Positions 1 to 64,000 of a stretch of 64,000 nucleotides of DNA are shown here, in pieces. Made by a program: the position numbers and the translations under genes. The notes beneath the pieces are model-generated. The model ran no database searches. It worked only from the letters and a program-made list of their open reading frames with translations, and was not told where the DNA came from. Within the stretch, counting starts at the first letter, position 1, and each line of letters opens with the position of its first letter. Source of the DNA: Rubrobacter xylanophilus (GTDB lineage Bacteria; Actinomycetota; Rubrobacteria; Rubrobacterales; Rubrobacteraceae); contig NZ_AP019791.1 of the NCBI RefSeq assembly GCF_007164525.1, positions 2,529,501 through 2,593,500 of the forward strand, in the 5' to 3' direction.

Positions 1-1
1 G

Positions 2-172
2 CTGCCCGCGGCGATAGCGCCGTTCATCGGGATACACCTGTATCTGCTGCGACGCCACGGCGAGTTCGGCAGCGAGTTCGAGTACTCCGACCGGCTGGCC
101 AAGCTGCACGAGAGACAGCGGCAGGAGGAGTACGCCCGGCGCGAGGAGAGCGGGGAAGAGAGGAGCGAGTAA
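2..172 (+). CDS. Cytochrome b N-terminal (b6-type) protein, 3' end only
   Basis: The open frame enters from outside the window and gives 56 codons before TAA. The visible segment HLYLLRRHG is the end of a transmembrane helix of the cytochrome b N-terminal half (heme-ligand helix D region of the b6-type subunit), followed by a charged cytoplasmic tail rich in Glu and Arg. The next gene encodes the C-terminal half of cytochrome b, so this would be the b6-like subunit of a menaquinol:cytochrome c reductase with split cytochrome b, as is usual in Gram-positive bacteria. The identification rests on this short tail plus the neighbour, so it is moderately sure. Confidence 0.7.
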   Translation: MPAAIAPFIGIHLYLLRRHGEFGSEFEYSDRLAKLHERQRQEEYARREESGEERSE

Positions 173-237
173 GAGTTTTTACCAAGCGGTGGACCGCCGG
201 TTGCTAGGATGGCGGTGAGGTTCGAGGAGAGGTAAGG

Positions 238-771
238 ATGACCGAGATAGAGCGCAGGGACAGCACCAGAACCGATCCGCAGCAGGACGCGGCGCAGGGC
301 CGGGCTGCTCCGGCGCGCCCGGTCGAGGAGGAGATCATAACCGAGGAGAACGTCTTCGACCGTCCGGACGAGACGATGGCGTTCTTCCCGGGGCAGGTAT
401 TCCGCGACGGGGTGGTGGCCACGCTACTCCTCATCGCCTGCACCGTGCTCTCCTACGCGGCCCCGGCGCCGCTCGCCGAGCCGGCGGACACTGCGACCAT
501 CACCTACGTACCGCGGCCGGAGTGGTTCTTCTTCTTCTACGAGCAGATGCTCATGTTCTTCCCCGGCTACGCGCTCATCTCCTTCGGGGCGGTGGTGGTG
601 CCCACCATCTTCATCGCGCTTCTGTTCGCCGTGCCGTGGCTGGACCGCAGCCCGCACTACAGCCCGATGAAGCGACCCTTCGCCATCGTGGTCGGGGTGC
701 TGGTGATCGTCACGGTGCTGCTCAACATGCTGCTGGCCGTCAGCCGGGTGATCAACTTCCCGAGTGGGTAG
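238..771 (+). CDS. Cytochrome b C-terminal domain protein (subunit IV-like) of menaquinol:cytochrome c reductase
   Basis: 177 residues. A polar N-terminal tail (about 60 residues) is followed by three predicted membrane helices (about 58-78, 104-132, 150-170). Between the first two lies PRPEWFFFFYEQM, the Qo-site PEWY-type motif of cytochrome b with Phe in place of Tyr. This matches the subunit IV/PetD half of cytochrome b, carrying part of the quinol oxidation pocket. The long acidic N-terminal extension is not part of the core family. It sits 65 bp after the b6-like gene and 12 bp before the CydA-like gene, so all are probably one transcript. The start has GAGGAGAGGTAAGG just upstream. Confidence 0.85.
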   Translation: MTEIERRDSTRTDPQQDAAQGRAAPARPVEEEIITEENVFDRPDETMAFFPGQVFRDGVVATLLLIACTVLSYAAPAPLAEPADTATITYVPRPEWFFFFYEQMLMFFPGYALISFGAVVVPTIFIALLFAVPWLDRSPHYSPMKRPFAIVVGVLVIVTVLLNMLLAVSRVINFPSG

Positions 772-783
772 GAGGAGGCATCC

Positions 784-2115
784 ATGCCGATAGGCAACCT
801 CGATGTCCCGATAATCGGCAAGAACGTAACGATCGCCGTCCTGGTACAGACGCACATCCTCTTTGCGGCCTTCATCATCGGGGCGGTGCTGATCGCGGCG
901 ACGAGCGAGTACCTGGGGATGGTCACCAAGCAGCCGCGCTACGAGCGCTTCGCCCGCAACCTGGCCCGGTTCACGGTGCTGCTGTTCGCCTCGGGGGCGG
1001 CGCTGGCGATCACGTTCGTGCTGGCGCTGGTGACGCTGTTCCCGATCTTCTTCAGCTACCTGCAGAACATCTTCTTCTGGGTGTTCCTGGTAGAGGCGTT
1101 CATGTTCCTCGGGCAGATCATCATCGTCTACGCCTGGTACAACGTCTGGGACAAGCTGGCCTACCGCAAGAGCCTGCACGTGGTCTTCGGTTTCGTCGCC
1201 GGCTTCTTCGGTCTGATGGCGATGACCATGATCGACGCCGTGGCCTCCTTCATGCTCACCCCGGCGCAGGCCAACGTGAACGACGTGGCCCGCACGTTCC
1301 TGAACCAGACGATGGTTCCTCTGAACATGCATCGCTTCGTGGGGAACTTTTCCTACGTGGGCTTCCTGGTAGCCGGGTGGGGGGCCTGGCGCTACCTGAG
1401 GAGCACCAGCGAGGAGGACCGCGAGTACTACGACTGGATGGGACACTTCGGGCTGCTGTGGGGCTTCGGTTTCCTGCTTCTGCAGCCGGTGGTGGGCTAC
1501 GGGTATCTGAAGGCCATAAGGGAGAGCTCCCCAGAGGCCTTCAACACCATCATGCTCGGGGACAAGGCCTGGACTTTCCTGCTGCTGGTGTTCTGGCTCG
1601 CGGTGCTCAGCATCGCCAGCGTGGCGTACTTCCTGCACAAGCTGCGCTATGCGGTGCGGCCGATGGAGAATCTGAGGAAGCTCTCGGTGGGGGCCTTTGC
1701 GCTCATGGCGCTCTTTTCGATCCTCAACGTGATCCCGGCCGACGCGAGCATCGTGCCGCAGATAGGGCTTGTGTTTGGGGGCGGGGAGGATGTACAGATA
1801 CCGCTTGGGAGCATGTACCCGTGGAAGTACATAGGGCTCATAGGGCTCACGCTGGTGGGGTTGTTTGTTTTGGCGCTGTACCTGCGGGCTACGGCGAGCG
1901 GGTTTGAGTGGGGGAGGGCGAGCCGGTGGAGCCAGTATGCGTTGATGGTTAGCGCTGTTGTGGTGGTGCTTACGATGGTGACGATGGGCTACACGCGGGA
2001 GACGGCGCGCAGGGTGGACAACGAGCCGGGCTACCTGATCTACGGGTGCATAACCCTCCAGCAGCAGCTCACCCCCGAGACCTGCGCCGCCACCGGCCTG
2101 GAGAGGGGTGATTGA
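784..2115 (+). CDS. Cytochrome bd-type quinol oxidase subunit I-like (CydA superfamily) protein
   Basis: 443 residues with about nine membrane helices. An early helix holds VQTHILFAAF with His24, at the place of the CydA heme b595 ligand. NMHRFVGNFSY around residue 180 matches the heme b558 His helix, and GSMYPWKY near residue 340 is in the region of the Met ligand. Length is near that of short CydA proteins. No CydB follows; instead a 50-residue membrane ORF starts one base after the stop. The gene is tightly linked (12 bp) to the split cytochrome b, suggesting a subunit working with the bc-type complex or a CydA-only oxidase. Subfamily is inferred, not proven. Confidence 0.75.
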   Translation: MPIGNLDVPIIGKNVTIAVLVQTHILFAAFIIGAVLIAATSEYLGMVTKQPRYERFARNLARFTVLLFASGAALAITFVLALVTLFPIFFSYLQNIFFWVFLVEAFMFLGQIIIVYAWYNVWDKLAYRKSLHVVFGFVAGFFGLMAMTMIDAVASFMLTPAQANVNDVARTFLNQTMVPLNMHRFVGNFSYVGFLVAGWGAWRYLRSTSEEDREYYDWMGHFGLLWGFGFLLLQPVVGYGYLKAIRESSPEAFNTIMLGDKAWTFLLLVFWLAVLSIASVAYFLHKLRYAVRPMENLRKLSVGAFALMALFSILNVIPADASIVPQIGLVFGGGEDVQIPLGSMYPWKYIGLIGLTLVGLFVLALYLRATASGFEWGRASRWSQYALMVSAVVVVLTMVTMGYTRETARRVDNEPGYLIYGCITLQQQLTPETCAATGLERGD

Positions 2116-2116
2116 G

Positions 2117-2269
2117 GTGCACGAGCTGGCCCTGCTCCTGCTGCAGGCGCAGACCACCGGGAACCCCACCGGGGTCGGCCTCTTCCGGTTCTTCGCCGGG
2201 TTCGTGCTCATAATAGCGATCTACACCACCGCGCTGCTGTTTACCTACTGGATCAGCAAGGAGGAGTAA
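2117..2269 (+). CDS. Small single-helix membrane protein after the CydA-like gene
   Basis: A 50-residue ORF starting GTG (translation MHELALLLLQAQ...) and ending with TYWISKEE before TAA. It begins two bases after the CydA-like stop codon, with GGAGAGGGG within the end of that gene as ribosome binding site. One hydrophobic helix (about residues 24-44) is flanked by a short charged C-terminus. The position and size resemble CydX/CydS-like accessory peptides of bd oxidases, but I see no sequence signature that proves homology. Coding is supported by codon use, tight spacing and absence of any other gene before the convergent DMT transporter. Confidence 0.6.
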   Translation: MHELALLLLQAQTTGNPTGVGLFRFFAGFVLIIAIYTTALLFTYWISKEE

Positions 2270-2289
2270 GGTAGCACGGCCGGCGACTT

Positions 2290-3261
2290 TCAGGTCAGCA
2301 GTATAGCGGCGATTCCCGACAGGACGAGGATGCTTCCCAGGACCGTTCGCGGGACTAACCGTTCGCGATTTTGCAGCAGGAAATATCCCAAGGGGGTGAC
2401 CAGGACCGGGGTGGAGAGCGTGATGAGGGTGACTATGGAGACGGGCGAGTACCGCATTGCGGCTATCATGCAGCCTTGGGCGAGAACGGTCAGGATGCCG
2501 CTGATGACGTACAGGTGGAGGCTTCGGTGGTCCGCGCGCCGGAGCTTGCTCAGGAAGCCCCGCGCTTCGGAACTGAGTAAGAGAGACGCGACGAGTCCTG
2601 TGACGGCTCCCACCAGGACCCCCAGCACGGGCTCGTTCCAGTCTCGTATGGCCAACCCTCGCAGCACGTTGCTCACCGCGTAGGAGAGGGCTCCGAAGAG
2701 CGCCAGGAAGACGCCCGAGCGCACTATCAGGCGGACTCCGTGGCTCAGCGTGCTTCTCGTCTTCTCTTTCCCGGAGGCCTTTTCGAACGGACGGCCCGGC
2801 GAGCCAGACCCCCGCTCAGGGGGCCGATAGCTAGCGAGAGAGAGCCCGAGCAGTATGGCAGCCGCCGCCGCGACATCTGTCCTCGTGAGGGTCTCGCCGA
2901 GCACGAGCCAGGCTATAAGGACCGTGAACATCGGGTTGCTCGCCTGGAACGCGCTTGCCCGCGAGGGGCCGAGTCTTACTACGGAGTCGTAGAAGAACCA
3001 TCGTCCCAGATAGGTAGAAAAGAAACCGGCGAGCGCAAAGAGCAGTAAGGCTGAGAGATCGACTTGAAGAGGCTCTTGTCGGACGGCTACCTGCACAGCC
3101 ATTAGCAGGGACGCGAACAACACATTGACGATGACCGCGACCAGAAACCCGAGGCCTACGGCGACCTTGGCTGAGGCGACTTTGGTGAGGATTATGTTCG
3201 TTGAGAACATAGTGAGGGCCAGGATGGCGAGTAACTCGCCCATATGCGTCAGGAGAGCCAT
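2290..3261 (-). CDS. DMT superfamily (EamA-type) transporter
   Basis: 323 residues with ten hydrophobic segments arranged as two EamA repeats (about 1-140 and 185-323), separated by a basic loop containing RPFEKASGKEK. Each half has the typical NAVL/P-type helices; YFLLQNRERL near the C-terminus is a common EamA signature. Such proteins export or exchange amino acids, metabolites or drugs; the substrate cannot be told from sequence. It lies tail-to-tail with the respiratory genes and upstream of the ABC importer on the same strand but 88 bp apart, so it may be independent. Met7 (about 3243) is an alternative start. Confidence 0.85.
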   Translation of the reverse strand: MALLTHMGELLAILALTMFSTNIILTKVASAKVAVGLGFLVAVIVNVLFASLLMAVQVAVRQEPLQVDLSALLLFALAGFFSTYLGRWFFYDSVVRLGPSRASAFQASNPMFTVLIAWLVLGETLTRTDVAAAAAILLGLSLASYRPPERGSGSPGRPFEKASGKEKTRSTLSHGVRLIVRSGVFLALFGALSYAVSNVLRGLAIRDWNEPVLGVLVGAVTGLVASLLLSSEARGFLSKLRRADHRSLHLYVISGILTVLAQGCMIAAMRYSPVSIVTLITLSTPVLVTPLGYFLLQNRERLVPRTVLGSILVLSGIAAILLT

Positions 3262-3348
3262 CCCTCGAAGTCGGCGAGGCTCATGATTCGCACGTCTCGC
3301 CTCCTACGACCTTCAACCCCGTGCGCCGGCATCGAGACCCGCGAGGAA

Positions 3349-4128
3349 TTACAGTACTTCGCTCCCGCTCTTACCTATCCTTAGTTCGTTCCGTTCCTGC
3401 CAGATCAGGAACAGGAAAGTAAAAAAGAAAGCGATAAACACAATGACGAGTATGAGTCCCAGGATCGCGGACGGGCGATTCGATTCCACATAGCGCATCA
3501 GCGCATGCCCGATACCTTGATAGGAGGCGAACATCTCGGCCAGGATAAGACCCAGGAAGCACAGGTTAAAACCCGTCCTCAATCCCACCACCAGCTGGGG
3601 GATGATAGCCGGGATAAGGATGTGGCGGGCCTTCTGTAGGAAAGACATTCGATAAGAATCCCCGACTTTCAAGTAGATCCCCGGTATAGCCCGCGTAGCT
3701 TCCATACAGATGATGAGGATCGGAAAGACCCCATGCAAGGCAGAGAACGCTACTCTTCCCTGCAGGGTGAGTCCGAACAGCAGGAGAAGGATCGGGTACA
3801 AGGTTACCTTGGGGATCGAGTAGAGCACCACCAGGATCGGGCTCAGTACTTGAGTCCAGAACCGGCTCAGCCCGATGAGGAAGCCCATCGTTACTCCGAC
3901 CACAGTGGCCAACACGAAGGAGATGAGCAGGGCCAACAGGGTCGCGCCGATGTCGGGGAGCCAAGCGCCGAAGTTGGTCACCAGATCCGACACGCTCTGT
4001 AATGGAGAGGCCATGGCCGGTCTCCCGACGATCAGATAAACGGCTTCCCATAAGATCAGCAGTATGATCGGGATGGCGTACCGCCCGACCGTGTAGGAAG
4101 TCAACCTGGGAGCGTTCGTCGCCGCCAC
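3349..4128 (-). CDS. ABC transporter permease, nitrate/sulfonate/phthalate type
   Basis: 259 residues, six membrane helices, with the BPD_transp_1 (SsuC/TauC-like) fold. The EAA loop appears around residues 145-185 (KVGDSYRMSFLQKARHILIP then G-rich helix). It follows a second permease by 23 bp and ends the four-gene minus-strand operon ABC substrate-binding protein, ATPase, permease, permease. Two non-identical permeases suggest a heterodimeric channel, as reported for the Rhodococcus phthalate importer PatDABC; import of an aromatic acid is inferred from the neighbouring dioxygenase genes. Confidence 0.88.
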   Translation of the reverse strand: MAATNAPRLTSYTVGRYAIPIILLILWEAVYLIVGRPAMASPLQSVSDLVTNFGAWLPDIGATLLALLISFVLATVVGVTMGFLIGLSRFWTQVLSPILVVLYSIPKVTLYPILLLLFGLTLQGRVAFSALHGVFPILIICMEATRAIPGIYLKVGDSYRMSFLQKARHILIPAIIPQLVVGLRTGFNLCFLGLILAEMFASYQGIGHALMRYVESNRPSAILGLILVIVFIAFFFTFLFLIWQERNELRIGKSGSEVL

Positions 4129-4151
4129 TCTCTTACCTCCGTTCAGAGTCT

Positions 4152-4907
4152 TTACCGATGGTCGCTCTGCCGATGCAGTCTGGTTTCGAAGTGTTCGAGG
4201 ATCGCTATAACGACCGTCGCGAAGATGTTGACCAGGAGTACCGCGGCATACATGTTGTTGAGGTCAAAGTTGTTGTAGGCGAAGGAGATCGTGTAGCCTA
4301 TCCCTCGCGATGACAATATAAACTCGGTAGCGATGACACCGATAATCGAGTAGGCTGCGGCCAACCTGAGGCCGGTAAAGATCTGGGGCCAGGCCGCTGG
4401 AAAAAAGACGTGGATCAGCAGTTGACCGAAAGACAGGTTGAAAGACCGGCCGACTTTGACCAGTACTTCCCTCGTCTCGCGGAACCCTATGGCCGTATTG
4501 ACCACGACCATCGGCATGGAGAAGAGCAATGCTACGGTGATAACGGGGAATGGTCCGAGGCCGAAGATGCTGATGAAGATCGGATAGATGGCGAAGAAAG
4601 GAACCGCGTAGAAGAGAAGGAGGTAGGGCTGCGTAACGTAGTAGAGGTAGTTGGAGCGCCACAGCAGTATACCTATAGCGATACCGAATAGAGCTGCGCC
4701 TATGAAGCTGATCAGCATCTCGAGCAACGTGGGCCATACCTGGCCGATGAGAAAGGCGGGATCGGCGAGGTTCTCTACCAGGGTCACCACCATCTCCGAC
4801 AACGGGATGAAGGTGAGTGGGTCGAGCAACCCTAACCGCGCGGCCAATTCGTAGGCGAGTAGGGGGACAACCACGATCAATACTTGGGTAAGTCTCTGGA
4901 GCCTCAT
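4152..4907 (-). CDS. ABC transporter permease, second subunit of the aromatic-acid-type importer
   Basis: The frame is open from 4973, but I place the start at the internal ATG (MRLQRLTQ), giving 251 residues, because it lies 7 bp after the ATPase stop whereas the longer version would overlap the ATPase gene. Six membrane helices and an EAA-type loop (VKVGRSFNLSFGQLLIH) mark it as a SsuC/NitT-family permease. It probably pairs with the following permease; both couple to the ATPase immediately upstream. Regulation is with the operon. Confidence 0.85.
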   Translation of the reverse strand: MRLQRLTQVLIVVVPLLAYELAARLGLLDPLTFIPLSEMVVTLVENLADPAFLIGQVWPTLLEMLISFIGAALFGIAIGILLWRSNYLYYVTQPYLLLFYAVPFFAIYPIFISIFGLGPFPVITVALLFSMPMVVVNTAIGFRETREVLVKVGRSFNLSFGQLLIHVFFPAAWPQIFTGLRLAAAYSIIGVIATEFILSSRGIGYTISFAYNNFDLNNMYAAVLLVNIFATVVIAILEHFETRLHRQSDHR

Positions 4908-4914
4908 GCTTCTA

Positions 4915-5724
4915 TTACTTACTCCTGAAAGGTCGCTTCCTGCTGCTGCGCCAGGAGAGATCCCTCCCCTCAAGCAAAGACCACAGCCGCTGGGTGATGG
5001 ACGCGAATTCCGGCGTGGTCAGGGTCACTTCGTCTTTCGGTCTCGGCAAGGTGCTGTGGATGACGGTCTTGATCTGTCCGGGCCTCGCGCTTAAGACGAT
5101 TATCTTGTCAGAGAGCAAGGCCGCTTCTTGAATGCTATGGGTTACTAATACCACGGTCGCTTCTGTTCGTTCGACGATGTTGAGCAACTCCAGGCCCAGA
5201 ATCAGCCGCGTTTGCTCGTCCAGAGCGCCGAAGGGCTCGTCCATCACGACGATCTCCGGGCGGGTCACGAGAGTGCGGGCGATGGCCACGCGTTGCCTCA
5301 TCCCGCCTGAGAGCTGGTGCGGATAGGCCCCTTCGAACTCGCTCAATCCTACCAGAGAGATCAGCTCGCGCGCTCTTTCACGGCGCTCTTTCTTCTCGAC
5401 TCCACGCATCTGCAGACCGAACTCCACGTTCTCGAGGACGGTCCTCCAGGGGAAGGTCGACTCCTCCTGAAAAACGATCCCGATAGAAGGGTGCGGACCC
5501 CTTATCTCCTGCCCCCTGACTTTCACCGATCCGCTGGTCGGTTCGCGTAACCCAGCCATTATCTCTAAGAGAGTGGTCTTCCCGCAGCCGCTAGGCCCGA
5601 CGACGGAGACGAATTCTCCCTTAGAAACGCTGACGTCTATATCCTTTAGCGCGGTGACTTCCGCCTCTTTGCCGGTGTAAGTCTTGGTTACCTTTTCCAC
5701 CGTTAGCAGTGGTTCCGCCGACAT
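4915..5724 (-). CDS. ABC transporter ATP-binding protein (SsuB/TauB/NitT family)
   Basis: The start MSAEPLLTV is chosen because AGAGGGGAAGGT precedes it at good spacing; the frame is open to 5820, which would overlap the substrate-binding gene. This gives 269 residues. Walker [10 protein letters not shown] is near residue 43, the signature LSGGMRQR and Walker B IVVMDEP follow, and the H-loop is LVTHSIQEA. The family energises uptake of nitrate, sulfonates, taurine or aromatic acids. The ribosome-site segment occurs as a tandem duplicate just upstream (5726-5757). It is the second gene of the four-gene importer operon. Confidence 0.9.
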
Positions 5725-5803
5725 ACCTTCCCCTCTCTGACCTTCCCCTCTCTGGAGTTCCGGCTCCATCGAAGCCGGAACTCCCACATAGGCCCAGGTA
5801 TCG

Positions 5804-6841
5804 CTACTTATTGCTATCAAGAGCGCTTATGTCCGCCCTCTTATCCTCGGGAAGGAAGTCTTGATTGAGTAACCCCTCCCAGTCTATCTCTTCCCCTTCT
5901 TCGAGTATCGCGGCCATCCGCATACCCTTCACGGTGTTGTTTATCGCCTCGGGATAGATAGCGGTATCCCAGAACTCGGCCTTGACCCCAGCGTTCACCG
6001 CGCTGATGCCTGCTTCCTCTGCCACCTTGGCATTCTTGGCAAAGATCCGGCCGGCTTCTTCGGGGTTCTGGTATATCCAGTCGACAGACTTCTGGTACGC
6101 TCGTATAAAGCTTCTTACGAGCTCCGGGTTCTCCTCGACCACCCGGGGGTTCGCGATAAGCACCGTTGCCTGAACCTTGGGTACGTAGTCGGAGAAGTGA
6201 TAGATCGTTTTCCAGTCTTGTCTCTGGTCCGAGTAGACGGGCTCGAGCAAGGGAGCCGCATCCACGTTGCCCTCGTTGAGGAGCGTCAGCCCTTCGCTCA
6301 ACCCTCCCGCCGCGACGAGGTTTACGGATGTGGGGTCGATGCCTAGCTCCTCCAAGCTCAGCAACAGAGCGATCTGCGTATTGGACCCCGGGTTGGAGTA
6401 CGCCAACCTCTTGCCCGTCAGGTCTTCGGGTCTCTGGATCGGAGAGTCTTTTGTCGTGACGTAGTAGGAATCGGCGACGCTCGGGACCGTGCCGCTGACG
6501 ATACTTATCGGCGCGCCAGTGAGATAGGCTTGTATAGCGGCAGGGGCGGCCACGTCTCCGAAGGCTAATTCCCCCGCGAGAACGCTCCGCACGGTCGTCC
6601 CGCCTCCGCTACTCGAGATGATGCGATCGATCTTGACGCCTTCCTCCTTGAAGATGCCTCTCTCCTTACCGACTTGATAGGGCAGAGAATGTAAAACGAC
6701 AGGATAGTGGGTGACCGCGATCTGGATCTCTTGCTGGCCTCCTTGGCCGCTCGGCGCACCTCCGCCTTGTCCACACGCTGCCACCGCAAAAGTGATGATA
6801 CCGGCGAGCAGGATCCCCAGCAGCTGGCTTGTCTTTTTCAT
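5804..6841 (-). CDS. ABC transporter substrate-binding lipoprotein (NMT1/SsuA-like)
   Basis: 345 residues. Signal peptide with lipobox FAVAAC puts Cys at about residue 22, so the mature protein is membrane-anchored. The body is the two-lobed NMT1/SsuA fold, with VTHYPVVLHSLPYQVGKERG in lobe one and a Gly-rich SSSGGGTTVRS ligand loop. Family members bind sulfonates, nitrate, thiamine precursors or, in actinobacteria, phthalate. AGAAGGAGAAAGC precedes the ATG. It is the first gene of the importer operon, divergent in layout from the dioxygenase genes across the IclR gene. Confidence 0.88.
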   Translation of the reverse strand: MKKTSQLLGILLAGIITFAVAACGQGGGAPSGQGGQQEIQIAVTHYPVVLHSLPYQVGKERGIFKEEGVKIDRIISSSGGGTTVRSVLAGELAFGDVAAPAAIQAYLTGAPISIVSGTVPSVADSYYVTTKDSPIQRPEDLTGKRLAYSNPGSNTQIALLLSLEELGIDPTSVNLVAAGGLSEGLTLLNEGNVDAAPLLEPVYSDQRQDWKTIYHFSDYVPKVQATVLIANPRVVEENPELVRSFIRAYQKSVDWIYQNPEEAGRIFAKNAKVAEEAGISAVNAGVKAEFWDTAIYPEAINNTVKGMRMAAILEEGEEIDWEGLLNQDFLPEDKRADISALDSNK

Positions 6842-7254
6842 GCTTTCTCCTTCTGTCTCTATCTTCTACGCGTTTGCGGAACGGTTTTGTTTCTCTGTCC
6901 ACCGCCCCGCGCTCTTCTCGAGGACCGCAGCACCCCTCCCGATGGTACGAATGCTGGTATGGAACGTAATACTTCCACCAGCGTTTGTAGCCGGAAACCC
7001 CACGTTCTGCGTAAAAGGCTCATCAACAGCTTTTCCCTTCGCCCATAAGCCATTCCACCATTCCACAGATAGCAGCAGCTTAAAACAGAACAATCGAACG
7101 TCCCGCATAGTCGGACATGCTTCTGGGGCCACTACTCTCTGGGTCCGCTGCTCATTACCCGGCCACTCGATAATAATGTTCGGTCAGGCTCAGGAACGAC
7201 TCGAGGACAACCGGTATTGCCGGCATAGAGCATTCTCTACTGTGGTCGCTCCGG
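6842..7254. other. Intergenic region upstream of the ABC importer operon
   Basis: About 410 bp without a convincing gene. It lies upstream of the importer operon and downstream of the IclR gene, so it should hold the importer promoter. A direct repeat TGGAATGG-TGGAATGG (read on the minus strand, around 7053-7068) could be a regulator site, but no symmetric operator or clear -35/-10 pair stands out. Short frames in all six phases lack family features. Confidence 0.4.
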
Positions 7255-8043
7255 TCACGCCTTACTCGCGTGGTCCGTTCTTTCGGTGTAGGTTCCCATC
7301 CCGCGATTGGCGATCCTGGAAATGCGATGGGCCGCCTCGAGAATAGCGGCGGTGTACTCCGTCCTCTTGTGCTTGAATCGGTGGGTCGGCACCGCCAGGC
7401 TCACCGCTGCGATGACCCCGTCCCGGTCGTTGTAGACGGGAGCGCCCACGCACGACACGCCGAGAGAAGTCTCCTCATTGTCGTAAGCGTACCCGCGGCT
7501 GCGGATCCTCTCCAACTCTGTACGGAGTTCCTCCAAGGTCGATATCGTGTTGGGGGTCCGGGCACGTATACCCTGGTGTCTCAACAAAGGCTCGATATCT
7601 TCCCATTCTCGATGGGCAAGAAGAACCTTGCCAACCGCACTGCAGTGGGCAGGTCTGCGGCAGCCTTTACGAGATGAGGTTATGTTCTCAGCTGCTACCC
7701 GGGGTAGCTTCTCTATGTATACTGCTTGCACTCCATCCAGGATCGCAAGGTGCACGGTCTCCCCCAAGCGATATATCAGGTCCTGCATCACAGCCCGAGC
7801 TGCGACACGAATCTGAGTAGCGTCGAGTAGAATCTGACTTAGCTCAAAAAGACGCCATCCCAACTGGTAGTGCCCTTTATCTGTACGGTGCAACAGACCC
7901 TCATCCGCCATACTGCTCATCAGCGCGTGCGCGGTGGACTTCGGTATATCCAGTTCTCGTCCCACTTCCCTGACTCCCCACTCTGGTCTCTCCGCAGAGA
8001 AAAGCTCTAGTATCTGCGCAGCTTTCTTGAGCGTGTGTACCAT
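7255..8043 (-). CDS. IclR family transcriptional regulator
   Basis: 262 residues if started at MVHTLKKAAQ, the usual position for the family (frame open to 8100). Residues about 10-60 form the winged helix-turn-helix (VREVGRELDIPKSTAHALMS). The C-terminal effector domain, about 85-250, has the GETVHLAILDG and conserved Gly/Cys segments (SLGVSCVGAPVYN). IclR proteins often control aromatic catabolism, including phthalate operons in Rhodococcus, and respond to the substrate or an intermediate. It is read away from the dioxygenase genes, suggesting control of the divergent promoter region 8044-8530. Confidence 0.9.
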   Translation of the reverse strand: MVHTLKKAAQILELFSAERPEWGVREVGRELDIPKSTAHALMSSMADEGLLHRTDKGHYQLGWRLFELSQILLDATQIRVAARAVMQDLIYRLGETVHLAILDGVQAVYIEKLPRVAAENITSSRKGCRRPAHCSAVGKVLLAHREWEDIEPLLRHQGIRARTPNTISTLEELRTELERIRSRGYAYDNEETSLGVSCVGAPVYNDRDGVIAAVSLAVPTHRFKHKRTEYTAAILEAAHRISRIANRGMGTYTERTDHASKA

Positions 8044-8100
8044 AAGCCTCGATCTGCCCAGCGTCCCACTGTAAACAGGTACAACTAATATTATAATCAA

Positions 8101-8232
8101 AATAACAAAAGAAATCTCCGTCCGCTATTAATGGACAAACTATAGGATAGCCTTGGCAAATCCATACACTTACGGTCGAAAAGGCTATTTCGTCGCCTAA
8201 TAAGGTGGTAGAGGAATCCAAAAGGGGAAAAG
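8101..8232. promoter_or_regulatory. AT-rich divergent control region between iclR and the catabolic genes
   Basis: The stretch just upstream of the IclR gene is much richer in A+T than its surroundings. It contains the inverted pair GTCC/GGAC around CTATTAAT (about 8123-8138), a possible operator. No single promoter can be fixed. GGGGAAAAG before the ATG at 8233 is a ribosome site for the MFS remnant, indicating that this promoter once drove the transporter and then the dioxygenase genes. Confidence 0.35.
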
Positions 8233-8479
8233 ATGACCAATCGGCAGCGGATTCAAATAGGGGCTGTGCTCTGGCTCACCGTATTCGTTGCTTACATCGG
8301 CAGGACCGTGATTTCGGTAGCAGCCCCGAGTTATAGGGATAACCTTAGGCAGAACGCACTCTTTCGCCATCGGATTCTATCTTATGGCGGCCATGTTGGT
8401 GATCGCCGGTATACTGACCTTGATCAACAAACCAGCTCGTCGACTAGTTTACAACCTACCTCATGCAGAGAGCAAATAA
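8233..8479 (+). pseudogene. MFS transporter remnant: first and last helices joined by an internal deletion
   Basis: The ATG frame opens with TNRQRIQIGAVLWLTVFVAY and IGRTVISVAAPSY, a typical helix 1 of a major facilitator (anion:cation symporter-like) protein. From about 8363 the +1-shifted frame encodes FAIGFYLMAAMLVIAGILTL followed by INKPARR and a TAA at 8477, which reads as a last MFS helix and tail. So roughly 350 central codons are missing and the joint is out of frame. Its place, first in the catabolic transcript behind a ribosome site, suggests that it was the original substrate transporter, now replaced by the ABC importer. The downstream genes appear intact. Confidence 0.7.
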
Positions 8480-8529
8480 AGCCGATAGGTGTACATCGTT
8501 GATAAACGTTCGCATCTTAAGGAGGTAAA

Positions 8530-9915
8530 ATGATCGAAGCCGATCTTTCCGCAATAGTAAATGACATAAATCAGGGTTGGATCCCTGCGAACATCTACAG
8601 CGACGAAGGAATCTTCGAGTTGGAGAAGGAGCGGGTTTTCGGCAATACGTGGATGTTCCTGGCACACGAATCCGAGATCCCCGAGCCCGGAGACTACGTG
8701 CTCCGCAGAATACTAGATGATTCTTTTATCGTGGTACGTGACGACACAGGACAAGTCCGCGTCTTGTTCAACATGTGCCTGCACCGCGGCATGCAGGTCT
8801 GTCGCGCCGAGGTGGGAAACGCCTCGTTCTTCCGCTGTCCGTATCACGCCTGGACCTACAAGAATACCGGACAGCTCAACGGTGTCCCGCACCATAAGGA
8901 CGCCTATGGTGGAAACAAGGGACTACGCAAGGAAGAGATGTCACTTCTAACTCCACCCAGCGTCGACAGCTACAATGGAATGATCTTCGCTAACCTCGAC
9001 GAGGACGCCCCGAGCCTTGACGAGTACCTCGGTGGCTTCAAGTTCTTCCTCGACTTCTACACGCGACAGAGCGAAGCCGGGCTCGAGGTCAACGGCCCCC
9101 AGCGTTGGAGGATAAAGGCTAACTGGAAGATCGGGGCAGAGAATTTTTCGGGTGATACTTACCACACGCCGCACACGCACCAGAGCGTGGTAGAGATCCA
9201 GCTATTCAGGGAACCGAAGGCCAGCAAGCGCAAGCTGGGCGCCCTGTACTTCTCGGACATCGGTGGAGGTACCACTTACCACCTCCCTCCCGGAAATTTC
9301 GATGAGAAGGTTGCCTACGTCGGCTACCCGGAGAGCGTGATCGAAAGTATGAAGCGCACGTTCTCCCCCGAGCAGCGAGCAATGATCTCGGAGGCTGGGT
9401 TTATGCCCTCAGCAGCGACGCTCTTCCCCAACTTGAGCTTTGTACACAACTGGCCTCAGATTAATGAAGACGGTCTCGTGGTCCCCTTTATCTCCATTCG
9501 ACTGTGGCAGCCGATAAGCGCCACGGAAACCGAAGTCTACTCCTGGTTTGCGGTGGACAAGCAGGCTCCTGACTGGTACAAGGAGGCCTCTTATAAAGCG
9601 TATCTAATGTGCTTTGGCTCCTCCGGAATGTTTGAGCAGGATGATGTCGAAAACTGGACCTCTATAACCACGGTTGCCAAGGGCCAGCTTGCAAAGAAGC
9701 TCAAGCTGTTCAACAGGATGGGTGTGGACAAGGAAGGAGAACTGTTGCACGAACCAATCAAGGATTGGCCAGGCCCAGGCAGGGCGTTTACTGGCTTCGG
9801 CGAGTACAACCAGAGAAGCCTACTGCGCCTGTGGGGTCAGTACATGCTCGGCAACGACCCAGTCCGGGCCAAGGGCTTCACGTCGACCCCCATGTCGCCC
9901 AACAGAGCGGAGTAG
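8530..9915 (+). CDS. Rieske ring-hydroxylating dioxygenase, large (alpha) subunit
   Basis: 461 residues, standard length. The Rieske 2Fe-2S motif is C83-x-H85-x17-C103-x2-H106 (CLHRGMQ ... CPYHAW). The mononuclear iron motif is D209-x2-H212-x4-H217 in NFSGDTYHTPHTH, with a further acidic stretch FEQDDVENW near residue 365. The family adds O2 across an aromatic ring to give a cis-dihydrodiol. AGGAGGTAAA precedes the ATG. It is followed 3 bp later by the beta subunit. No ferredoxin or reductase gene is present in the cluster, so electrons must come from proteins coded elsewhere. A phthalate-type substrate is inferred from context. Confidence 0.93.
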   Translation: MIEADLSAIVNDINQGWIPANIYSDEGIFELEKERVFGNTWMFLAHESEIPEPGDYVLRRILDDSFIVVRDDTGQVRVLFNMCLHRGMQVCRAEVGNASFFRCPYHAWTYKNTGQLNGVPHHKDAYGGNKGLRKEEMSLLTPPSVDSYNGMIFANLDEDAPSLDEYLGGFKFFLDFYTRQSEAGLEVNGPQRWRIKANWKIGAENFSGDTYHTPHTHQSVVEIQLFREPKASKRKLGALYFSDIGGGTTYHLPPGNFDEKVAYVGYPESVIESMKRTFSPEQRAMISEAGFMPSAATLFPNLSFVHNWPQINEDGLVVPFISIRLWQPISATETEVYSWFAVDKQAPDWYKEASYKAYLMCFGSSGMFEQDDVENWTSITTVAKGQLAKKLKLFNRMGVDKEGELLHEPIKDWPGPGRAFTGFGEYNQRSLLRLWGQYMLGNDPVRAKGFTSTPMSPNRAE

Positions 9916-9918
9916 TCC

Positions 9919-10428
9919 ATGATCCCGTACACGAACGACACACACCAAGAGGTACACCAGTTTCTGGTATGGGAGGCGGAACTGCTGGACTCGCGGAGAT
10001 ACCAGGACTGGCTGGACCTCTTCGCGGAGGACGTCGTCTACAGAATGCCCGTGCGCATCACGAAGGCACACACCCTCGAAGGGAGTATCCTCGACGGCAT
10101 GGACCACTTCTACGAGGACATATACTCGTTGAGAAAACGGGTGCAACGGTTCGAGACAGAACACGCCTGGACTGAAGACCCCCCATCTCGCACACGCCAC
10201 TTCGTGTCGAACGTGCGGGTGTATCCTCGCGAATCAGACCGTGAATACACGGTGAAATCTTATGTGCTGCTGTTCCGAAGCCGCGGCGACACACGCGATC
10301 CGGACTTCCTCTCCGCCGAGCGGACCGACGTTCTCCGGCGCTCCGACGGCGGCTTCAAGATAGCCAGGCGTGAGATACTGGTGGACGAGTCCGTGCTCAA
10401 GACCCAGAACCTCGCCGTGTTCCTCTAG
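9919..10428 (+). CDS. Ring-hydroxylating dioxygenase, small (beta) subunit
   Basis: 169 residues, the usual size of the NTF2-like beta subunit. It shows the typical opening EVHQFLVWEAELLDSRRYQD, the middle RMPVRITK and the late segment RREILVDESVLKTQNLAVFL. The subunit is structural, capping the alpha3beta3 hexamer. It starts 3 bp after the alpha gene stop, so the two are translationally coupled. Confidence 0.93.
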   Translation: MIPYTNDTHQEVHQFLVWEAELLDSRRYQDWLDLFAEDVVYRMPVRITKAHTLEGSILDGMDHFYEDIYSLRKRVQRFETEHAWTEDPPSRTRHFVSNVRVYPRESDREYTVKSYVLLFRSRGDTRDPDFLSAERTDVLRRSDGGFKIARREILVDESVLKTQNLAVFL

Positions 10429-10441
10429 GGAAGGCCCAAGG

Positions 10442-10660
10442 ATGGAAGACAACTACATCGAGATCGCTAACGAATTCTCTCTGGCGAGGGTGAGGAAGGT
10501 CAAGACCCGCAACGGGGAGAGGTTGGAGATCTCCGCCCCGAAGCAGGAGAGCAAGATCCTCCTCGATCCCCTGGAACTCGAGAGCCTCACTTGGCAAACA
10601 TCAGAGCTTTTTGCGGAATTGCTTACTCAGCCATTTGGCCCCGAAACTGAATACGTGTAG
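10442..10660 (+). CDS. Conserved small protein of actinobacterial aromatic dioxygenase clusters
   Basis: 72 residues starting MEDNYIEIANEF, 13 bp after the beta-subunit stop with GGGAAGG upstream. Features are a basic strand pair VRKVKTRNGERLEI and an acidic C-terminus. No cofactor motif or membrane segment is visible. From memory, similar small ORFs occur between dioxygenase and dehydrogenase genes in actinobacterial clusters and are often labelled dihydrodiol dehydrogenase, but it is far too short for one. A helper or assembly role is possible; function unknown. Confidence 0.7.
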   Translation: MEDNYIEIANEFSLARVRKVKTRNGERLEISAPKQESKILLDPLELESLTWQTSELFAELLTQPFGPETEYV

Positions 10661-10672
10661 TGGAGATCGGTG

Positions 10673-11455
10673 ATGGGATGGCTGGACGGTAAGGTAGCCC
10701 TGGCCGTAGGCGGCGGTTCCGGGATAGGGAGGGGCGTGGTGGAGGAGTTCATGCGAGAGGGTGCCTCCATCGGAGTATTGGAGCTCAACCCCGACAAATG
10801 CGCGGAGCTCTGTGAGTTGGGTCCAGATGTGACGGTCATCCAGGGTGACGCAACATCACTTGAAGACAACAAGCGTGCCGTGCAGAAAACCGTGGAGACC
10901 TTCGGCAGGCTCGATACTCTGATGACCTTTGTGGGAATCTTCGACTTCTACACGCCTTTGAGTAAGATCCCGGAAGACAAGCTCAAGGCAGCCTTCGACG
11001 AGACCTTCGAGACAAACGTCGGAAGTTATCTGCTCAGCGCAAAAGCTGCCCTACCTGAACTCAAAAAGTCAGGTGGCAGCATCATATTCACGGTCTCGAC
11101 CTCAGGGTTCTACCCAGGAAGGGGTGGAATTTTGTATGTGGCTTCAAAGTTTGCGGTACGAGGCATGGTCATCCAACTAGCGCACGAAGTAGCACCGGAG
11201 GTTCGCGTCAACGGGGTAGCACCGGGCGGTACGATGAGTACCGATCTACGCGGGCTGAAGAGCATTGGCTTGAATCAAAGGAGTCTGGGGAATGCACCCA
11301 ACAGGGAGGATGATCTCAGATCTAGGACGCCACTAAGACTCGCCATGAGACCGAAGGATCACGCGGGCGCCTATATCTACCTGGCGTCAGACCGGGCCCG
11401 AGGCATCACCGGCATGATCATCAATTCGGACGGAGGTATAGGCGTCCGTGGTTAG
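10673..11455 (+). CDS. SDR family dehydrogenase, likely cis-dihydrodiol dehydrogenase
   Basis: 260 residues from the ATG at 10673, chosen over the GTG one codon earlier because GGAG sits seven bases upstream. The NAD(P) loop GGGSGIGRG is near residues 13-21, catalytic Ser near 142-144 (VSTSG), Tyr155 and Lys159 in YVASK. The PG motif is VAPGGTMST. The sequence style matches cis-2,3-dihydrobiphenyl-diol/dihydrodiol dehydrogenases, which rearomatise the dioxygenase product to a catechol with NAD+. Gene order supports that role. Confidence 0.88.
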   Translation: MGWLDGKVALAVGGGSGIGRGVVEEFMREGASIGVLELNPDKCAELCELGPDVTVIQGDATSLEDNKRAVQKTVETFGRLDTLMTFVGIFDFYTPLSKIPEDKLKAAFDETFETNVGSYLLSAKAALPELKKSGGSIIFTVSTSGFYPGRGGILYVASKFAVRGMVIQLAHEVAPEVRVNGVAPGGTMSTDLRGLKSIGLNQRSLGNAPNREDDLRSRTPLRLAMRPKDHAGAYIYLASDRARGITGMIINSDGGIGVRG

Positions 11456-11491
11456 CCGTTTTGGAGGTTCGTTGAATGAGGTGCGTCGGCT

Positions 11492-12232
11492 GTGAGCGAT
11501 AGACTAGGCAAGCTGAGAGAGAAGGTGGCTCTCTCGTGCCGCATACTTGCGAACGAGGGTTTGGTTGAGGGAATTCTCGGCCACGTGAGTGCGCGCGTAC
11601 CGGGCGAGTCTGAGATGCTCATCCGCTGTCGGAGCGACGAAGATTATGGGTTAATGTTCACGAAAGACTCGGACATCAGGCGCGTAAACTTCGACGGATG
11701 TGGTCCTGATCTGGAAGGGCGCTACGAGATACCCAAGGAGTTCCCCATCCACAGCGAGATCCTCAAAGTCTGCTCTGAGGTTGGGTGCGTCATCCACGCC
11801 CATCCCCCAGCCGCCCTGGTGTGTGGGATCTCGGAGCTAGAGCTACGTCCGATCTTCGGCGCCTTCAATATACCAGCGATGCGAATGGCCCTCGAAGGCG
11901 TCCCCGTGTACCCGCGCTCGGTCCTCGTGACCCGCCCGGACCTCGCGGCCGAGATGATGGACGCCATGGGCGATAAGCAGGTCTGTATCATGAAGGGGCA
12001 TGGTATCACCGTGACCGGCCGAACGGTCGAAGAAGCCACCGTGCGCGCCCTGAACCTCAACACGTTGGCTCGTGTCACGTTGCAAGTGGCTCAGGCCGGA
12101 AGGGAAGCTGCCGACATACCGCCGGAGGACATAGACGAGTTGCCCGACCTTGGATCTACCTTTAACGACCAGTGGGTCTGGCGCCACCACGCAAGACTAC
12201 TCGGAGAAGGAAAGGCTTCTCCCGGTTACTGA
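11492..12232 (+). CDS. Class II aldolase/adducin family protein, possible aromatic decarboxylase
   Basis: 246 residues with GTG start. The zinc site is visible as His102, His104 (VIHAHPPAA) and His170 (MKGHGIT); catalytic Glu is Glu83 (KEFPIH). The family includes fuculose-phosphate aldolase, but also the 3,4-dihydroxyphthalate decarboxylase (PhtC/OphC type) found after phthalate dioxygenase and its dehydrogenase in actinobacteria. The neighbours favour the decarboxylase, giving protocatechuate. An aldolase of another pathway is not excluded by sequence alone. Confidence 0.85.
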   Translation: MSDRLGKLREKVALSCRILANEGLVEGILGHVSARVPGESEMLIRCRSDEDYGLMFTKDSDIRRVNFDGCGPDLEGRYEIPKEFPIHSEILKVCSEVGCVIHAHPPAALVCGISELELRPIFGAFNIPAMRMALEGVPVYPRSVLVTRPDLAAEMMDAMGDKQVCIMKGHGITVTGRTVEEATVRALNLNTLARVTLQVAQAGREAADIPPEDIDELPDLGSTFNDQWVWRHHARLLGEGKASPGY

Positions 12233-12234
12233 AA

Positions 12235-12258
12235 ATGCAGAGGTCTTGACCTCTGCAT
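12235..12258 (+). terminator. Perfect 11-bp hairpin at the end of the catabolic operon
   Basis: ATGCAGAGGTC and GACCTCTGCAT pair perfectly around a two-base centre, three bases after the aldolase stop codon. There is no T-run behind it, so it could end or protect the transcript rather than act as a classical intrinsic terminator. Confidence 0.45.
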
Positions 12259-12488
12259 ATAGCGCGGCTTCAGGGCTCTCCCTTGAACGCTTCGAGCTGT
12301 TCGAGGCGGACGATGTGCCCGTTCAGGCGGCCCGCGGCCGGCGTGCAGAGGTAGCTTATGAGGTCGGCGGGCTTCTCCGGCGGTCGGAGCATCCCGAAGT
12401 CGCGGTAGCCGCGGAACATGCGGTGGAGCTGCTCGCCGATCAGGTCGGGCCCGGAGGCCCAGGACGCCTCCTGCATCCTAGTCCTCTG

Positions 12489-13154
12489 TCACTCTTCGGT
12501 TGATGGGTAGAGACTACGGAGCTTGATGCGCGCATCTTCCGTCGTGAAGCGCCAGTTCACGCTCGCTCCCAGCCGATTGCGCTCTACACACCAAGCTGTA
12601 GCCTCCCGCCCCAGCGTCTCGATGTCCGACAATCTTCGCTTGAGGCACTGCCTCACCAATACGGAGATCTCTACCTCTACCATGCTCAGCCACGAGCCGT
12701 GCACCGGGGTATAGACAAACTCGATCCTGCGCGCCAGTTTCCGGGCAACCTCCGGCGGGAAGCTCTCGTAGAAGGCTGCAGCAGTGTGAGTCGAGAGGTT
12801 GTCCAACACCACCAGGATCTTCTCGGCTTGTGGGTAGTGCTCCTCTGCCAGGCATCGCATCGCCAGGGCGAACTCTTGCTTTCTACGGCGCTCGGTGACC
12901 ACCACCTCTCGCCAGCCGCTCAAAGGCTCGAAGCTCATCAACACCCAGCAGACGCCACCCCGTTCGTACTCCGAATCGAAGCGCTTGATGCATCCTGGCT
13001 TCATCGGTAGAGGGTCTCTCACATCGCCAATGAGTTGGCAGGGTCTCTCGTCGAAGCAGACCACCGGACGTAAGGGGTCGTAGGGCTCTTCGTAGAGATC
13101 CAGAACCTCCTCCATCCTCCACACAAAGGCCGCACTCTTCCTCGGAGGGATCAC
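12489..13154 (-). CDS. IS630 transposase, second frame (DDE catalytic part)
   Basis: 221 residues when read from ATG, but the open frame continues upstream as KPHLKRQWVIPP to the A7 run. Catalytic residues are the Asp of VVCFDERP, the Asp of LVVLDNLSTH and the Glu of GSWLSMVEVE, the complete DDE triad of the IS630 family. All three are present, so the element may still be active if the -1 frameshift works. Confidence 0.85.
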   Translation of the reverse strand: MIPPRKSAAFVWRMEEVLDLYEEPYDPLRPVVCFDERPCQLIGDVRDPLPMKPGCIKRFDSEYERGGVCWVLMSFEPLSGWREVVVTERRRKQEFALAMRCLAEEHYPQAEKILVVLDNLSTHTAAAFYESFPPEVARKLARRIEFVYTPVHGSWLSMVEVEISVLVRQCLKRRLSDIETLGREATAWCVERNRLGASVNWRFTTEDARIKLRSLYPSTEE

Positions 13155-13645
13155 CCACTGGCGCTTGAGGTGAGGCTTGAGGCAGTTTTTTTGAGTGTGC
13201 GCCTCACCGTCTCATGGGAGAGCGCATCCACGTGCCCGAGCTCGACCATCCGATCAGCCAATAGCCTCATGCTCCACCTCTCCCTGCCCTCCGGAGGATC
13301 CGAGCACGAGAGGGCGATCAGACGAGCCTCGGCGCGGCCGTCCAAGACCCTCTTCCTGGGTCTACCGGGCTTCCTGGGCATCAACGCCACTTCCAACCCC
13401 TCCTCGCACAAGCGCTTGCGCTCCCGCGCCACCGTGGCGGTGGAAACCTCAAAGGCATCAGCGATGCGCTCGTCGGTCCATTGGTCGGGACCATTGGCGT
13501 CGGCCTTGAGCAGGATGCGCCCGTAGAGCAGCTTGCGGGCGTGAGCCCTGCCGCTGCGCACCAGCGTTTCGAGCTGGCTGCGCTCCTCTTCGCTGAGGCG
13601 AACGACATACTTTTTGTACACGGCGAACCTCCCTCGTGGCGTCAC
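13151..13645 (-). CDS. IS630 transposase, first frame (DNA-binding part)
   Basis: 164 residues including a tail that reads past the frameshift site. Helix-turn-helix regions are seen around residues 55-80 (ERIADAFEVSTATVARERKR) and 125-150, with the basic linker PRKPGRPRKRV. The frame reaches a run of seven A at about 13187-13193 (LRRTLKK), where a -1 shift continues into the catalytic frame; without the shift it ends at a TGA that overlaps the start of the next frame. This may be programmed frameshifting. Confidence 0.8.
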   Translation of the reverse strand: MTPRGRFAVYKKYVVRLSEEERSQLETLVRSGRAHARKLLYGRILLKADANGPDQWTDERIADAFEVSTATVARERKRLCEEGLEVALMPRKPGRPRKRVLDGRAEARLIALSCSDPPEGRERWSMRLLADRMVELGHVDALSHETVRRTLKKTASSLTSSASG

Positions 13646-13705
13646 CCAACCGGGAGAGTACGCCAGAAAGCTCCACCATGTAACGAAAGTGCGTCAAAGG
13701 ACTAG

Positions 13706-14690
13706 ATGAGTGTTGCAAGGTTTTATGAGATAGAAAGAAGGCCATCCGGAAACTTCCCGACCAAAGGAGCATCGGATGGCCCAACCCCACCATACCCCAC
13801 GCCTCGCTCGCACGGAAGATGCCGTGATCGTGCTTTTCTGCCTCACCGATGACGCCTACCGGCTTCTCAACCCTAAAAGTCGGCGTTACGAGTCTCTCAA
13901 GCGTCTCTCGGACTCGGAGGTCATCACTCTGGCACTCTTCCAGCAGTTGCGGGGAGTGGAGAGCGAACGCTCCTTCCTTAGAGACTGCAAGAGGTTCTTC
14001 TCGCACCTGTTCCCCGGAGTGGTGGGGCTGCATCCTTCTTCCTTCCATCGACGTGTGAGGAAGCTCAGGCGTTTCCTCGAACCCCTGCGACGCGCCTTGC
14101 TGGAGGAGTTGGTCGGAGATCCAGAGACGCTCATCGTGGACTCGACGCTGCTTTCCGTCCTGCATCCGAGGCAAGTGAAGCAGTCCGCCGCGGGCTTCGA
14201 GGGAGCGGGGTGGAGCAGGAGGTGGGGTTCGTTCTGCGTGTACGGGGTGAAGCTGCATCTGGTGTGCTCTACCAATCGGGTTCCCATCTCCTACGAGATG
14301 ACCGCCGCCAACGAAGCCGACGTACTCCTCGTCGAGGAGCTCCTCGCGGGGGCGGCCCTGGAGGAGGGCGAAGTCGCGAGGAGGCTCTTTGGGGATCTCG
14401 CCTACGAGAGCGGCGCGCTCAGGAGGCGGCTGGCCGAAAGCGGAATCCTCCTCTCGACCGAGGGAGCGAGCCGCCGACCGGCGACGAGGCAGCAGATCGA
14501 GGTCTGCTTCGCGCATCTCAAAGGAGCCTTCGGACTGGGCGAGACGCTGGCGAAGACTCTGGTGGGACTGGCGATCCGGATCGCGGCGAAGGTGACGGCC
14601 TACACCTACGGTTTGTACGTCAACCGGCTCCTCGGAAGGCCGCAGGGGCGCATAAAGGAGCTATGGGCATGAGATCCTCGCAACACTCAT
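13706..14690 (+). mobile_element. Insertion sequence with CTAG target duplication, inserted beside IS630
   Basis: 985 bp bounded by inverted repeats ATGAGTGTTGCAAGG (left) and the complement of CCTCGCAACACTCAT (right), one mismatch in 15. CTAG is present at both flanks (13702-13705 and 14691-14694). The left copy includes the TA and flanking bases made by the IS630 insertion, so this element came second. A 4-bp CTAG duplication is typical of IS5-group elements, whereas the transposase looks more IS982-like; family assignment is therefore open. Confidence 0.8.
13776..14672 (+). CDS. IS4/IS5/IS982 superfamily DDE transposase
   Basis: 298 residues. N-terminal LSDSEVITLALFQQLRG, then FPGVVGLHPSSFHRRVRKLR, the first Asp in LIVDSTLL, the second Asp in LFGDLAYES, and the last Glu in TRQQIEVCFAHLKGAFG. 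The motif VYGVKLHLVCSTNRVPI is characteristic of IS982/IS4-like DDE_Tnp proteins. Full length and motifs intact, so probably functional. It lies between 15-bp inverted repeats. Confidence 0.85.
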   Translation: MAQPHHTPRLARTEDAVIVLFCLTDDAYRLLNPKSRRYESLKRLSDSEVITLALFQQLRGVESERSFLRDCKRFFSHLFPGVVGLHPSSFHRRVRKLRRFLEPLRRALLEELVGDPETLIVDSTLLSVLHPRQVKQSAAGFEGAGWSRRWGSFCVYGVKLHLVCSTNRVPISYEMTAANEADVLLVEELLAGAALEEGEVARRLFGDLAYESGALRRRLAESGILLSTEGASRRPATRQQIEVCFAHLKGAFGLGETLAKTLVGLAIRIAAKVTAYTYGLYVNRLLGRPQGRIKELWA

Positions 14691-15342
14691 CTAGTGTCCA
14701 CGACGCCCGGGTAGACGCCCGTGGTGGCGATGTTGTACGGCGCACCCTCAAGGGCGAGGACGCGGGTGAGCTGGTCGAGGGCTGCTTTCGAGGCGCTGTA
14801 GGCGGCCATTCCGGCCATCGGGTGTCGCGCGACGGCGCTCGAGACGTTCACGATGCGCCCCCAGTTCGTAGAGGCCCTCACCGGCAGCGCCTCCCGGGCG
14901 CAGAGGAAGGCCCCGGTGACGTTGACCTCGAAGACGCCGCGCCAGTCGGCGGGTTTCGTCGCCGCGACCGGGAGCGGGACGCCGGGCGTCCCCGCGTTAT
15001 TCACGAGGATGGTGACGGGGCCCAGCTCCGCACCCACCTTCTCGAAGCCGGAGGCGACCGAGTCCTCGTCGGCGACGTCGAGGACGAGGGGGAGTGCCGT
15101 GCCGCCACCCTCGGAGATCTCCCGCGAGACGGAGACGATCTCCTCCTCGGTGGGCGCCGCGGTCGCCATCGCCGCCTTGCCTAGAGAGGGGCTTCGCCGT
15201 TGCTGCGCCGATGCTCCGCCCTGCGCCCGTTACGAGCGCCACGCGGCCCGCGTGTAGAGTCTCGTCCACCCACGACATGATAACGGTTGCGGGAATCCCG
15301 CTGGCGTGAGATAGAATGGTGCCCGGAGAAAGGAGCGTGCCC

Positions 15343-15987
15343 GTGGCCGACATACCGCTGTTCCCGCTGAACATCGTGCTCATGCCGGGCGCGCCCCAGG
15401 CGCTGCACATCTTCGAGGAGCGCTACAAGCAGATGGTCAACGAGTGCCTCGAGCGGGGCTCCGAGTTCGGGATGGTCCTCTCCGACGAGTCCGGCACCCG
15501 GGAGGTCGGCTGCACGGCCCGGATCGTCGAGCTCGTCCGGCGCTTCGAGGACGGGAGGATGCTCATCCTGGTGGAGGGGTCGCGCCGCTTTCGTTTGCAC
15601 AACATACTTACGGGGAAGCCATATTACGTGGGGGAGGTGGAGTATCTGGAGGACGAGCCCGAGGAGGACGTGGGCGGGCTCGCCGAGGAGTGCATCGCGC
15701 TTCTGGAGCGGGTGGTGGCAGCGGCCACCGAAGGCTCTGTGGACATCGAGGTGGAGCCGCCGTACAGGAACCTCTCCTTCGCCATAGCGGGGAGGATAGA
15801 CTTCGACCTGGAGACCCGGCAGGAAATCCTCGAGTTGCGCTCGGAGCGGAGCCGGCTGGAGAAGCTGCGGGAGCTGCTCTCCGAGGCCGCCCGGAAGCTG
15901 GAGAGGGAGCGCAAGATACGGGAGAAGGCCGAGACCAACGGGTATCTGCGGGGATGGCGGCCTCCCGGGGAGCGGGAGGATGATTAG
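15343..15987 (+). CDS. Lon N-terminal (LON substrate-binding) domain protein
   Basis: 214 residues with GTG start at 15343, chosen because AGGAG lies seven bases before it; the frame is open from 15316. The start DIPLFPLNIVLMPGAPQALH is the classical Lon substrate-binding domain opening, and the pseudobarrel continues with RYKQMVNECLERGSEFGM and the all-helical part to residue 200. No ATPase or protease domain follows, so it is a stand-alone LON domain protein, possibly a substrate adaptor. Its stop codon overlaps the convergent MscS stop by four bases. Confidence 0.88.
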   Translation: MADIPLFPLNIVLMPGAPQALHIFEERYKQMVNECLERGSEFGMVLSDESGTREVGCTARIVELVRRFEDGRMLILVEGSRRFRLHNILTGKPYYVGEVEYLEDEPEEDVGGLAEECIALLERVVAAATEGSVDIEVEPPYRNLSFAIAGRIDFDLETRQEILELRSERSRLEKLRELLSEAARKLERERKIREKAETNGYLRGWRPPGEREDD

Positions 15988-16982
15988 AGGGGTTTCTTCC
16001 TCAGCGCCTGCTCGCCCGTCTCCGGGATCAGCTGCCGGATCCTCTGGAGGTTAGCCTGGTCCACCTTGTAGGTGAAGGGCTCCGCTGCCAGGGCCTCCTC
16101 TCCGGCGGCGGCCTTTATCCGGGAGACCAGGTTCTCCTCCACCAGCCATCCCATGGCCGGGAGGACGCCGGCCTGGATCCGCAGCCGGATCCGGCCCGCG
16201 CTCTCCTCCCGCTCCACGAGATGCGGGGGCCGGACGTAGAGCTCCGCGGCCTCTCCGAGGACCTCCAGCACCCGCGGGACCGCCTCCGGGTCCGAGAGCT
16301 GCACCTCCACGTTGAAGCGCTGCTGGCCCGAGACGTAGTTGGTGACCCCGGTCATCGCGCCGTTCGGAATGAAGACCAGCTCCCCGGAGAGCGTCCGGAG
16401 CTTGGTCATCCTCAGCCCCAGCTCCTCCACTATGCCCGCCGTCCCCTGCGGCGGATGTACCTCGATGAAATCCCCCACGGCGTACTGGCCCTCGAAGATG
16501 ATGGAGAAGCCGGCGATCACGTCGCGCAGGAAGCTCTGTGCCCCGAAGCCCAGGATCGCGGCGATGATGGTGGCTCCGGCGGTGGCCGGAAGGGGGTTGC
16601 CGATGAAGATGCTGATCACGAAGAGCGCCACTACGGTGAAGACGATGTAGCGCAGTGCGTTGCGGATCAGGGTGATCGCGGTGTCCTGGCGCTTGATGCG
16701 GGCGACCGCCTCTGCGTCGAGCCGTCCGGCCCGATTGCGCCGCCAGCGCAGCACCCGTGGGATCCCGTGGGTCAGCACCCGGTACAGGAACACCCCGGCC
16801 AGCACGACCGCGAGGGCGGCGATGAGCTTGACCAGAAACTCCGTGCTCGTGAAGTAGTCGTAGAGGCGGTTGAAGAAGTCCGTTACGGGACCGAGCTCCT
16901 GCTGGGTGCCCTCGCTGACGTCCTGGACAGCGCTGCCGAGGCCGGTGGTCTCCTCTCCGCCGGAGTCCCGCTGGAGCAGCAT
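15984..16982 (-). CDS. Small-conductance mechanosensitive channel (MscS family)
   Basis: 332 residues. The frame is open much further upstream, but the ATG at 16982 overlaps the ddl stop (TGATG), the natural start. Three membrane helices are followed by the pore-lining helix with ATAGATIIAAILGFGAQSFL, and the beta domain begins GQYAVGDFIEV. Residues 240-330 form the cytoplasmic cage. The channel releases osmolytes when turgor rises. It is translationally coupled to ddl. Confidence 0.9.
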   Translation of the reverse strand: MLLQRDSGGEETTGLGSAVQDVSEGTQQELGPVTDFFNRLYDYFTSTEFLVKLIAALAVVLAGVFLYRVLTHGIPRVLRWRRNRAGRLDAEAVARIKRQDTAITLIRNALRYIVFTVVALFVISIFIGNPLPATAGATIIAAILGFGAQSFLRDVIAGFSIIFEGQYAVGDFIEVHPPQGTAGIVEELGLRMTKLRTLSGELVFIPNGAMTGVTNYVSGQQRFNVEVQLSDPEAVPRVLEVLGEAAELYVRPPHLVEREESAGRIRLRIQAGVLPAMGWLVEENLVSRIKAAAGEEALAAEPFTYKVDQANLQRIRQLIPETGEQALRKKPL

Positions 16983-18028
16983 CACCGCTTGCCGGCGTGG
17001 CGCTCCAGGGCCAGCTCCACGAGCCGCTCCAGGAGCCGTTCGTAGGGCAGTCCGCTCGCCTCCCACAGCCGGGAGTAGACGCTGGTCGCGGTGAAGCCGG
17101 GGATGGTGTTGATCTCGTTGAGCAGCACCCGGTCCGTGCCGCGCTCCAGGAAGAAGTCCACCCGGGCCATCCCGGCGGCGTCTATGGCCTCGTAGGCGAT
17201 CCGGGCGGTGCGCCGGATCTCGGCGGCGGTCTCCTCCGGGATCCCGGCGGGAACCCTGAGCTCCATGCCGCCCTCGGAGTACTTGGCCTCGTAGTCGTAG
17301 AACTCGCCCCTGCGGACGACGATCTCCCCCGGCACGGAGACCTCCGGATCCTCGTTGCCGAGCACCGAGACCTCTATCTCCCGCGCCTCCACCCCCGCCT
17401 CCACGATGATGCGCCGGTCCAGCTCCGCCGCCGCGTCGAGCGCCGCCGCGAGCCCCTCGGGGTCCGTGGCCCGGCTTATCCCGACGCTGGAGCCGAGGTT
17501 GGAGGGCTTGACGAAGCAAGGGAAGCCGAGCTCCTCTTCCAGCTCGCGGAGCGCTTCCTTCCGGCACCCCCGCCACCTCTTACGTGTCAGCTCCACCCAC
17601 CGCACCTGCGGCAGACCGTGGTGGGCGAAGACCTTCTTCATCGTGATCTTGTCCATCCCCACCGCACTCGCGAGCACCCCAGCCCCGACGTAGGGGACGC
17701 CCGCGAGCTCCAGGAGGCCCTGGATGGTTCCGTCCTCCCCGTAGGGGCCGTGCAGCACCGGGAAGACCACGTCCACGCTACCGATCTCGGCGGGCGGCCG
17801 GTGGGCGGCGAGCGTCGGCGGCCCGGAAGTCCCGTCCTTCCCGCCGGCCGAGGCCTCGAGCTCGCGCAGAGGATCCCCGCCGGCGAGCCAGCGGCCCTCG
17901 CGGGTTATCCCCACCGGGACGACCTCGTGTCCGGCCCTCTCGAGGCCCGCGATCACTGAGCGGGCGGAGGCCAGAGAGACCTCGTGCTCCCCGCTGCGCC
18001 CGCCGAAGAGGACCATCACCCGGTACAC
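16982..18028 (-). CDS. ddl: D-alanine--D-alanine ligase
   Basis: 348 residues, standard length. ATP-grasp enzyme: the N-terminal motif LFGGRSGEHEVSLASARSV, the Ser of GEDGTIQGLLE, the ATP loop VKPSNLGSSVGIS and the Mg-binding end LLNEINTIPGFT are all present. It makes D-Ala-D-Ala for peptidoglycan. It lies 4 bp after the HD-domain gene and overlaps mscS, so the three are one operon. Confidence 0.95.
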   Translation of the reverse strand: MYRVMVLFGGRSGEHEVSLASARSVIAGLERAGHEVVPVGITREGRWLAGGDPLRELEASAGGKDGTSGPPTLAAHRPPAEIGSVDVVFPVLHGPYGEDGTIQGLLELAGVPYVGAGVLASAVGMDKITMKKVFAHHGLPQVRWVELTRKRWRGCRKEALRELEEELGFPCFVKPSNLGSSVGISRATDPEGLAAALDAAAELDRRIIVEAGVEAREIEVSVLGNEDPEVSVPGEIVVRRGEFYDYEAKYSEGGMELRVPAGIPEETAAEIRRTARIAYEAIDAAGMARVDFFLERGTDRVLLNEINTIPGFTATSVYSRLWEASGLPYERLLERLVELALERHAGKR

Positions 18029-18032
18029 TTCC

Positions 18033-18602
18033 CTACCCCCGCGCCTTCTCCGGTGCCAGGCCGAGCTCGTCGGCCCGCTCGCGCAGCGCCGCAGCGACGA
18101 ATTCTATGTGCTCGTCCAGGTCCACGCCCAGCTCTTCCGCGCCGCGCCGAATGTCCTCCCGGCTCACCCCCGCGGCGAAGGACTTCTGCTTCATCTTCTT
18201 GCGGACGCTCTTCGCCCCGAGGCCCTCCAGCCGGTCGGGTCGCATGAGGGCCACCGCGGTGATGAACCCCGAGAGCTCGTCCACCGCGTACAGGGTCTTC
18301 TCCATGAGGGTCCTGCGCGGGACTTCCAGGTAGTCGGCGTGGCTGAGGATCGCCCGCCGTACCTCCTCGGGGTAGCCCAGCCGCTCCAGCTCCCGGACGC
18401 CGACCCTGGGGTGCTCCTCCGGCGAGGGGTGTCGCTCGTAGTCCATGTCGTGCAGGAGCCCGGTTATCCCCCACTTCTCCTCGTCCTCGCCGAAGCGGCG
18501 GGCGTAGGCGCGCATGGCCGCCTCCACGGCGAGCATGTGCTTTCGCAGGGATTCGCTCTGGGTCCACTCGCACAGGAGCTTCCACGCCTCTTCCCGGTTC
18601 AC
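18033..18602 (-). CDS. HD domain phosphohydrolase
   Basis: 189 residues from GTG (VNREEAWKLL), preceded by GGGAGG; the frame is open to 18680 but the upstream part has no coding character. The HD signature is GLLHDMDYERHP with the first His in RKHMLAV and later HADYLE. Such proteins hydrolyse phosphoesters of nucleotides; the substrate is unknown. The C-terminal KSFAAGVSREDIRRGAEELG is typical of this HDIG-type subgroup annotated simply as HD-domain proteins. Confidence 0.82.
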   Translation of the reverse strand: MNREEAWKLLCEWTQSESLRKHMLAVEAAMRAYARRFGEDEEKWGITGLLHDMDYERHPSPEEHPRVGVRELERLGYPEEVRRAILSHADYLEVPRRTLMEKTLYAVDELSGFITAVALMRPDRLEGLGAKSVRKKMKQKSFAAGVSREDIRRGAEELGVDLDEHIEFVAAALRERADELGLAPEKARG

Positions 18603-18691
18603 CAGACCTCCCGTCGTCGCGTCGGAGCACCGGCTAAGGGTACAGCCGGGTATTTTAGCGGCGGAGGGCATCGCTTCCAAAGGCTTTCTCT

Positions 18692-19210
18692 CTAAGAGCC
18701 CCGGTAGGAGATCCTGATGGTCCCCTCGGGGGCGTTGGTCTGCTGGACGGAGCGGGTGGTGTTGTCGACGAGGAGCACTACCCGCAGCGTCCCTCGCCCA
18801 CCGTTTTGCTTCTGTATCTTGCAGGAGAGTGACAGGCCGTCCAGGTCGAAGGCGTAGCGCCGGGGAACCTCGCCGCTGAGCACGCTCTGCTGCCCGCCCA
18901 CGTCGCAGAGGCCGGAGAAGCGGGTCCCCTCCTCGCCTTCGAGGCGCAGCACCACCCGGGAAGCGTCCGTGTTTGCCCCCGGTGGGGGCCCTTCCTCGGT
19001 GATCTCTAGCCCCGGCGTGGTGGTCTCCGGGGGTGCGGTCCGCTCGATGGCGGAGGTCCGCTCCCTGGTGGTCTCGCCGCGGTGCTCGTGGTCCTCCCCG
19101 GAGGGACCGCTCCCTGAGCAGGCCGCGACCAGGAGCAGGATCGCCGGAAGCAGGACGAGCCCCGCCGCCTTCCGAAGCCTGTCGCGCCGGGCATCCAAAA
19201 CGGGGCCCAT
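18692..19210 (-). CDS. Putative lipoprotein of unknown function
   Basis: 172 residues. An N-terminal basic stretch and hydrophobic helix end in the lipobox LLVAAC (Cys about residue 30), then a Thr/Pro/Glu-rich linker of about 45 residues and a folded C-terminal domain of about 95 residues with two Cys (GLCDVGG and LSCKIQK) that could form a disulfide. The domain looks beta-rich. I do not recognise the family. It is expected on the outer face of the membrane. Confidence 0.7.
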   Translation of the reverse strand: MGPVLDARRDRLRKAAGLVLLPAILLLVAACSGSGPSGEDHEHRGETTRERTSAIERTAPPETTTPGLEITEEGPPPGANTDASRVVLRLEGEEGTRFSGLCDVGGQQSVLSGEVPRRYAFDLDGLSLSCKIQKQNGGRGTLRVVLLVDNTTRSVQQTNAPEGTIRISYRGS

Positions 19211-19214
19211 TCTA

Positions 19215-19904
19215 CTAGCGTCCGTGGGCCAGTTCCCGGGCCCGCAGCAGCACCGCTTCGAGCATGGCGGGCGTGAGGACGCCGGTGAAGGTGTTCTGCT
19301 GGGAGGGGTGGTAGCAGCCGAGGAGGGTGGTCTCCCGCACCCGGTGCTCGGCGCCGTGGCCGAAGCGGGGCTTCGGACGGACGCCGAGGATGCGGAGCGC
19401 GGCGTCCCAGGCGAAGGCCCCGAGGCACACCACCACGCGGGCGCCGAGAAGCTCCAGCTCGCGGGCGGCGTAGGGAAGGCACGCGTCGCGCTCCTGCGGC
19501 GTGGGGCGGTTCTGCGGCGGGACGCAGCGGACGGCCGCCGTGATCCAGGCTCCCTCCAGCCGGAGCCCGTCGTCCCGGTGGCGGGAGACGGGGCTGCTGG
19601 CGAAGCCGGTGCGGTGGAGGGCGGCGAAGAGGAAGTCCCCGGAGCGGTCCCCGGTGAAGAAGCGGCCGGTGCGGTTGGCGCCGTGGGCGGCTGGGGCGAG
19701 CCCCAGGATGACGACGCGCGCGGCCGGGTCTCCGAAGCCGGGCACGGGCCGGCCCCAGTAGGTCTCGGAGGCGTAGGCGGCCCGCTTTCTGCGGGCTACC
19801 TCCTCCCGCCAGGCGACCAGCCGCGGGCAGCGGCGGCAGAGGACCACCTCCCGCCCCAGCGCGGCGAGACCGCTAGGCCCCGTAGCGGTTGAGCTTGAGG
19901 GCAT
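19215..19904 (-). CDS. Uracil-DNA glycosylase, family 5-like (iron-sulfur)
   Basis: 229 residues from the ATG at 19904; the frame is open further but this is the first start near the phosphoglycerate mutase end, which it overlaps by 32 bases. Four Cys for a 4Fe-4S cluster appear as C23-x2-C26, C127 and C142. Motif A is GLAPAAHGANRTGRFFTGD and motif B HPSQQNTF. The motif A lacks an acidic catalytic residue, as in UdgB (family 5). The enzyme excises uracil and hypoxanthine from DNA, important at high temperature. Confidence 0.87.
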   Translation of the reverse strand: MPSSSTATGPSGLAALGREVVLCRRCPRLVAWREEVARRKRAAYASETYWGRPVPGFGDPAARVVILGLAPAAHGANRTGRFFTGDRSGDFLFAALHRTGFASSPVSRHRDDGLRLEGAWITAAVRCVPPQNRPTPQERDACLPYAARELELLGARVVVCLGAFAWDAALRILGVRPKPRFGHGAEHRVRETTLLGCYHPSQQNTFTGVLTPAMLEAVLLRARELAHGR

Positions 19905-21087
19905 GGCCCATGAGGTGGCCCATGATCTCCTGCGCCGGGAAGACGCCGAGGGAGCCGCCCGCACAGGCGCGCTCGCCGAAGGAGCGGGCGGTGGGCAGGG
20001 TGTACGAGGAGTGCAGCAGGAAGGGGACGCCGTGCCAGGAGTGGCTCCTGAGCCTGGCCGGGGTGGCGTGGTCCCCGGTGACCGCCAGGACGTCCGGCCC
20101 GAGCCCGAGGATTCGGGGAAGCAGCCCGTCCACCTCCTCGATGATCCGGACCTTCCGCCCGAAGTCTCCGTCCTCGCCGGCGGCATCCGTGGGCTTTACG
20201 TGGACGAAGAAGAAGTCGTAGCCCTCCTCCCAGCTCCTGCGGAGTGTCTCTATCTCGCCCGCTATCCCCTCGCCTTCCTTCAGGAGCTCCATCCCGGCCA
20301 GCCGCGCCAGACCCTTGTACATGGGGTAGGCGGCGATGGCCGCGGCCCGCAGGCCGTAGACCTCCTCGAAGGAGGGCAGCGCTGGGTGCATCCCGAAGCC
20401 GCGCAGGAGCACGGTGTTGGCCGCGGGATGGCGGCCCTCCAGGACGCGCTCGGCCTCCTCCACGAAGGCGTTGGCCAGCGCGGCGCTCCTCTTGGCCTCG
20501 GGGGAGCCGTCGGTCGGCTCGACGGGGAGGGGCTCGAGCCCGGTGCGCTGGGGGTCGGTGTCGGTGAGGGCGTCGGAGAGCCCCTCGCCCCGGAAGACCA
20601 CGACGGCCCGGTGCTCCTTCTCGTGGACGACGAAGGTCTCGACGTCCTGCAGGCGCACCTCCGAATCGAGCAGCTCCACCAGCCTTGCGGCCTCTTCCGT
20701 GGGGATCCTACCGGCCCGGCGGTCGGAGATCCTGCCGGAGCCGTCCTTGGTGGCGAAGTTGATGCGGGCGGCCAGGTCGTTCTCGCCGAGCTCGAAGCCG
20801 ACGCCGAGGGCGCTCAGGACCCCCCGGCCCACCCTGTAGCGCAGGGGGTCGTACCCGAAGAGGGCCAGGTGCCCGGGGCCGCTGCCCGGGCTCACGCCCG
20901 CGGCGACCGGCCGCGAGAGCCCGAGGTCCGAGGAGGCGGCGAGGGCGTCCAGGTTGGGGGTCTCGGCGGTCTCGAGCTCCGTCTCGCCGCCGGGCTCCAC
21001 GGGGAGACCGCCCAGCCCGTCCAGGACGAGCAGCACTATCCGGGAGTCGGTTTTGACCGAGAGCTCGCGCATAAGGTCCAGATCCAA
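19873..21087 (-). CDS. apgM: 2,3-bisphosphoglycerate-independent phosphoglycerate mutase, archaeal type
   Basis: 404 residues, usual length for ApgM. Alkaline phosphatase-like metalloenzyme: metal Asp in VLLVLDGLGG, phosphorylated Ser within AAGVSPGSGPGHLALFGYDP, and the C-terminal VTGDHATPARLRSHSWHG holding Asp and His metal ligands. It interconverts 3- and 2-phosphoglycerate in glycolysis. Its 3' end overlaps the UDG gene. Confidence 0.92.
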   Translation of the reverse strand: MDLDLMRELSVKTDSRIVLLVLDGLGGLPVEPGGETELETAETPNLDALAASSDLGLSRPVAAGVSPGSGPGHLALFGYDPLRYRVGRGVLSALGVGFELGENDLAARINFATKDGSGRISDRRAGRIPTEEAARLVELLDSEVRLQDVETFVVHEKEHRAVVVFRGEGLSDALTDTDPQRTGLEPLPVEPTDGSPEAKRSAALANAFVEEAERVLEGRHPAANTVLLRGFGMHPALPSFEEVYGLRAAAIAAYPMYKGLARLAGMELLKEGEGIAGEIETLRRSWEEGYDFFFVHVKPTDAAGEDGDFGRKVRIIEEVDGLLPRILGLGPDVLAVTGDHATPARLRSHSWHGVPFLLHSSYTLPTARSFGERACAGGSLGVFPAQEIMGHLMGHALKLNRYGA

Positions 21088-21211
21088 ACCATCCTCCTCT
21101 CTTCCGGCCCTGGCAGTCTACCAGATGTCCTCTCTGTATAATCTTCCCGGGACGCGGGCCTGCCGCGTCCGGCAGAGTTTGCAACCGCTCCTCTGGGGGG
21201 ATGCGCCGGAG

Positions 21212-22123
21212 ATGAGGATAGAGACCATAGATCTGGACTTCATGGAAACCCCTCACACCATAGCCTCCTTCCTGCTGCTCGGCGAGGGCCGGGCGGCGCT
21301 GGTGGAGACCGGACCGACCACCTGTATGGAGAGCCTGCTCGGGGGCCTCAAAGAACACGGCGTCTCCCCGGAGGAGGTCGGAGAGGTCTTCCTGACCCAC
21401 ATCCACCTGGACCACGCCGGGGCCTCCGGCCACCTGGTGGATGTTCTTCCGAACGCCACCTTCTACGTGCACGAGGTGGGCTACCCGCACATGGCCGACC
21501 CCTCCAAGCTGCTGCGGAGCGCCTCCCGGATCTACGGCGAGAACATGGACGTCCTGTGGGGGAAGGTCCGACCGGTTCCGGGGGAGAGGATGGTGGCGCT
21601 CAAGGGCGGGGAGCGGGTGCCGGCCGCGGACGGGGTTCTGGAGGCGCACTACACTCCGGGACACGCCTACCACCACCTGGCCTACCTGGAGCCGGATTCG
21701 GGAGCGCTCTTCGCCGGGGACGTCGGCGGCATCCGGCTTCCGGGCTGCACCTACGTCCGGCCGCCGACCCCGCCGCCGGAGGTTGACATCGAGGCGTGGC
21801 TGCAGAGCCTGGACCTCATCCGCGCTCTCTCCCCGGCGAGCCTCTGGCCCACGCACTTCGGCTCCTACGGGGACGTGGAGCGCCACCTGGACGAGCTGGA
21901 GCGGCGGCTAGAGGACTGGAGCTCCTTCGTCGAGGAGCGCATGCAGCGGGGGCTGGACCGCGAGCGGATCGCCGCCGAGCTGGAAGAGAGGGGCAACGCC
22001 GAGCTGCGGGCCGCCGGGGCCGGCGAGGAGGATCTCGCGAGCTACGAGCTGGCCGGGGCCTACTGGATGCTGGTGGACGGGCTCATGCGCTACGTCGAGC
22101 GGCGCCGCGGGCGCTCGGGGTAG
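21212..22123 (+). CDS. MBL fold metallo-hydrolase
   Basis: 303 residues from ATG at 21212; the longer open frame upstream crosses the mutase promoter. The metal motif THIHLDHAG is at residues 62-70, with later His in TPGHAYHH, Asp in FAGDVGG and His in WPTHFGSYG. The C-terminal 90 residues are helical and Arg/Glu-rich. Closest in layout to glyoxalase II-like hydrolases; the substrate is not clear. Confidence 0.85.
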   Translation: MRIETIDLDFMETPHTIASFLLLGEGRAALVETGPTTCMESLLGGLKEHGVSPEEVGEVFLTHIHLDHAGASGHLVDVLPNATFYVHEVGYPHMADPSKLLRSASRIYGENMDVLWGKVRPVPGERMVALKGGERVPAADGVLEAHYTPGHAYHHLAYLEPDSGALFAGDVGGIRLPGCTYVRPPTPPPEVDIEAWLQSLDLIRALSPASLWPTHFGSYGDVERHLDELERRLEDWSSFVEERMQRGLDRERIAAELEERGNAELRAAGAGEEDLASYELAGAYWMLVDGLMRYVERRRGRSG

Positions 22124-22132
22124 CGCCCGCCG

Positions 22133-23386
22133 TTACCCGCGCTTCTCCTCCAGGACCGCCGCGGTCACCGCTCCGGAGAGGAAGGTGAGCGCGCCGACGG
22201 AGCCCATGGCCCAGGAGATGCCCAGAGTATCGGCGATGATCCCGGCCGAGAGGGCGCCCGCGGTGTAACCGAGGTCCCGCCAGAAGCGGTAGACGCTCAG
22301 GGAGCGGGCCCGCCAGGAGGGGTGCGAGTTGTCCGAGACGGCGGCGATGAGGCTCGGATAGACCATCGCGGTCCCGAGGCCCAAGAGCAGGCTACCGAGC
22401 AGCCACCACCCGAAGCTCCGGGTCGCGACGGTGACGAAGATCCCGACGGCCTGCACCCACATCCCAGCCACGATGAGCCCCTTGCGTCCCCACCGGTCGC
22501 TCAAAGGCCCGGTGAAGACCTGCAGGGTGCCCCATACCGCCGGGTAGAGGGCCTTCAGGACACCGATCTTCCCCACTCCGAGGCCGAAGCTCGCGAAGAA
22601 GAGGGGGAAGACCCCCCAGCTCATCCCGTCGTTGAGGTTGTTGACGAGCCCCGCCTGTGAGCAGGCGAAGAGGTTGCGGTCTCCGTAGGTGGTCCTGGCG
22701 AAGACTTCCCTGAAGCTCAAGGAGGCCGACTCGGGCGGGTGCTCCCTCAGCTCCAGGCGGACGTGCTCGCGGGTGTCGCGCACGAGGAAGGCGGAGGCCA
22801 TAAGCCCCAGCAGGGCGTAGCCGACGCCGAGGTAGAAGGGCTCGGGCCGGAGGCCGTAGGCGGAGGCCAGGTAGCCGGTGGCCAGGGCCGTGAGCCCCAC
22901 GGCGAGATAGCCGGCGAACTCGTTGAGCCCCACGGCGAATCCCCGGCCCCGCGGTCCCACGAGGTCTATCTTCATGATGACCGTCGCGGACCAGGCGAGG
23001 CCCTGGTTGACGCCGAGCAGGACGTTGGCGGCGACGATCCAGGCCCACGAGGGGGCGTACATGATCATGAACGGCACCGGTACTCCCAAGAGCCAGCCCG
23101 CCACCAGGACCCTCTTCCTGCCGAAGCGGTCGGCGAGCCCCCCGGCGAAGAGGTTGGAGAGGGCCTTGACGAGCCCGAAGGTGACGATGAACGAGAAGAT
23201 CGCCGTCCTGAGGACCAGCCCGAACTCCTCGGGGCCGATGAGCGGCACGACCGTGCGCTCCAGCCCGACCATCCCGCCCACGAAGGCGTTGACCAGGACC
23301 AGCAGCGCGAACTGCCCCAGGTTCTCCTTCAGGCCGAGCCGGACGCTCGGCGGGGTCCCGTTGCCTACCCGGTTACCCGAAGCCAC
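22133..23386 (-). CDS. MFS transporter
   Basis: 417 residues with 12 hydrophobic segments. The loop 2-3 motif GGLADRFGRKRVL and its second-half counterpart GPLSDRWGRKGLI are classical MFS signatures. It is the third gene of a minus-strand operon after an ArsR-rhodanese regulator and a small protein, so it may export or import a sulfur- or metal(loid)-related compound. Substrate unknown. Confidence 0.85.
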   Translation of the reverse strand: MASGNRVGNGTPPSVRLGLKENLGQFALLVLVNAFVGGMVGLERTVVPLIGPEEFGLVLRTAIFSFIVTFGLVKALSNLFAGGLADRFGRKRVLVAGWLLGVPVPFMIMYAPSWAWIVAANVLLGVNQGLAWSATVIMKIDLVGPRGRGFAVGLNEFAGYLAVGLTALATGYLASAYGLRPEPFYLGVGYALLGLMASAFLVRDTREHVRLELREHPPESASLSFREVFARTTYGDRNLFACSQAGLVNNLNDGMSWGVFPLFFASFGLGVGKIGVLKALYPAVWGTLQVFTGPLSDRWGRKGLIVAGMWVQAVGIFVTVATRSFGWWLLGSLLLGLGTAMVYPSLIAAVSDNSHPSWRARSLSVYRFWRDLGYTAGALSAGIIADTLGISWAMGSVGALTFLSGAVTAAVLEEKRG

Positions 23387-23395
23387 CGAGACGCC

Positions 23396-23680
23396 CTAAC
23401 CGGCGGCGCAGCGGTTGGCGCCAGCCTCGAGCTCCGTCGGGTCGCCCTCCGGCCGTTCCCCGGCCCCGTTGAGCTCCACGATGCGCTCGTGGTTCTCGGG
23501 CGTCGGGGAGGCGCCTCCGGCGACCTTCTCCACGAGGCGGTCCCCGTCCTCCGGTGGCAAACCGATCTCCCCGCGCACCTCGGAGAGGGACGCGGAGAGC
23601 GGCTCCCCGTCGAAGGGCACCGGCTCGCCCAGCTCCAGCATCTTCCTCAGGGTCTTCGCGCCGAGGTCGACTTCGGTCAT
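23396..23680 (-). CDS. Hypothetical protein between ArsR-rhodanese and MFS genes
   Basis: 94 residues starting MTEVDLGAKTLRKMLELGEP, 14 bp after the ArsR-rhodanese stop and 9 bp before the MFS start. Acidic, Gly/Pro-rich and without membrane segments or Cys other than near the C-terminus (ANRCAAG). I do not recognise a family. Its tight fit in the operon supports translation. Confidence 0.6.
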   Translation of the reverse strand: MTEVDLGAKTLRKMLELGEPVPFDGEPLSASLSEVRGEIGLPPEDGDRLVEKVAGGASPTPENHERIVELNGAGERPEGDPTELEAGANRCAAG

Positions 23681-23694
23681 TCTCGACCCCCGCT

Positions 23695-24363
23695 CTAGCT
23701 CTCGACGGGCATCCCGGCCGCCCGCCAGTCGGGCATTCCTTCCCGCAGCCTGCGCGCCCGGTAGCCGTGCGACCTCAGAAGAGCCACCGCCTCGTCGGCG
23801 AAGACGCAGTAGGGACCCCGACAGTAGGCGACGACCTCCCGGTCCTTCGGGATCTCGGCCAGGTACGCCTCCAGCCTCTCCACCGGCACGGAGCGCGCCC
23901 CGGGGATGTGCCCGGCCCGGTACTCCTCCTCCGGACGTACGTCGAGCACCAGCACCTCCCCCTCGCGCATCTTCTGGAGCAGCTCCTCCGCGCACACCGC
24001 CTCCAGAGAGTCCCGGTCGGTCAGGTACGCCTCCACGAGGCGGTCGATCTCCGCCAGGCGGGCCTCCCCGAGCTCGCGGAGTGCCCGCCACGCGGAGAAC
24101 ACACGCTCGTCCGCGAGCCGGTAGTGGCGGTACAGACCCTCCCTCCTCACCTCCACCAGCCGCGCCGCCCTCAACTCCTGCAGGTGCCGGCTGGTGTTCG
24201 CCACCGACATCCCCGCCTCCCGCGCCAGCTCCTCCACCGTCCGCTCGCCCTGCGCCAGAAGATCCAAGAGCTCCAGCCGATGCGGGTTCGCAAACGCCTT
24301 CCCTACGCGCGCGAACTGCTCGAACAGCTGGTTCTTGAAAGCCCGGTGTTCCAAAGTATTCAT
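23695..24363 (-). CDS. ArsR family regulator fused to a rhodanese domain
   Basis: 222 residues. Residues 15-95 form an ArsR winged helix (VEELAREAGMSVANTSRHLQ), and 125-220 a rhodanese domain with active-site loop CRGPYC (Cys181) and the opening LVLDVRPEEEYRAGHIPGA. Fused regulators of this kind probably sense a sulfane-sulfur or oyanion stress through the rhodanese Cys. It heads an operon with the small protein and the MFS transporter. No ribosome site precedes the ATG; see the overlapping promoter and operator. Confidence 0.88.
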   Translation of the reverse strand: MNTLEHRAFKNQLFEQFARVGKAFANPHRLELLDLLAQGERTVEELAREAGMSVANTSRHLQELRAARLVEVRREGLYRHYRLADERVFSAWRALRELGEARLAEIDRLVEAYLTDRDSLEAVCAEELLQKMREGEVLVLDVRPEEEYRAGHIPGARSVPVERLEAYLAEIPKDREVVAYCRGPYCVFADEAVALLRSHGYRARRLREGMPDWRAAGMPVES

Positions 24364-24364
24364 G

Positions 24365-24401
24365 TATTCAATATATTAATTGAATATTGGGGAAAGGGCA
24401 A
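24365..24401 (-). promoter_or_regulatory. Promoter with ArsR-type operator around the -10 box
   Basis: On the minus strand, -35 TTGCCC (24396-24401) and -10 TAATAT (24373-24378) are 17 bp apart. The -10 is bracketed by the perfect arms TATTCAAT (24365-24372) and ATTGAATA (24379-24386). The start ATG begins one base beyond the operator, so the transcript would have a 5' leader of about 0-3 bases. Binding of the regulator would block RNA polymerase directly. Confidence 0.65.
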
Positions 24402-24437
24402 GCGGTTTTCTTCATGGGGGCTACACGGGGAGTTCTC

Positions 24438-25844
24438 TCAGGCGCCCTTGAGGGCGGAGAGGACTTCCTGGAGGCCTTGCTTGGCGTCGGCGAAGAGCAT
24501 CATGGTCTTCTCGGTGTCGTAGAAGAGCGGGTTGTCCACGCCGGCGAAGCCGGGGGAGAGGGAGCGCTTTATAAAGATCACGCGCTTAGCCTTCTCTACC
24601 TCCAGGATGGGCATACCGCTTATGGGGGTGTTTTGTTCGGGGTCGTTGGCGGCCGGGTTGACGACGTCGTTGGCTCCGACGATGATGGCGGCATCGGCGT
24701 CGTCGAACTCGGGGTTCACGTCCTCCAGATCGAGGAGCTTGTCGTAGGGGACGCCGGCCTCGGTGAGGAGGACATTCATGTGTCCGGGCATTCTTCCGGC
24801 GACCGGGTGGATGCCGAAGATCACCTCTTTACCCTGCTCTTCGAGCGTCTCCATCAGCTCGCGCATCGGTCCCTGGGCCTGGGCCACGGCGAGGCCGTAG
24901 CCCGGCACGATCACGACCTTCCGGGCTTCGTCGGCGAGGTACTCGGCCACTTCCTGCGGGCTCGCGTCGCGGACGGGCCGCTCTTCTCCAGGGGCTCGCT
25001 TTCCGGTACCCGAGGCGGCGATGCCGGCGAAGATGATCTTCCCCAGGGGTCTTCCCAGGGCGCTGGACATCAGGCGGGTCAGGATGGTACCCGAGGCCCC
25101 CACGATGGTGCCGCCGATGATCAGGATGTAGTTGTTGAGCACGAAGCCCGAGGCCGCCGCCGCGAGTCCCGTGAAGGCGTTCAGGAGCGAGATCACGATC
25201 GGCATGTCCGCCCCGCCGATGGGGATGACGACCAGCACTCCCAGGACGAGGGAGGCCACGAGCACGGCGACCACGGAGGGCACCGGCGGGAGGGCGGGGA
25301 TGAGGGCTCCGTCCAGGACGGCGTTCGCCGCGAGGGCGAGGATGCCGAGGAAGAGCACCGCGTTCACCACCTGCTGCAGCGGGAAGGAGACCGAGCCGGT
25401 GAAGGCCACCTCCTGCAGCTTCAGGAAGGCTATGGCGCTCCCGGCGAAGCTCACAGAGCCGATGAGTATGGTGAGGGGGACCGTGACGGAGGCCACGAGG
25501 TCCTGCTCTCCCGTGGTCTGCAGGTGGTAGAACTCGGAGAGCGCGATCAGGGCCGCCGCCCCGCCGCCGACCCCGTTGTACGCCGCGACCATCTGGGGCA
25601 TGGCGGTCATCTTGACCTTCTGCGCCGAGACCGCGCCGACCACCGCCCCGATCAGGGCCGCCGCCCCGATCGGCAGCAGCGCCCTGAACTCGATGACGAA
25701 GAGCGTCGCCACGAGGGCTATGGCCATCCCGAAAGCGGCGATGGTGTTCCCCGAACGGGCGGTCTCCGGGCGGCGCAGGCGTCTTATCCCGACGATGAAG
25801 AGCGCCGCCGCCGCGAGGTAGGCCAGAAACGTGGCAGCCTGCAC
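24438..25844 (-). CDS. pntB: NAD(P) transhydrogenase subunit beta
   Basis: 468 residues. About eight membrane helices (residues 1-260), then the soluble NADP(H)-binding domain from about 290 with VIVPGYGLAVAQAQGPM, FGIHPVAGRMPGHMNVLL and IIVGANDVVNPAA, and the end AKQGLQEVLSALKGA. The complex couples hydride transfer between NADH and NADP+ to proton flow. Third gene of pntA1-pntA2-pntB. Confidence 0.95.
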   Translation of the reverse strand: MQAATFLAYLAAAALFIVGIRRLRRPETARSGNTIAAFGMAIALVATLFVIEFRALLPIGAAALIGAVVGAVSAQKVKMTAMPQMVAAYNGVGGGAAALIALSEFYHLQTTGEQDLVASVTVPLTILIGSVSFAGSAIAFLKLQEVAFTGSVSFPLQQVVNAVLFLGILALAANAVLDGALIPALPPVPSVVAVLVASLVLGVLVVIPIGGADMPIVISLLNAFTGLAAAASGFVLNNYILIIGGTIVGASGTILTRLMSSALGRPLGKIIFAGIAASGTGKRAPGEERPVRDASPQEVAEYLADEARKVVIVPGYGLAVAQAQGPMRELMETLEEQGKEVIFGIHPVAGRMPGHMNVLLTEAGVPYDKLLDLEDVNPEFDDADAAIIVGANDVVNPAANDPEQNTPISGMPILEVEKAKRVIFIKRSLSPGFAGVDNPLFYDTEKTMMLFADAKQGLQEVLSALKGA

Positions 25845-25850
25845 CGCTCC

Positions 25851-26165
25851 CTAACCCTTTCTCCTCTTGACCCGCCTGCGCGGCGGGGCGAACATCCCGA
25901 GCATCCTGTTCGTCACCCAGAAGCCCCCCACGACGTTCAGAGCCCCGAAGAGCACCGCCACGAAGCCCACCGCCGTGATGGCCGGGTTGGTGCTCTCGGA
26001 GAGCGTGATCATGCCTCCCACCAGTATTACCCCGTGGATGGCGTTGGTGGCGCTCATGAGCGGGGTGTGCAGAAGGTTCGGCACCCGCGAGATGAGCTCC
26101 CAGCCCAGAAACGCCGCCACCACGAAGACGGCGAGCTGCGCGAGGAACTGCTCCACCTCACCCAC
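25851..26165 (-). CDS. NAD(P) transhydrogenase subunit alpha part 2 (membrane part)
   Basis: 104 residues from GTG (GEVEQFLAQ), overlapping the pntA1 stop by eight bases; a second GTG at 26156 is also possible and the frame is open to 26219. Three membrane helices including FLGWELISRVPNLLHTPLMS and NAIHGVILVGG are typical of the alpha2 membrane subunit of split transhydrogenases. The basic C-terminus RRRVKRRKG is cytoplasmic. Confidence 0.88.
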   Translation of the reverse strand: MGEVEQFLAQLAVFVVAAFLGWELISRVPNLLHTPLMSATNAIHGVILVGGMITLSESTNPAITAVGFVAVLFGALNVVGGFWVTNRMLGMFAPPRRRVKRRKG

Positions 26166-27447
26166 CCCCGCTCCGCGATTCCTCCAGCGCCCGGCGGGTG
26201 GCCTCGTCCCGGATCTCACCGCCGTGCGCGATGCACATCGCCGAGACGATCTCGTCCTCGAAGTCCAGCTTCAGCCGGGGTCCCCCCTCCCCACCCTCCG
26301 TGATGTGCCGGAGGAGGTTGTACATGTTGCGCGCGTAGAGCTGGCTGGCGTGGATGGGCATGGTGCTCGGCAGGTTGACCGGACCCACGATCGCCACACC
26401 CCCGTGCTTGACCGTCTCCCCGGGGCGCGTGAGCTCGCAGTTGCCCCCCTGCTCCGCCGCAAGATCCACGATGACGCTCCCGGCCTTCATGCTCTCGACC
26501 ATCTCCCGGTCGACGAGCTTCGGCGCCCGCCTGCCGGGGGCCAGCGCCGTGGTTATGACGATGTCCATCTCCTTTATGCGCTCGCGCACGAGCCGCTGGT
26601 CCGCCTCCAGCTTCTCCCTGGACCACCGCTCGGGCTCCTTGCTCCCCTCGTCCTCTTCTTCGCCCTCCACGATGTACTCGTCCCGCGGCGGCTCGGCAAA
26701 GGAGTAGAACCCGAGGGCGACCATGAGCTTGCGCCAACCCTGCGGCTCGTACTCCTCCCAGCCGTCCTCCTCTTCTTTCTTCCTCTCGTCGACAGAGTCT
26801 ATGAACTCGGCGCCCAGCGACCGCGCCTGCTCCTTGGTCTCGGGCCGGATGTCGTAGGCGAAGACGTTGGCCCCGAGCCGGTGCATGATGGCTATCGCCT
26901 GCAGCCCGGCCACCGCGACCCCGAGCACCAGCACGTTCGCCGCCTTCGTGGTCCCGGCCGCCGTCGAGAGCATCGGAACGTACTTGCCCAAAGTGTTCGC
27001 CGCGATGAGCGCGCTCTTGTAGCCGGCGATGGATCCCATCGAGGAGAGCGCGTCCATGCTCTGCGCCGCGCTGGTGCGCGGTATTGCTTCGTTGGAGAAG
27101 ACGGTGACGCCCCGCTCCGCAAGCCGCTCGACCAGCCCCGGCTCCTGCGGGCCGTTGAGGAAGCAGATGAGAACCTGCCCCTCCCGTAGCATCTCCACCT
27201 CTTCCAGAGAAGGCCCGGCGACCTTGACGATCACGTCCGACTCCCCATAGACCTCCTCGGCTCCCCCCACTATCCGCGCCCCCGCCTCCTCGTAGTGCTC
27301 GTCGAGGTTGTAGTCCCACCCCGCCCCGGACTCCACGAGAACCCCGAAACCCTCCCCAACGAGCCTCGCCACGGTCTCCGGTACCAGACCGACCCGCCGC
27401 TCGCCTTCCACCACCTCCCTGGGAACCCCGACGTTCACATAAACCAT
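26158..27447 (-). CDS. NAD(P) transhydrogenase subunit alpha part 1 (NAD-binding)
   Basis: 429 residues, longer than the usual ~380. Alanine dehydrogenase/PNT family: opening VNVGVPREVVEGERRVGLVP, NAD-binding GVAVAGLQAI near residue 180 and catalytic RPGETVKHGGVAIVGPVNLP. An unusual acidic insertion of about 45 residues (around 225-285, rich in Glu, with GEEEDEGSKEPERW) lies after the NAD fold. First gene of the operon. Confidence 0.92.
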   Translation of the reverse strand: MVYVNVGVPREVVEGERRVGLVPETVARLVGEGFGVLVESGAGWDYNLDEHYEEAGARIVGGAEEVYGESDVIVKVAGPSLEEVEMLREGQVLICFLNGPQEPGLVERLAERGVTVFSNEAIPRTSAAQSMDALSSMGSIAGYKSALIAANTLGKYVPMLSTAAGTTKAANVLVLGVAVAGLQAIAIMHRLGANVFAYDIRPETKEQARSLGAEFIDSVDERKKEEEDGWEEYEPQGWRKLMVALGFYSFAEPPRDEYIVEGEEEDEGSKEPERWSREKLEADQRLVRERIKEMDIVITTALAPGRRAPKLVDREMVESMKAGSVIVDLAAEQGGNCELTRPGETVKHGGVAIVGPVNLPSTMPIHASQLYARNMYNLLRHITEGGEGGPRLKLDFEDEIVSAMCIAHGGEIRDEATRRALEESRSGGG

Positions 27448-27608
27448 TATACCGACGAGATCCCATATCGCTCAAGGTGGAATTTGTATACCTTCATGCG
27501 GAATTTTTTCGTTATCCGGGGGAGGGTTGTTCTGTAATGGGATTGTTATGTGAGGTTGATAGGCTTTTGATCCGCGTGGAACATCCAGGATCTTTTCTTG
27601 GAAGCGAG

Positions 27609-28207
27609 ATGAGGCGGTATGGGGTCTGGGGCGGGGGCCGGCTGGTGGCGGTTGGGCTGTTGTTCGGGGTGTTTGTCGGGGTTGGGGTTGTCGGCTATTC
27701 GGTATGCGGTGGCGGATCGGCGGTGGCAGGGGTCGCCGGGCCTGAGGGCGGTGTAGTGGAGGTGCCGCGGGGGAGGGAGCTGTGGCTCACGGTACCGCGG
27801 ATGGAGCGGGTGAGGGAGGTGCCGGTACGGGACGCTCCGGCTGAGGCCGAGGAGGTTCTGGACCGGGGGCGCTGCACGTGCGGGGGACGGGTTTTCCCTG
27901 GCAGGAGGAGGCGAACGTCTACATCGCCGGGCATCGGCTTGGGTATGCCGGGACGGGGAGCTATCTGCAGTTCTACGGTCTGCCGAAGCTCAGGAGGGGC
28001 GATGAGATCCTCCTGCGGGACGCCGAAGGGACCACCTACACCTATGAGGTTTTCAGGGAGTTCGTGGTCTCCCCCGACGCCGTGCGGGTGATGGAGCCGC
28101 TGCCCGGAAGAAACATCGTGTCGCTGCAGACCTGCACCCTGCCGGACCACTCCCACCGGTTGGTGGTGCAGGGCAAACTGGTCGAGGTGACGGAGCCGCC
28201 CTCCTAG
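27609..28207 (+). pseudogene. Sortase (class D/E-like), interrupted by a one-base frameshift
   Basis: The first frame from ATG 27609 gives a membrane anchor (LVAVGLLFGVFVGVGVVGYS) and linker, up to EVLDRG. From about 27872 the next frame continues ALHVRGTGFPWQ, IAGHRLGY (catalytic His), then VSLQTCTLPDHSHRLVV with the catalytic Cys and Arg. One extra G in the run GGGGG near 27865-27869 would restore one frame. All catalytic residues remain, so this could be a real recent mutation or a sequence error. Sortases attach proteins to the cell wall. Confidence 0.7.
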
Positions 28208-28698
28208 GCTCCCTTGCGCGGCCGGTAGTCCGCGGCCAGGTGCTCAGCCGGTCTGCCACCCTTGAGGTGGGTGTTCACCACCTCGGCTATCTTGTCCTCG
28301 TCGAGGTTCAGGTACCAGGTTCCGCCGTGTCCGTTCGGCCCGTAGACCACGGCGTTCGGGCCGTGCTTGCAGAAACCGAGGCAGTCCACGGAGTCCACCC
28401 GGACGTCGCGGTTCAACCCGGCGGCGCGCAGCTCGGCCTTCAGAGCCTTGCGCACCTCCTTTGAGCCCCGCTTCCTGCAGTCGCCGCCCCTGCAGAGCAG
28501 GACGTGGGCGTCGTAGGGACGCACCTTCACCGCCGGCTTGGCGGGCGCCTCCGCTCCCTTCGCGGGGAGCGGCCCCTTCAGCTTCTCTTTCTTCTTTTTC
28601 TTCTTCTTGCCGATGCCTGCCGGGCCTCCAGCTTCGCTCCTTACTGCAAATCGTTCCCAACAAAAGATATACCACGCCGGTGCGGGCGGCTGTATCAT
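28204..28698 (-). CDS. Thioredoxin-like (2Fe-2S) ferredoxin domain protein
   Basis: Up to 164 residues; the true start is unclear because the first 30 codons overlap the ppk control region. A Lys-run (residues 31-40) precedes a domain with Cys69-x4-Cys74 and Cys106-x3-Cys110 (LLCRGGDC and VDCLGFCKHGP), the NuoE-like 2Fe-2S ferredoxin signature. Such small proteins are often seen as redox carriers of unknown partner. It overlaps the sortase 3' end by four bases in convergent orientation. Confidence 0.75.
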   Translation of the reverse strand: MIQPPAPAWYIFCWERFAVRSEAGGPAGIGKKKKKKKEKLKGPLPAKGAEAPAKPAVKVRPYDAHVLLCRGGDCRKRGSKEVRKALKAELRAAGLNRDVRVDSVDCLGFCKHGPNAVVYGPNGHGGTWYLNLDEDKIAEVVNTHLKGGRPAEHLAADYRPRKGA

Positions 28699-28745
28699 TC
28701 TGGGTGCGGTTTTTCTTGGAGGTCGCCAGAGGTGCGAGAGGAGCG

Positions 28746-30851
28746 ATGACCGACGTAGTAGAGAGAACGCCCAGCCTCTCCGACCCTTCGCTGTACATAA
28801 ACCGGGAGCTTTCGTGGCTGCAGTTCAACGACCGGGTACTTGCGCAGGCGCGCGACCGGCGGCATCCGCTGCTGGAGAGGGTCAGGTTCGTGGCCATCTC
28901 TGAGACCAACATGGACGAGTTCTTCATGATCCGGGTGGCCGGTCTGCAGCAGCAGGTCATCTCCGGGCTACCCAACCCGGTACCCGACGGGATGACCCCC
29001 GAGGAGCAGCTCTCCCGCATCCACGACCACGCCGAGCGGTTCTTCGCCGAGCAGCGGCGGGTGCTCAAGGGGCTGCTCTCCGAGCTGGAGGGGGAGGGGA
29101 TCCGGGTGGTCCCCTACGGGGAGTTGCGTGCCGGGGACCGGCGGCTGTTGCGGGAGCGATTCGCGCGCGAGATACAGCCCATCCTCACCCCGCTCGCCAT
29201 AGACCCGGCCCACCCCTTTCCACACATCTCCAACCTCTCGCTCAACCTGCTGGTCGTCATTCGGGAGGGTGGCAGAACCTTCATGGCCCGGGTCAAGGTA
29301 CCCACCACCATCGACCGCTTCATCAGGCTTCCGGACCGGGAGCCCGAGGGCAACGGCGGGGGGCGGCCCGAGGTTCGGCTGGTGAGGGTGGAGGAGGTCA
29401 TAGCGGCCAACCTCGACGCCCTGTTCCCCGGCAAGAACATCGCCGCCAGCTACGTCTTCCAGGTCACCCGCAACGCGGACTTCGTCATCGAGGAGGACGA
29501 GGCCTCAGACCTTTTGCAGGCCATCGAGGACGAACTGGAGAGCCGGTGGTTCGGCCGGAGCGCCCGGCTCGTGGTCTCCGAGCGGATGCCCGAACGGCTG
29601 CGGGAGTGGCTGGCCGGGAACCTGGACATAGACCCCGGGTCGGTGTACGCGGTGCCCGAGCCGATCGGGCTGGCGGACCTCGAAGAGCTCACCGGTCTCG
29701 ACAGGCCCGATCTGCTCTACCCGCCAATCACGCCGCGGGTGCCGGCTGAGCTCAAGAGCGCCCGGTCCATCACCCAGGCCATCCGGCAGGGGGACATCCT
29801 CCTCTACCACCCCTACGACTCCTTCGCGCCGGTGGTGGAATTCGTCCGGCACGCCGCCGCCGACCCCGACGTGCTGGCCATAAAGCAGACCCTCTACCGG
29901 GTGGGTTCCAACTCGCCCATCGTGGAGGCGCTCTCCGAGGCCCGCGACGAGGAGACGCAGGTGGCGGTGATCGTGGAGCTCAAGGCCCGCTTCGACGAGC
30001 AGCCGAACATCGTCTGGGCCCGGCGGCTGGAGGCCCAGGGGGTGCACGTGGCCTACGGGCTGGTGGGGCTCAAGACCCACGCCAAGCTGTGCCTGGTGGT
30101 GCGGCGGGAGGGAGGGGGCCTCAGGCGCTACCTGCACCTGGGCACCGGCAACTACAACCCGAGCACCGCCCGGGTCTATACGGACTTCTCGTACTTCACA
30201 GATGATCCTGAGCTGGTGGAGGACGGCTCCGACCTCTTCAACTACCTCACGGGCTACTCCAACCAGCGGGAGTACCGGCGGCTGCTGGTGGCCCCCGTGG
30301 GGCTGCGGGAGCAGGTGCTGCGCCTGGTGGAGGAGCAGATCGAGCGGGCCCGGAGCGGGGGGGAGGCCCGGATCCTCTGGAAGATGAACTCCCTCACCGA
30401 CCCGAAGGTCATCGAGGCCCTCTACCGGGCTTCGCAGGAGGGGGTGCGGGTGGATCTGGTGGTGCGCGGCATCTGCTGCCTGCGGCCGGGGATAGAGGGG
30501 GTGAGCGAGAACATAAGGGTGGTCTCGCTGGTGGGGCGTTTCCTGGAGCACGCCCGGGTCTTCGTCTTCGGGGAGGGCGAGGACGAGCGGGTGTACCTGG
30601 GCAGCGCGGACATGATGCAGCGGAACCTGGACCGGCGGGTCGAGACGCTCTTCCCGCTGGAGGAGGAACGGCACCGGCGGCGGGTGCGCCGGATACTGGA
30701 GCTCCAGCTCTCGGACAACGTCAACGCCTGGGAGCTGCGCCCCGACGGCTCCTGGGAGTGGCTGCGCCCCGGAGAGGGCGAGGAGAGGGTGGACAGCCAG
30801 GCCATCCTGCTGGAGGACCCCGACGCTACTCCGCCGGGTGAAGACCGCTGA
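28746..30851 (+). CDS. ppk1: Polyphosphate kinase 1
   Basis: 701 residues from ATG 28746 behind AGAGGAGCG; full length for PPK1. N domain begins YINRELSWLQFNDRVLAQA. The phospholipase D-like core has LYHPYDSFAPVVEFV, KQTLYRVGSNSPIVEAL, the His of GLKTHAKLCLVVR (phosphorylated His region), HLGTGNYNPSTA, and RGICCLRPG. The enzyme makes polyphosphate from ATP. It neighbours a CYTH-CHAD and a SixA protein. Confidence 0.95.
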   Translation: MTDVVERTPSLSDPSLYINRELSWLQFNDRVLAQARDRRHPLLERVRFVAISETNMDEFFMIRVAGLQQQVISGLPNPVPDGMTPEEQLSRIHDHAERFFAEQRRVLKGLLSELEGEGIRVVPYGELRAGDRRLLRERFAREIQPILTPLAIDPAHPFPHISNLSLNLLVVIREGGRTFMARVKVPTTIDRFIRLPDREPEGNGGGRPEVRLVRVEEVIAANLDALFPGKNIAASYVFQVTRNADFVIEEDEASDLLQAIEDELESRWFGRSARLVVSERMPERLREWLAGNLDIDPGSVYAVPEPIGLADLEELTGLDRPDLLYPPITPRVPAELKSARSITQAIRQGDILLYHPYDSFAPVVEFVRHAAADPDVLAIKQTLYRVGSNSPIVEALSEARDEETQVAVIVELKARFDEQPNIVWARRLEAQGVHVAYGLVGLKTHAKLCLVVRREGGGLRRYLHLGTGNYNPSTARVYTDFSYFTDDPELVEDGSDLFNYLTGYSNQREYRRLLVAPVGLREQVLRLVEEQIERARSGGEARILWKMNSLTDPKVIEALYRASQEGVRVDLVVRGICCLRPGIEGVSENIRVVSLVGRFLEHARVFVFGEGEDERVYLGSADMMQRNLDRRVETLFPLEEERHRRRVRRILELQLSDNVNAWELRPDGSWEWLRPGEGEERVDSQAILLEDPDATPPGEDR

Positions 30852-31548
30852 TCCCCGCCCGCCGGACCCCGGGGAGTCGGGAGAGCTCGGCCAGCATCTC
30901 CTGCACGGGCACCTCGGACGGGAGCCGCACCTGCACCGTGTAGTGGACGGCCCCTTCTTCCACCTCGGCGTCGAGGCGCCGGAGCTCGCCGCCGTACCGC
31001 TGCAGCGTCTCCGTGACCCCCGAGACGTCCCCTTCGCCCTCCTCCAGCGTCACCTGCAGGAGACCGAACTCCATCCCGCGCCGGGCGACCACCCACGCGC
31101 GGAACTCCCGCAGCAGGTAGAGGGCCGCCAGGACGATGGCGGTGGTGGCCGCTGCCCCGAAGAAGTACCCGGCCCCGGCCGCCGTTCCGACCGCCGCCGC
31201 GGCCCACAGGCTCGCCGCCGTGGTGAGACCGCGGACGTCCAGCCCTTGCCGGAGGATCGCCCCCGCACCCAGAAAGCCGATGCCGGTCACGATCTGGGCC
31301 GCGATGCGGGTGGGGTCGAACTGTACCCCGCCACCCGCCTCCAGGGCCAGCTCGGTGAACTCCTTGAAGCCGTAGGCCGAGACCAGGGTGAAGAGCGCCG
31401 CGCCGAGGCCGAGCAGGATGTGCGTCCTGAAGCCGGCCGGCTGATCCCGCAGCTCGCGCTCGAGGCCTATGAGCCCACACAGCACCATCGCCGCCAGAAG
31501 CCGCGCCACAACCTCGAGCTGGGAGATCTCGATCTCTTCCATCTCCAA
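30826..31548 (-). CDS. MgtC/SapB family membrane protein
   Basis: 240 residues. Five hydrophobic segments in the first 150 residues with RLLAAMVLCGLIGLERELRD and TRIAAQIVTGIGFLGAGAIL, the MgtC signatures, and GLTTAASLWAAAAVGTAAG. The C-terminal 90 residues form an ACT-like cytoplasmic domain. Members influence Mg2+ adaptation or phosphate uptake. Its end overlaps the convergent ppk gene by 26 bases. Confidence 0.88.
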   Translation of the reverse strand: MEMEEIEISQLEVVARLLAAMVLCGLIGLERELRDQPAGFRTHILLGLGAALFTLVSAYGFKEFTELALEAGGGVQFDPTRIAAQIVTGIGFLGAGAILRQGLDVRGLTTAASLWAAAAVGTAAGAGYFFGAAATTAIVLAALYLLREFRAWVVARRGMEFGLLQVTLEEGEGDVSGVTETLQRYGGELRRLDAEVEEGAVHYTVQVRLPSEVPVQEMLAELSRLPGVRRAGISGLHPAE

Positions 31549-31633
31549 AGACCCTGTGCCTCTGCACCTTCAGCTGCCTCACGCCATTGTACGGGGATTG
31601 TAGGCCCCCGAGAACGGGGGGCGTAGGGCCACG

Positions 31634-33160
31634 ATGCAGGACCGCCGCGAGGTCGAGTGGCAGCTCGAGGCCCCGGACCTGGGGCGCCTCGCCGCCCGGC
31701 TCGAAGCCTTGGTCGCGGAGGGGATGCTCCTCCCGCCGCGGCGCCGGAGGATCACCGACCTCTACCTGGACACCGCCGACTGGAGTCTCTACCGGGCGGG
31801 GTACGCCCTGCGCTTGCGGAGCGCCGGCAGAGGGGCCGAGGCCACCATGAAGTCCCTGGCCGCGCGCGGCGGGGACGGGCTCCGGGAGCGCCGGGAGATC
31901 TCCGAGCCGCTCCTGAAGCCCGATGCCCGCCTCCTTGAAGGCTCCGGACCCGTGGGAAGGCGGGTGCGGGCCCTCGCCGGCCGTCGGGAGCTCGGGGTTC
32001 TCTTCCGGGTGGAGACCGACCGGACTTCCTACGCCTTCCTGCTCGCCGGTCGGAAGGCCGCGACCGTGGAGCTGGACTCCTGCGAGATCCGTGCCGGAAC
32101 CGGTGGCCGCCGCCTCCTCCGGCGGGTCGAGGTGGAGACCGAGCCTGGCGTGCCCGCCGGAGAGCTCGAGGACTTCGTCCGGGAGCTGCGCGAGACCTGC
32201 GGGCTCTCTCCGGCCGCTCTCTCGAAGTACGAGGCCGGGCTGCGGGCCGCCGGCCTCTCCCCGCCGGGGCCTCCGGAGCTGGGTCCGGAGGGGACCGGGC
32301 ACTCCCCGGTGCTCGGGGAGCTCGCCTTCGCGGTGATGCGCTCCCAGATGCGCCGCTTTCTCGCCCACGAGCCCGGGACCCGGCTCGGGGACGACCCCGA
32401 GGAGCTGCACGACATGCGGGTCGCGTGCCGGAGGCTGCGGACCGCGCTGCGGGTCTTCCGGAAGGCGCTGCCCGGGAGCGCCGCGCGCTTTCGCGGGGAG
32501 CTGGGCTGGATCGGCGGGGTGCTCGGGGAGGTCAGGGATCTGGACGTGCTCCTCGCCCAGGAAGGGGAGCTGCCGGACGGGCTGCGGCGGGCGCTGGAGA
32601 GGGAACGAGAGGAGGCCCGCGACAGGATGCTCCAGGCGCTCGACTCCCGGCGCTACTGGTGCTTCGTTGAGGAGTTCGCCGGATTTCTCCGGCGGGGGGA
32701 TCGCGGCCACACTCCGGGTGCCGACCGGCCGGTTTTGGAGGCTGCTCCCGAACTCGTGGTAGGGGAGCACCGCCGGGTGAGAGAGGCCGGTGCCCGCATC
32801 GGGCCGAACTCTCCTGCGGAGGACTACCACCGGCTGCGCCGCCGGTTGAGGAGGCTCCGCTACACGCTGGAGTTCTTCTCCGGCTTCTACGGGGCGGCGG
32901 CGCCGGAGTACATCTCCACCCTCAAGAATCTGCAGGACCTGCTCGGGGAGCACCAGGACGCCGCTGTCGCGGCGGCTACGCTGCGGCATCTCGCGCGCGA
33001 GGGACGCACGGCCGTGGCGGAGGGGCTCGCGCGGGCCTGCGAGGAGCGGGCGCGCGAGTTGCGGGGTCTCCTCCCCGGGCGCTACCCGGAGATGGAAGGG
33101 CCGCTCTGGCAGAGGCTGCGCCGGGAGATGGAGCGGCGCCGTTCGAGCTCGGAAAGCTGA
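31634..33160 (+). CDS. CYTH and CHAD domain protein
   Basis: 508 residues. The N-terminal CYTH triphosphate tunnel domain (about 1-210) shows EVEWQLEAPD, the paired RRRRITDLYLDTADWSLYR and KYEAGLR end. The CHAD domain (about 225-500) is helical and rich in conserved His and Arg (EELHDMRVACRRLRTALR, YHRLRRRLRRLRYTLEFF). CYTH domains cleave triphosphate or polyphosphate, CHAD binds polyphosphate granules. Close to ppk1, which supports a polyphosphate role. Confidence 0.9.
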   Translation: MQDRREVEWQLEAPDLGRLAARLEALVAEGMLLPPRRRRITDLYLDTADWSLYRAGYALRLRSAGRGAEATMKSLAARGGDGLRERREISEPLLKPDARLLEGSGPVGRRVRALAGRRELGVLFRVETDRTSYAFLLAGRKAATVELDSCEIRAGTGGRRLLRRVEVETEPGVPAGELEDFVRELRETCGLSPAALSKYEAGLRAAGLSPPGPPELGPEGTGHSPVLGELAFAVMRSQMRRFLAHEPGTRLGDDPEELHDMRVACRRLRTALRVFRKALPGSAARFRGELGWIGGVLGEVRDLDVLLAQEGELPDGLRRALEREREEARDRMLQALDSRRYWCFVEEFAGFLRRGDRGHTPGADRPVLEAAPELVVGEHRRVREAGARIGPNSPAEDYHRLRRRLRRLRYTLEFFSGFYGAAAPEYISTLKNLQDLLGEHQDAAVAAATLRHLAREGRTAVAEGLARACEERARELRGLLPGRYPEMEGPLWQRLRREMERRRSSSES

Positions 33161-33170
33161 GGGAGGGGTG

Positions 33171-33674
33171 ATGCCTGTGGATCTCTATCTCGTGCGGCAC
33201 GCCGTCGCCCACGTGCGCGACCCGGAGCGCTGGCCGGACGACGGCCGGCGGCCGCTCACGCCCCGGGGAGAGCGCAAGTTCCGCGCCGCGGCCCGGGGAC
33301 TCTCGCGGCTGCTGCCCGCCGCGGAGGTGGTGCTCCTGAGCAGCCCCTACGAGCGGGCCTGGAGGACCGCCCGGATACTCGCCGAAGAGGGAGCCTGGCC
33401 GGGCCCGATCTCCTTAGGTGCCCTGCTGCCCGGTGCGCGGGTGGAGGAGACAGCGGCGGCCCTCGCGGAGCACGTCGGGACGGTCGTCGCCGTCGGTCAC
33501 CGTCCCTCGCTGCACCGGCTGGCGGCGTATCTCCTCACCCGGGAGGCCGAAGGCGCGGAGATCCGGATAAAGAAGGGCGGGGCCGCGTACCTCGGCTTCG
33601 AGGGGCCTCTGGAGCCGGGTGCCGGAGAGCTGCGGTGGCTGCTCACCCCGAAGATGCTCCGTTCGCTCGCCTGA
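33171..33674 (+). CDS. SixA-type histidine phosphatase
   Basis: 167 residues from ATG at 33171 (GTG 33168 is one codon earlier), 10 bp after the CYTH-CHAD stop with GGGAGGGG. The catalytic LVRHAVAH opens the protein, Arg in YERAWRTARIL, and the second His in VVAVGHRPSLH. Small histidine phosphatases of the SixA group dephosphorylate phospho-His proteins; here adjacency suggests a phosphate-related role. Confidence 0.88.
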   Translation: MPVDLYLVRHAVAHVRDPERWPDDGRRPLTPRGERKFRAAARGLSRLLPAAEVVLLSSPYERAWRTARILAEEGAWPGPISLGALLPGARVEETAAALAEHVGTVVAVGHRPSLHRLAAYLLTREAEGAEIRIKKGGAAYLGFEGPLEPGAGELRWLLTPKMLRSLA

Positions 33675-34332
33675 GGGGGATCTGGACCAGGGGTTCTGGC
33701 GGCGGGTACCGCCGCTTCAGGTCCAGCAGCGAGAGCTCGACCCGGTCCACGAGGAGCCGCCCCACCGGCCACCCGCGGTAGCGCTCGATGGTGGAGATCA
33801 GAGCCTGCGGCGCCGGGGTTCCGTCCGGCACCTGGAAGTAAGCGAGCGTGAGGTGCGGCGGTCCCGGGGGCTTCTTCAGGCCGCAGTTCCGGCACAATAC
33901 GGACCTCAGGCGCTCCATCCGCCCCTCGTCGTGCACCTCCACGAAGGCCGCGCCCGGGAAGGCGTTGAGGCCCTCGAGGCGCACCTCGAAGGCTTCGAAA
34001 CCCGAGAGGGCCCTCGAGGCCCTCTCCCCGAGCTCCGCTATCCGGTCGCGGGGGATCTCACCCGTCTTTCCCGGGTCCTCCGCCGCGAAGCCGGCCATCA
34101 CCAGCGTTATGTGCAGGAAATGGTCCGGGTGCAGCGAGACGAAGGGGAAGGGCCGCAGGGCCTCGCGCAGGGGCTCTAGCCGCTCGCGGAGGCCCTGCGC
34201 GTCCACCGGGACGATGAACGAGGCCGAGCGGTCGTGACCGTTCCGCCAGTTCGGGTCCATGTAGCCCCCGAACTCCAGCCGACCTTCCCGGACGAAGCGC
34301 CGCCAGATGCGCTCGTAGACGTCCACGCCCAT
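33643..34332 (-). CDS. 2'-5' RNA ligase/cyclic phosphodiesterase family (LigT-like) protein
   Basis: 229 residues. Two H-x-T motifs, HITLVMAGF (about residue 74) and HLTLAYFQV (about 159), define the 2H phosphoesterase fold. The N-terminal GGYMDPNWRNGHDRSASFIV is less usual. 2H enzymes act on RNA 2'-5' or cyclic phosphates. The gene overlaps the 3' end of the convergent SixA gene by 32 bases. Confidence 0.83.
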   Translation of the reverse strand: MGVDVYERIWRRFVREGRLEFGGYMDPNWRNGHDRSASFIVPVDAQGLRERLEPLREALRPFPFVSLHPDHFLHITLVMAGFAAEDPGKTGEIPRDRIAELGERASRALSGFEAFEVRLEGLNAFPGAAFVEVHDEGRMERLRSVLCRNCGLKKPPGPPHLTLAYFQVPDGTPAPQALISTIERYRGWPVGRLLVDRVELSLLDLKRRYPPPEPLVQIPLRRANGASSG

Positions 34333-34573
34333 GAATCTACCAGCCGGCGCGCCCGCCCACGACCCCGTTTATGAGCCCTGGCGCAGTCTCTCCGCGCGCT
34401 CGCACCCTCGAGGATCCGGCCGGTGCGGGCAGGGCATCTGCGGGGCAATGATCTCCACCGGTTTGCTTCCTCCTCTGCGGCGGCGCCCCTCTCGGATCAG
34501 GGGCGTCTTCTGCGGGTCCCTCGTTTGCTCCGTGTGCTTGCCGGAGCCCCTGACGTACCGGGGGAGGGACAGA
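34333..34573. other. Intergenic region without recognised feature
   Basis: About 240 bp between two minus-strand genes. No tRNA cloverleaf, strong hairpin, or family-matching short protein is visible. It must contain the promoter of the LigT-like gene on the minus strand, which I cannot fix. Confidence 0.4.
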
Positions 34574-35668
34574 TCAGAACCGGGGCATCCCGGCTACGCC
34601 GCCGAGCTCCTCGCGCAACAACCGGGCGTTCTCCTCGCCGCGGACGAGGTCCACCCGGGCACCGCGGGAGGCGGCTAGCTCCAGCAGGGCGTCGAGCAGC
34701 GGCTTTGTGCGGGTGGGCTCGCCGGAGAACGGGCTCTTCTCGGCGGTTATGTCCGTTACGGCCAGCCCGTCGGCGTCCGACCACCGGACCTCGCCCTCCA
34801 GGTCCCACAGGACGGCCAGGTGGTGCACCCGGTTCTCCTCCTGCAGGGCCTTGAGGGTGGGTTCGAGTCCGCGGACGCCGCTCTCCCGGATCTTCTCCAG
34901 CAGCCCGCGCTGGCGCCGGCGCTCGGCCTCCATCCTTGCGGCCTCGAGCCGTTCCAGGAGCTCGCCCTCCGGAGCCCCGAGGTCCACGTGCTCTTCGGCC
35001 ACCACCCTCTCCCGCACGTCCTCGGGGAGGTTTTTGCGCAGCCCGGCGGTCCTCTCCTTCGGGCCCGCCAGGATCAGACGCCGCACCCCCTCCCGGAAGG
35101 TCACCTCCCGGATGAGCTCCCCGAGCTGGTTGTAGTAGCGGTGCACGTTGGCCTCCGACCGGCGGCTCATCGGGTCGTGGTCTGCCTTGCCCCGCGGCCC
35201 CGGAGTCTGGGGAGAGAGGTCCACCTCCCGGTAGCCGCGGGCCGTCTCGCCGCTCTCCAGCGGGGAGACCACGAAATATCGGAACCGTTCGGCGTCGACG
35301 ACCGCCGCGCCGTAGGGCTCGTAGGCGTCGAGGGCCAGCAGGAGCGGAGCGGTGTGGGGCTCCCCCCACCGGAAGCCTTCGGGAAGGTCCAGGTTCAGCC
35401 GGTATATCTCGAGCAGGCCGTCCTCGGCCGCGAAGACGGCCAGCGTCCGGCCGCCGGGGTGGGTCTCGGACTCCAGACGCTCCCTCACCCGTCGTTGAAC
35501 GGCCTCCGGCACCCCGAGGTCGTCCATCGCCTCCCGCAGCCGCAGCAGGTAGGCCCGCTCCTGGTTCTCGGGCCTGTCGGCGCTCACCCCGAGGTAGGCG
35601 GAGAGTACGGGGCCGGGATGCCCGGCGACGGACTCTGCGGCTGCCCTGACCTCTTCCTTCCGTGCCAT
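34574..35668 (-). CDS. baeRF/VLRF1-type (Vms1-like) release-factor family protein
   Basis: 364 residues from ATG 35668 (MARKEEVRAAAESVAG) behind GGGAGAGGTG; the open frame continues up to 36061 but in poor coding context. The central domain (about 115-240) is eRF1 domain 2-like, with TARGYREVDLSP, and the C-terminal domain 3-like part holds AVTDITAEKSPFSG. This matches the bacterial/archaeal eRF1-like family (baeRF). Eukaryotic relatives release stalled peptides from tRNA; the bacterial role is unknown. Confidence 0.7.
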   Translation of the reverse strand: MARKEEVRAAAESVAGHPGPVLSAYLGVSADRPENQERAYLLRLREAMDDLGVPEAVQRRVRERLESETHPGGRTLAVFAAEDGLLEIYRLNLDLPEGFRWGEPHTAPLLLALDAYEPYGAAVVDAERFRYFVVSPLESGETARGYREVDLSPQTPGPRGKADHDPMSRRSEANVHRYYNQLGELIREVTFREGVRRLILAGPKERTAGLRKNLPEDVRERVVAEEHVDLGAPEGELLERLEAARMEAERRRQRGLLEKIRESGVRGLEPTLKALQEENRVHHLAVLWDLEGEVRWSDADGLAVTDITAEKSPFSGEPTRTKPLLDALLELAASRGARVDLVRGEENARLLREELGGVAGMPRF

Positions 35669-35733
35669 GAGAATCACCTCTCCCGGTACACGCTTGCCGG
35701 GGAGGCGATTCCCTATTTGGAGGGCCGGTAAAC

Positions 35734-36159
35734 CTAGGCGGGGCGCCGGCGTTGCCGGCCGTCGATCTCCTCGCAGGAGCGGACCCGGTCCACGTTGTCC
35801 TGCAGGATCTCCCAGCCCAACCGGAGCACCTCCAGCACCCGCTCGTCGGCGAGCGAGTAGTAGGCGTTGCGCCCGGAGCGCCGGACCTTGACGTAACCGC
35901 ACCAGGAGAGACAGCGCAGGTGGTCGGAGATCCGGGGCTGCGGGGCCCCGAGCTCTCTCACCAGCTCGCCGACCCGCATCTCGCCCCGCCGGGCCAGCAG
36001 CAGCATGATGGAGAGCCTGGTGGAGTTGGAGAAGCCGTTGAAGAACCTGGCCAGCAGGCACAGCTCGGCGTTCTCGCGCCCGACCTCGAGGTCTGCCGGG
36101 AGCCCCGGCGGATTCGTCATCCCTTGCAACCCAGCTCCTTTCACGCCTGTACGGGGCAT
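35734..36159 (-). CDS. ArsR/SmtB family regulator, CmtR-like metal sensor
   Basis: 141 residues, or 128 from Met14. Winged helix: NSTRLSIMLLLARRGEMRVG then QPRISDHLRCLSWCGYVKV. Cys83 and Cys87 in the recognition helix (C-x3-C) and Cys129 near the C-terminus repeat the CmtR arrangement (Cys57/Cys61/Cys102), which senses Cd or Pb. Spacing to the third Cys (46) is almost the same as in CmtR (45). No metal exporter is adjacent. It is upstream of and 65 bp from the baeRF gene. Confidence 0.85.
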   Translation of the reverse strand: MPRTGVKGAGLQGMTNPPGLPADLEVGRENAELCLLARFFNGFSNSTRLSIMLLLARRGEMRVGELVRELGAPQPRISDHLRCLSWCGYVKVRRSGRNAYYSLADERVLEVLRLGWEILQDNVDRVRSCEEIDGRQRRRPA

Positions 36160-36193
36160 TATAACCCCGGGGGGAGAGCGGCTTCGGAAGAAC

Positions 36194-37108
36194 TCATCCG
36201 CGCAGGGCGCGGCGAGCGGCGGCGAGATCCCACAGGGCGTGGCCGACGCTCTTGAAGATCACGGGCCCTCCCGCCGGCCGCTTTCCCTCGCGGAGCGCCC
36301 CGGCGAACTCGGTGGCCTCCTCCCACCGGAAGGCTCCCGCTGCGGCGGCGCGGATGAGGTCCCCGGCCTCCTCCCTGGCCCCCTCCAGGGTGTCCACGAA
36401 GACGCTTCCTTCCGCCACCAGGGCGGGCGGGAGCTCGGCAGCCTCCGGGGTGTAGGCTCCCACCGCGGCGACGAAGGTCTCCGGGTGCAGCTTCTCCGGC
36501 AGCACGGGCTCGCGGCTGGTGGTGGCGGTGACCACGAGCCGGGCCTCCGCGAGCGCCTCCTCCGGCCGTCTTACGGCCCGGGCCTCCATCCCCAGATCTC
36601 GGGCGTGGGCGGCGAGCCCTTCGGCGCTCTGTGGGGTGCGGGAGGCGATGAAGGCCCGCCGGACGCCGAGGCCTTCCCGGAAGGCCTCCAGGTGCGAGCG
36701 GCCCTGGGTCCCGGCGCCCACCACCAGGAGCGGGCTCTCCGGGCGGGGAGCGAGCGCTCGCGCGGCGAGCAGGCTGAGCGCGGCGGTGCGCCGCGCCGTG
36801 ACAGCGCCTCCGTCCAGCAGCCCGAGCCGCTCGCCGGTCTCCGCCGCCAGCACCACCACCTCGCCCCGGATGGTGGGCAGCCCGCGGGAGGCGTTCCGGG
36901 GGTGGACGGTGACGAGCTTTGTGATCGCCAGCTCCCCGTCGGAGGCCGGCATGACGAGGAGCGTGCCGCCTTCCGGCAGCGGGACGCGTACCCGCGGCGG
37001 GGCCGTGGCACGTCCTTCGGCCGCCGCGAGGACCACCTCGCGGATGCTCTCCGCCAGGGGGCCGTAGGGCAGGAGCTCCATCGTCTCCCTCGTGCCGAAG
37101 GACCTCAT
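36194..37108 (-). CDS. Ornithine cyclodeaminase/mu-crystallin family imine reductase
   Basis: 304 residues from ATG 37108, whose ATGA overlaps the upstream oxidase stop. NAD-binding VVGAGTQGRSHLEAF around residue 125, substrate Lys in LAITKLVTVHP and the end GHALWDLAAARRAL. Members include delta1-pyrroline-2-carboxylate/delta1-piperideine-2-carboxylate reductase. The coupled flavoprotein and downstream dehydrogenases make a cyclic-imino-acid reductase the best guess; ornithine cyclodeaminase is an alternative. Confidence 0.85.
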   Translation of the reverse strand: MRSFGTRETMELLPYGPLAESIREVVLAAAEGRATAPPRVRVPLPEGGTLLVMPASDGELAITKLVTVHPRNASRGLPTIRGEVVVLAAETGERLGLLDGGAVTARRTAALSLLAARALAPRPESPLLVVGAGTQGRSHLEAFREGLGVRRAFIASRTPQSAEGLAAHARDLGMEARAVRRPEEALAEARLVVTATTSREPVLPEKLHPETFVAAVGAYTPEAAELPPALVAEGSVFVDTLEGAREEAGDLIRAAAAGAFRWEEATEFAGALREGKRPAGGPVIFKSVGHALWDLAAARRALRG

Positions 37109-38259
37109 CGCGCGAACCGCCCGGGGGAGAAGAGGCCGATGGGGTGTGGGGTCGTGCCCTCGGAGATCAGGTCTGCCAGGATCTCGCCGACCACCCCGCA
37201 GAACTTGAAGCCGTGCCCCGAGAAGCCGCAGGCCATCGCCACCCGCGGCTCGGCGGGGTGGCGTGAGACGACGAAGTGGCCGTCCGGGGTGAGGGTGTAC
37301 ATGCAGGCCTTCGCGTCCAGGCACCGGCCCGCGAGTGCCGGGATGTACCGGGCCAGGCGCTCGCGGACGCTCAAGACCTCTTCCTCCCGGATCTCCCTGT
37401 CCAGCGTCTCCGGGGTGCATCGGGAGCCGCCGGCGTGGTGGAGGGCGGCTTTGACCCCGCCGCGCCAGCCGTCCGGGATGACGTAGAAGAGCTCTCCGTC
37501 CTCCGGCTCCCAGAGGACGACCGGCAACGGGGTTCCCGGCCGGTGCTCGAACCAGAGCATCACCCGCCGCTCAACCCGCAGGGGAAGCCCCAGGTCGGAG
37601 AGGAGCTCCGGCGCCCAGGGACCGGCGGTGATCACGAGATGCTCCGCCTCGTATGCTCCCGATGCCGTCCGCACCTCCACCCGGTCGCCCGTCGCGCGCC
37701 AGGAGAGGACGGGCTCCTCGAAGTGCAGCTCCGCTCCGCGCTTTGCCGCGAGGTCCAGGTGTGCCCGGACGCACTCCTCCGGCTGCAGGAACCCGCCCCG
37801 CTCCTCGTAGAGGGCCACCTCGTCGGGGGAGGGTTTCAGGGCCGGGAAACGCTCCCGCAGACGGCGGGCATCCAGCAGCTCGTGGGGCAGTCCGTGCTCT
37901 CCGGCGCTGCCGAGGCTGCCGGAGACCAGTTCTCCCTGCGGGCTTCCGATCATGAGGGCGCCGGTTATCCTGAGCAGATCGCGGCCGGACTCCCGCTGCA
38001 GCTCCTCCCACAGCTCGTAGGCCCGCAGCAGGAGCGGGACGTACTCCGGTCCCTCGAAGTACGCCTGGCGGATGATCCTCGAGCGGCCGTGGCTGGAGCC
38101 CATCTCGTGGGCCGCACCGAAGCGTTCCAGACCCAGCACCCGGTGTCCGCGGCGCGCCAGGTGCCAGGCGGCGGCGCTCCCCATCCCGCCCAGCCCGACT
38201 ACCGCGACGTCGTACGCGTTCTCAGGCCGTGTGGTCACGTCCTCCCGCGGTTCCGGCAC
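37105..38259 (-). CDS. FAD-dependent oxidase, SolA/sarcosine-pipecolate oxidase family
   Basis: 384 residues. The FAD loop is DVAVVGLGGMGSAAAWHLAR, followed by LGLERFGAAHEMGSSHGRSR (GSSHG, DAO family). The covalent-flavin Cys region is FKFCGVVGEI near the C-terminus (Cys about 363, as in monomeric sarcosine oxidase). Substrates in this family are sarcosine, N-methyl amino acids or L-pipecolate. The start overlaps the small transporter-subunit gene by 38 bases; GTG at 38238 is an alternative start that would reduce this. Confidence 0.88.
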   Translation of the reverse strand: MPEPREDVTTRPENAYDVAVVGLGGMGSAAAWHLARRGHRVLGLERFGAAHEMGSSHGRSRIIRQAYFEGPEYVPLLLRAYELWEELQRESGRDLLRITGALMIGSPQGELVSGSLGSAGEHGLPHELLDARRLRERFPALKPSPDEVALYEERGGFLQPEECVRAHLDLAAKRGAELHFEEPVLSWRATGDRVEVRTASGAYEAEHLVITAGPWAPELLSDLGLPLRVERRVMLWFEHRPGTPLPVVLWEPEDGELFYVIPDGWRGGVKAALHHAGGSRCTPETLDREIREEEVLSVRERLARYIPALAGRCLDAKACMYTLTPDGHFVVSRHPAEPRVAMACGFSGHGFKFCGVVGEILADLISEGTTPHPIGLFSPGRFAR

Positions 38260-38365
38260 GCGCCTTCTCGCGGTCCTTCTTCACCGCCCAGAGGAGCAGG
38301 GCGATCACGGCCAGCAGGTCTCCTCCGAAGAAGAAGGCGGTCCAGAAGATCACCTCGAGATCCAT
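38222..38365 (-). CDS. Small subunit of NSS amino-acid transporter (MetS-like)
   Basis: 47 residues (MDLEVIFWTAFFFGGDLLAV ... then a charged tail). One membrane helix, then KKDREKARAG. It lies 15 bp after the large transporter gene and ends inside the oxidase gene. In Corynebacterium the NSS methionine/alanine importer MetP needs a small one-helix subunit MetS; size, place and hydrophobic pattern match. It is too short for automatic detection and easily missed. Confidence 0.75.
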   Translation of the reverse strand: MDLEVIFWTAFFFGGDLLAVIALLLWAVKKDREKARAGTAGGRDHTA

Positions 38366-38380
38366 CGGTGCACTCCCTTC

Positions 38381-39949
38381 TCATGCTCGTTGTGGGCCGC
38401 TCTCGGGTTCCCCGGCGTCCGTGGCGGGGCGGCGCCCGCCGGACATCGGTCCGCCCCCTATTCTGTCGGCGAAGAAATCGTTGAGCGCGTACAGCACGAC
38501 GAAGAGGACCACCCACTGCAGCAGCATGGTGGCGAGGCTGAACGTTTCGAACGGGTTCCACCAGGTGTCCGGGGCGAACACGAAGATGGCCTGGTAGATC
38601 CACCACCCGAGCAGCACCGCGAACATCGCGGGAAAGAGCAGGATACAGACGGGCCACCAGCGCCCGATCCGGAAGTCGCTGGTTGCGTCCAGCTCGGCCC
38701 GGATGAGGTCCAGCCCCCGGTACAGCGCCGAGAACCGGGAGGAGCCGGCCCCTCCTTCGGAACGGACCCTGTCGACCCCGTACTTCATCATGGCCAGCGC
38801 CGCCAGCAGACCCCCGATGAGCAGCCCGACGCCCCAGACGAAGTCCTGGTTGCTGAGGAAGGTGAGGCTGTAGGCGGAGGGGATGCCCGCCACGAACGCG
38901 ACGGCGACCACGATCCCGACGGCCCGGTGGCGGTCGAGGCCCATGTCCATGACGTTGCGCGTGGCGAGCTCGACCATGGCTATGAGGCTCGAGAGCCCCG
39001 CCAGGGCGAGCGCCAGGTAGAAGAGCGGGGCGAAGACGATGCCGCCCGGCATCTCAACCAGGAGCCGGCTGAAGTAGATGAAGGCCAGCCCCTCGTTGCC
39101 CGCGCCGAAGGCCTCCTCGGCGAACCCCCGGGCCCTGAGGGCGAAGATCGTGCAGATGACCGCCGTGCCCGCCATCAGCGAGGCGAGGAGGTTGCCGGCG
39201 CAGAGCACGGCCGCGTTTAGACCCACGTCCTCACGCTCTCTCATGTACACCGCGTACGTCAGGTAGAGGCCCCAGCCGGCTCCGGTCGAGAAGGCCATCT
39301 GGCTGAATGCCTGCAGCCAGACCTGGGAGTTGCCGAGCCGTTCCCATTCGGGGACGAACAGGTAACGCAGCCCCTCCGCCGCGCCCGGCAGGGTGAGGGC
39401 CCGGATCATCAGGATCGCCAGGATCACGAACAGCGCGGGGATGACGACGCTCAGGATGCTCTCGAAGCCCCCTTTTAAGCCCCGGTAGACTATCGCCCCC
39501 ACCAGGGTGATGGCGATGAGGTGAAAGAGGATCGTCTGGGCAGGATTGCCGGTGAAGCTCTCCCAGAGCGCGCGGGTGTCGACCCCGGGAGATATGGTCC
39601 CGCTCAGCGAGTAGACGAAGTACCTGATGGCCCAACCGCAGACCACCGAGTAATAGAACAGGATGCCGATGGTCACGAAGCCCATGTACGCGCCCATCCA
39701 GGCGAACCTCCTGCCCATGAACTCCCTGAAGGCGCCGATGGTGCCCAGCCTGCTCCTCGAGCCCATGAAGGACTCCGCCATGAGGATAGGTATGGCCCAC
39801 ACCAGGTTGGCGAGCACCAGCGCTATGAGGAACGATCCCCCGCCCCACTCGGCCGCCACCCTCGGAAACCTCCATATGTTTCCGGTTCCCACGGCCATCC
39901 CGATCGCGGCGGCCACGAAGGCGAACCTGCTCCCGAATACCTCTCGCAT
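38381..39949 (-). CDS. Sodium-dependent NSS (neurotransmitter:sodium symporter) family transporter
   Basis: 522 residues, about 12 membrane helices. The first helix shows GSRFAFVAAAIGMAVGTGNI followed by WRFPRVAAEWGGGSFL, the Na+-binding NSS signature. The C-terminus continues with WWIYQAIFVFAPDTW. It imports amino acids with sodium. Coupled to the MetS-like small subunit and the oxidase/imine reductase pair, it probably brings in the amino acid degraded by them. Confidence 0.9.
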   Translation of the reverse strand: MREVFGSRFAFVAAAIGMAVGTGNIWRFPRVAAEWGGGSFLIALVLANLVWAIPILMAESFMGSRSRLGTIGAFREFMGRRFAWMGAYMGFVTIGILFYYSVVCGWAIRYFVYSLSGTISPGVDTRALWESFTGNPAQTILFHLIAITLVGAIVYRGLKGGFESILSVVIPALFVILAILMIRALTLPGAAEGLRYLFVPEWERLGNSQVWLQAFSQMAFSTGAGWGLYLTYAVYMREREDVGLNAAVLCAGNLLASLMAGTAVICTIFALRARGFAEEAFGAGNEGLAFIYFSRLLVEMPGGIVFAPLFYLALALAGLSSLIAMVELATRNVMDMGLDRHRAVGIVVAVAFVAGIPSAYSLTFLSNQDFVWGVGLLIGGLLAALAMMKYGVDRVRSEGGAGSSRFSALYRGLDLIRAELDATSDFRIGRWWPVCILLFPAMFAVLLGWWIYQAIFVFAPDTWWNPFETFSLATMLLQWVVLFVVLYALNDFFADRIGGGPMSGGRRPATDAGEPESGPQRA

Positions 39950-39999
39950 TCCGTATCACCCGCCTTGCATCACGCGAGCCGGCGTTCGCCGGGATCCCT

Positions 40000-41595
40000 T
40001 CACCTCTCCAGTCGGAAGTCCATGTCGGCCGGCAGCTCCGGGACGTCCATCTGGGCCTTCTGCAGGCGGCCCGAGAAGTCCCAGTTCACGGCCTGCCAGC
40101 GGGTGAACTGCTCCAGTACCCACATGCCCGAGAGCCGGCTGCCGTTGCCGCTCTTGCCGTTGCCCCCGAAGGGCAGGTGCGCCTCGGCCCCGCTGGTGGA
40201 GTTGTTCACGCTGAGCATCCCCGCCGAGATGCGCTCCCGGAAGCGCAGCGCCTCTCTCGCGCTCTCGGTGTAGATCGCCGCCGAGAGCCCGTAGCCGTGG
40301 CCGTTGGCCAGCTCGACCGCCTCTTCGAAGGTCGCGAACTTCGCGACCCCGACGATGGGACCGAAGGTCTCCATCCCGTAGAGCTCGTCTTCCATCGTCA
40401 CCCCGGCGACGATCGTGGGGTGGCAGTAGAGGCCTTCCTCCGGGTCGCCGACGAAGTTCTGGCGCGGGTTGTCGCGGGTTATGCGCCCCGTCCCCGTGGA
40501 ACCGAGAACGGTGTGGTGCCCGCCTATCAGCTCCAGCCAGCCCAGGAAGCGCTCGTGGAACTTCTCGCTGATCATCGGTCCGTAGAGGACGTCCCGCATG
40601 GGATCGCCGACGGGCGCCTCCCGCACCGCCCGGTCGAACCGGGAGAGGAACTCGTCGTAGACCGACTCGTGGACGATGGCCGTGCCCAGGGAGGTACACC
40701 GCTGCCCGGCGGTCCCGAAGCCGCTGAAGAGGGCACCCTCGACGGCGAGGTCGACCTTCGCATCGGGCATCACCACCAGCGGGTTCTTGCCGCCGAGCTC
40801 CAGGCAGGGCGACTGGCGGTATCGCCCGCAGAGCTCCCCGATCCTGCTCCCCACCTCGGTCGAGCCCGTGAAGCCCACCTTGTCTACCAGGCCCTCCCCG
40901 AGGGCCAGCTCGAGACCCTCGAAGGCCACGGGACCCTCGCACTGCACCACGTTGAGCACCCCGTCCGGCAGCCCGCCGTGGAAGAAGAGCTGCGCCAGGG
41001 CGTCGCCCGCCGCCGCGGCGTACTCGGCCGGCTTCCAGACCACCGCGTTGCCACAGAGGATCGCGGGCACCAGGTACCAGGAGGGGACGGCGACGGGGAA
41101 GTTCCCCGCGGTGATGATCGCGGCGACCCCCACCGGCACCCGGAAGGTGAAGAGCTGCTTGTCCGGCATCTCCGAGGGGACGGTATGTCCGTAGAGACGG
41201 CGCCCCTCGCCGGTGAAGAAGTCGCAGGTGTCGATGATCTCCTGCACCTCACCCAGCGACTCCGCGTAGGGCTTGCCCACCTCGCGGGTGACGAGGCGGG
41301 CAAGCGCCTCCTTGTTCTCCTCGACCAGGCGTCCGATCCTCTTGACCACCTGCGCCCTGATGGGGGCGGGGACGGAGGCCCACCCCTTCTGGGCCTCCCG
41401 TGCCGCCCGGCAGGCCTCGACGAAGGTCGCGGCGTCCCCGAGCCGGACCTCGGCCACCACCTCCCCGAGGCGTGCCGGGTTCGTGGAGCTCAGGGTGCCT
41501 CCCGGTGCGCCTTCGATCGGCTTGCCACCCATCCTCGATGCTACGGTGCGGGCGGTATGGGTTTCGCTGTTTTCCGTATCTCGCGTGGTGTGCAT
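40000..41595 (-). CDS. Aldehyde dehydrogenase, piperideine-6-carboxylate/aminoadipate-semialdehyde type
   Basis: 531 residues from MHTTRDTEN; the frame is open to 41691. Catalytic Cys in GTAGQRCTS, general base Glu in CLELGGKNP, NAD loop FTGSTEVGSRIG, and ITAGNFPVAVPSW. The pattern is like ALDH7-type alpha-aminoadipic semialdehyde dehydrogenases. It would oxidise the semialdehyde made from pipecolate, but other semialdehydes fit. Divergent from the proline genes. Confidence 0.85.
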   Translation of the reverse strand: MHTTRDTENSETHTARTVASRMGGKPIEGAPGGTLSSTNPARLGEVVAEVRLGDAATFVEACRAAREAQKGWASVPAPIRAQVVKRIGRLVEENKEALARLVTREVGKPYAESLGEVQEIIDTCDFFTGEGRRLYGHTVPSEMPDKQLFTFRVPVGVAAIITAGNFPVAVPSWYLVPAILCGNAVVWKPAEYAAAAGDALAQLFFHGGLPDGVLNVVQCEGPVAFEGLELALGEGLVDKVGFTGSTEVGSRIGELCGRYRQSPCLELGGKNPLVVMPDAKVDLAVEGALFSGFGTAGQRCTSLGTAIVHESVYDEFLSRFDRAVREAPVGDPMRDVLYGPMISEKFHERFLGWLELIGGHHTVLGSTGTGRITRDNPRQNFVGDPEEGLYCHPTIVAGVTMEDELYGMETFGPIVGVAKFATFEEAVELANGHGYGLSAAIYTESAREALRFRERISAGMLSVNNSTSGAEAHLPFGGNGKSGNGSRLSGMWVLEQFTRWQAVNWDFSGRLQKAQMDVPELPADMDFRLER

Positions 41596-41803
41596 TTCTC
41601 CGAAAACGCCTCCTCTCCCGTGCACGCCCTCCACCAAGAGAGGGTTCTGATACACCGCAATCCTACCAGAGGGAGTGTGCTTGCTAAACACAGAGAGAGA
41701 AACGCTTCGTACAATGTTCCCCAGACCTCAGGAAGGCGACCCCCGGCGGGACGGGCTCTGGAGTAAAATCGATTAATATGATGAATCGCGACGGAGCTTC
41801 CCC

Positions 41804-42724
41804 TTGGGCGCGCTCGACAGGACGATAGCCAACGCCGTCCCGCTGATGCCGCGGGCGCTGGTGCGGCGGGTCGCCAGCCGCTACATAGCCGGCGAACGGC
41901 TGGAGGACGCGCTGGCGGTGATCCGCAACCTCAACCGGAAGGGGTGCACCGCGACGGTGGACGTGCTCGGCGAGAGCACCAGGGACAAGGCGCAGGCTGC
42001 GGAGATCCTGGGAGAATACAAGCGGGTGGTGGACGCGCTGGAGGGGGAGGGGCTTGCGGCCGGGCTCTCGGTAAAGCTCACCGCCCTCGGTCTCGACCTC
42101 GACGAGGAGCTCTGCCGGGCGAACCTGGAGGAGATCGTCGAGTACGCCGCGGAGAGGGGACGCTTCGTCCGGGTGGACATGGAGAGCTCGGCCCACACCG
42201 AGGCGACCATCGGCATCGTGCTCGACGCCCACGCCCGCCATCCCAACGTGGGCGCCGTCATCCAGGCCTACCTCCGGCGGAGCATAGAGGACGTCCGGCG
42301 GCTCTGTGCGGCCGGGGTCTCGGTGCGGCTGTGCAAGGGGATCTACGACGAGCCCCGCGCCATAGCCTACAAGGACTACGACACCGTCCGGCAGAACTAC
42401 GTCTTTCTGCTGGAGGAGCTGATGCGGGCTGGGGTCTACGTGGGGGTCGCCACCCACGACGAGTACCTGGTCTGGCACGCCCTGCGCCTCGTGTACCGGC
42501 TCGGGGTGCCCAAAGACCGCTACGAGTTCCAGATGCTCCTCGGGGTGGACGAGGAGCTGCGCGACATCCTGGTGAGGGCCGGGCACAGGATGAGGGTCTA
42601 CGTGCCCTACGGGCGGCAGTGGTACGAGTACTCGACCAGGCGGCTGAAGGAGAACCCCAAGGTGGCCGGGTACGTGGCGCGGGACTTCCTCGAGAGGGTC
42701 GCGGAGGCCGCCGGGAGGAGATAG
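41804..42724 (+). CDS. Proline dehydrogenase
   Basis: 306 residues with TTG start behind GGAG seven bases upstream; no in-frame ATG nearby. The FAD-binding barrel shows VSVRLCKGIYDEPRAIAYKD, GVATHDEYLVWHAL, YEFQMLLGVD, and the C-terminal RVYVPYGRQWYEYSTRRLKE which is diagnostic of PRODH. It oxidises proline to P5C and passes electrons to the quinone pool. It is 15 bp before the P5C dehydrogenase. A partial symmetric site CGATT/AATCG at 41770-41788 may bind a regulator. Confidence 0.95.
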   Translation: MGALDRTIANAVPLMPRALVRRVASRYIAGERLEDALAVIRNLNRKGCTATVDVLGESTRDKAQAAEILGEYKRVVDALEGEGLAAGLSVKLTALGLDLDEELCRANLEEIVEYAAERGRFVRVDMESSAHTEATIGIVLDAHARHPNVGAVIQAYLRRSIEDVRRLCAAGVSVRLCKGIYDEPRAIAYKDYDTVRQNYVFLLEELMRAGVYVGVATHDEYLVWHALRLVYRLGVPKDRYEFQMLLGVDEELRDILVRAGHRMRVYVPYGRQWYEYSTRRLKENPKVAGYVARDFLERVAEAAGRR

Positions 42725-42739
42725 GAGGTGTCCCAGGAG

Positions 42740-44293
<1,554 letters not shown>

Positions 44294-44332
44294 GGTTTGG
44301 ATTCACTGTAGGGGGCCAGCGGGGAGAGCACG

Positions 44333-44431
44333 ATGGGATCCGTGAGGGGTCTGATCGTGCTGATAGGCATCCTGGGCTCGGCCGTGCTCCTGGCGATGAT
44401 ACTCATCGGCCGCTTCTACTTCGGGGGTTGA
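44333..44431 (+). CDS. Small one-helix membrane protein
   Basis: 32 residues (MGSVRGLIVLIGILGSAVLL then AMILIGRFYFGG), beginning 39 bp after pruA with GGGGAGAGCACG upstream. One hydrophobic helix and a short basic N-terminus. Its end overlaps the convergent reductase gene by 16 bases. Coding is uncertain; the clear ribosome site and hydrophobicity support it. Confidence 0.4.
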   Translation: MGSVRGLIVLIGILGSAVLLAMILIGRFYFGG

Positions 44432-45774
44432 GACAGCCTCCTCTGCAGCACGGTGGCGGCCTGGATTACGGGGCTGAGGACCGGGCCGTAGGGCGGGGCG
44501 TAGGCGAGGTCCAGGTTGACGAGGTCGGAGCAGGAGAGCCCGCCCCACAGGGCGGTGGCGCACACGTCGGTGAGCTTGTCCGCCCCGGGGCCGAGCGCCT
44601 GCGCCCCGAGCAGCCTCCCGCTCCCCTTCTCCGCCACCAGCTTGAGCAGCACCCTCCCGGCCCCCGGGTAGTACCCGGCCCGGCTGCGGGACTCTATCCC
44701 GGCCGCGACCGCCTCGAGACCCGCCCGTTTGGCCTCCTGCTCCGAGAGGCCGGTCTTCCCCGCCGCGAGGTCGAAGACCTTGAAGATCCCGGTGCCGAGC
44801 ACGCCCGGGAACTCCTCGACGTCCTCGCCGAGAGCGGCGTTGGTGCCCGCGACCCGTCCCATCTGGTTCGCGGTGTCCCCGAGCGGCACCCAGGCGGGTT
44901 CTCCGGTGATGCGGTTGCGGGTCTGCACGCAGTCCCCGGCGGCCCACACCTCCGGGAGGCTCGTCCTCTGGTGCCGGTCCGTCCACACCGCACCGGTGGT
45001 CCCGATCCTCGCCCCAGCCCGGCGGGCGAGGGTCGTTTCGGGTTCTATCCCGACGCCCGCGACGACGAGCTCGGCCCTCACCCTCTCCCCCGAGACGAGG
45101 GCCTCCCGGACCCGGCCGGCGCCCCGGAACTCCTCCACCTCCGCGCTGGTGCGCACCTCGACCCCGTGCTCGCGCAGGTGGTCCTCTATGCGGCGTGAGA
45201 TCTCCGGGTCGTAGGCGGTCGCGACCCTCTCGGGCCGCTGCACCAGGGTCACCTCCATCCCCAGGAGCCGGAGGTTCTCCGCCACCTCCAGGCCCACGTA
45301 GCCCCCGCCGACCACGAGCGCCCGGCTCGGCCGGTGGCGGCGGAGGTGATCCAGGATGCGGTCGGCGTCGGTGAGGAAGCGGAGGTTGAAGACCCCTTCG
45401 AGGTGCGAGCCCTCCACCGCGAGCGGCTTTGCCCGGGCCCCGGTCGCCAGGATCAGGCGGTCGTAGCGGTCCTCGAAGGTGGCGCCGGTAAAGAGGTCGC
45501 GCACCACGAGCCTTTTGCGGTCCGGTTCGAGCTCTTCCACCCGGTGGCGGACCAGCACCCGGATGCCGCTGCGCGCGAACTCCTGCGGGGTGCGGGCGAC
45601 GAGCCTCCGCCGCCCCTCCACCGTCCCCGAGAGCAGGTAGGGGAGCCCGCACTCGCTGATCGAGGGCTCCGGCTCCTCCTGGTAGACGACGATCTTCAGG
45701 TGCGGGTTCACCCGCCGCGCCCGGGCCGCGGCCTTCGTCCCCGCGGCGACCCCGCCCACCACGACCAGCCTCAT
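44416..45774 (-). CDS. CoA-disulfide reductase/NADH oxidase-like flavoprotein
   Basis: 452 residues from ATG 45774 (MRLVVVGGVAAGT) behind GGGAGGCCGAGG. FAD loop VVVGGVAAGTKAAAR, redox Cys42 in SISECGLPYLL, NAD loop ALVVGGGYVGLEVAENL and AAGDCVQTRNRITG. The single redox Cys is typical of CoA-disulfide reductases and NADH oxidases. The C-terminal dimerisation domain (about 330-450) has YAPPYGPVLSPVIQAA. It probably reduces disulfides with NAD(P)H. Confidence 0.88.
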   Translation of the reverse strand: MRLVVVGGVAAGTKAAARARRVNPHLKIVVYQEEPEPSISECGLPYLLSGTVEGRRRLVARTPQEFARSGIRVLVRHRVEELEPDRKRLVVRDLFTGATFEDRYDRLILATGARAKPLAVEGSHLEGVFNLRFLTDADRILDHLRRHRPSRALVVGGGYVGLEVAENLRLLGMEVTLVQRPERVATAYDPEISRRIEDHLREHGVEVRTSAEVEEFRGAGRVREALVSGERVRAELVVAGVGIEPETTLARRAGARIGTTGAVWTDRHQRTSLPEVWAAGDCVQTRNRITGEPAWVPLGDTANQMGRVAGTNAALGEDVEEFPGVLGTGIFKVFDLAAGKTGLSEQEAKRAGLEAVAAGIESRSRAGYYPGAGRVLLKLVAEKGSGRLLGAQALGPGADKLTDVCATALWGGLSCSDLVNLDLAYAPPYGPVLSPVIQAATVLQRRLSQPPK

Positions 45775-45801
45775 CCTCGGCCTCCCTCCGGACCGGTGCG
45801 A

Positions 45802-45827
45802 AAGGGCCCCGCGAGAGCGGGGCCCTT
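45802..45827 (-). terminator. Intrinsic terminator after the superoxide dismutase gene
   Basis: A perfect 11-bp stem, AAGGGCCCCGC and GCGGGGCCCTT, with a four-base loop lies between the SOD stop and the reductase start. Read on the minus strand it is followed by only TTTC, so the U-tract is weak, but the hairpin is very stable. Confidence 0.75.
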
Positions 45828-45854
45828 CCGGAACGAGCGGCTCTGCCTCTCTGT

Positions 45855-46487
45855 CTAGGAAGAGCGGGCCGCCTGGTAGCGGCGGTTCGCCTCCTCCCAG
45901 TTCACCACGTTCCACCAGTTCTGGACGTACTCCGGCCGCCGGTACTGGTACTTCAGGTAGTAGGAGTGCTCCCAGCAGTCCAGACCGATGACCGGGATCT
46001 CACCCTGCATGTAGGGCGAGTCGCCGTTGGGGGTGGTCTTGATCGCCAGCTGGCCGCCGGAGGTCACCACCAGCCAGCACCATCCGGAGCCGAAGAGGGC
46101 TCCGGGGGCCGCCGCGGCGGCGAACTGCTCCTTGAAGGCGTCGAAGGAGCCGAAGGTGCTATTTATGGCCTCGCCCAGCTCGCCGGTCGGCTCCCCGCCG
46201 CCCCCGGCGCCGGAGGGAGCCATGATCTGCCAGAAGATGGAGTGGTTGGAGTGCTGGCCGCCGTTGTTCCTCACCGCCCGGCGGATGTCCTCCGGGATGG
46301 CGTCGAGGTTGGCGATGAGCTCGTCCACGTTGCCCGGGTCGACCTCGGGGTGCTTCTCCAGAGCCGAGTTGAGGTTGGTCACGTAGGTGTTGTGGTGGTT
46401 GTCGTGGTGAAAGCGCATGGTGGCCTCGTCGATGTAGGGCTCCAGCGCGTTGTAGTCGTAGGGCAGTGGCGGAAGTTCGTAGGCCAT
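45855..46487 (-). CDS. Superoxide dismutase, Fe/Mn family
   Basis: 210 residues from ATG 46487 behind AGGAGAGGTG. Metal ligands are His27 (HHDNHH), His82 (SNHSIFW), Asp170 and His174 (LDCWEHSYY). The overall sequence is Mn-type, but the second-shell Gln sits at residue 78 (GGQHSNH), the position used by FeSODs, and the usual MnSOD Gln in NQDSP is Gly155 (NGDSP). This predicts Fe or cambialistic metal use. It detoxifies superoxide in the cytoplasm. Confidence 0.93.
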
Positions 46488-46572
46488 CTCTCTTACACCT
46501 CTCCTTCCTCTGCGTTGCCTACATTGCTTGAAATCATATACCCGCGGGGGGCCCTTTTTCATCCCGCCCCTG

Positions 46573-46584
46573 TAGAATAAATCC
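46573..46584 (+). promoter_or_regulatory. -10 element directly before the LOV-phosphatase start (leaderless)
   Basis: TAGAAT (46573-46578) is followed by only six bases before the ATG, and there is no ribosome binding site. Transcription would begin at or next to the start codon. The -35 region (about 46550-46555) is poor. The 97-bp gap is shared with the divergent SOD gene. Confidence 0.4.
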
Positions 46585-48330
46585 ATGAGCATCACCCGTC
46601 CGGAGTGGCTGGAGGACGATCCCTGGGAGCGGCGGGGCGCGGAGGAGTCGCGCCGGCTGCTGGACCGGGCGGTGGCTGCGAGCTCGGGCGGCGTCGTCAT
46701 CACCGATCCGAACCTCCCGGACAACCCCATCATCTACGTCAACCCGGCCTTCGAGCGGATGACGGGCTACTCGAGACGGGAGGTGTTGGGGCGCAACTGC
46801 CGCTTTCTGCAGCGGGAGGATCGGGGACAGGCGGAGCTGGAGGTGCTCCGGCGGGCCATAGCCGAGAGGAGGGACTGCCGGGTGGTGCTGCGCAACTACC
46901 GGCGCGACGGAAGCATGTTCTGGAACGAGCTGTACGTCTCGCCGGTCTACGACGAGGAAGGCCGCTTGGTGAACTTCGTCGGGGTGCAGAACGACATCAC
47001 CGAGCGCAAGCGGATGGAGGAGGAGCGCAACCAGCTTCTGGCCCGCGAGCAGTTGGCCCGGGCGGAGGCGGTGAAGGCCCAGCGGCGGCTGAGCTTTCTG
47101 GCCGGGGCGGACGCTTTGCTGCTCTCCACGGTGGACTATCCGGGCCGCCTCCGCCAGACCGCGAGGATCGCCGTCCCGGAGCTTGCGGACTGGTGCGTGG
47201 TGGACGTGCTGAACGAGGACGGCTCGGTGCGCCAGATCGCGGCGGCCCACGCCGAGCCCTCCCGCGAGGGGTTGCTCGGGGAGCTGGCCCGGCTCCGGGA
47301 GCGCCACGGCCGCCCGCCGGGGCTGGTGGCGCGGGTGCTGGAGACGGCGCGTCCTTTGCTCCTCGACCCGGTCGAGGAGCGTGTTCTGGAGGAGAACGCG
47401 CTCGGCGAGGATCACCTGGAGGTGCTGCGGGAGCTCGGTGTGCGCTCCCTGATCGTCGTCCCGCTGCTCGCCCGGGGCAGGACGATCGGGGCGATGACCC
47501 TGGTCTCCTCTCGTCCCGACCGCTCCTACGGGGAGGAGGAGCTCTCGCTCGCTCGGAGTCTGGCCTACCGCTGCGCCCTCGCCATGGACAACGCCCGGCT
47601 CTACCACGAGCGGGGTCGGATAGCCAGCATCCTGCAGCAGAGCCTGCTGCCCCGCCTCCCGGAGCCCGAGGGGCTCGAGGTCGGGGTGGAGTACCTCCCG
47701 GTGGGGCGGGAGAACGAAGCCGGAGGGGATTTCTACGACCTGATCGAGACCGGCGGTGGATGGCTGGCGGTCATCGGTGACGTGCGCGGCAAGGGAGCGG
47801 CGGCCGCCGCGATCACCGCGCTGGCCCGCTACACGATCCGGGCGGTGGCGATGCGCGAGACCTCCCCTTCCCGGATCCTCTCGGATCTGAACGAGGCCAT
47901 GCTGCGCCAGCTGGACGGGCACCGGTTCTGCACGGTCGTGTGCGCGGGACTGAGCCCGAACGGTGCGGGACTCGGGCTGAGCGTGGCCCGGGCGGGGCAC
48001 CCCGCGCCGCTGCTTTTGCGGGGCGACGGCCGGGTGGAGGTGCTGGAGGCGCCCGGGAGGGCGCTGGGGGTCTTCGAGGAGCCGGAACTCGTGGAGCGGT
48101 CGGCCCGGCTGGCCCCCGGGGAGGCGGTGGTCTTCTACACCGACGGGGTGACCGAGGTCCGCAGCCCCGAGGGAATCCTCTTCGGGGAGGGGCGGTTGCG
48201 CCGGTTGCTCGCCGCCTGCTCCGGGTCGGGGGCCCGGGAGATTGCAGCGTGCATCAGGGAGGCGGCCCTGAAGCACGGCGGGGGCGAGCTGCGGGATGAT
48301 CTGGCGGTGCTCGTGATCAGGGCCCGCTGA
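46585..48330 (+). CDS. Blue-light receptor phosphatase: LOV, GAF and SpoIIE-type PP2C domains
   Basis: 581 residues. LOV/PAS domain about 25-135 with [20 protein letters not shown] and the flavin-binding motif GRNCRFLQ (photoactive Cys72), then [12 protein letters not shown] short coiled coil leads to a GAF domain (about 170-340). The SpoIIE/RsbU phosphatase domain (about 365-581) has [26 protein letters not shown] and [16 protein letters not shown] with the metal Asp residues. It should dephosphorylate an anti-sigma antagonist in response to blue light. A partner sigma/anti-sigma pair is not in the window. Confidence 0.93.
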
Positions 48331-48564
48331 CCCTGCGCCTTGCGCTCGTAGCGGTCTCGAGGCGAGGCTCGAGAGCACGCGGGTGGCCGCCGGGAGCCCG
48401 ATCCCGGCCCCGACGAGGGGGAGCGCAGGCCGACTAAGTCGTGGAGGTGGAGCGTAGAGAGCGGGTAACACACTCGCCGGTCGAAGGCGGGCTTCCGGGC
48501 TGCGCCAGCGGGATGGGAAGCCTCTCTGGCACGGGTTCCGATGTCACCGCCGCGCGGGGTGACC
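48331..48564. other. Intergenic region between the LOV-phosphatase and livF ends
   Basis: About 230 bp, convergent. A 7-bp stem TCTCGAG/CTCGAGA (48355-48374) lies 25 bases after the phosphatase stop and might end that transcript, without a T-run. No RNA gene was recognised. Confidence 0.4.
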
Positions 48565-49296
48565 CTATGCGGAGCGGGAGGACCTTCCGCCGAGGTAGAG
48601 GTCTATGACCTTCGGGTCGTGGAGCAGCTCCTGGCCGGGGCCCGTGAAGCGATTCTGGCCCATCTCCAGCACGTAGCCCCGGTCGCTCATTGCCAGCGCC
48701 CGTCGGGCGTTCTGCTCGACCATCAGTATCGCCACGCCCTTGGAGTTTATGAGTTGGATGCGTTCGAAGATCACGTCCACGTTCGCCGGTGAGAGCCCCG
48801 CCGAAGGCTCGTCCAGCAGCAGCAACGCGGGCTGGAGCATCAGGGCGCGGGCCAGGGCGACCAGCTGGCGCTGGCCGCCGGAGAGGGTGCCGGCCCGCTG
48901 CCGCCGGCGCTCGGCCAGGATGGGGAACCACTCGAAGAGTTCCTCGTAGCGTTCCTTCACGATGCCGGGGCGCAGGTACGCCCCCATCTCCAGGTTCTCC
49001 TCGACCGTCAGGCTCGGGAAGATGTTCTCCGTCTGGGGGACGTATCCGATGCCCGCCTCGACGAGCTTGTGGGTGGGGGCGCCCGTCACGTCCTCGCCCC
49101 TGAAGCGCACCGTGCCCTCCCGGATCGGGACCAGGCCGAAGAGGCTCTTTATGAGGGTGGATTTGCCGGCCCCGTTCGGCCCGATGACGCTCACCAGCTC
49201 GCCGGCGGCCACCTCCAGGTCGCAGCCGCGGACGATATCCACCTCGGGCACGTATCCTGCCCGCAGATTGCGGGCTTCGAGTAGCGTCTCAGCCAC
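48565..49296 (-). CDS. livF: Branched-chain amino acid ABC transporter ATP-binding protein LivF
   Basis: 243 residues. Walker A GPNGAGKSTLIK near residue 39, LivF-type FPSLTVEENLEMGAYLR, signature LSGGQRQL, Walker B LLLLDEPSAGLSP and H-loop LMVEQNARRAL. It overlaps livG by eight bases. It energises import of Leu/Ile/Val with LivG. Confidence 0.93.
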   Translation of the reverse strand: MAETLLEARNLRAGYVPEVDIVRGCDLEVAAGELVSVIGPNGAGKSTLIKSLFGLVPIREGTVRFRGEDVTGAPTHKLVEAGIGYVPQTENIFPSLTVEENLEMGAYLRPGIVKERYEELFEWFPILAERRRQRAGTLSGGQRQLVALARALMLQPALLLLDEPSAGLSPANVDVIFERIQLINSKGVAILMVEQNARRALAMSDRGYVLEMGQNRFTGPGQELLHDPKVIDLYLGGRSSRSA

Positions 49297-50080
49297 CGGA
49301 TTCCTCTTCTCTGCGCGCCAGGTCTATGGCCTCGTCCACCGCGCCGCCACCGGCGCCCAGGTAGGCGTCTATGACCTCCTGGTTCGTGCGCACCTCCTCG
49401 GGAGACCCCTCGGTTATGACCCGGCCGTTGGCCATGACGATCACCTTCTCGGAGACGTTCATCACCACGTCCATGTCGTGCTCGACCAGGACGAAGGTCA
49501 TCCCCTCGTCGCGCAGTTTCTGCACGTGCTCCAGCAGGCGAGCTCCCAGGGTAGGGTTCACGCCCGCCATCGGCTCGTCGAGCAGGATCATGCGCGGCTC
49601 CATCATCAGGGCGCGGGCCAGCTCCAGGAGCTTGCGCTGGCCGCCGGAGAGGGTGGCGGCGTACTCGTCCTTCTTGTCCATGAGGTTGAACAGCTCCAGG
49701 AGCTCCAGCGCCTTCTCGCGGTTGGCCGCCTCCTGCTTACGGATCACCCAGGGCACGACCCAGGCGGCGAAGAGCTTCTCGCCGGTCTGTCCCGGGGCGG
49801 CGAGCATCATGTTGTCCAGCACAGTCATCCTGGCCAGGGCCTTGGTGAGCTGGAAGGTCCGCACCAGGCCGCGCCGGGCGATGGCGTGCGGCGGCTTGCC
49901 GGTGATGCGGTCGCCGTCGAAGAAGATCTCCCCGCCGTCGGGCTTGTAGAAGCCGGTGATCACGTTGAAGAAGGTCGTCTTGCCCGCGCCGTTGGGGCCG
50001 ATGAGCGCCGTGATCTTGCCGGGCTCCACCGAGAGCGTGGCGCCGTCCACCGCCGCCACGCCGCCGAAGGAGAGCCGCAC
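49289..50080 (-). CDS. livG: Branched-chain amino acid ABC transporter ATP-binding protein LivG
   Basis: 263 residues from GTG at 50080. Walker A GPNGAGKTTFFNVITGFY, long LivG insertion, signature LSGGQRKL, Walker B MILLDEPMAGVNP and LVEHDMDVVM. The GTG gives an N-terminus missing the first beta strand, because conserved residues GTPLLIAED lie just upstream in the same frame with no ATG, GTG or TTG before a stop; an ATA at 50128 next to the livM stop is one candidate start. True length may be 279 residues. Confidence 0.92.
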   Translation of the reverse strand: MRLSFGGVAAVDGATLSVEPGKITALIGPNGAGKTTFFNVITGFYKPDGGEIFFDGDRITGKPPHAIARRGLVRTFQLTKALARMTVLDNMMLAAPGQTGEKLFAAWVVPWVIRKQEAANREKALELLELFNLMDKKDEYAATLSGGQRKLLELARALMMEPRMILLDEPMAGVNPTLGARLLEHVQKLRDEGMTFVLVEHDMDVVMNVSEKVIVMANGRVITEGSPEEVRTNQEVIDAYLGAGGGAVDEAIDLARREEESGG

Positions 50081-50120
50081 GTCCTCGGCGATCAGGAGGG
50101 GGGTGCCGTTGTTGGTTCTC

Positions 50121-51041
50121 TCACTTATCCAGGATCATCTCCTCCCTGCTTCCCAGGATACCCTGGGGACGGAAGATCATGATCGCCATGATGAGCGCTC
50201 CGATGCCGATCTGCCGCAAATACGCGGCCTCGGCCCCGGAGATTATCTCGCGCGGGATGAACAGCGTCCCGTTGAAGATGGCCCAGAAGATGATCGAGCC
50301 CACTATCGGGCCCCAGTGGCTCGCCGAGCCACCGAGCATCATGATGGTCCAGGCCTGGAAGGTGATGATCGGCAGGTAGGTGTCCGGTGCCAGGCTGCCG
50401 ATGTCCATGGCGAAGTAGACCCCGGCGAGGCCCGCGATGGCGGCGCCGAGGGCGAAGGATTGCATCTTGTAGGCGGTCACGTTCTTGCCCAGGGCGCGCA
50501 CGGCGTCCTCATCCTCCCGGATGCCCTTGAGTACTCGTCCCCACGGGCTCTTTATGAGGACCCAGAGCAGCACACCGACCACGGCCACCGTGATCCACAC
50601 GATCAGCAGCAGGTACTGGTCGGGCGAGAGGAAGCCCAGGCCGATGTCCGTCCGGAAGAAGTAGAACTCGTTGGAGAAGCCCCGGATGCCCCGCGGACCG
50701 CGGGTGAGCTCGGTCACGCCGGGGGCGGACTTGAGTACGAGGCGGAAGATCTCCCCGATGGTGATGGTGACTATCGCCAGGTAGTCGGTGCGGAGGCGAA
50801 TGGCCGGCAGCCCCACGATTATGCCCATGAGCGTAGCCGCCACCATCGCCGCCAGGAAACTGGGCAGAAGCGGCACCCCGAGCTGGGTGTTAAGTATGCC
50901 CATCGTGTAGGCGCCGACGGCGAAGAAGGCCACGTGCCCGAAGTTGAGGAGGCCGGTGAAGCCCCAGTGCAGGTTCAGCCCCTGGGCGAGGAGGGCGAAG
51001 ATGCCCGCCGTCAGGATCACGCCTTCTACGTAGGGGATCAT
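50121..51041 (-). CDS. livM: Branched-chain amino acid ABC transporter permease LivM
   Basis: 306 residues from the ATG at 51041 that overlaps the livH stop (ATGA); the open frame reaches 51980. About nine helices, with GLNLHWGFTGLLNFGHVAFF, GLPAIRLRTDYLAIVTITIG, and SPWGRVLKGIREDEDAVRAL, all LivM signatures. One of two permeases. Confidence 0.93.
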   Translation of the reverse strand: MIPYVEGVILTAGIFALLAQGLNLHWGFTGLLNFGHVAFFAVGAYTMGILNTQLGVPLLPSFLAAMVAATLMGIIVGLPAIRLRTDYLAIVTITIGEIFRLVLKSAPGVTELTRGPRGIRGFSNEFYFFRTDIGLGFLSPDQYLLLIVWITVAVVGVLLWVLIKSPWGRVLKGIREDEDAVRALGKNVTAYKMQSFALGAAIAGLAGVYFAMDIGSLAPDTYLPIITFQAWTIMMLGGSASHWGPIVGSIIFWAIFNGTLFIPREIISGAEAAYLRQIGIGALIMAIMIFRPQGILGSREEMILDK

Positions 51042-51913
51042 AGCGCCTGCTTCCTCCCCATTATGCCCTGGGGCCGGACCAGGAGGACCACTATCAGCGC
51101 GAGGAAAGCCACTCCAGTCTTCAGGTCGCTCGGCAGCCCGATGGCGGAGTGGGTGGCGAGTTCCTGGGTTATCCCGATGATCATGCTCCCGATCATGGCC
51201 CCGTAGGCCGAACCGATGCCCCCGAGGATGACCCCGGCGAAGATGAGCAGCAGCAGGAACCAGCCCATGTTGGCGAAGACGCGCCCCTGCAACCCGAGCA
51301 TGATGCCGCCGTAGGCCGTGAGGACCCCGGCGATGAGCCAGGTGATCATGGTGATCCGCTCCACGTCTATACCGCTGGCCTCGGCCAGATCCCTGTTGTC
51401 GGAGAGCGCCCGCATGGCTTTGCCGATGCGGGTCTTCTGCAACATGAGGGCGACCCCGACGAGCGCCGCCGCGCTGCCAACGATTATCACCACGTCCTGG
51501 GGCGTGAGGGCGAAGAGCCCGAAGTCTATCCGCTGGGAGACCGGCCCATAGCGGTAGACCCCGGAGCCGAAGATCCAGAAGATCGTGTACCGCACCACCA
51601 GCGCGAGCCCGATGGAGATGATGAGCAGGTTCACCGTCGAGGCGCCCCGGCGGCGCAGCGGACCCCACAAAACCTTCTCCAGACCGCCGGCGAAGGCCGC
51701 CCCGACCAGGAGCGCCGGTATCGCCGCCACGTAGAGCGGAAGCCCGAAACCGGTCCCCACCACGGCGACGAAGGCTCCCAGGGTGAGGAAGTCGCCGTGG
51801 GCGAAGTTGATCAGGCGCAGTACTCCGAAGACCAGCGTCAGGCCAACGGCCGCGACGGCTATGACAGAGCCTATGACGACCCCGTTGGCGATTAACTGGA
51901 GAGCTTCTTCCAA
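51038..51913 (-). CDS. livH: Branched-chain amino acid ABC transporter permease LivH
   Basis: 291 residues. Opening LIANGVVIGSVIAVAAVGLT, then LVFGVLRLINFAHGDFLTLG and TRIGKAMRALSDNRDLAEAS, typical of LivH. About eight helices. First gene of livHMGF, divergent from the binding-protein gene; the 216-bp gap holds the control sites. Confidence 0.93.
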   Translation of the reverse strand: MEEALQLIANGVVIGSVIAVAAVGLTLVFGVLRLINFAHGDFLTLGAFVAVVGTGFGLPLYVAAIPALLVGAAFAGGLEKVLWGPLRRRGASTVNLLIISIGLALVVRYTIFWIFGSGVYRYGPVSQRIDFGLFALTPQDVVIIVGSAAALVGVALMLQKTRIGKAMRALSDNRDLAEASGIDVERITMITWLIAGVLTAYGGIMLGLQGRVFANMGWFLLLLIFAGVILGGIGSAYGAMIGSMIIGITQELATHSAIGLPSDLKTGVAFLALIVVLLVRPQGIMGRKQAL

Positions 51914-52010
51914 CGTTCCAACTTTCTAGCCGGAAAGGTGATCGCGGCGAATTATCACTTCGTGCACCTCTCCTTGTCAAGGATGTGGCGCTCTCCCTTC
52001 CCCGGGCAAT

Positions 52011-52039
52011 TTGCCCCTCGGCGGCGCTTTATGTATATT
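52011..52039 (+). promoter_or_regulatory. Probable promoter of the binding-protein gene
   Basis: -35 TTGCCC (52011-52016) and -10 TATATT (52034-52039) with 17 bp between. The same -35 is seen before the ArsR-rhodanese gene. It is about 90 bp upstream of the TTG start. Confidence 0.55.
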
Positions 52040-52129
52040 GGCTGGTCAAGAGGTGCGTTGATTTGTGTGCTCCGGTCTCCAGGTTCGTCGAGGACACCGG
52101 GCGTTGACTTTCGGGAGGAGGCGCAGGTT

Positions 52130-53386
52130 TTGAAGAAGCTTGGAAAGGTCTGTCTCACCGGTTGTCTGGTGGCGGTTTCACTGCTGGTCGCGGGTGCCTG
52201 CGGCGGGGGTGGTGGCGGAGGAGAAGAGGGCGGCGACACCGGAGGTGGGGGAGGGGATCTCGGCAGCCTGACCCTCAACATCGGCACCATCCTGCCGCTC
52301 ACGGGGGACCTCTCTCAGTTCGGCCCGCCGATGGAGAACGGTGCCAAGCTGGCGGTGCAGCAGATCCAGGACTGCAACACCATGCAGATCAACGCCACCT
52401 ACGAGGACTCCGGCACCAACGAGCAGACGGCGGCCACCGCGGCGGACAAGCTGATCAACTCCGACAACGTCTCGGTGATCGTGGGGGCGGCCTCCAGCCG
52501 GGTGTCGTTCGCGGTGGTGGATCCGGCGGCCCAGTCGGGCGTGGTCCAGATCTCCCCGGCCTCCACGAGCCCGGACTTCACGGACTACGAGGACAACGGA
52601 TTCTTCTTCCGCACCACGCCCTCCGACGCTCTGCAGGGCGTGGTTCTCGCCGACCTTGCCGAGCAGGAGGGGTATGAGACGGTCAACATCATCGCGCTGA
52701 ACGACGACTACGGGCAGGGGATCGCCAGGACCTTCGAAGAGAACTTCGGCGGCGAGGTGGCTCAGAACGTGGCCTACGACCCGACGGGGACGAGCTTCGA
52801 CTCCGAGGTCGAGCAGGTGAGCTCCGGCAACCCGGATGCGATTCTGGTCGTGGCCTTCCCGGAGACCGGCAGCATCATCATGCAGGCTTTCGCCGAGCAG
52901 GGCGTCGTCGGTGAGGTTCCGTTCCTGTTCACCGATGGCATGGCCGAGCCGAGCCTCCCCGAGAGCTCGGGCGTCGATCTGCAGGGGCAGCGGGGTACCC
53001 GCCCCGCCACCGAGGGTCCGGCGGCGGACGAGTTCAATCAGGCCTACCAGCAGGAGTACGACTCCGAGCCGGGCACCTTCTCCGCCAACTCTTACGACGC
53101 GGTGATGCTGGCTGCGCTGGCCGCCGCGGCGGCGGGTGACACCAGCGGAGAGGCGATCCGGGACAACCTGCAGGACGTCTCCAGGGGCGGCCAGGAGGTT
53201 CTGCCGAGCAACATCTGCGAGGGCTTGGAGATGGCCGCCGCGGGCGAGGACATAAATTACGAGGGTGCCGCCGGTTCCCAGGACTTCGACGATAACGGCG
53301 ACGTCACCTCCGACTACGAGCTCTGGGAGTTCACCTCCGACGGGCTCAGGAGGGTCCGGATCATAGAGGCTCCCGAGACGAGCTAA
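52130..53386 (+). CDS. Branched-chain amino acid ABC transporter substrate-binding lipoprotein
   Basis: 418 residues from TTG 52130 (KKLGKVCLTG), with GGGAGGAGG upstream; the longer open frame starts without a ribosome site. Lipobox LLVAGAC gives Cys24, followed by a Gly-rich spacer (GGGGGGGEEGG). The Peripla_BP_6 fold begins LNIGTILPLTGDLSQFGPPM, and VIVGAASSRVSFAVVDPA and TPSDALQGVVLADLAEQEGY follow. It feeds the livHMGF importer transcribed in the other direction. Confidence 0.9.
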   Translation: MKKLGKVCLTGCLVAVSLLVAGACGGGGGGGEEGGDTGGGGGDLGSLTLNIGTILPLTGDLSQFGPPMENGAKLAVQQIQDCNTMQINATYEDSGTNEQTAATAADKLINSDNVSVIVGAASSRVSFAVVDPAAQSGVVQISPASTSPDFTDYEDNGFFFRTTPSDALQGVVLADLAEQEGYETVNIIALNDDYGQGIARTFEENFGGEVAQNVAYDPTGTSFDSEVEQVSSGNPDAILVVAFPETGSIIMQAFAEQGVVGEVPFLFTDGMAEPSLPESSGVDLQGQRGTRPATEGPAADEFNQAYQQEYDSEPGTFSANSYDAVMLAALAAAAAGDTSGEAIRDNLQDVSRGGQEVLPSNICEGLEMAAAGEDINYEGAAGSQDFDDNGDVTSDYELWEFTSDGLRRVRIIEAPETS

Positions 53387-53407
53387 GCCCGGCTAGTGCG
53401 CGAACGG

Positions 53408-53439
53408 GCGAGGGGGCGGCTCCGGAGCCGCCCCCTCGC
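53408..53439 (+). terminator. Terminator after the binding-protein gene
   Basis: A perfect 32-base palindrome with 16-base arms begins GCGAGGGGGCGGC and is centred at 53423/53424, 22 bases after the stop codon. It is followed by TCTGTC, a weak T-tract. Symmetry allows it to serve either strand. Confidence 0.75.
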
Positions 53440-53715
53440 TCTGTCGTCCGGTGGAGTGAATTCCTGCCGGCGGGCGTTTTCCTTCCGCCGCGGGCCTTCG
53501 TTTGCCGAACGCAGCCCGTGTCGCGAATCCAGCTCCTCCAAGCGCCGCCGTGCTCAATGATGGCCGCTCAGAAGAGCTCGAACACGAGCTTGTCGACGAC
53601 GCTACGAGCGTACGAGACCGTAGACGGGATGCGGGGAGGGCTCGGCTTGGGACGCTGATCCGCCGCTACGTCGAGCTCATGACCAGCCGTTGCACACCTG
53701 GCTGGTGGACTGAGC
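53440..53715. other. Intergenic region without recognised gene
   Basis: About 275 bp between the terminator and the FAD oxidase 3' end. Frames on both strands are open, but none has a ribosome site or family resemblance. It may be the scar of the transfer event that brought in the next two genes. Confidence 0.35.
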
Positions 53716-55005
53716 TCACAGCCCGAACAGCCGCCGGAGGTGGGGGTTGAGCAGCGCCCCCCGCGGGTCGACCCGTCCGCGCACGTCCAGCCACCGCTCC
53801 CAGGCCGGGTAGCTCGACGCCAGATCCTCCGCCCGCCGCCGATGCAGCTTGCCCCAGTGCGGGCGGCCGCCGTGCGAGACCAGCACTTCCTCCACCGCCC
53901 GGAAGTAGGCCTCGTACGACATCCCCCGGTACTGATGCACCGCGATGTAGGCGCTGTCACGCCCGTAGGCGGGGCTGAGCCACGCGTCGTCGGCGGCCAC
54001 GAACCGGCACTCGATGGGGAAGTGCACCGCTGGGCGCGACCGTACGATGACCTCCCGGATGCCTTCGAGCACGGCGGTGAACGCGGGTCGAGGGACGGCG
54101 TACTCCATCTCGACGAACCGCACCCAACGGGGGGTGGCGAACGCCCGGTGGGCAGCGGCGACCCGCTCGCGGCGGGCGACCAGCCGGCCCAGGTTGCGGG
54201 CGACCGGACGGGTCAACGGCGGGACGAGGCGGCACAGCTCCGAGATCGCCCACAGCGCGCCGTTCTCCAGCACGACCTCGTTGAACTGCTCCCAGCCGCT
54301 GTGGGCCTCCGGTGCGTCGGTGGGATCGGCGATCTTGAGCTGGACGTGCGTGCCGTAGGGGAACCAGTAGAACTCGACGTGACGGTGGCGGTGGAGCAAC
54401 CCGTCGAGGTCGGCGAGGACCTCGTCGAGGTCGGCGTGACGCACCAGTGTGTGCAGCCGGTAGCCGGGCAGCACCGCGAGCTCCGCTTCCACCACCACCC
54501 CGAGCGCGCCGAGCCCGACCCGCGCCGCGTCGAACAGGTCGGGTTCGACTTGCGGGTCGCAGCGCACCACCTCCCCGGAGGGCAGCACGAGCCGCAGGGC
54601 GGTGAGCTGGCTGCTCAGGGTGCCCAGCCGCGCACCGGTGCCGTGGGTGCCGGTCGCGGTGGCGCCGGCCAGCGTCTGCCGGTCGATGTCGCCGAGGTTG
54701 ATGGGGGCGAGTCCGCGCTCCGCGAGCGCCCGGCCGAGGTCCCGCAGGCGCGTGCCGGCGCGCACCCGCACCCGCCCGTCGGCAGTCGCGACCACCCCGG
54801 TGAGCCCGTCGACGCGGAGCAGGGTGTCGTCGGTGGCGCACAGCGGGGTGAAGGAGTGTCCGGCGCCGACCGGCCGCAGGGTGCCACCACGGTCGGCGAC
54901 CTCGCGGACGGCGACGACGACGTCCTCCACGGTGCGGCAGTCCACGATGCGCCGCGGGGCTGCGGTCACCGTGCCCGACCAGTTGCGCCACCTCACAGGA
55001 AACAC
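53716..55005 (-). CDS. FAD-linked oxidase, D-arabinono-1,4-lactone oxidase family
   Basis: 429 residues with GTG start overlapping the upstream gene by 13 bases. The FAD-binding (PCMH) domain has LRPVGAGHSFTPLCATDDTL and the loop ATGTHGTGARLGTLSSQ; the C-terminal domain ends in HWGKLHRRRAEDL and RVDPRGALLNPHLRRLFG, signatures of aldonolactone oxidases. The His before the GTHGTG loop is not in a bicovalent context, so FAD attachment is uncertain. It is paired with the next gene, as also in other actinobacteria. Confidence 0.88.
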   Translation of the reverse strand: MFPVRWRNWSGTVTAAPRRIVDCRTVEDVVVAVREVADRGGTLRPVGAGHSFTPLCATDDTLLRVDGLTGVVATADGRVRVRAGTRLRDLGRALAERGLAPINLGDIDRQTLAGATATGTHGTGARLGTLSSQLTALRLVLPSGEVVRCDPQVEPDLFDAARVGLGALGVVVEAELAVLPGYRLHTLVRHADLDEVLADLDGLLHRHRHVEFYWFPYGTHVQLKIADPTDAPEAHSGWEQFNEVVLENGALWAISELCRLVPPLTRPVARNLGRLVARRERVAAAHRAFATPRWVRFVEMEYAVPRPAFTAVLEGIREVIVRSRPAVHFPIECRFVAADDAWLSPAYGRDSAYIAVHQYRGMSYEAYFRAVEEVLVSHGGRPHWGKLHRRRAEDLASSYPAWERWLDVRGRVDPRGALLNPHLRRLFGL

Positions 55006-56252
55006 CTCCCGTCACCCCGGTAGGTGGTGACCTCGTCCACCACCCGCCCCTCGGAGACCACCACGAGATGGGTGAACCGTTCGCACAGCTCGCCGGCCTT
55101 GGCGTGCCGCAGGAACACCGGGTCGCCGAGGCGCAGCTCGCCGCGGTAGCGGATCGGGGTCTGCACCTCCCCGGCCCCCTCGAGCGGCAGCAGCTCCGCA
55201 CCGGCCGGCAGGTAGGGCTGGGGCAGCTTGTCGGGATCGGCCGGCCCGGAGGCCACGTACCCGCCGCCGAGGCAGGTGTAGACATCCGGGCGGGGTCGTC
55301 GGGTGACCTCGATGGCGAACATCGCCGCCGGCGTGAACCGCGCCGCCCGCTGGTGGTCGAACAGCACCGGGGCGTAGAACGCCGAACCGACCGTGACCTC
55401 GGTCACCGACGGGTCACGGTTGGTGGTGGTGAGGCTGCCGGTGCCACCACCGTTGACGAACCTGAGCTCGATGCCCTCCGCCCGCAGCGCCGCCACCGCC
55501 GCGGCGCGCTGGCGGGCCACCGCCGGCACCGACAGCCGCTTGAGCGCCCGCACCGCGAGGTTGCGGACCCGGTGGTAGGGGGTCGCGTCGCTGACCCCGG
55601 CGATCTGGGCCTCGTAGCCCATGACCCCTTCGAGCTCGAGGTGGGGGCTGGCGCGGATGCGGCGAGCCAGCACGACGACCGCCTCCGGTCCGCGCAACGG
55701 CGAACGCAGTGCTCCCACTCGGAGCGGACCGATGGCGGTAGCGATGTCGAGGTCGAGGCACACCTTCAGCCGCTGCCCCTCAGCCCGTGCGGCGGCCTCG
55801 GCGGCGGCGACGTGGTCCTCGCAGTCCACCATGATCGTGAGCTGGTGCCGCTGCGACGCCCGGGCCGCCAGCCGGAGCGCCGCGGGGTCCACGGTAGGGT
55901 ACGCCACCAGGAGATCCTCGAAACCCTGGCTGGCCAGGTAGACGGCCTCAGCGACCGTCATGCACATCAGCCCCCGGAAGCCGTTGGTGGACAGGATGCG
56001 GCGCAGCACCGGGACACTGCGCACCGACTTGGACGCCACCCGCACCGGCAGCATCCCGGCGCGGCGGCGCACCTCGGCGATGTTGGCGTCCAACGCGTCG
56101 CGGTCGAGCAGCGCGAGCGGCAGCGGCCGGCCGGCGATCGCGTCGCGGTAGGCGGCGTAGTCCGGCTGCGAAGGGCGGCCGGACTTCCCAACCCCTGAGA
56201 GGTCCGGCGCATGGATGTGTTTCAATCCTTCATGAACGGGTTCAAATCTCAT
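54993..56252 (-). CDS. Alanine racemase/D-threonine aldolase-fold (amino acid deaminase/aldolase-like) PLP protein
   Basis: 420 residues from ATG 56252, or shorter. PLP Lys in LPVRVASKSVRSVPV, then GFRGLMCMTVAEAVYLASQ and RFVNGGGTGSLTTTNRD (phosphate-binding), and the end of the barrel at LGGGYVASGPADPD. The first 20 residues translate the degenerate CRISPR repeat (RFEPVHEGLK) plus a short join, so the native N-terminus was lost or re-created at the array border; TTG at 56228-56230 within the repeat is another possible start. The family acts on D-amino acids. Confidence 0.8.
   Translation of the reverse strand: MRFEPVHEGLKHIHAPDLSGVGKSGRPSQPDYAAYRDAIAGRPLPLALLDRDALDANIAEVRRRAGMLPVRVASKSVRSVPVLRRILSTNGFRGLMCMTVAEAVYLASQGFEDLLVAYPTVDPAALRLAARASQRHQLTIMVDCEDHVAAAEAAARAEGQRLKVCLDLDIATAIGPLRVGALRSPLRGPEAVVVLARRIRASPHLELEGVMGYEAQIAGVSDATPYHRVRNLAVRALKRLSVPAVARQRAAAVAALRAEGIELRFVNGGGTGSLTTTNRDPSVTEVTVGSAFYAPVLFDHQRAARFTPAAMFAIEVTRRPRPDVYTCLGGGYVASGPADPDKLPQPYLPAGAELLPLEGAGEVQTPIRYRGELRLGDPVFLRHAKAGELCERFTHLVVVSEGRVVDEVTTYRGDGRCFL
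56219..56248 (-). repeat. Degenerate terminal CRISPR repeat
   Basis: The 30-base unit matches the array consensus at both ends (GTTTCAATCC and TTCAAATC) but differs in the middle. It is followed by a 38-base spacer before the first perfect repeat, so it is the decayed distal repeat, as expected at the end away from the leader. It also lies inside the 5' end of the racemase-like gene. Confidence 0.8.
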
Positions 56253-56286
56253 TGCCAAAACCCATCTTTACTGATGGTTCATCCCG

Positions 56287-59200
56287 GTTTCAATCCCTCA
56301 TAGGTAGGCTCAAAACTCGTGCCCGTGCGGCCTCGTGGGCTGTGGCGACACACTGTTTCAATCCCTCATAGGTAGGCTCAAAACTCGTCGCTGCCGCGAA
56401 CCCTCCGGAGATCGCTGTGGGGTTTCAATCCCTCATAGGTAGGCTCAAAACGATGCGCTACAGGCTCGACACCACGATGGAGGACCGGTTTCAATCCCTC
56501 ATAGGTAGGCTCAAAACGTAATTCCGGAAGACATACAAGAGGATGGCTCGCAAGTTTCAATCCCTCATAGGTAGGCTCAAAACGCGGTAGAGCAGGACGA
56601 GGGTATCCCCCCGCCGCTCCACCGTTTCAATCCCTCATAGGTAGGCTCAAAACATATACCGTTGGAGCACTAAACACGATTGGGTCGAGGTTTCAATCCC
56701 TCATAGGTAGGCTCAAAACGCCGCAACTCCTCTGTCCAGATCCACGCCTACAACTCGTTTCAATCCCTCATAGGTAGGCTCAAAACTAAAGAGAGAGCAG
56801 AAAGGAGAGAGGATGGAGACGAGTTTCAATCCCTCATAGGTAGGCTCAAAACATGCACGGGATGTGGGGGCAGGATCTCCACTCCTGGGTTTCAATCCCT
56901 CATAGGTAGGCTCAAAACCGGGCGTTCGACCACCGCAGGGTGCAGAAGGCGTACGTTTCAATCCCTCATAGGTAGGCTCAAAACTTTGTCCGCGACGATG
57001 AGGGGAATATCGTCGGCGCCGTTTCAATCCCTCATAGGTAGGCTCAAAACGTGCGCTTCGCCGGCGTGGAGGTGCCGCCGGACGTGTTTCAATCCCTCAT
57101 AGGTAGGCTCAAAACCGCGCCGGCGAGCGCTCCTTCGCCCTGCACGACGGGACGTTTCAATCCCTCATAGGTAGGCTCAAAACGCGGGTGGAGGAGTACG
57201 GGGAGTGGGCGCTGGAGTTGTTTCAATCCCTCATAGGTAGGCTCAAAACATGTGATCGGCGATAGCATGGCAACCCTCATTAAAAGTTTCAATCCCTCAT
57301 AGGTAGGCTCAAAACGCCCTGCTATGAGCGCTCGTGCCACGGCTTCGTTGCTCAGTTTCAATCCCTCATAGGTAGGCTCAAAACCCGGATAGCGTGGCAA
57401 CAGACCATACCCGGCGTACTTCGTTTCAATCCCTCATAGGTAGGCTCAAAACGCGTCGGCGAGGTGGATGCGCACGACTAGAGGCCCATGTTTCAATCCC
57501 TCATAGGTAGGCTCAAAACCGCGCGGGCGCTCGACGTGGTGATCACGCCGGAGGAGTTTCAATCCCTCATAGGTAGGCTCAAAACTTGCTCTTCCCAGCT
57601 CTCGCCGCGAAAGACGGGGAGAGCTTCTCTCCGTTTCAATCCCTCATAGGTAGGCTCAAAACCGCCCGCCAAAGAGCGGCGAGAAGGTCATCCTCATGGA
57701 GTTTCAATCCCTCATAGGTAGGCTCAAAACACCGCGAGAAGGAGGGAAACGACATGAACGCGAGAAGTTTCAATCCCTCATAGGTAGGCTCAAAACTCGG
57801 GGTCAGGGACGAAGACGTACCCGTCTGGAAGGGTTTCAATCCCTCATAGGTAGGCTCAAAACGAAGCTCTTTATCATGCTGGTAGTGTAATGCACCGCAG
57901 TTTCAATCCCTCATAGGTAGGCTCAAAACTGTCAAGATAGAATTAGAAAAATCCAGGAAATTCTTGTTTCAATCCCTCATAGGTAGGCTCAAAACTCCGG
58001 AGGATAGACGAGCGCTATAAGCGCCGTCACCAGTTTCAATCCCTCATAGGTAGGCTCAAAACTCCCCGACGAGGGAGAGACCATCGACCTCTACCTGCAG
58101 TTTCAATCCCTCATAGGTAGGCTCAAAACCCGCTCGGATTCGTGCCGATTCCGTACGTGCGGTCGCACGTTTCAATCCCTCATAGGTAGGCTCAAAACCG
58201 TCTCTCCCGAGGGCGAGGGGATCCGCGTGCCCGCGGCGTTTCAATCCCTCATAGGTAGGCTCAAAACCGTCGGGGTCGCAGCGGCTTCCGGGAGTTATCG
58301 TCGTTTCAATCCCTCATAGGTAGGCTCAAAACGTCCCTCCCCGGCCCCGCAGCCGAAACCGGCAAAGTATGTTTCAATCCCTCATAGGTAGGCTCAAAAC
58401 GAGCTTCGATCTCGAGGGCCTCTTCCTCTTCGTAGGAAGTTTCAATCCCTCATAGGTAGGCTCAAAACCGATTGACCGCTCGTTATACGGCCAGTCTCCG
58501 GCGTGCGTTTCAATCCCTCATAGGTAGGCTCAAAACGCAACCCGCGCTGGCGTCTCCCTCAGCCCCTCGCGCGCGTTTCAATCCCTCATAGGTAGGCTCA
58601 AAACCGCGCCTGTGCGTCTCGCCTTTCTTCGCGTAGTAGTAGGTTTCAATCCCTCATAGGTAGGCTCAAAACTTCGTTAGACGGCATGTTTCTCCTTCCC
58701 TGACTCAATGTTTCAATCCCTCATAGGTAGGCTCAAAACAAACCCGCACCGCCCGTTCGACAGATGCGTCCATCCTGTTTCAATCCCTCATAGGTAGGCT
58801 CAAAACGCGACGCGACCGAGGAGGACATTCGACGGACGCTGGAGTTTCAATCCCTCATAGGTAGGCTCAAAACGCGTCGAAGAGGCCGGCGAGGAAGCCC
58901 GGCACCTCAGTTTCAATCCCTCATAGGTAGGCTCAAAACTCGTCTTGGATTTAAGACGGCGGGTCATCGGGGGAAGGGTTTCAATCCCTCATAGGTAGGC
59001 TCAAAACCCGCAGCCTCCCCCCGCAGCAGTAGCAGAAGAGCGGGGTTTCAATCCCTCATAGGTAGGCTCAAAACCCGTAGCCGTTGGAGTCGAAGGTCTT
59101 GAGCAGCCGCGGGTTTCAATCCCTCATAGGTAGGCTCAAAACGCGCTCCACCTTCCGCCACGCCCTGCGCGCGGAGATCGTTTCAATCCCTCATAGGTAG

Positions 59201-59812
59201 GCTCAAAACTGGTTCCGGGGATGGGCGAAGGGTTTGATCCTGGGCGAGTTTCAATCCCTCATAGGTAGGCTCAAAACGCGGAGCGAGCGCGAGACGTGGG
59301 AGGTCGCCCAGCTGTTTCAATCCCTCATAGGTAGGCTCAAAACATGCGCATCGAGAGACCCGGCTCATCGTTGCAGAAAAGTTTCAATCCCTCATAGGTA
59401 GGCTCAAAACCCTTTGAGCGCACCCTGGACGACTAGCGGACCGTTTACGTTTCAATCCCTCATAGGTAGGCTCAAAACAGGTTCGCTATCTTCGCGTTTG
59501 TTATGGCCGCATCGGGTTTCAATCCCTCATAGGTAGGCTCAAAACTCGTGAGCTCTATACCGTCAGCGGTCATCTTGGCCCGTTTCAATCCCTCATAGGT
59601 AGGCTCAAAACGTGAAGGAGGAGCAGAGGCGGCATGCGCGGCTGCTGTTTCAATCCCTCATAGGTAGGCTCAAAACGGGTTCGTAGCAACTTGGTTGCCA
59701 ATATGCTATCCTCCGTTTCAATCCCTCATAGGTAGGCTCAAAACGCGAAGCGGAAGCTCTCCCCCAACGCCAAGGCGGTGCTGTTTCAATCCCTCATAGG
59801 TAGGCTCAAAAC
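56287..59812 (-). CRISPR. CRISPR array, 53 perfect repeats, 52 spacers
   Basis: I counted 53 repeats of 30 bp, at starts 56287, 56355, 56422 and so on to 59783. On the plus strand each begins GTTTCAATCC and ends GGCTCAAAAC. I saw no variant among them. Spacers are mostly 35-40 bases; one (57586-57632) has 47. On the minus strand the repeat ends ATTGAAAC, the usual 8-base crRNA 5' handle of type I-B/III arrays, so transcription runs from the leader at 59813 toward lower coordinates. The degenerate repeat at 56219 is the 54th. It serves the neighbouring III-B module. Confidence 0.97.
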
Positions 59813-59971
59813 CCCACGCCCAAATGCCGGTTTTGCAGCTATTTTGCTGATTCCTCCTTTCTCCCGTGACTTTCTTGCTCTTAAACTTGATTATAGAGCA
59901 AAGCGCTTGGGTAAGCCAGATCTTCGTGCGTCGATCTCCGGAGTGTGATGCGCTATCGGAGGTCGACGCGA
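59813..59971 (-). promoter_or_regulatory. CRISPR leader with promoter
   Basis: 159-base AT-richer stretch between the newest repeat and the cas2 stop. On the minus strand, -35 TGGCTT (59913-59918) and -10 TATAAT (59890-59895) are 17 bp apart, so the array transcript would start near 59883, about 70 bases before the first repeat. Confidence 0.75.
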
Positions 59972-60241
59972 CTACAGGAAGCTGGTCTCCTGCTCTGGGC
60001 GGGAGGGGAGTCCGAGCTCTTCGGTGGAGAGGTATCTCGTGCTGCGGAGCAGGTAGAAGCGCACGGCGTCTTCCTCGGGGTCTATGGCCTTGCTCACCTC
60101 GTGCTTGAGCTTCTTGTACTGTGCGGGGCTGAGTTCACCTTCGAGGACGGAGTTCTGGACGTGCTCGAGGTACTTGCGGCCTATCTTGAGCACTTTGACC
60201 ACGCGCTTTACGTTGACGTCGTATACCATGATCACGTACAC
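59972..60241 (-). CDS. cas2: CRISPR-associated endonuclease Cas2
   Basis: 89 residues, GTG start behind TAGGAG. The opening YVIMVYDVNVKRVVKVLKIG has the metal Asp of the ferredoxin fold (VYDV), followed by YLEHVQNSVLEGELSPAQY. Cas2 dimers bridge two Cas1 dimers during spacer insertion. It is 6 bp after cas1. Confidence 0.95.
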   Translation of the reverse strand: MYVIMVYDVNVKRVVKVLKIGRKYLEHVQNSVLEGELSPAQYKKLKHEVSKAIDPEEDAVRFYLLRSTRYLSTEELGLPSRPEQETSFL

Positions 60242-60247
60242 GCGCTC

Positions 60248-61243
60248 CTACCACCGGCTTACGAACGGCTCGTAAGGCTCGTCACCCATCAGGTGTTTCT
60301 CGAGTTTGTAGAGCTCCATCCGTATGAGGCGCCGATAGGAGACCGGGCGACCGAGTTTCGGGTGTTTGATGGTTTCTTTCAGGCGCGCCTCGTACGCTTC
60401 GATGAACGTTTTGCGTCCGTTTTCGTTCAGGAAGACCCCTTCCGTTCCCTTCAGGAAGTGCTTTGCCTGTATCGTACCCCGGTTGAGCAGGGAGAAGATC
60501 ACCCGGTCCACGATGACGGGTTTGAAGATCTCGGCCACGTCGAGGTTGAGCGTGTAGCGGCGCTGGTTGGTGGTGTGCAGGTACCCGATGCGCGGGTCGA
60601 GGTGTGTGCGGTATATCTCGGAGAGCGCGGTGACGTAGAGCAGGCTGTTGCCGAAGGAGACGAGCGCGTTGATCCTGTTCGCCGGAGGGCGGCGGGTGCG
60701 CTTCTCGAAGCGGAAGTCTCCGCTCTTTACGATCTCGTCCCAGCAACCGTAGTACAGATCTCGGCAACCGCCCTCGAGCGCCATCAGTTCCTCCGTCGTG
60801 AGAGCCAGCGGGAGAGCCTCCTTCTTCGCCGCCAGCCCGGAGAGGGCGTCTTCCAGCTGTACGCCGCGCCGCGCGTAGTAGCCGAGCACCCGCTCCATGT
60901 TCGATATCGCCCCGCGCACGAAGGTTCGGGCCAGCTCGATGCGCTTCTCCGGATCGAGGTAGTGGGAGGCCTGCTGGAGCGTCATGTATCCCGAGGAATA
61001 CTGCTCGCGCGGCATGTACGAGCCTGACCAGTAGCCGTAGTAGTTGTAGACGTGCAGCGGGATGGCGTTCTGCGAGAGGAAGACCAGGAGCTTGGTGTTC
61101 ACCGAGATCTCGCCGAAGACGTGGATCTCACCCGTCGTCTCCACCGGCACGAATCGCCTGCCTCCGTCCGCCAGCGTGAAGCGCAGCGTGTTCTGCTGAC
61201 GTTGCAGTTCTCCGGCGTTGAAGATGTAGACCGGCTTTTTCAT
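60248..61243 (-). CDS. cas1: CRISPR-associated endonuclease Cas1
   Basis: 331 residues, start behind GAGGAGCCCGG. Catalytic residues Glu157 (LMALEGGCRDLYYG), His223 (GYLHTTNQRR) and Asp235 (TLNLDVAEIF) are all present, so spacer acquisition should work. Sequence is I-B/III-like. No cas4 or cas6 is in the window; they would have to lie elsewhere. Confidence 0.95.
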   Translation of the reverse strand: MKKPVYIFNAGELQRQQNTLRFTLADGGRRFVPVETTGEIHVFGEISVNTKLLVFLSQNAIPLHVYNYYGYWSGSYMPREQYSSGYMTLQQASHYLDPEKRIELARTFVRGAISNMERVLGYYARRGVQLEDALSGLAAKKEALPLALTTEELMALEGGCRDLYYGCWDEIVKSGDFRFEKRTRRPPANRINALVSFGNSLLYVTALSEIYRTHLDPRIGYLHTTNQRRYTLNLDVAEIFKPVIVDRVIFSLLNRGTIQAKHFLKGTEGVFLNENGRKTFIEAYEARLKETIKHPKLGRPVSYRRLIRMELYKLEKHLMGDEPYEPFVSRW

Positions 61244-61252
61244 CCGGGCTCC

Positions 61253-62380
61253 TCAGTGTAGACCACGCTCTATGTCATCGATGACGAATGTTTCGTTCTC
61301 GTAGTGGCCGAACAGACGGCGCTCATCATCCGACCAGACGTCGCATTCGTGCGTGGAGGGTGGTTTGGGATTACCCTTGAGCTGCTTGAAGTCGAGGCTC
61401 TTCAAATTCTCTCGTTTGCCGCGCACCCTCAGGCTGAGCTCGTCGAGTCGTTCGTTGAGCGTGGCGAGCCTGTCAGGAGAGAGGTTGAGCCCCCTGACCT
61501 TCTTGCGAAAGTTCGAGGAGTACCGGAGCCCCGGCAGGGGATCGAGAAGCCTCTCCAAGTACAGGCTCCACTTGCTCCTCTGCCACACGAGCTGGCCCCA
61601 CTCCGAGAGAATCGCTTTCTGCCCGTCGTCGAAGAGCAGGATCTCGGGGAGCCCACGGCATTCCTCAAGCGGAAGCTCCTCTGCCAGACCCAATCGCCTG
61701 AAGATCTGCTCGTGTTTTCGGATCAAATCCCCGGTTTCCAGACTTACCGGCAGGCGGGGGATGGTGATGAGTGAGGAGCCCGTCTCGAAGATGTAGAACA
61801 TCTCGTCTGCATGGAACATTCCGAGGGTCTGCATAAACCCCTGGATGCTCTTGAAGCCACCGGTGAGATTGAAGACGATGCGGTAACCGCTCTCCCTATA
61901 TCCTGGAAGCGTCTGCTCGCAGCGCAGGACGAGATCCGCCATGGCGTGGCGGAAGTCTTCTCGGTCCCGGGTTGTGAGGCCCCCGGGAGACCACACCTGG
62001 ACTGAGAAACCGCGGCTCTGCAGCCATTCATCTATGATCTCTCCGATACGGCGGCCGAGATAGGTGTCGCTGGTGAGCAGTATGTGCGCATCTGGCCTTC
62101 CCGGGCTGGGTTTGAGGTCGCCGCCGAAGTAGGTTATGAGGCCGTTCAGCTCAGCGCTGAGGCTCCTGATCTCATCGAGGTTCTTCGTTCCAGAGAGTAG
62201 CCGGCTGCGCTCATCTATGTGCTGGTCGAGTAGCTCCTTGTCTTGGGCAGAGAGATCTCGCTCGGTGTGGTTGGCGAGCTGATTGATTCGTGCCCGCACC
62301 TCCTGATCGACGCCGTTCGTGAGCAGACTCGTGCCACAGGTGGTGAGCACGAGCCTGTTCTTACTCTCAGCCATCTCCAT
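61253..62380 (-). CDS. CARF-RelE fusion: type III CRISPR ancillary effector (Cami1-like)
   Basis: 375 residues, ATG behind AGGAAAGAGC; overlaps cmr6 by 14 bases and is 9 bp before cas1. Residues 8-215 are a CARF domain of the APE2256/Crn1 group, with VLTTCGTSLLTNG (Ser18) and FNLTGGFKSIQG (Lys177), matching the Ser and Lys used by Crn1 ring nucleases. A 60-residue helical linker follows. Residues about 285-375 resemble the RelE mRNA interferase fold: YSSNFRKKVRGLNL, LKSLDFKQLKG and DDERRLFGHYENETFVIDDI. So binding of a cyclic oligoadenylate should switch on translation-dependent mRNA cutting. RelE assignment is by pattern only. Confidence 0.75.
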   Translation of the reverse strand: MEMAESKNRLVLTTCGTSLLTNGVDQEVRARINQLANHTERDLSAQDKELLDQHIDERSRLLSGTKNLDEIRSLSAELNGLITYFGGDLKPSPGRPDAHILLTSDTYLGRRIGEIIDEWLQSRGFSVQVWSPGGLTTRDREDFRHAMADLVLRCEQTLPGYRESGYRIVFNLTGGFKSIQGFMQTLGMFHADEMFYIFETGSSLITIPRLPVSLETGDLIRKHEQIFRRLGLAEELPLEECRGLPEILLFDDGQKAILSEWGQLVWQRSKWSLYLERLLDPLPGLRYSSNFRKKVRGLNLSPDRLATLNERLDELSLRVRGKRENLKSLDFKQLKGNPKPPSTHECDVWSDDERRLFGHYENETFVIDDIERGLH

Positions 62381-63587
62381 GCTCTTTCCTTATCCTGAGC
62401 CATCTCTTGGCGAGCTCCCGCTGTCGGGGTTTATGCTTCGGTTTGCCTTTCTTGCCCTTGGTTGCGTCTGGGTTCTTCAAAACATCGCCGTAGTGTTGTT
62501 GCATGAATTCGTTGAAGAGCTCTATGGCGTCGCGTTCGGGTTCTGATTCCAGCCGATCCATCCAGCCCTCTATGACACCCTGTTGACTGAAGGCTTCTCT
62601 TTGCTCTCGCCAGCGACCCTCAACGCTGGCACGGAAGAGCTCTGCGTAAAGCCCGGACTTGTCTCGCGTCTGCTCTTCTACCTCTCTCCTCTGGCGCTCT
62701 TCCTCCTCACGTTTTTGCTTCTCGGCCTGCTCCTTCTCGCGCGCTCTCTCGAAGCGCTCTCTGGCCTCTACGTCCTCGGCGAACCTGCCGTAACCGACGG
62801 CGGTCTTGGCTCCTGCTCCGATCCACTCGAGCGCCTCCGCGAGCCACCCCTTTACGGTCCTGCAGTCTTCGGCGTACTCGGGCTTACGCGGCAGGATGCC
62901 GAAGACGAAGCTCGCCCCCGCCTTTACGACGAGGAATGGGATCGGGTTCGGACTGTGCCAGTCGGCGGGAGGCTCATCTCCCTGATAGTACGGCACATAG
63001 TGCGGGGTCATGATATCCGCCTTGAGGGAGACCGGAGCGGTAGGGAGGGCATCGAGAAAGACGACCGAGCCCGCGTGGAACGCTCTGTCGTTTTTGCCCT
63101 CGCTTCCGAAGATGCGCTTTATTTGTGCTCTCTCCACTCCCTCGGCCCACTGCATGGCCCACGCCCTTACAGCCCCCTTGATGGAGGAGCCTGGCAGGTA
63201 GGGGGTGCCGAGAGTGTGGTGCCAGGTGAAGCCGTTCTCGACCGGGTGTTGCCGGCCCAGCCCGGTCACGAAGTCCGACTCCAGCCTGTAGTGGAGCACC
63301 TCGCCACCCTTACCCTCCACCAGACGGGCCAGGCGCATTTCGGCTGCCCTGAGCAGCTCTCTGTCGCCGCAGGGTTTTTCGGTTACGGTCTTTATCCAGT
63401 CCTGTTTGGGGTTTATGGTCTTCCTGTCTTTCCCCCGGACTATGGTGAATGCTTCGAGGCTCCAGGCTTCAAGCCCGTGTTTCTGAGGATCTTTGCACCA
63501 CTCGTTGCAGAACTTGTCGTACCAGAGACCGGCGTTGCCCCCTTCCCAGCTCAGTTTGCCCTGGGCTTCCCTGTAGAGCGGGCGCAT
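62367..63587 (-). CDS. cmr6: Type III-B CRISPR RAMP protein Cmr6
   Basis: 406 residues from the ATG (63587) that shares its A with the cmr5 stop; the frame is open to 63641. RAMP features: VTGLGRQHPVENGFTWHH, the Gly-rich LGTPYLPGSSIKGAVRAWA, VVFLDALPTAP with DIMTPHYVPYY, and AKTAVGYGRF. After about residue 275 comes a 110-residue extension, first a charged coiled coil (EKEQAEKQKREEEERQRR), then a basic tail. Cmr6 normally ends near 280-300, so the extension is unusual. Confidence 0.93.
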   Translation of the reverse strand: MRPLYREAQGKLSWEGGNAGLWYDKFCNEWCKDPQKHGLEAWSLEAFTIVRGKDRKTINPKQDWIKTVTEKPCGDRELLRAAEMRLARLVEGKGGEVLHYRLESDFVTGLGRQHPVENGFTWHHTLGTPYLPGSSIKGAVRAWAMQWAEGVERAQIKRIFGSEGKNDRAFHAGSVVFLDALPTAPVSLKADIMTPHYVPYYQGDEPPADWHSPNPIPFLVVKAGASFVFGILPRKPEYAEDCRTVKGWLAEALEWIGAGAKTAVGYGRFAEDVEARERFERAREKEQAEKQKREEEERQRREVEEQTRDKSGLYAELFRASVEGRWREQREAFSQQGVIEGWMDRLESEPERDAIELFNEFMQQHYGDVLKNPDATKGKKGKPKHKPRQRELAKRWLRIRKEHGDG

Positions 63588-63982
63588 CACTCCTCCCCCC
63601 TCTCGCCTTCGAGGAAGGCATCGGCGAACTTCTTGAGCCACGTGAGATAGGCGAGGGCCTCGGCCTGCGCGCGGAGGTAGTCGTCCTGTGAGCCCTCCGT
63701 GATGTTCTTCAGCAGATCGCCCCGCGGATAAGGGCTCTCTGCGTCGCCGCCGCAGAGCCAGCCGGAGAGGTGTTCGTAGAGCTGGAGATAGCCCTTGCGG
63801 TCTTTGCGGGACAGCGCGGTAGCCGCAGCCTGTCCGAGTCCGCCCGACAGGATGGCCGCCGGAAGGGCGCTGACGTAGCTCTTGTAGTTGCCGTACCCGT
63901 CTTTCCCTCTCTTCTGCAACTCGGTGATCTTCGCGAGCGCGTGCGCCGCCCGGCGCTGCTCCAGCGTCCTCTCTTCCGCCAT
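63587..63982 (-). CDS. cmr5: Type III-B CRISPR small subunit Cmr5
   Basis: 131 residues from MAEERTLEQRR, favoured over the ATG four codons earlier (63994) because GGAGGG lies just before it. All-helical small subunit with LEQRRAAHALAKITELQ, YKSYVSALPAAILSGGLGQA and the C-terminal YLTWLKKFADAFLEG, typical Cmr5. It lines the backbone of the Cmr complex. Upstream cmr genes lie beyond the window end. Confidence 0.93.
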   Translation of the reverse strand: MAEERTLEQRRAAHALAKITELQKRGKDGYGNYKSYVSALPAAILSGGLGQAAATALSRKDRKGYLQLYEHLSGWLCGGDAESPYPRGDLLKNITEGSQDDYLRAQAEALAYLTWLKKFADAFLEGERGEE

Positions 63983-64000
63983 CAGTCCCTCCATCCGAGC

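What the first reader, a model, noticed from the sequence alone, without database searches (positions are those of the whole stretch)
56200..56290. Coding gene whose start grew out of a CRISPR repeat
The minus-strand racemase-like frame begins inside the degenerate terminal repeat; the translation there (RFEPVHEGLK) is a decayed copy of FEPTYEGLK, which the perfect repeats would encode. There is no other in-frame canonical start before the conserved body begins about residue 30. Either the array border has removed the original 5' end and a new start arose in the repeat, or the repeat end was taken into the gene.
Basis: partly seen in the sequence, partly recalled or inferred. Interest (0 to 1): 0.6.

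Follow-up and report, generated by a model that had tools for sequence, protein, structure and literature searches.

The report
Gene start captured from CRISPR tail
In one hot-spring bacterium, a chromosome rearrangement appears to have placed the worn-out tail of a CRISPR array against the front of an intact enzyme gene that lacks its usual start codon, so the only ordinary start codons left lie in CRISPR-derived DNA; whether the gene is still translated is unknown.

Summary
In Rubrobacter xylanophilus AA3-22, the leader-distal repeat of a 53-repeat CRISPR array (56219-56248, 22/30 identical to consensus) runs in frame into a PLP fold-III aldolase/racemase-like gene. The only canonical in-frame starts before the conserved body are TTG 56258-56256 and ATG 56252-56250 (last spacer) and TTG 56225-56223 (repeat). 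Homologues start near residue 29, and 80 of 81 have a canonical start in residues 13-46; this gene has none there. Its body is intact (67 of 68 conserved positions), and codon-usage and fold signals begin only around residues 28-33. Comparison with DSM 9941 shows that the array-gene junction is derived: a ~550-kb inversion has one breakpoint at the array's trailer end, and the gene belongs to a block that DSM 9941 lacks. So the array was joined to the gene's 5' end and the ancestral start is gone. Initiation in CRISPR-derived DNA is the leading reading, but no candidate there has a good Shine-Dalgarno, so a silent 5'-truncated gene remains a strong rival. Repeat frames running open into neighbouring genes are ordinary: it also happens beside rlmA in a relative, where the gene keeps its own start.

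The parts
56219..56248 (-). degenerate leader-distal (trailer-end) CRISPR repeat GATTTGAACCCGTTCATGAAGGATTGAAAC; translates FEPVHEGLK in the gene's frame
   Evidence: 22/30 to consensus, in register; unique in window 1-56200 at <=10 mismatches
56249..56286 (-). last spacer, 38 nt; holds TTG 56258-56256 and ATG 56252-56250; in-frame stop TAA at 56270-56268
   Evidence: no other copy in the genome, 20-nt core absent from IMG/VR
56250..56252 (-). ATG, best canonical start candidate (no Shine-Dalgarno)
56223..56225 (-). TTG start candidate inside the degenerate repeat; GAAGGA abuts it, too close to act as Shine-Dalgarno
56214..56216 (-). ATC near-cognate codon with AAGGA 9 nt upstream (the repeat's GAAGGA)
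56210..56212 (-). out-of-frame ATG (would need a 1-nt lesion downstream to reach the gene's frame)
56163..56218 (-). linker between repeat and conserved body; in frame but not coding-like in codon usage
54993..56162 (-). conserved body (residues 33-421) of PLP fold-III aldolase/racemase-like protein, PF01168
53716..55005 (-). downstream partner: FAD-linked oxidoreductase / D-arabinono-1,4-lactone oxidase family, start overlaps the end of the racemase-like gene
56287..59812 (-). CRISPR array, 53 perfect 30-nt repeats (pre-crRNA sense on minus strand, GTTTTGAGCCTACCTATGAGGGATTGAAAC)
59813..59971 (-). leader between cas2 and first repeat
59972..60241 (-). cas2
   Evidence: PF09827
60248..61243 (-). 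cas1
   Evidence: PF01867
48339..56217 (.). block with no close counterpart in R. xylanophilus DSM 9941 (branched-chain amino-acid-type ABC transporter genes, lactone oxidase, racemase-like gene), lying between an inversion end and the array

Best explanation
A rearrangement in the AA3-22 lineage joined the trailer end of an existing CRISPR array to the 5' end of a racemase/aldolase-like gene, removing or leaving behind the gene's own start. Because one frame of the repeat is open, the gene's frame now runs into the terminal repeat and last spacer. The gene, whose body is intact, is most likely translated (if at all) from a start in this CRISPR-derived DNA (ATG 56252 first, TTG 56258 or TTG 56225 second), adding about 27 unstructured residues. 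Shown: the repeat, the lack of other canonical starts, the intact body, the derived junction. Inferred: that the rearrangement itself removed the start, and that translation begins in the array.
For: 80 of 81 homologues have ATG/GTG/TTG within residues 13-46, best starts clustering at 27-31; the window has none. Body keeps 67/68 columns conserved at >=95%. Codon signal is coding-like from 56162 (rank 0.71 among in-frame windows) but not at 56216-56163 (rank 0.006). AlphaFold pLDDT <50 for residues 2-27, confident from about residue 30. Inversion: interior segments reversed, exterior segments co-oriented, one breakpoint at the array trailer. Relatives G014, G002 and DSM 9941 have other genes at the trailer (rlmA and M42 peptidase; qor, purK, purE and M42 peptidase). 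Hybrid-polished genome makes a sequence error unlikely (PMC6706694).
Against: No candidate in the array DNA has a usable Shine-Dalgarno, although several genes in this window also have weak ones. No promoter was found near the junction. No transcript or peptide data. The order of block gain and inversion is unknown, so the breakpoint may not have cut the gene itself.
Confidence: 0.5

Rival explanations
1. The gene is a 5'-truncated or promoterless remnant: the rearrangement took away start, ribosome site and promoter, and the intact body merely reflects recency. The frame into the repeat is chance.
For: No Shine-Dalgarno and no promoter near the junction. Open frames from this repeat into neighbours arise by chance: rlmA in G014 and an antisense frame in DSM 9941.
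Against: Body has 67/68 conserved positions and no stop or frameshift; the downstream oxidase gene also has an intact frame. Both lie downstream of the array on its transcribed strand, so read-through transcription is possible.
Confidence: 0.3
2. Translation starts at a near-cognate ATC (56216-56214), using GAAGGA of the terminal repeat as Shine-Dalgarno: the repeat would donate the ribosome-binding site, not the start codon.
For: AAGGA lies 9 nt upstream of ATC, the best Shine-Dalgarno match of any candidate; this start is closer to the homologue starts.
Against: ATC is a very rare, weak start (general knowledge); residues 15-32 are not coding-like.
Confidence: 0.1
3. The original start is ATG 56212-56210, now out of frame through a one-base change between it and the body (mutation or sequence error).
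For: ATG with AAGGA 13 nt upstream; runs of G nearby.
Against: Illumina-polished assembly; codon usage in that frame is no better; the start would lie about 13 residues earlier than the typical homologue's.
Confidence: 0.1

Closest known systems
Degenerate leader-distal CRISPR repeats (described in CRISPRDetect, PMC4869251)
   Same: Mutated last repeat at the end away from the leader, consensus ATTGAAAC 3' end kept
   Different: Here the decayed repeat also lies in the reading frame of an intact metabolic gene
Spurious proteins from translated CRISPR arrays (PMC7673337)
   Same: Repeat frame read as protein (FEPxxEGLK)
   Different: Those are false ORFs made of repeats; here a real conserved protein continues from the repeat and has no other canonical start
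CRISPR arrays linked to large chromosomal inversions in Thermotogales (DeBoy et al. 2006, cited in PMC5637354; the 2006 paper itself was not read)
   Same: Large-scale chromosomal recombination associated with CRISPR arrays
   Different: Here the breakpoint side carries a gene that lacks its usual start; no CRISPR sequence was found at the second junction
Repeat elements inside reading frames, such as Rickettsia palindromic elements (from memory, not tested)
   Same: Repeat DNA taken into coding sequence
   Different: Those sit inside genes in many copies; this is one terminal copy at one gene's 5' end
D-threonine aldolase / 3-hydroxyaspartate aldolase fold-III PLP enzymes
   Same: PF01168 domain; conserved lysine K77 in the ASKS motif
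   Different: Far below the NCBIfam equivalog cut-off for BhcC; a separate subfamily often paired with a lactone oxidase

Membership tests
Leader-distal degenerate CRISPR repeat | recognisable similarity to the array consensus, in register with the array | tested here: met
   22/30, 38-nt spacer
Leader-distal degenerate CRISPR repeat | at the end away from leader and cas1-cas2 | tested here: met
   leader and cas2/cas1 at 59813-61243; repeats end in ATTGAAAC on the minus strand
Spurious CRISPR-translated ORF | protein consists mainly of translated repeats/spacers, no Pfam domain | tested here: not met
   PF01168 hit 1.8e-17, residues 33-421 conserved
Gene whose start derives from a CRISPR array | all canonical start codons before the body lie in array DNA | tested here: met
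Gene whose start derives from a CRISPR array | junction is secondary, homologues start elsewhere | tested here: met
Gene whose start derives from a CRISPR array | translation actually begins there | not testable with these tools
   needs ribosome profiling or N-terminal peptides
3-hydroxy-D-aspartate aldolase BhcC (NF045642) | score above equivalog cut-off 690 | tested here: not met
   82.5 bits
Ala_racemase_N domain (PF01168) | score above gathering cut-off | tested here: met
   64.3 vs 24.1 bits
TIGR01679 FAD-linked oxidoreductase (downstream gene) | score above cut-off | tested here: met
   425.1 vs 292.25 bits

The most novel reading that the evidence does not exclude
The gene is expressed by read-through of the pre-crRNA transcript and translated from a start inside the array's last spacer/repeat, so an enzyme operon is now driven by the CRISPR leader and its mRNA perhaps cut or spared by the CRISPR RNA-processing machinery. 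Loss of the repeat's weak hairpin (-5.5 to -1.5 kcal/mol) would spare it.
Probability: 0.15. Interest if true: 0.6.

Novelty: new variant of a known kind. Interest (0 to 1): 0.33.

Why it matters
If translation from here is shown, it would be a clear natural case of a conserved enzyme gene that took its start codon, and perhaps its promoter, from a CRISPR array after a chromosome rearrangement. It also shows how array ends can act as rearrangement borders that change neighbouring genes. If not translated, it is an ordinary 5'-truncated gene and a caution for start-site annotation next to arrays.

Tried and rejected
Sequencing error as main cause: unlikely (hybrid assembly polished with Illumina reads). 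Frameshifted ATG 56212: no frame of the linker looks coding (the ALO+racemase codon set of that call used a misframed segment and was redone). Sigma-70 promoter or intrinsic terminator in 55900-56700: none found. Origin of the last spacer: no second copy in the genome and no hit to its core in IMG/VR. CRISPR remnant at the other inversion junction: none within 11 mismatches. Shared spacers with relatives' arrays: none. Papers describing a gene start inside a CRISPR array: none found in three searches.

Full report
WHAT IS THERE. The window is from Rubrobacter xylanophilus AA3-22: the held genome is one contig of 3,022,875 bases, the length published for AP019791 (PMC6706694). On the minus strand a 53-repeat CRISPR array (56287-59812, spacers 35-47 nt) runs from a leader beside cas2 and cas1 (59813-61243) towards lower coordinates. 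The repeats end in ATTGAAAC on this strand, a known sign of transcription direction (PMC4869251). At the far end, after a 38-nt spacer, lies a decayed repeat at 56219-56248 (22/30). It is in register, and nothing else in window 1-56200 is within 10 mismatches. The same strand then enters an open frame of 421 codons (54993-56258).

READING FRAME. The frame is closed by TAA at 56270-56268 in the last spacer. Canonical starts before the body are TTG 56258-56256, ATG 56252-56250 and TTG 56225-56223; the next is TTG 56093 inside the fold. None of the three has a Shine-Dalgarno. The best match, AAGGA, lies 9 nt before ATC 56216 and 13 nt before an out-of-frame ATG 56212.

THE GENE. It is a PLP fold-III protein (PF01168), closest among solved structures to D-3-hydroxyaspartate and D-threonine aldolases. 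It overlaps a downstream FAD-linked lactone oxidase gene (TIGR01679). In 34 of 82 homologue loci the oxidase also lies directly downstream. Best relatives are 58% identical (Thermogemmatispora); DSM 9941 lacks it. The body is intact: 67 of 68 columns conserved in at least 95% of 76 homologues are kept, about the same as homologues themselves (mean 0.74 mismatches).

WHERE HOMOLOGUES START. Of 81 homologues, 80 have a canonical start in residues 13-46 (query numbering), and the best-scored starts cluster at residues 27-31 (median 29). The window has none there. Codon usage turns coding-like at 56162 (residue 33), while 56216-56163 ranks at 0.006 among true coding windows of equal length; first codons of other genes vary widely, so this is supportive only. 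AlphaFold (33-sequence alignment, pTM 0.88) gives pLDDT below 50 for residues 2-27 and a confident fold from about residue 30. The inference is that the ancestral protein started near residue 28-33 and that the stretch upstream is added.

HOW THE JUNCTION AROSE. Relative to DSM 9941 (G001, identified by its length 3,225,748 bp), AA3-22 carries an inversion. Outer segments are co-oriented: AA3-22 2016001-2026148 = G001 2912969-2923120, and L121:12500-20000 = G001 280122-287618. Inner segments are reversed: 2032672-2036981 = G001 258 kb to 262.2 kb; 2509502-2521500 = G001 2985839-2973811; window 44000-48338 = G001 2928739-2924396. The inverted part is about 545 kb in AA3-22. In G001 the breakpoint near 262.2 kb is the trailer end of its array (last repeat at 262283). 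Two genomes of another genus (G002, G014) have the array trailer beside rlmA, followed in G014 by an M42 peptidase. DSM 9941 has an M42 peptidase gene within about 4 kb of its trailer. The AA3-22 arrangement is therefore derived. Between the inversion end and the array lies a ~7.9-kb block (ABC transporter, oxidase, racemase-like gene) that DSM 9941 lacks. Whether block gain or inversion came first is unknown. No CRISPR remnant is seen at the other junction.

ORDINARY PART. A repeat frame can run into a neighbour by chance: the G014 frame through its last repeats continues into rlmA, but rlmA keeps its own ATG. Repeat translation as an annotation error is known (PMC7673337), and decayed trailer repeats are well described (PMC4869251). 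CRISPR-linked chromosomal recombination is known in Thermotogales (DeBoy et al. 2006, via PMC5637354). What is unusual is that here no other canonical start exists.

VERDICT. Translation from the array is the leading hypothesis (about 0.5), with a silent 5'-truncated gene (0.3), a near-cognate ATC start fed by the repeat's AAGGA (0.1) and a frameshifted ATG 56212 (0.1) as rivals.

Noticed in passing
56287-77194 in window coordinates (window plus L121): The CRISPR-cas island is far closer to another genus than to the sister species: cas1 99.8% and cas2 100% identical to G002, versus 84-86% to DSM 9941; this suggests recent exchange of the whole island.
   Followed up: partly
L119:5495-8784 (DSM 9941, G001:2297.5-2300.8 kb): A transposase-bearing stretch appears to split the second DSM 9941 array, leaving one isolated repeat and a degenerate terminal repeat ending ATTAGTCC on the far side.
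   Followed up: no
L135:10149-16663 (AA3-22 2026149-2032663): The other inversion junction also carries a ~6.5-kb stretch mostly without a counterpart in DSM 9941 (includes a large ATPase/LuxR-type regulator and a repeat-rich calcium-binding-like protein).
   Followed up: partly
inversion ends at G001 0.262 Mb and 2.924 Mb: The inversion is nearly symmetric about the coordinate origin of the DSM 9941 chromosome (262 and 301 kb), the usual pattern for inversions around the replication origin.
   Followed up: no
56249-56286: The last spacer can fold into a short hairpin (-7.7 kcal/mol) followed by GUUUU, faintly terminator-like, just before ATG 56252.
   Followed up: no
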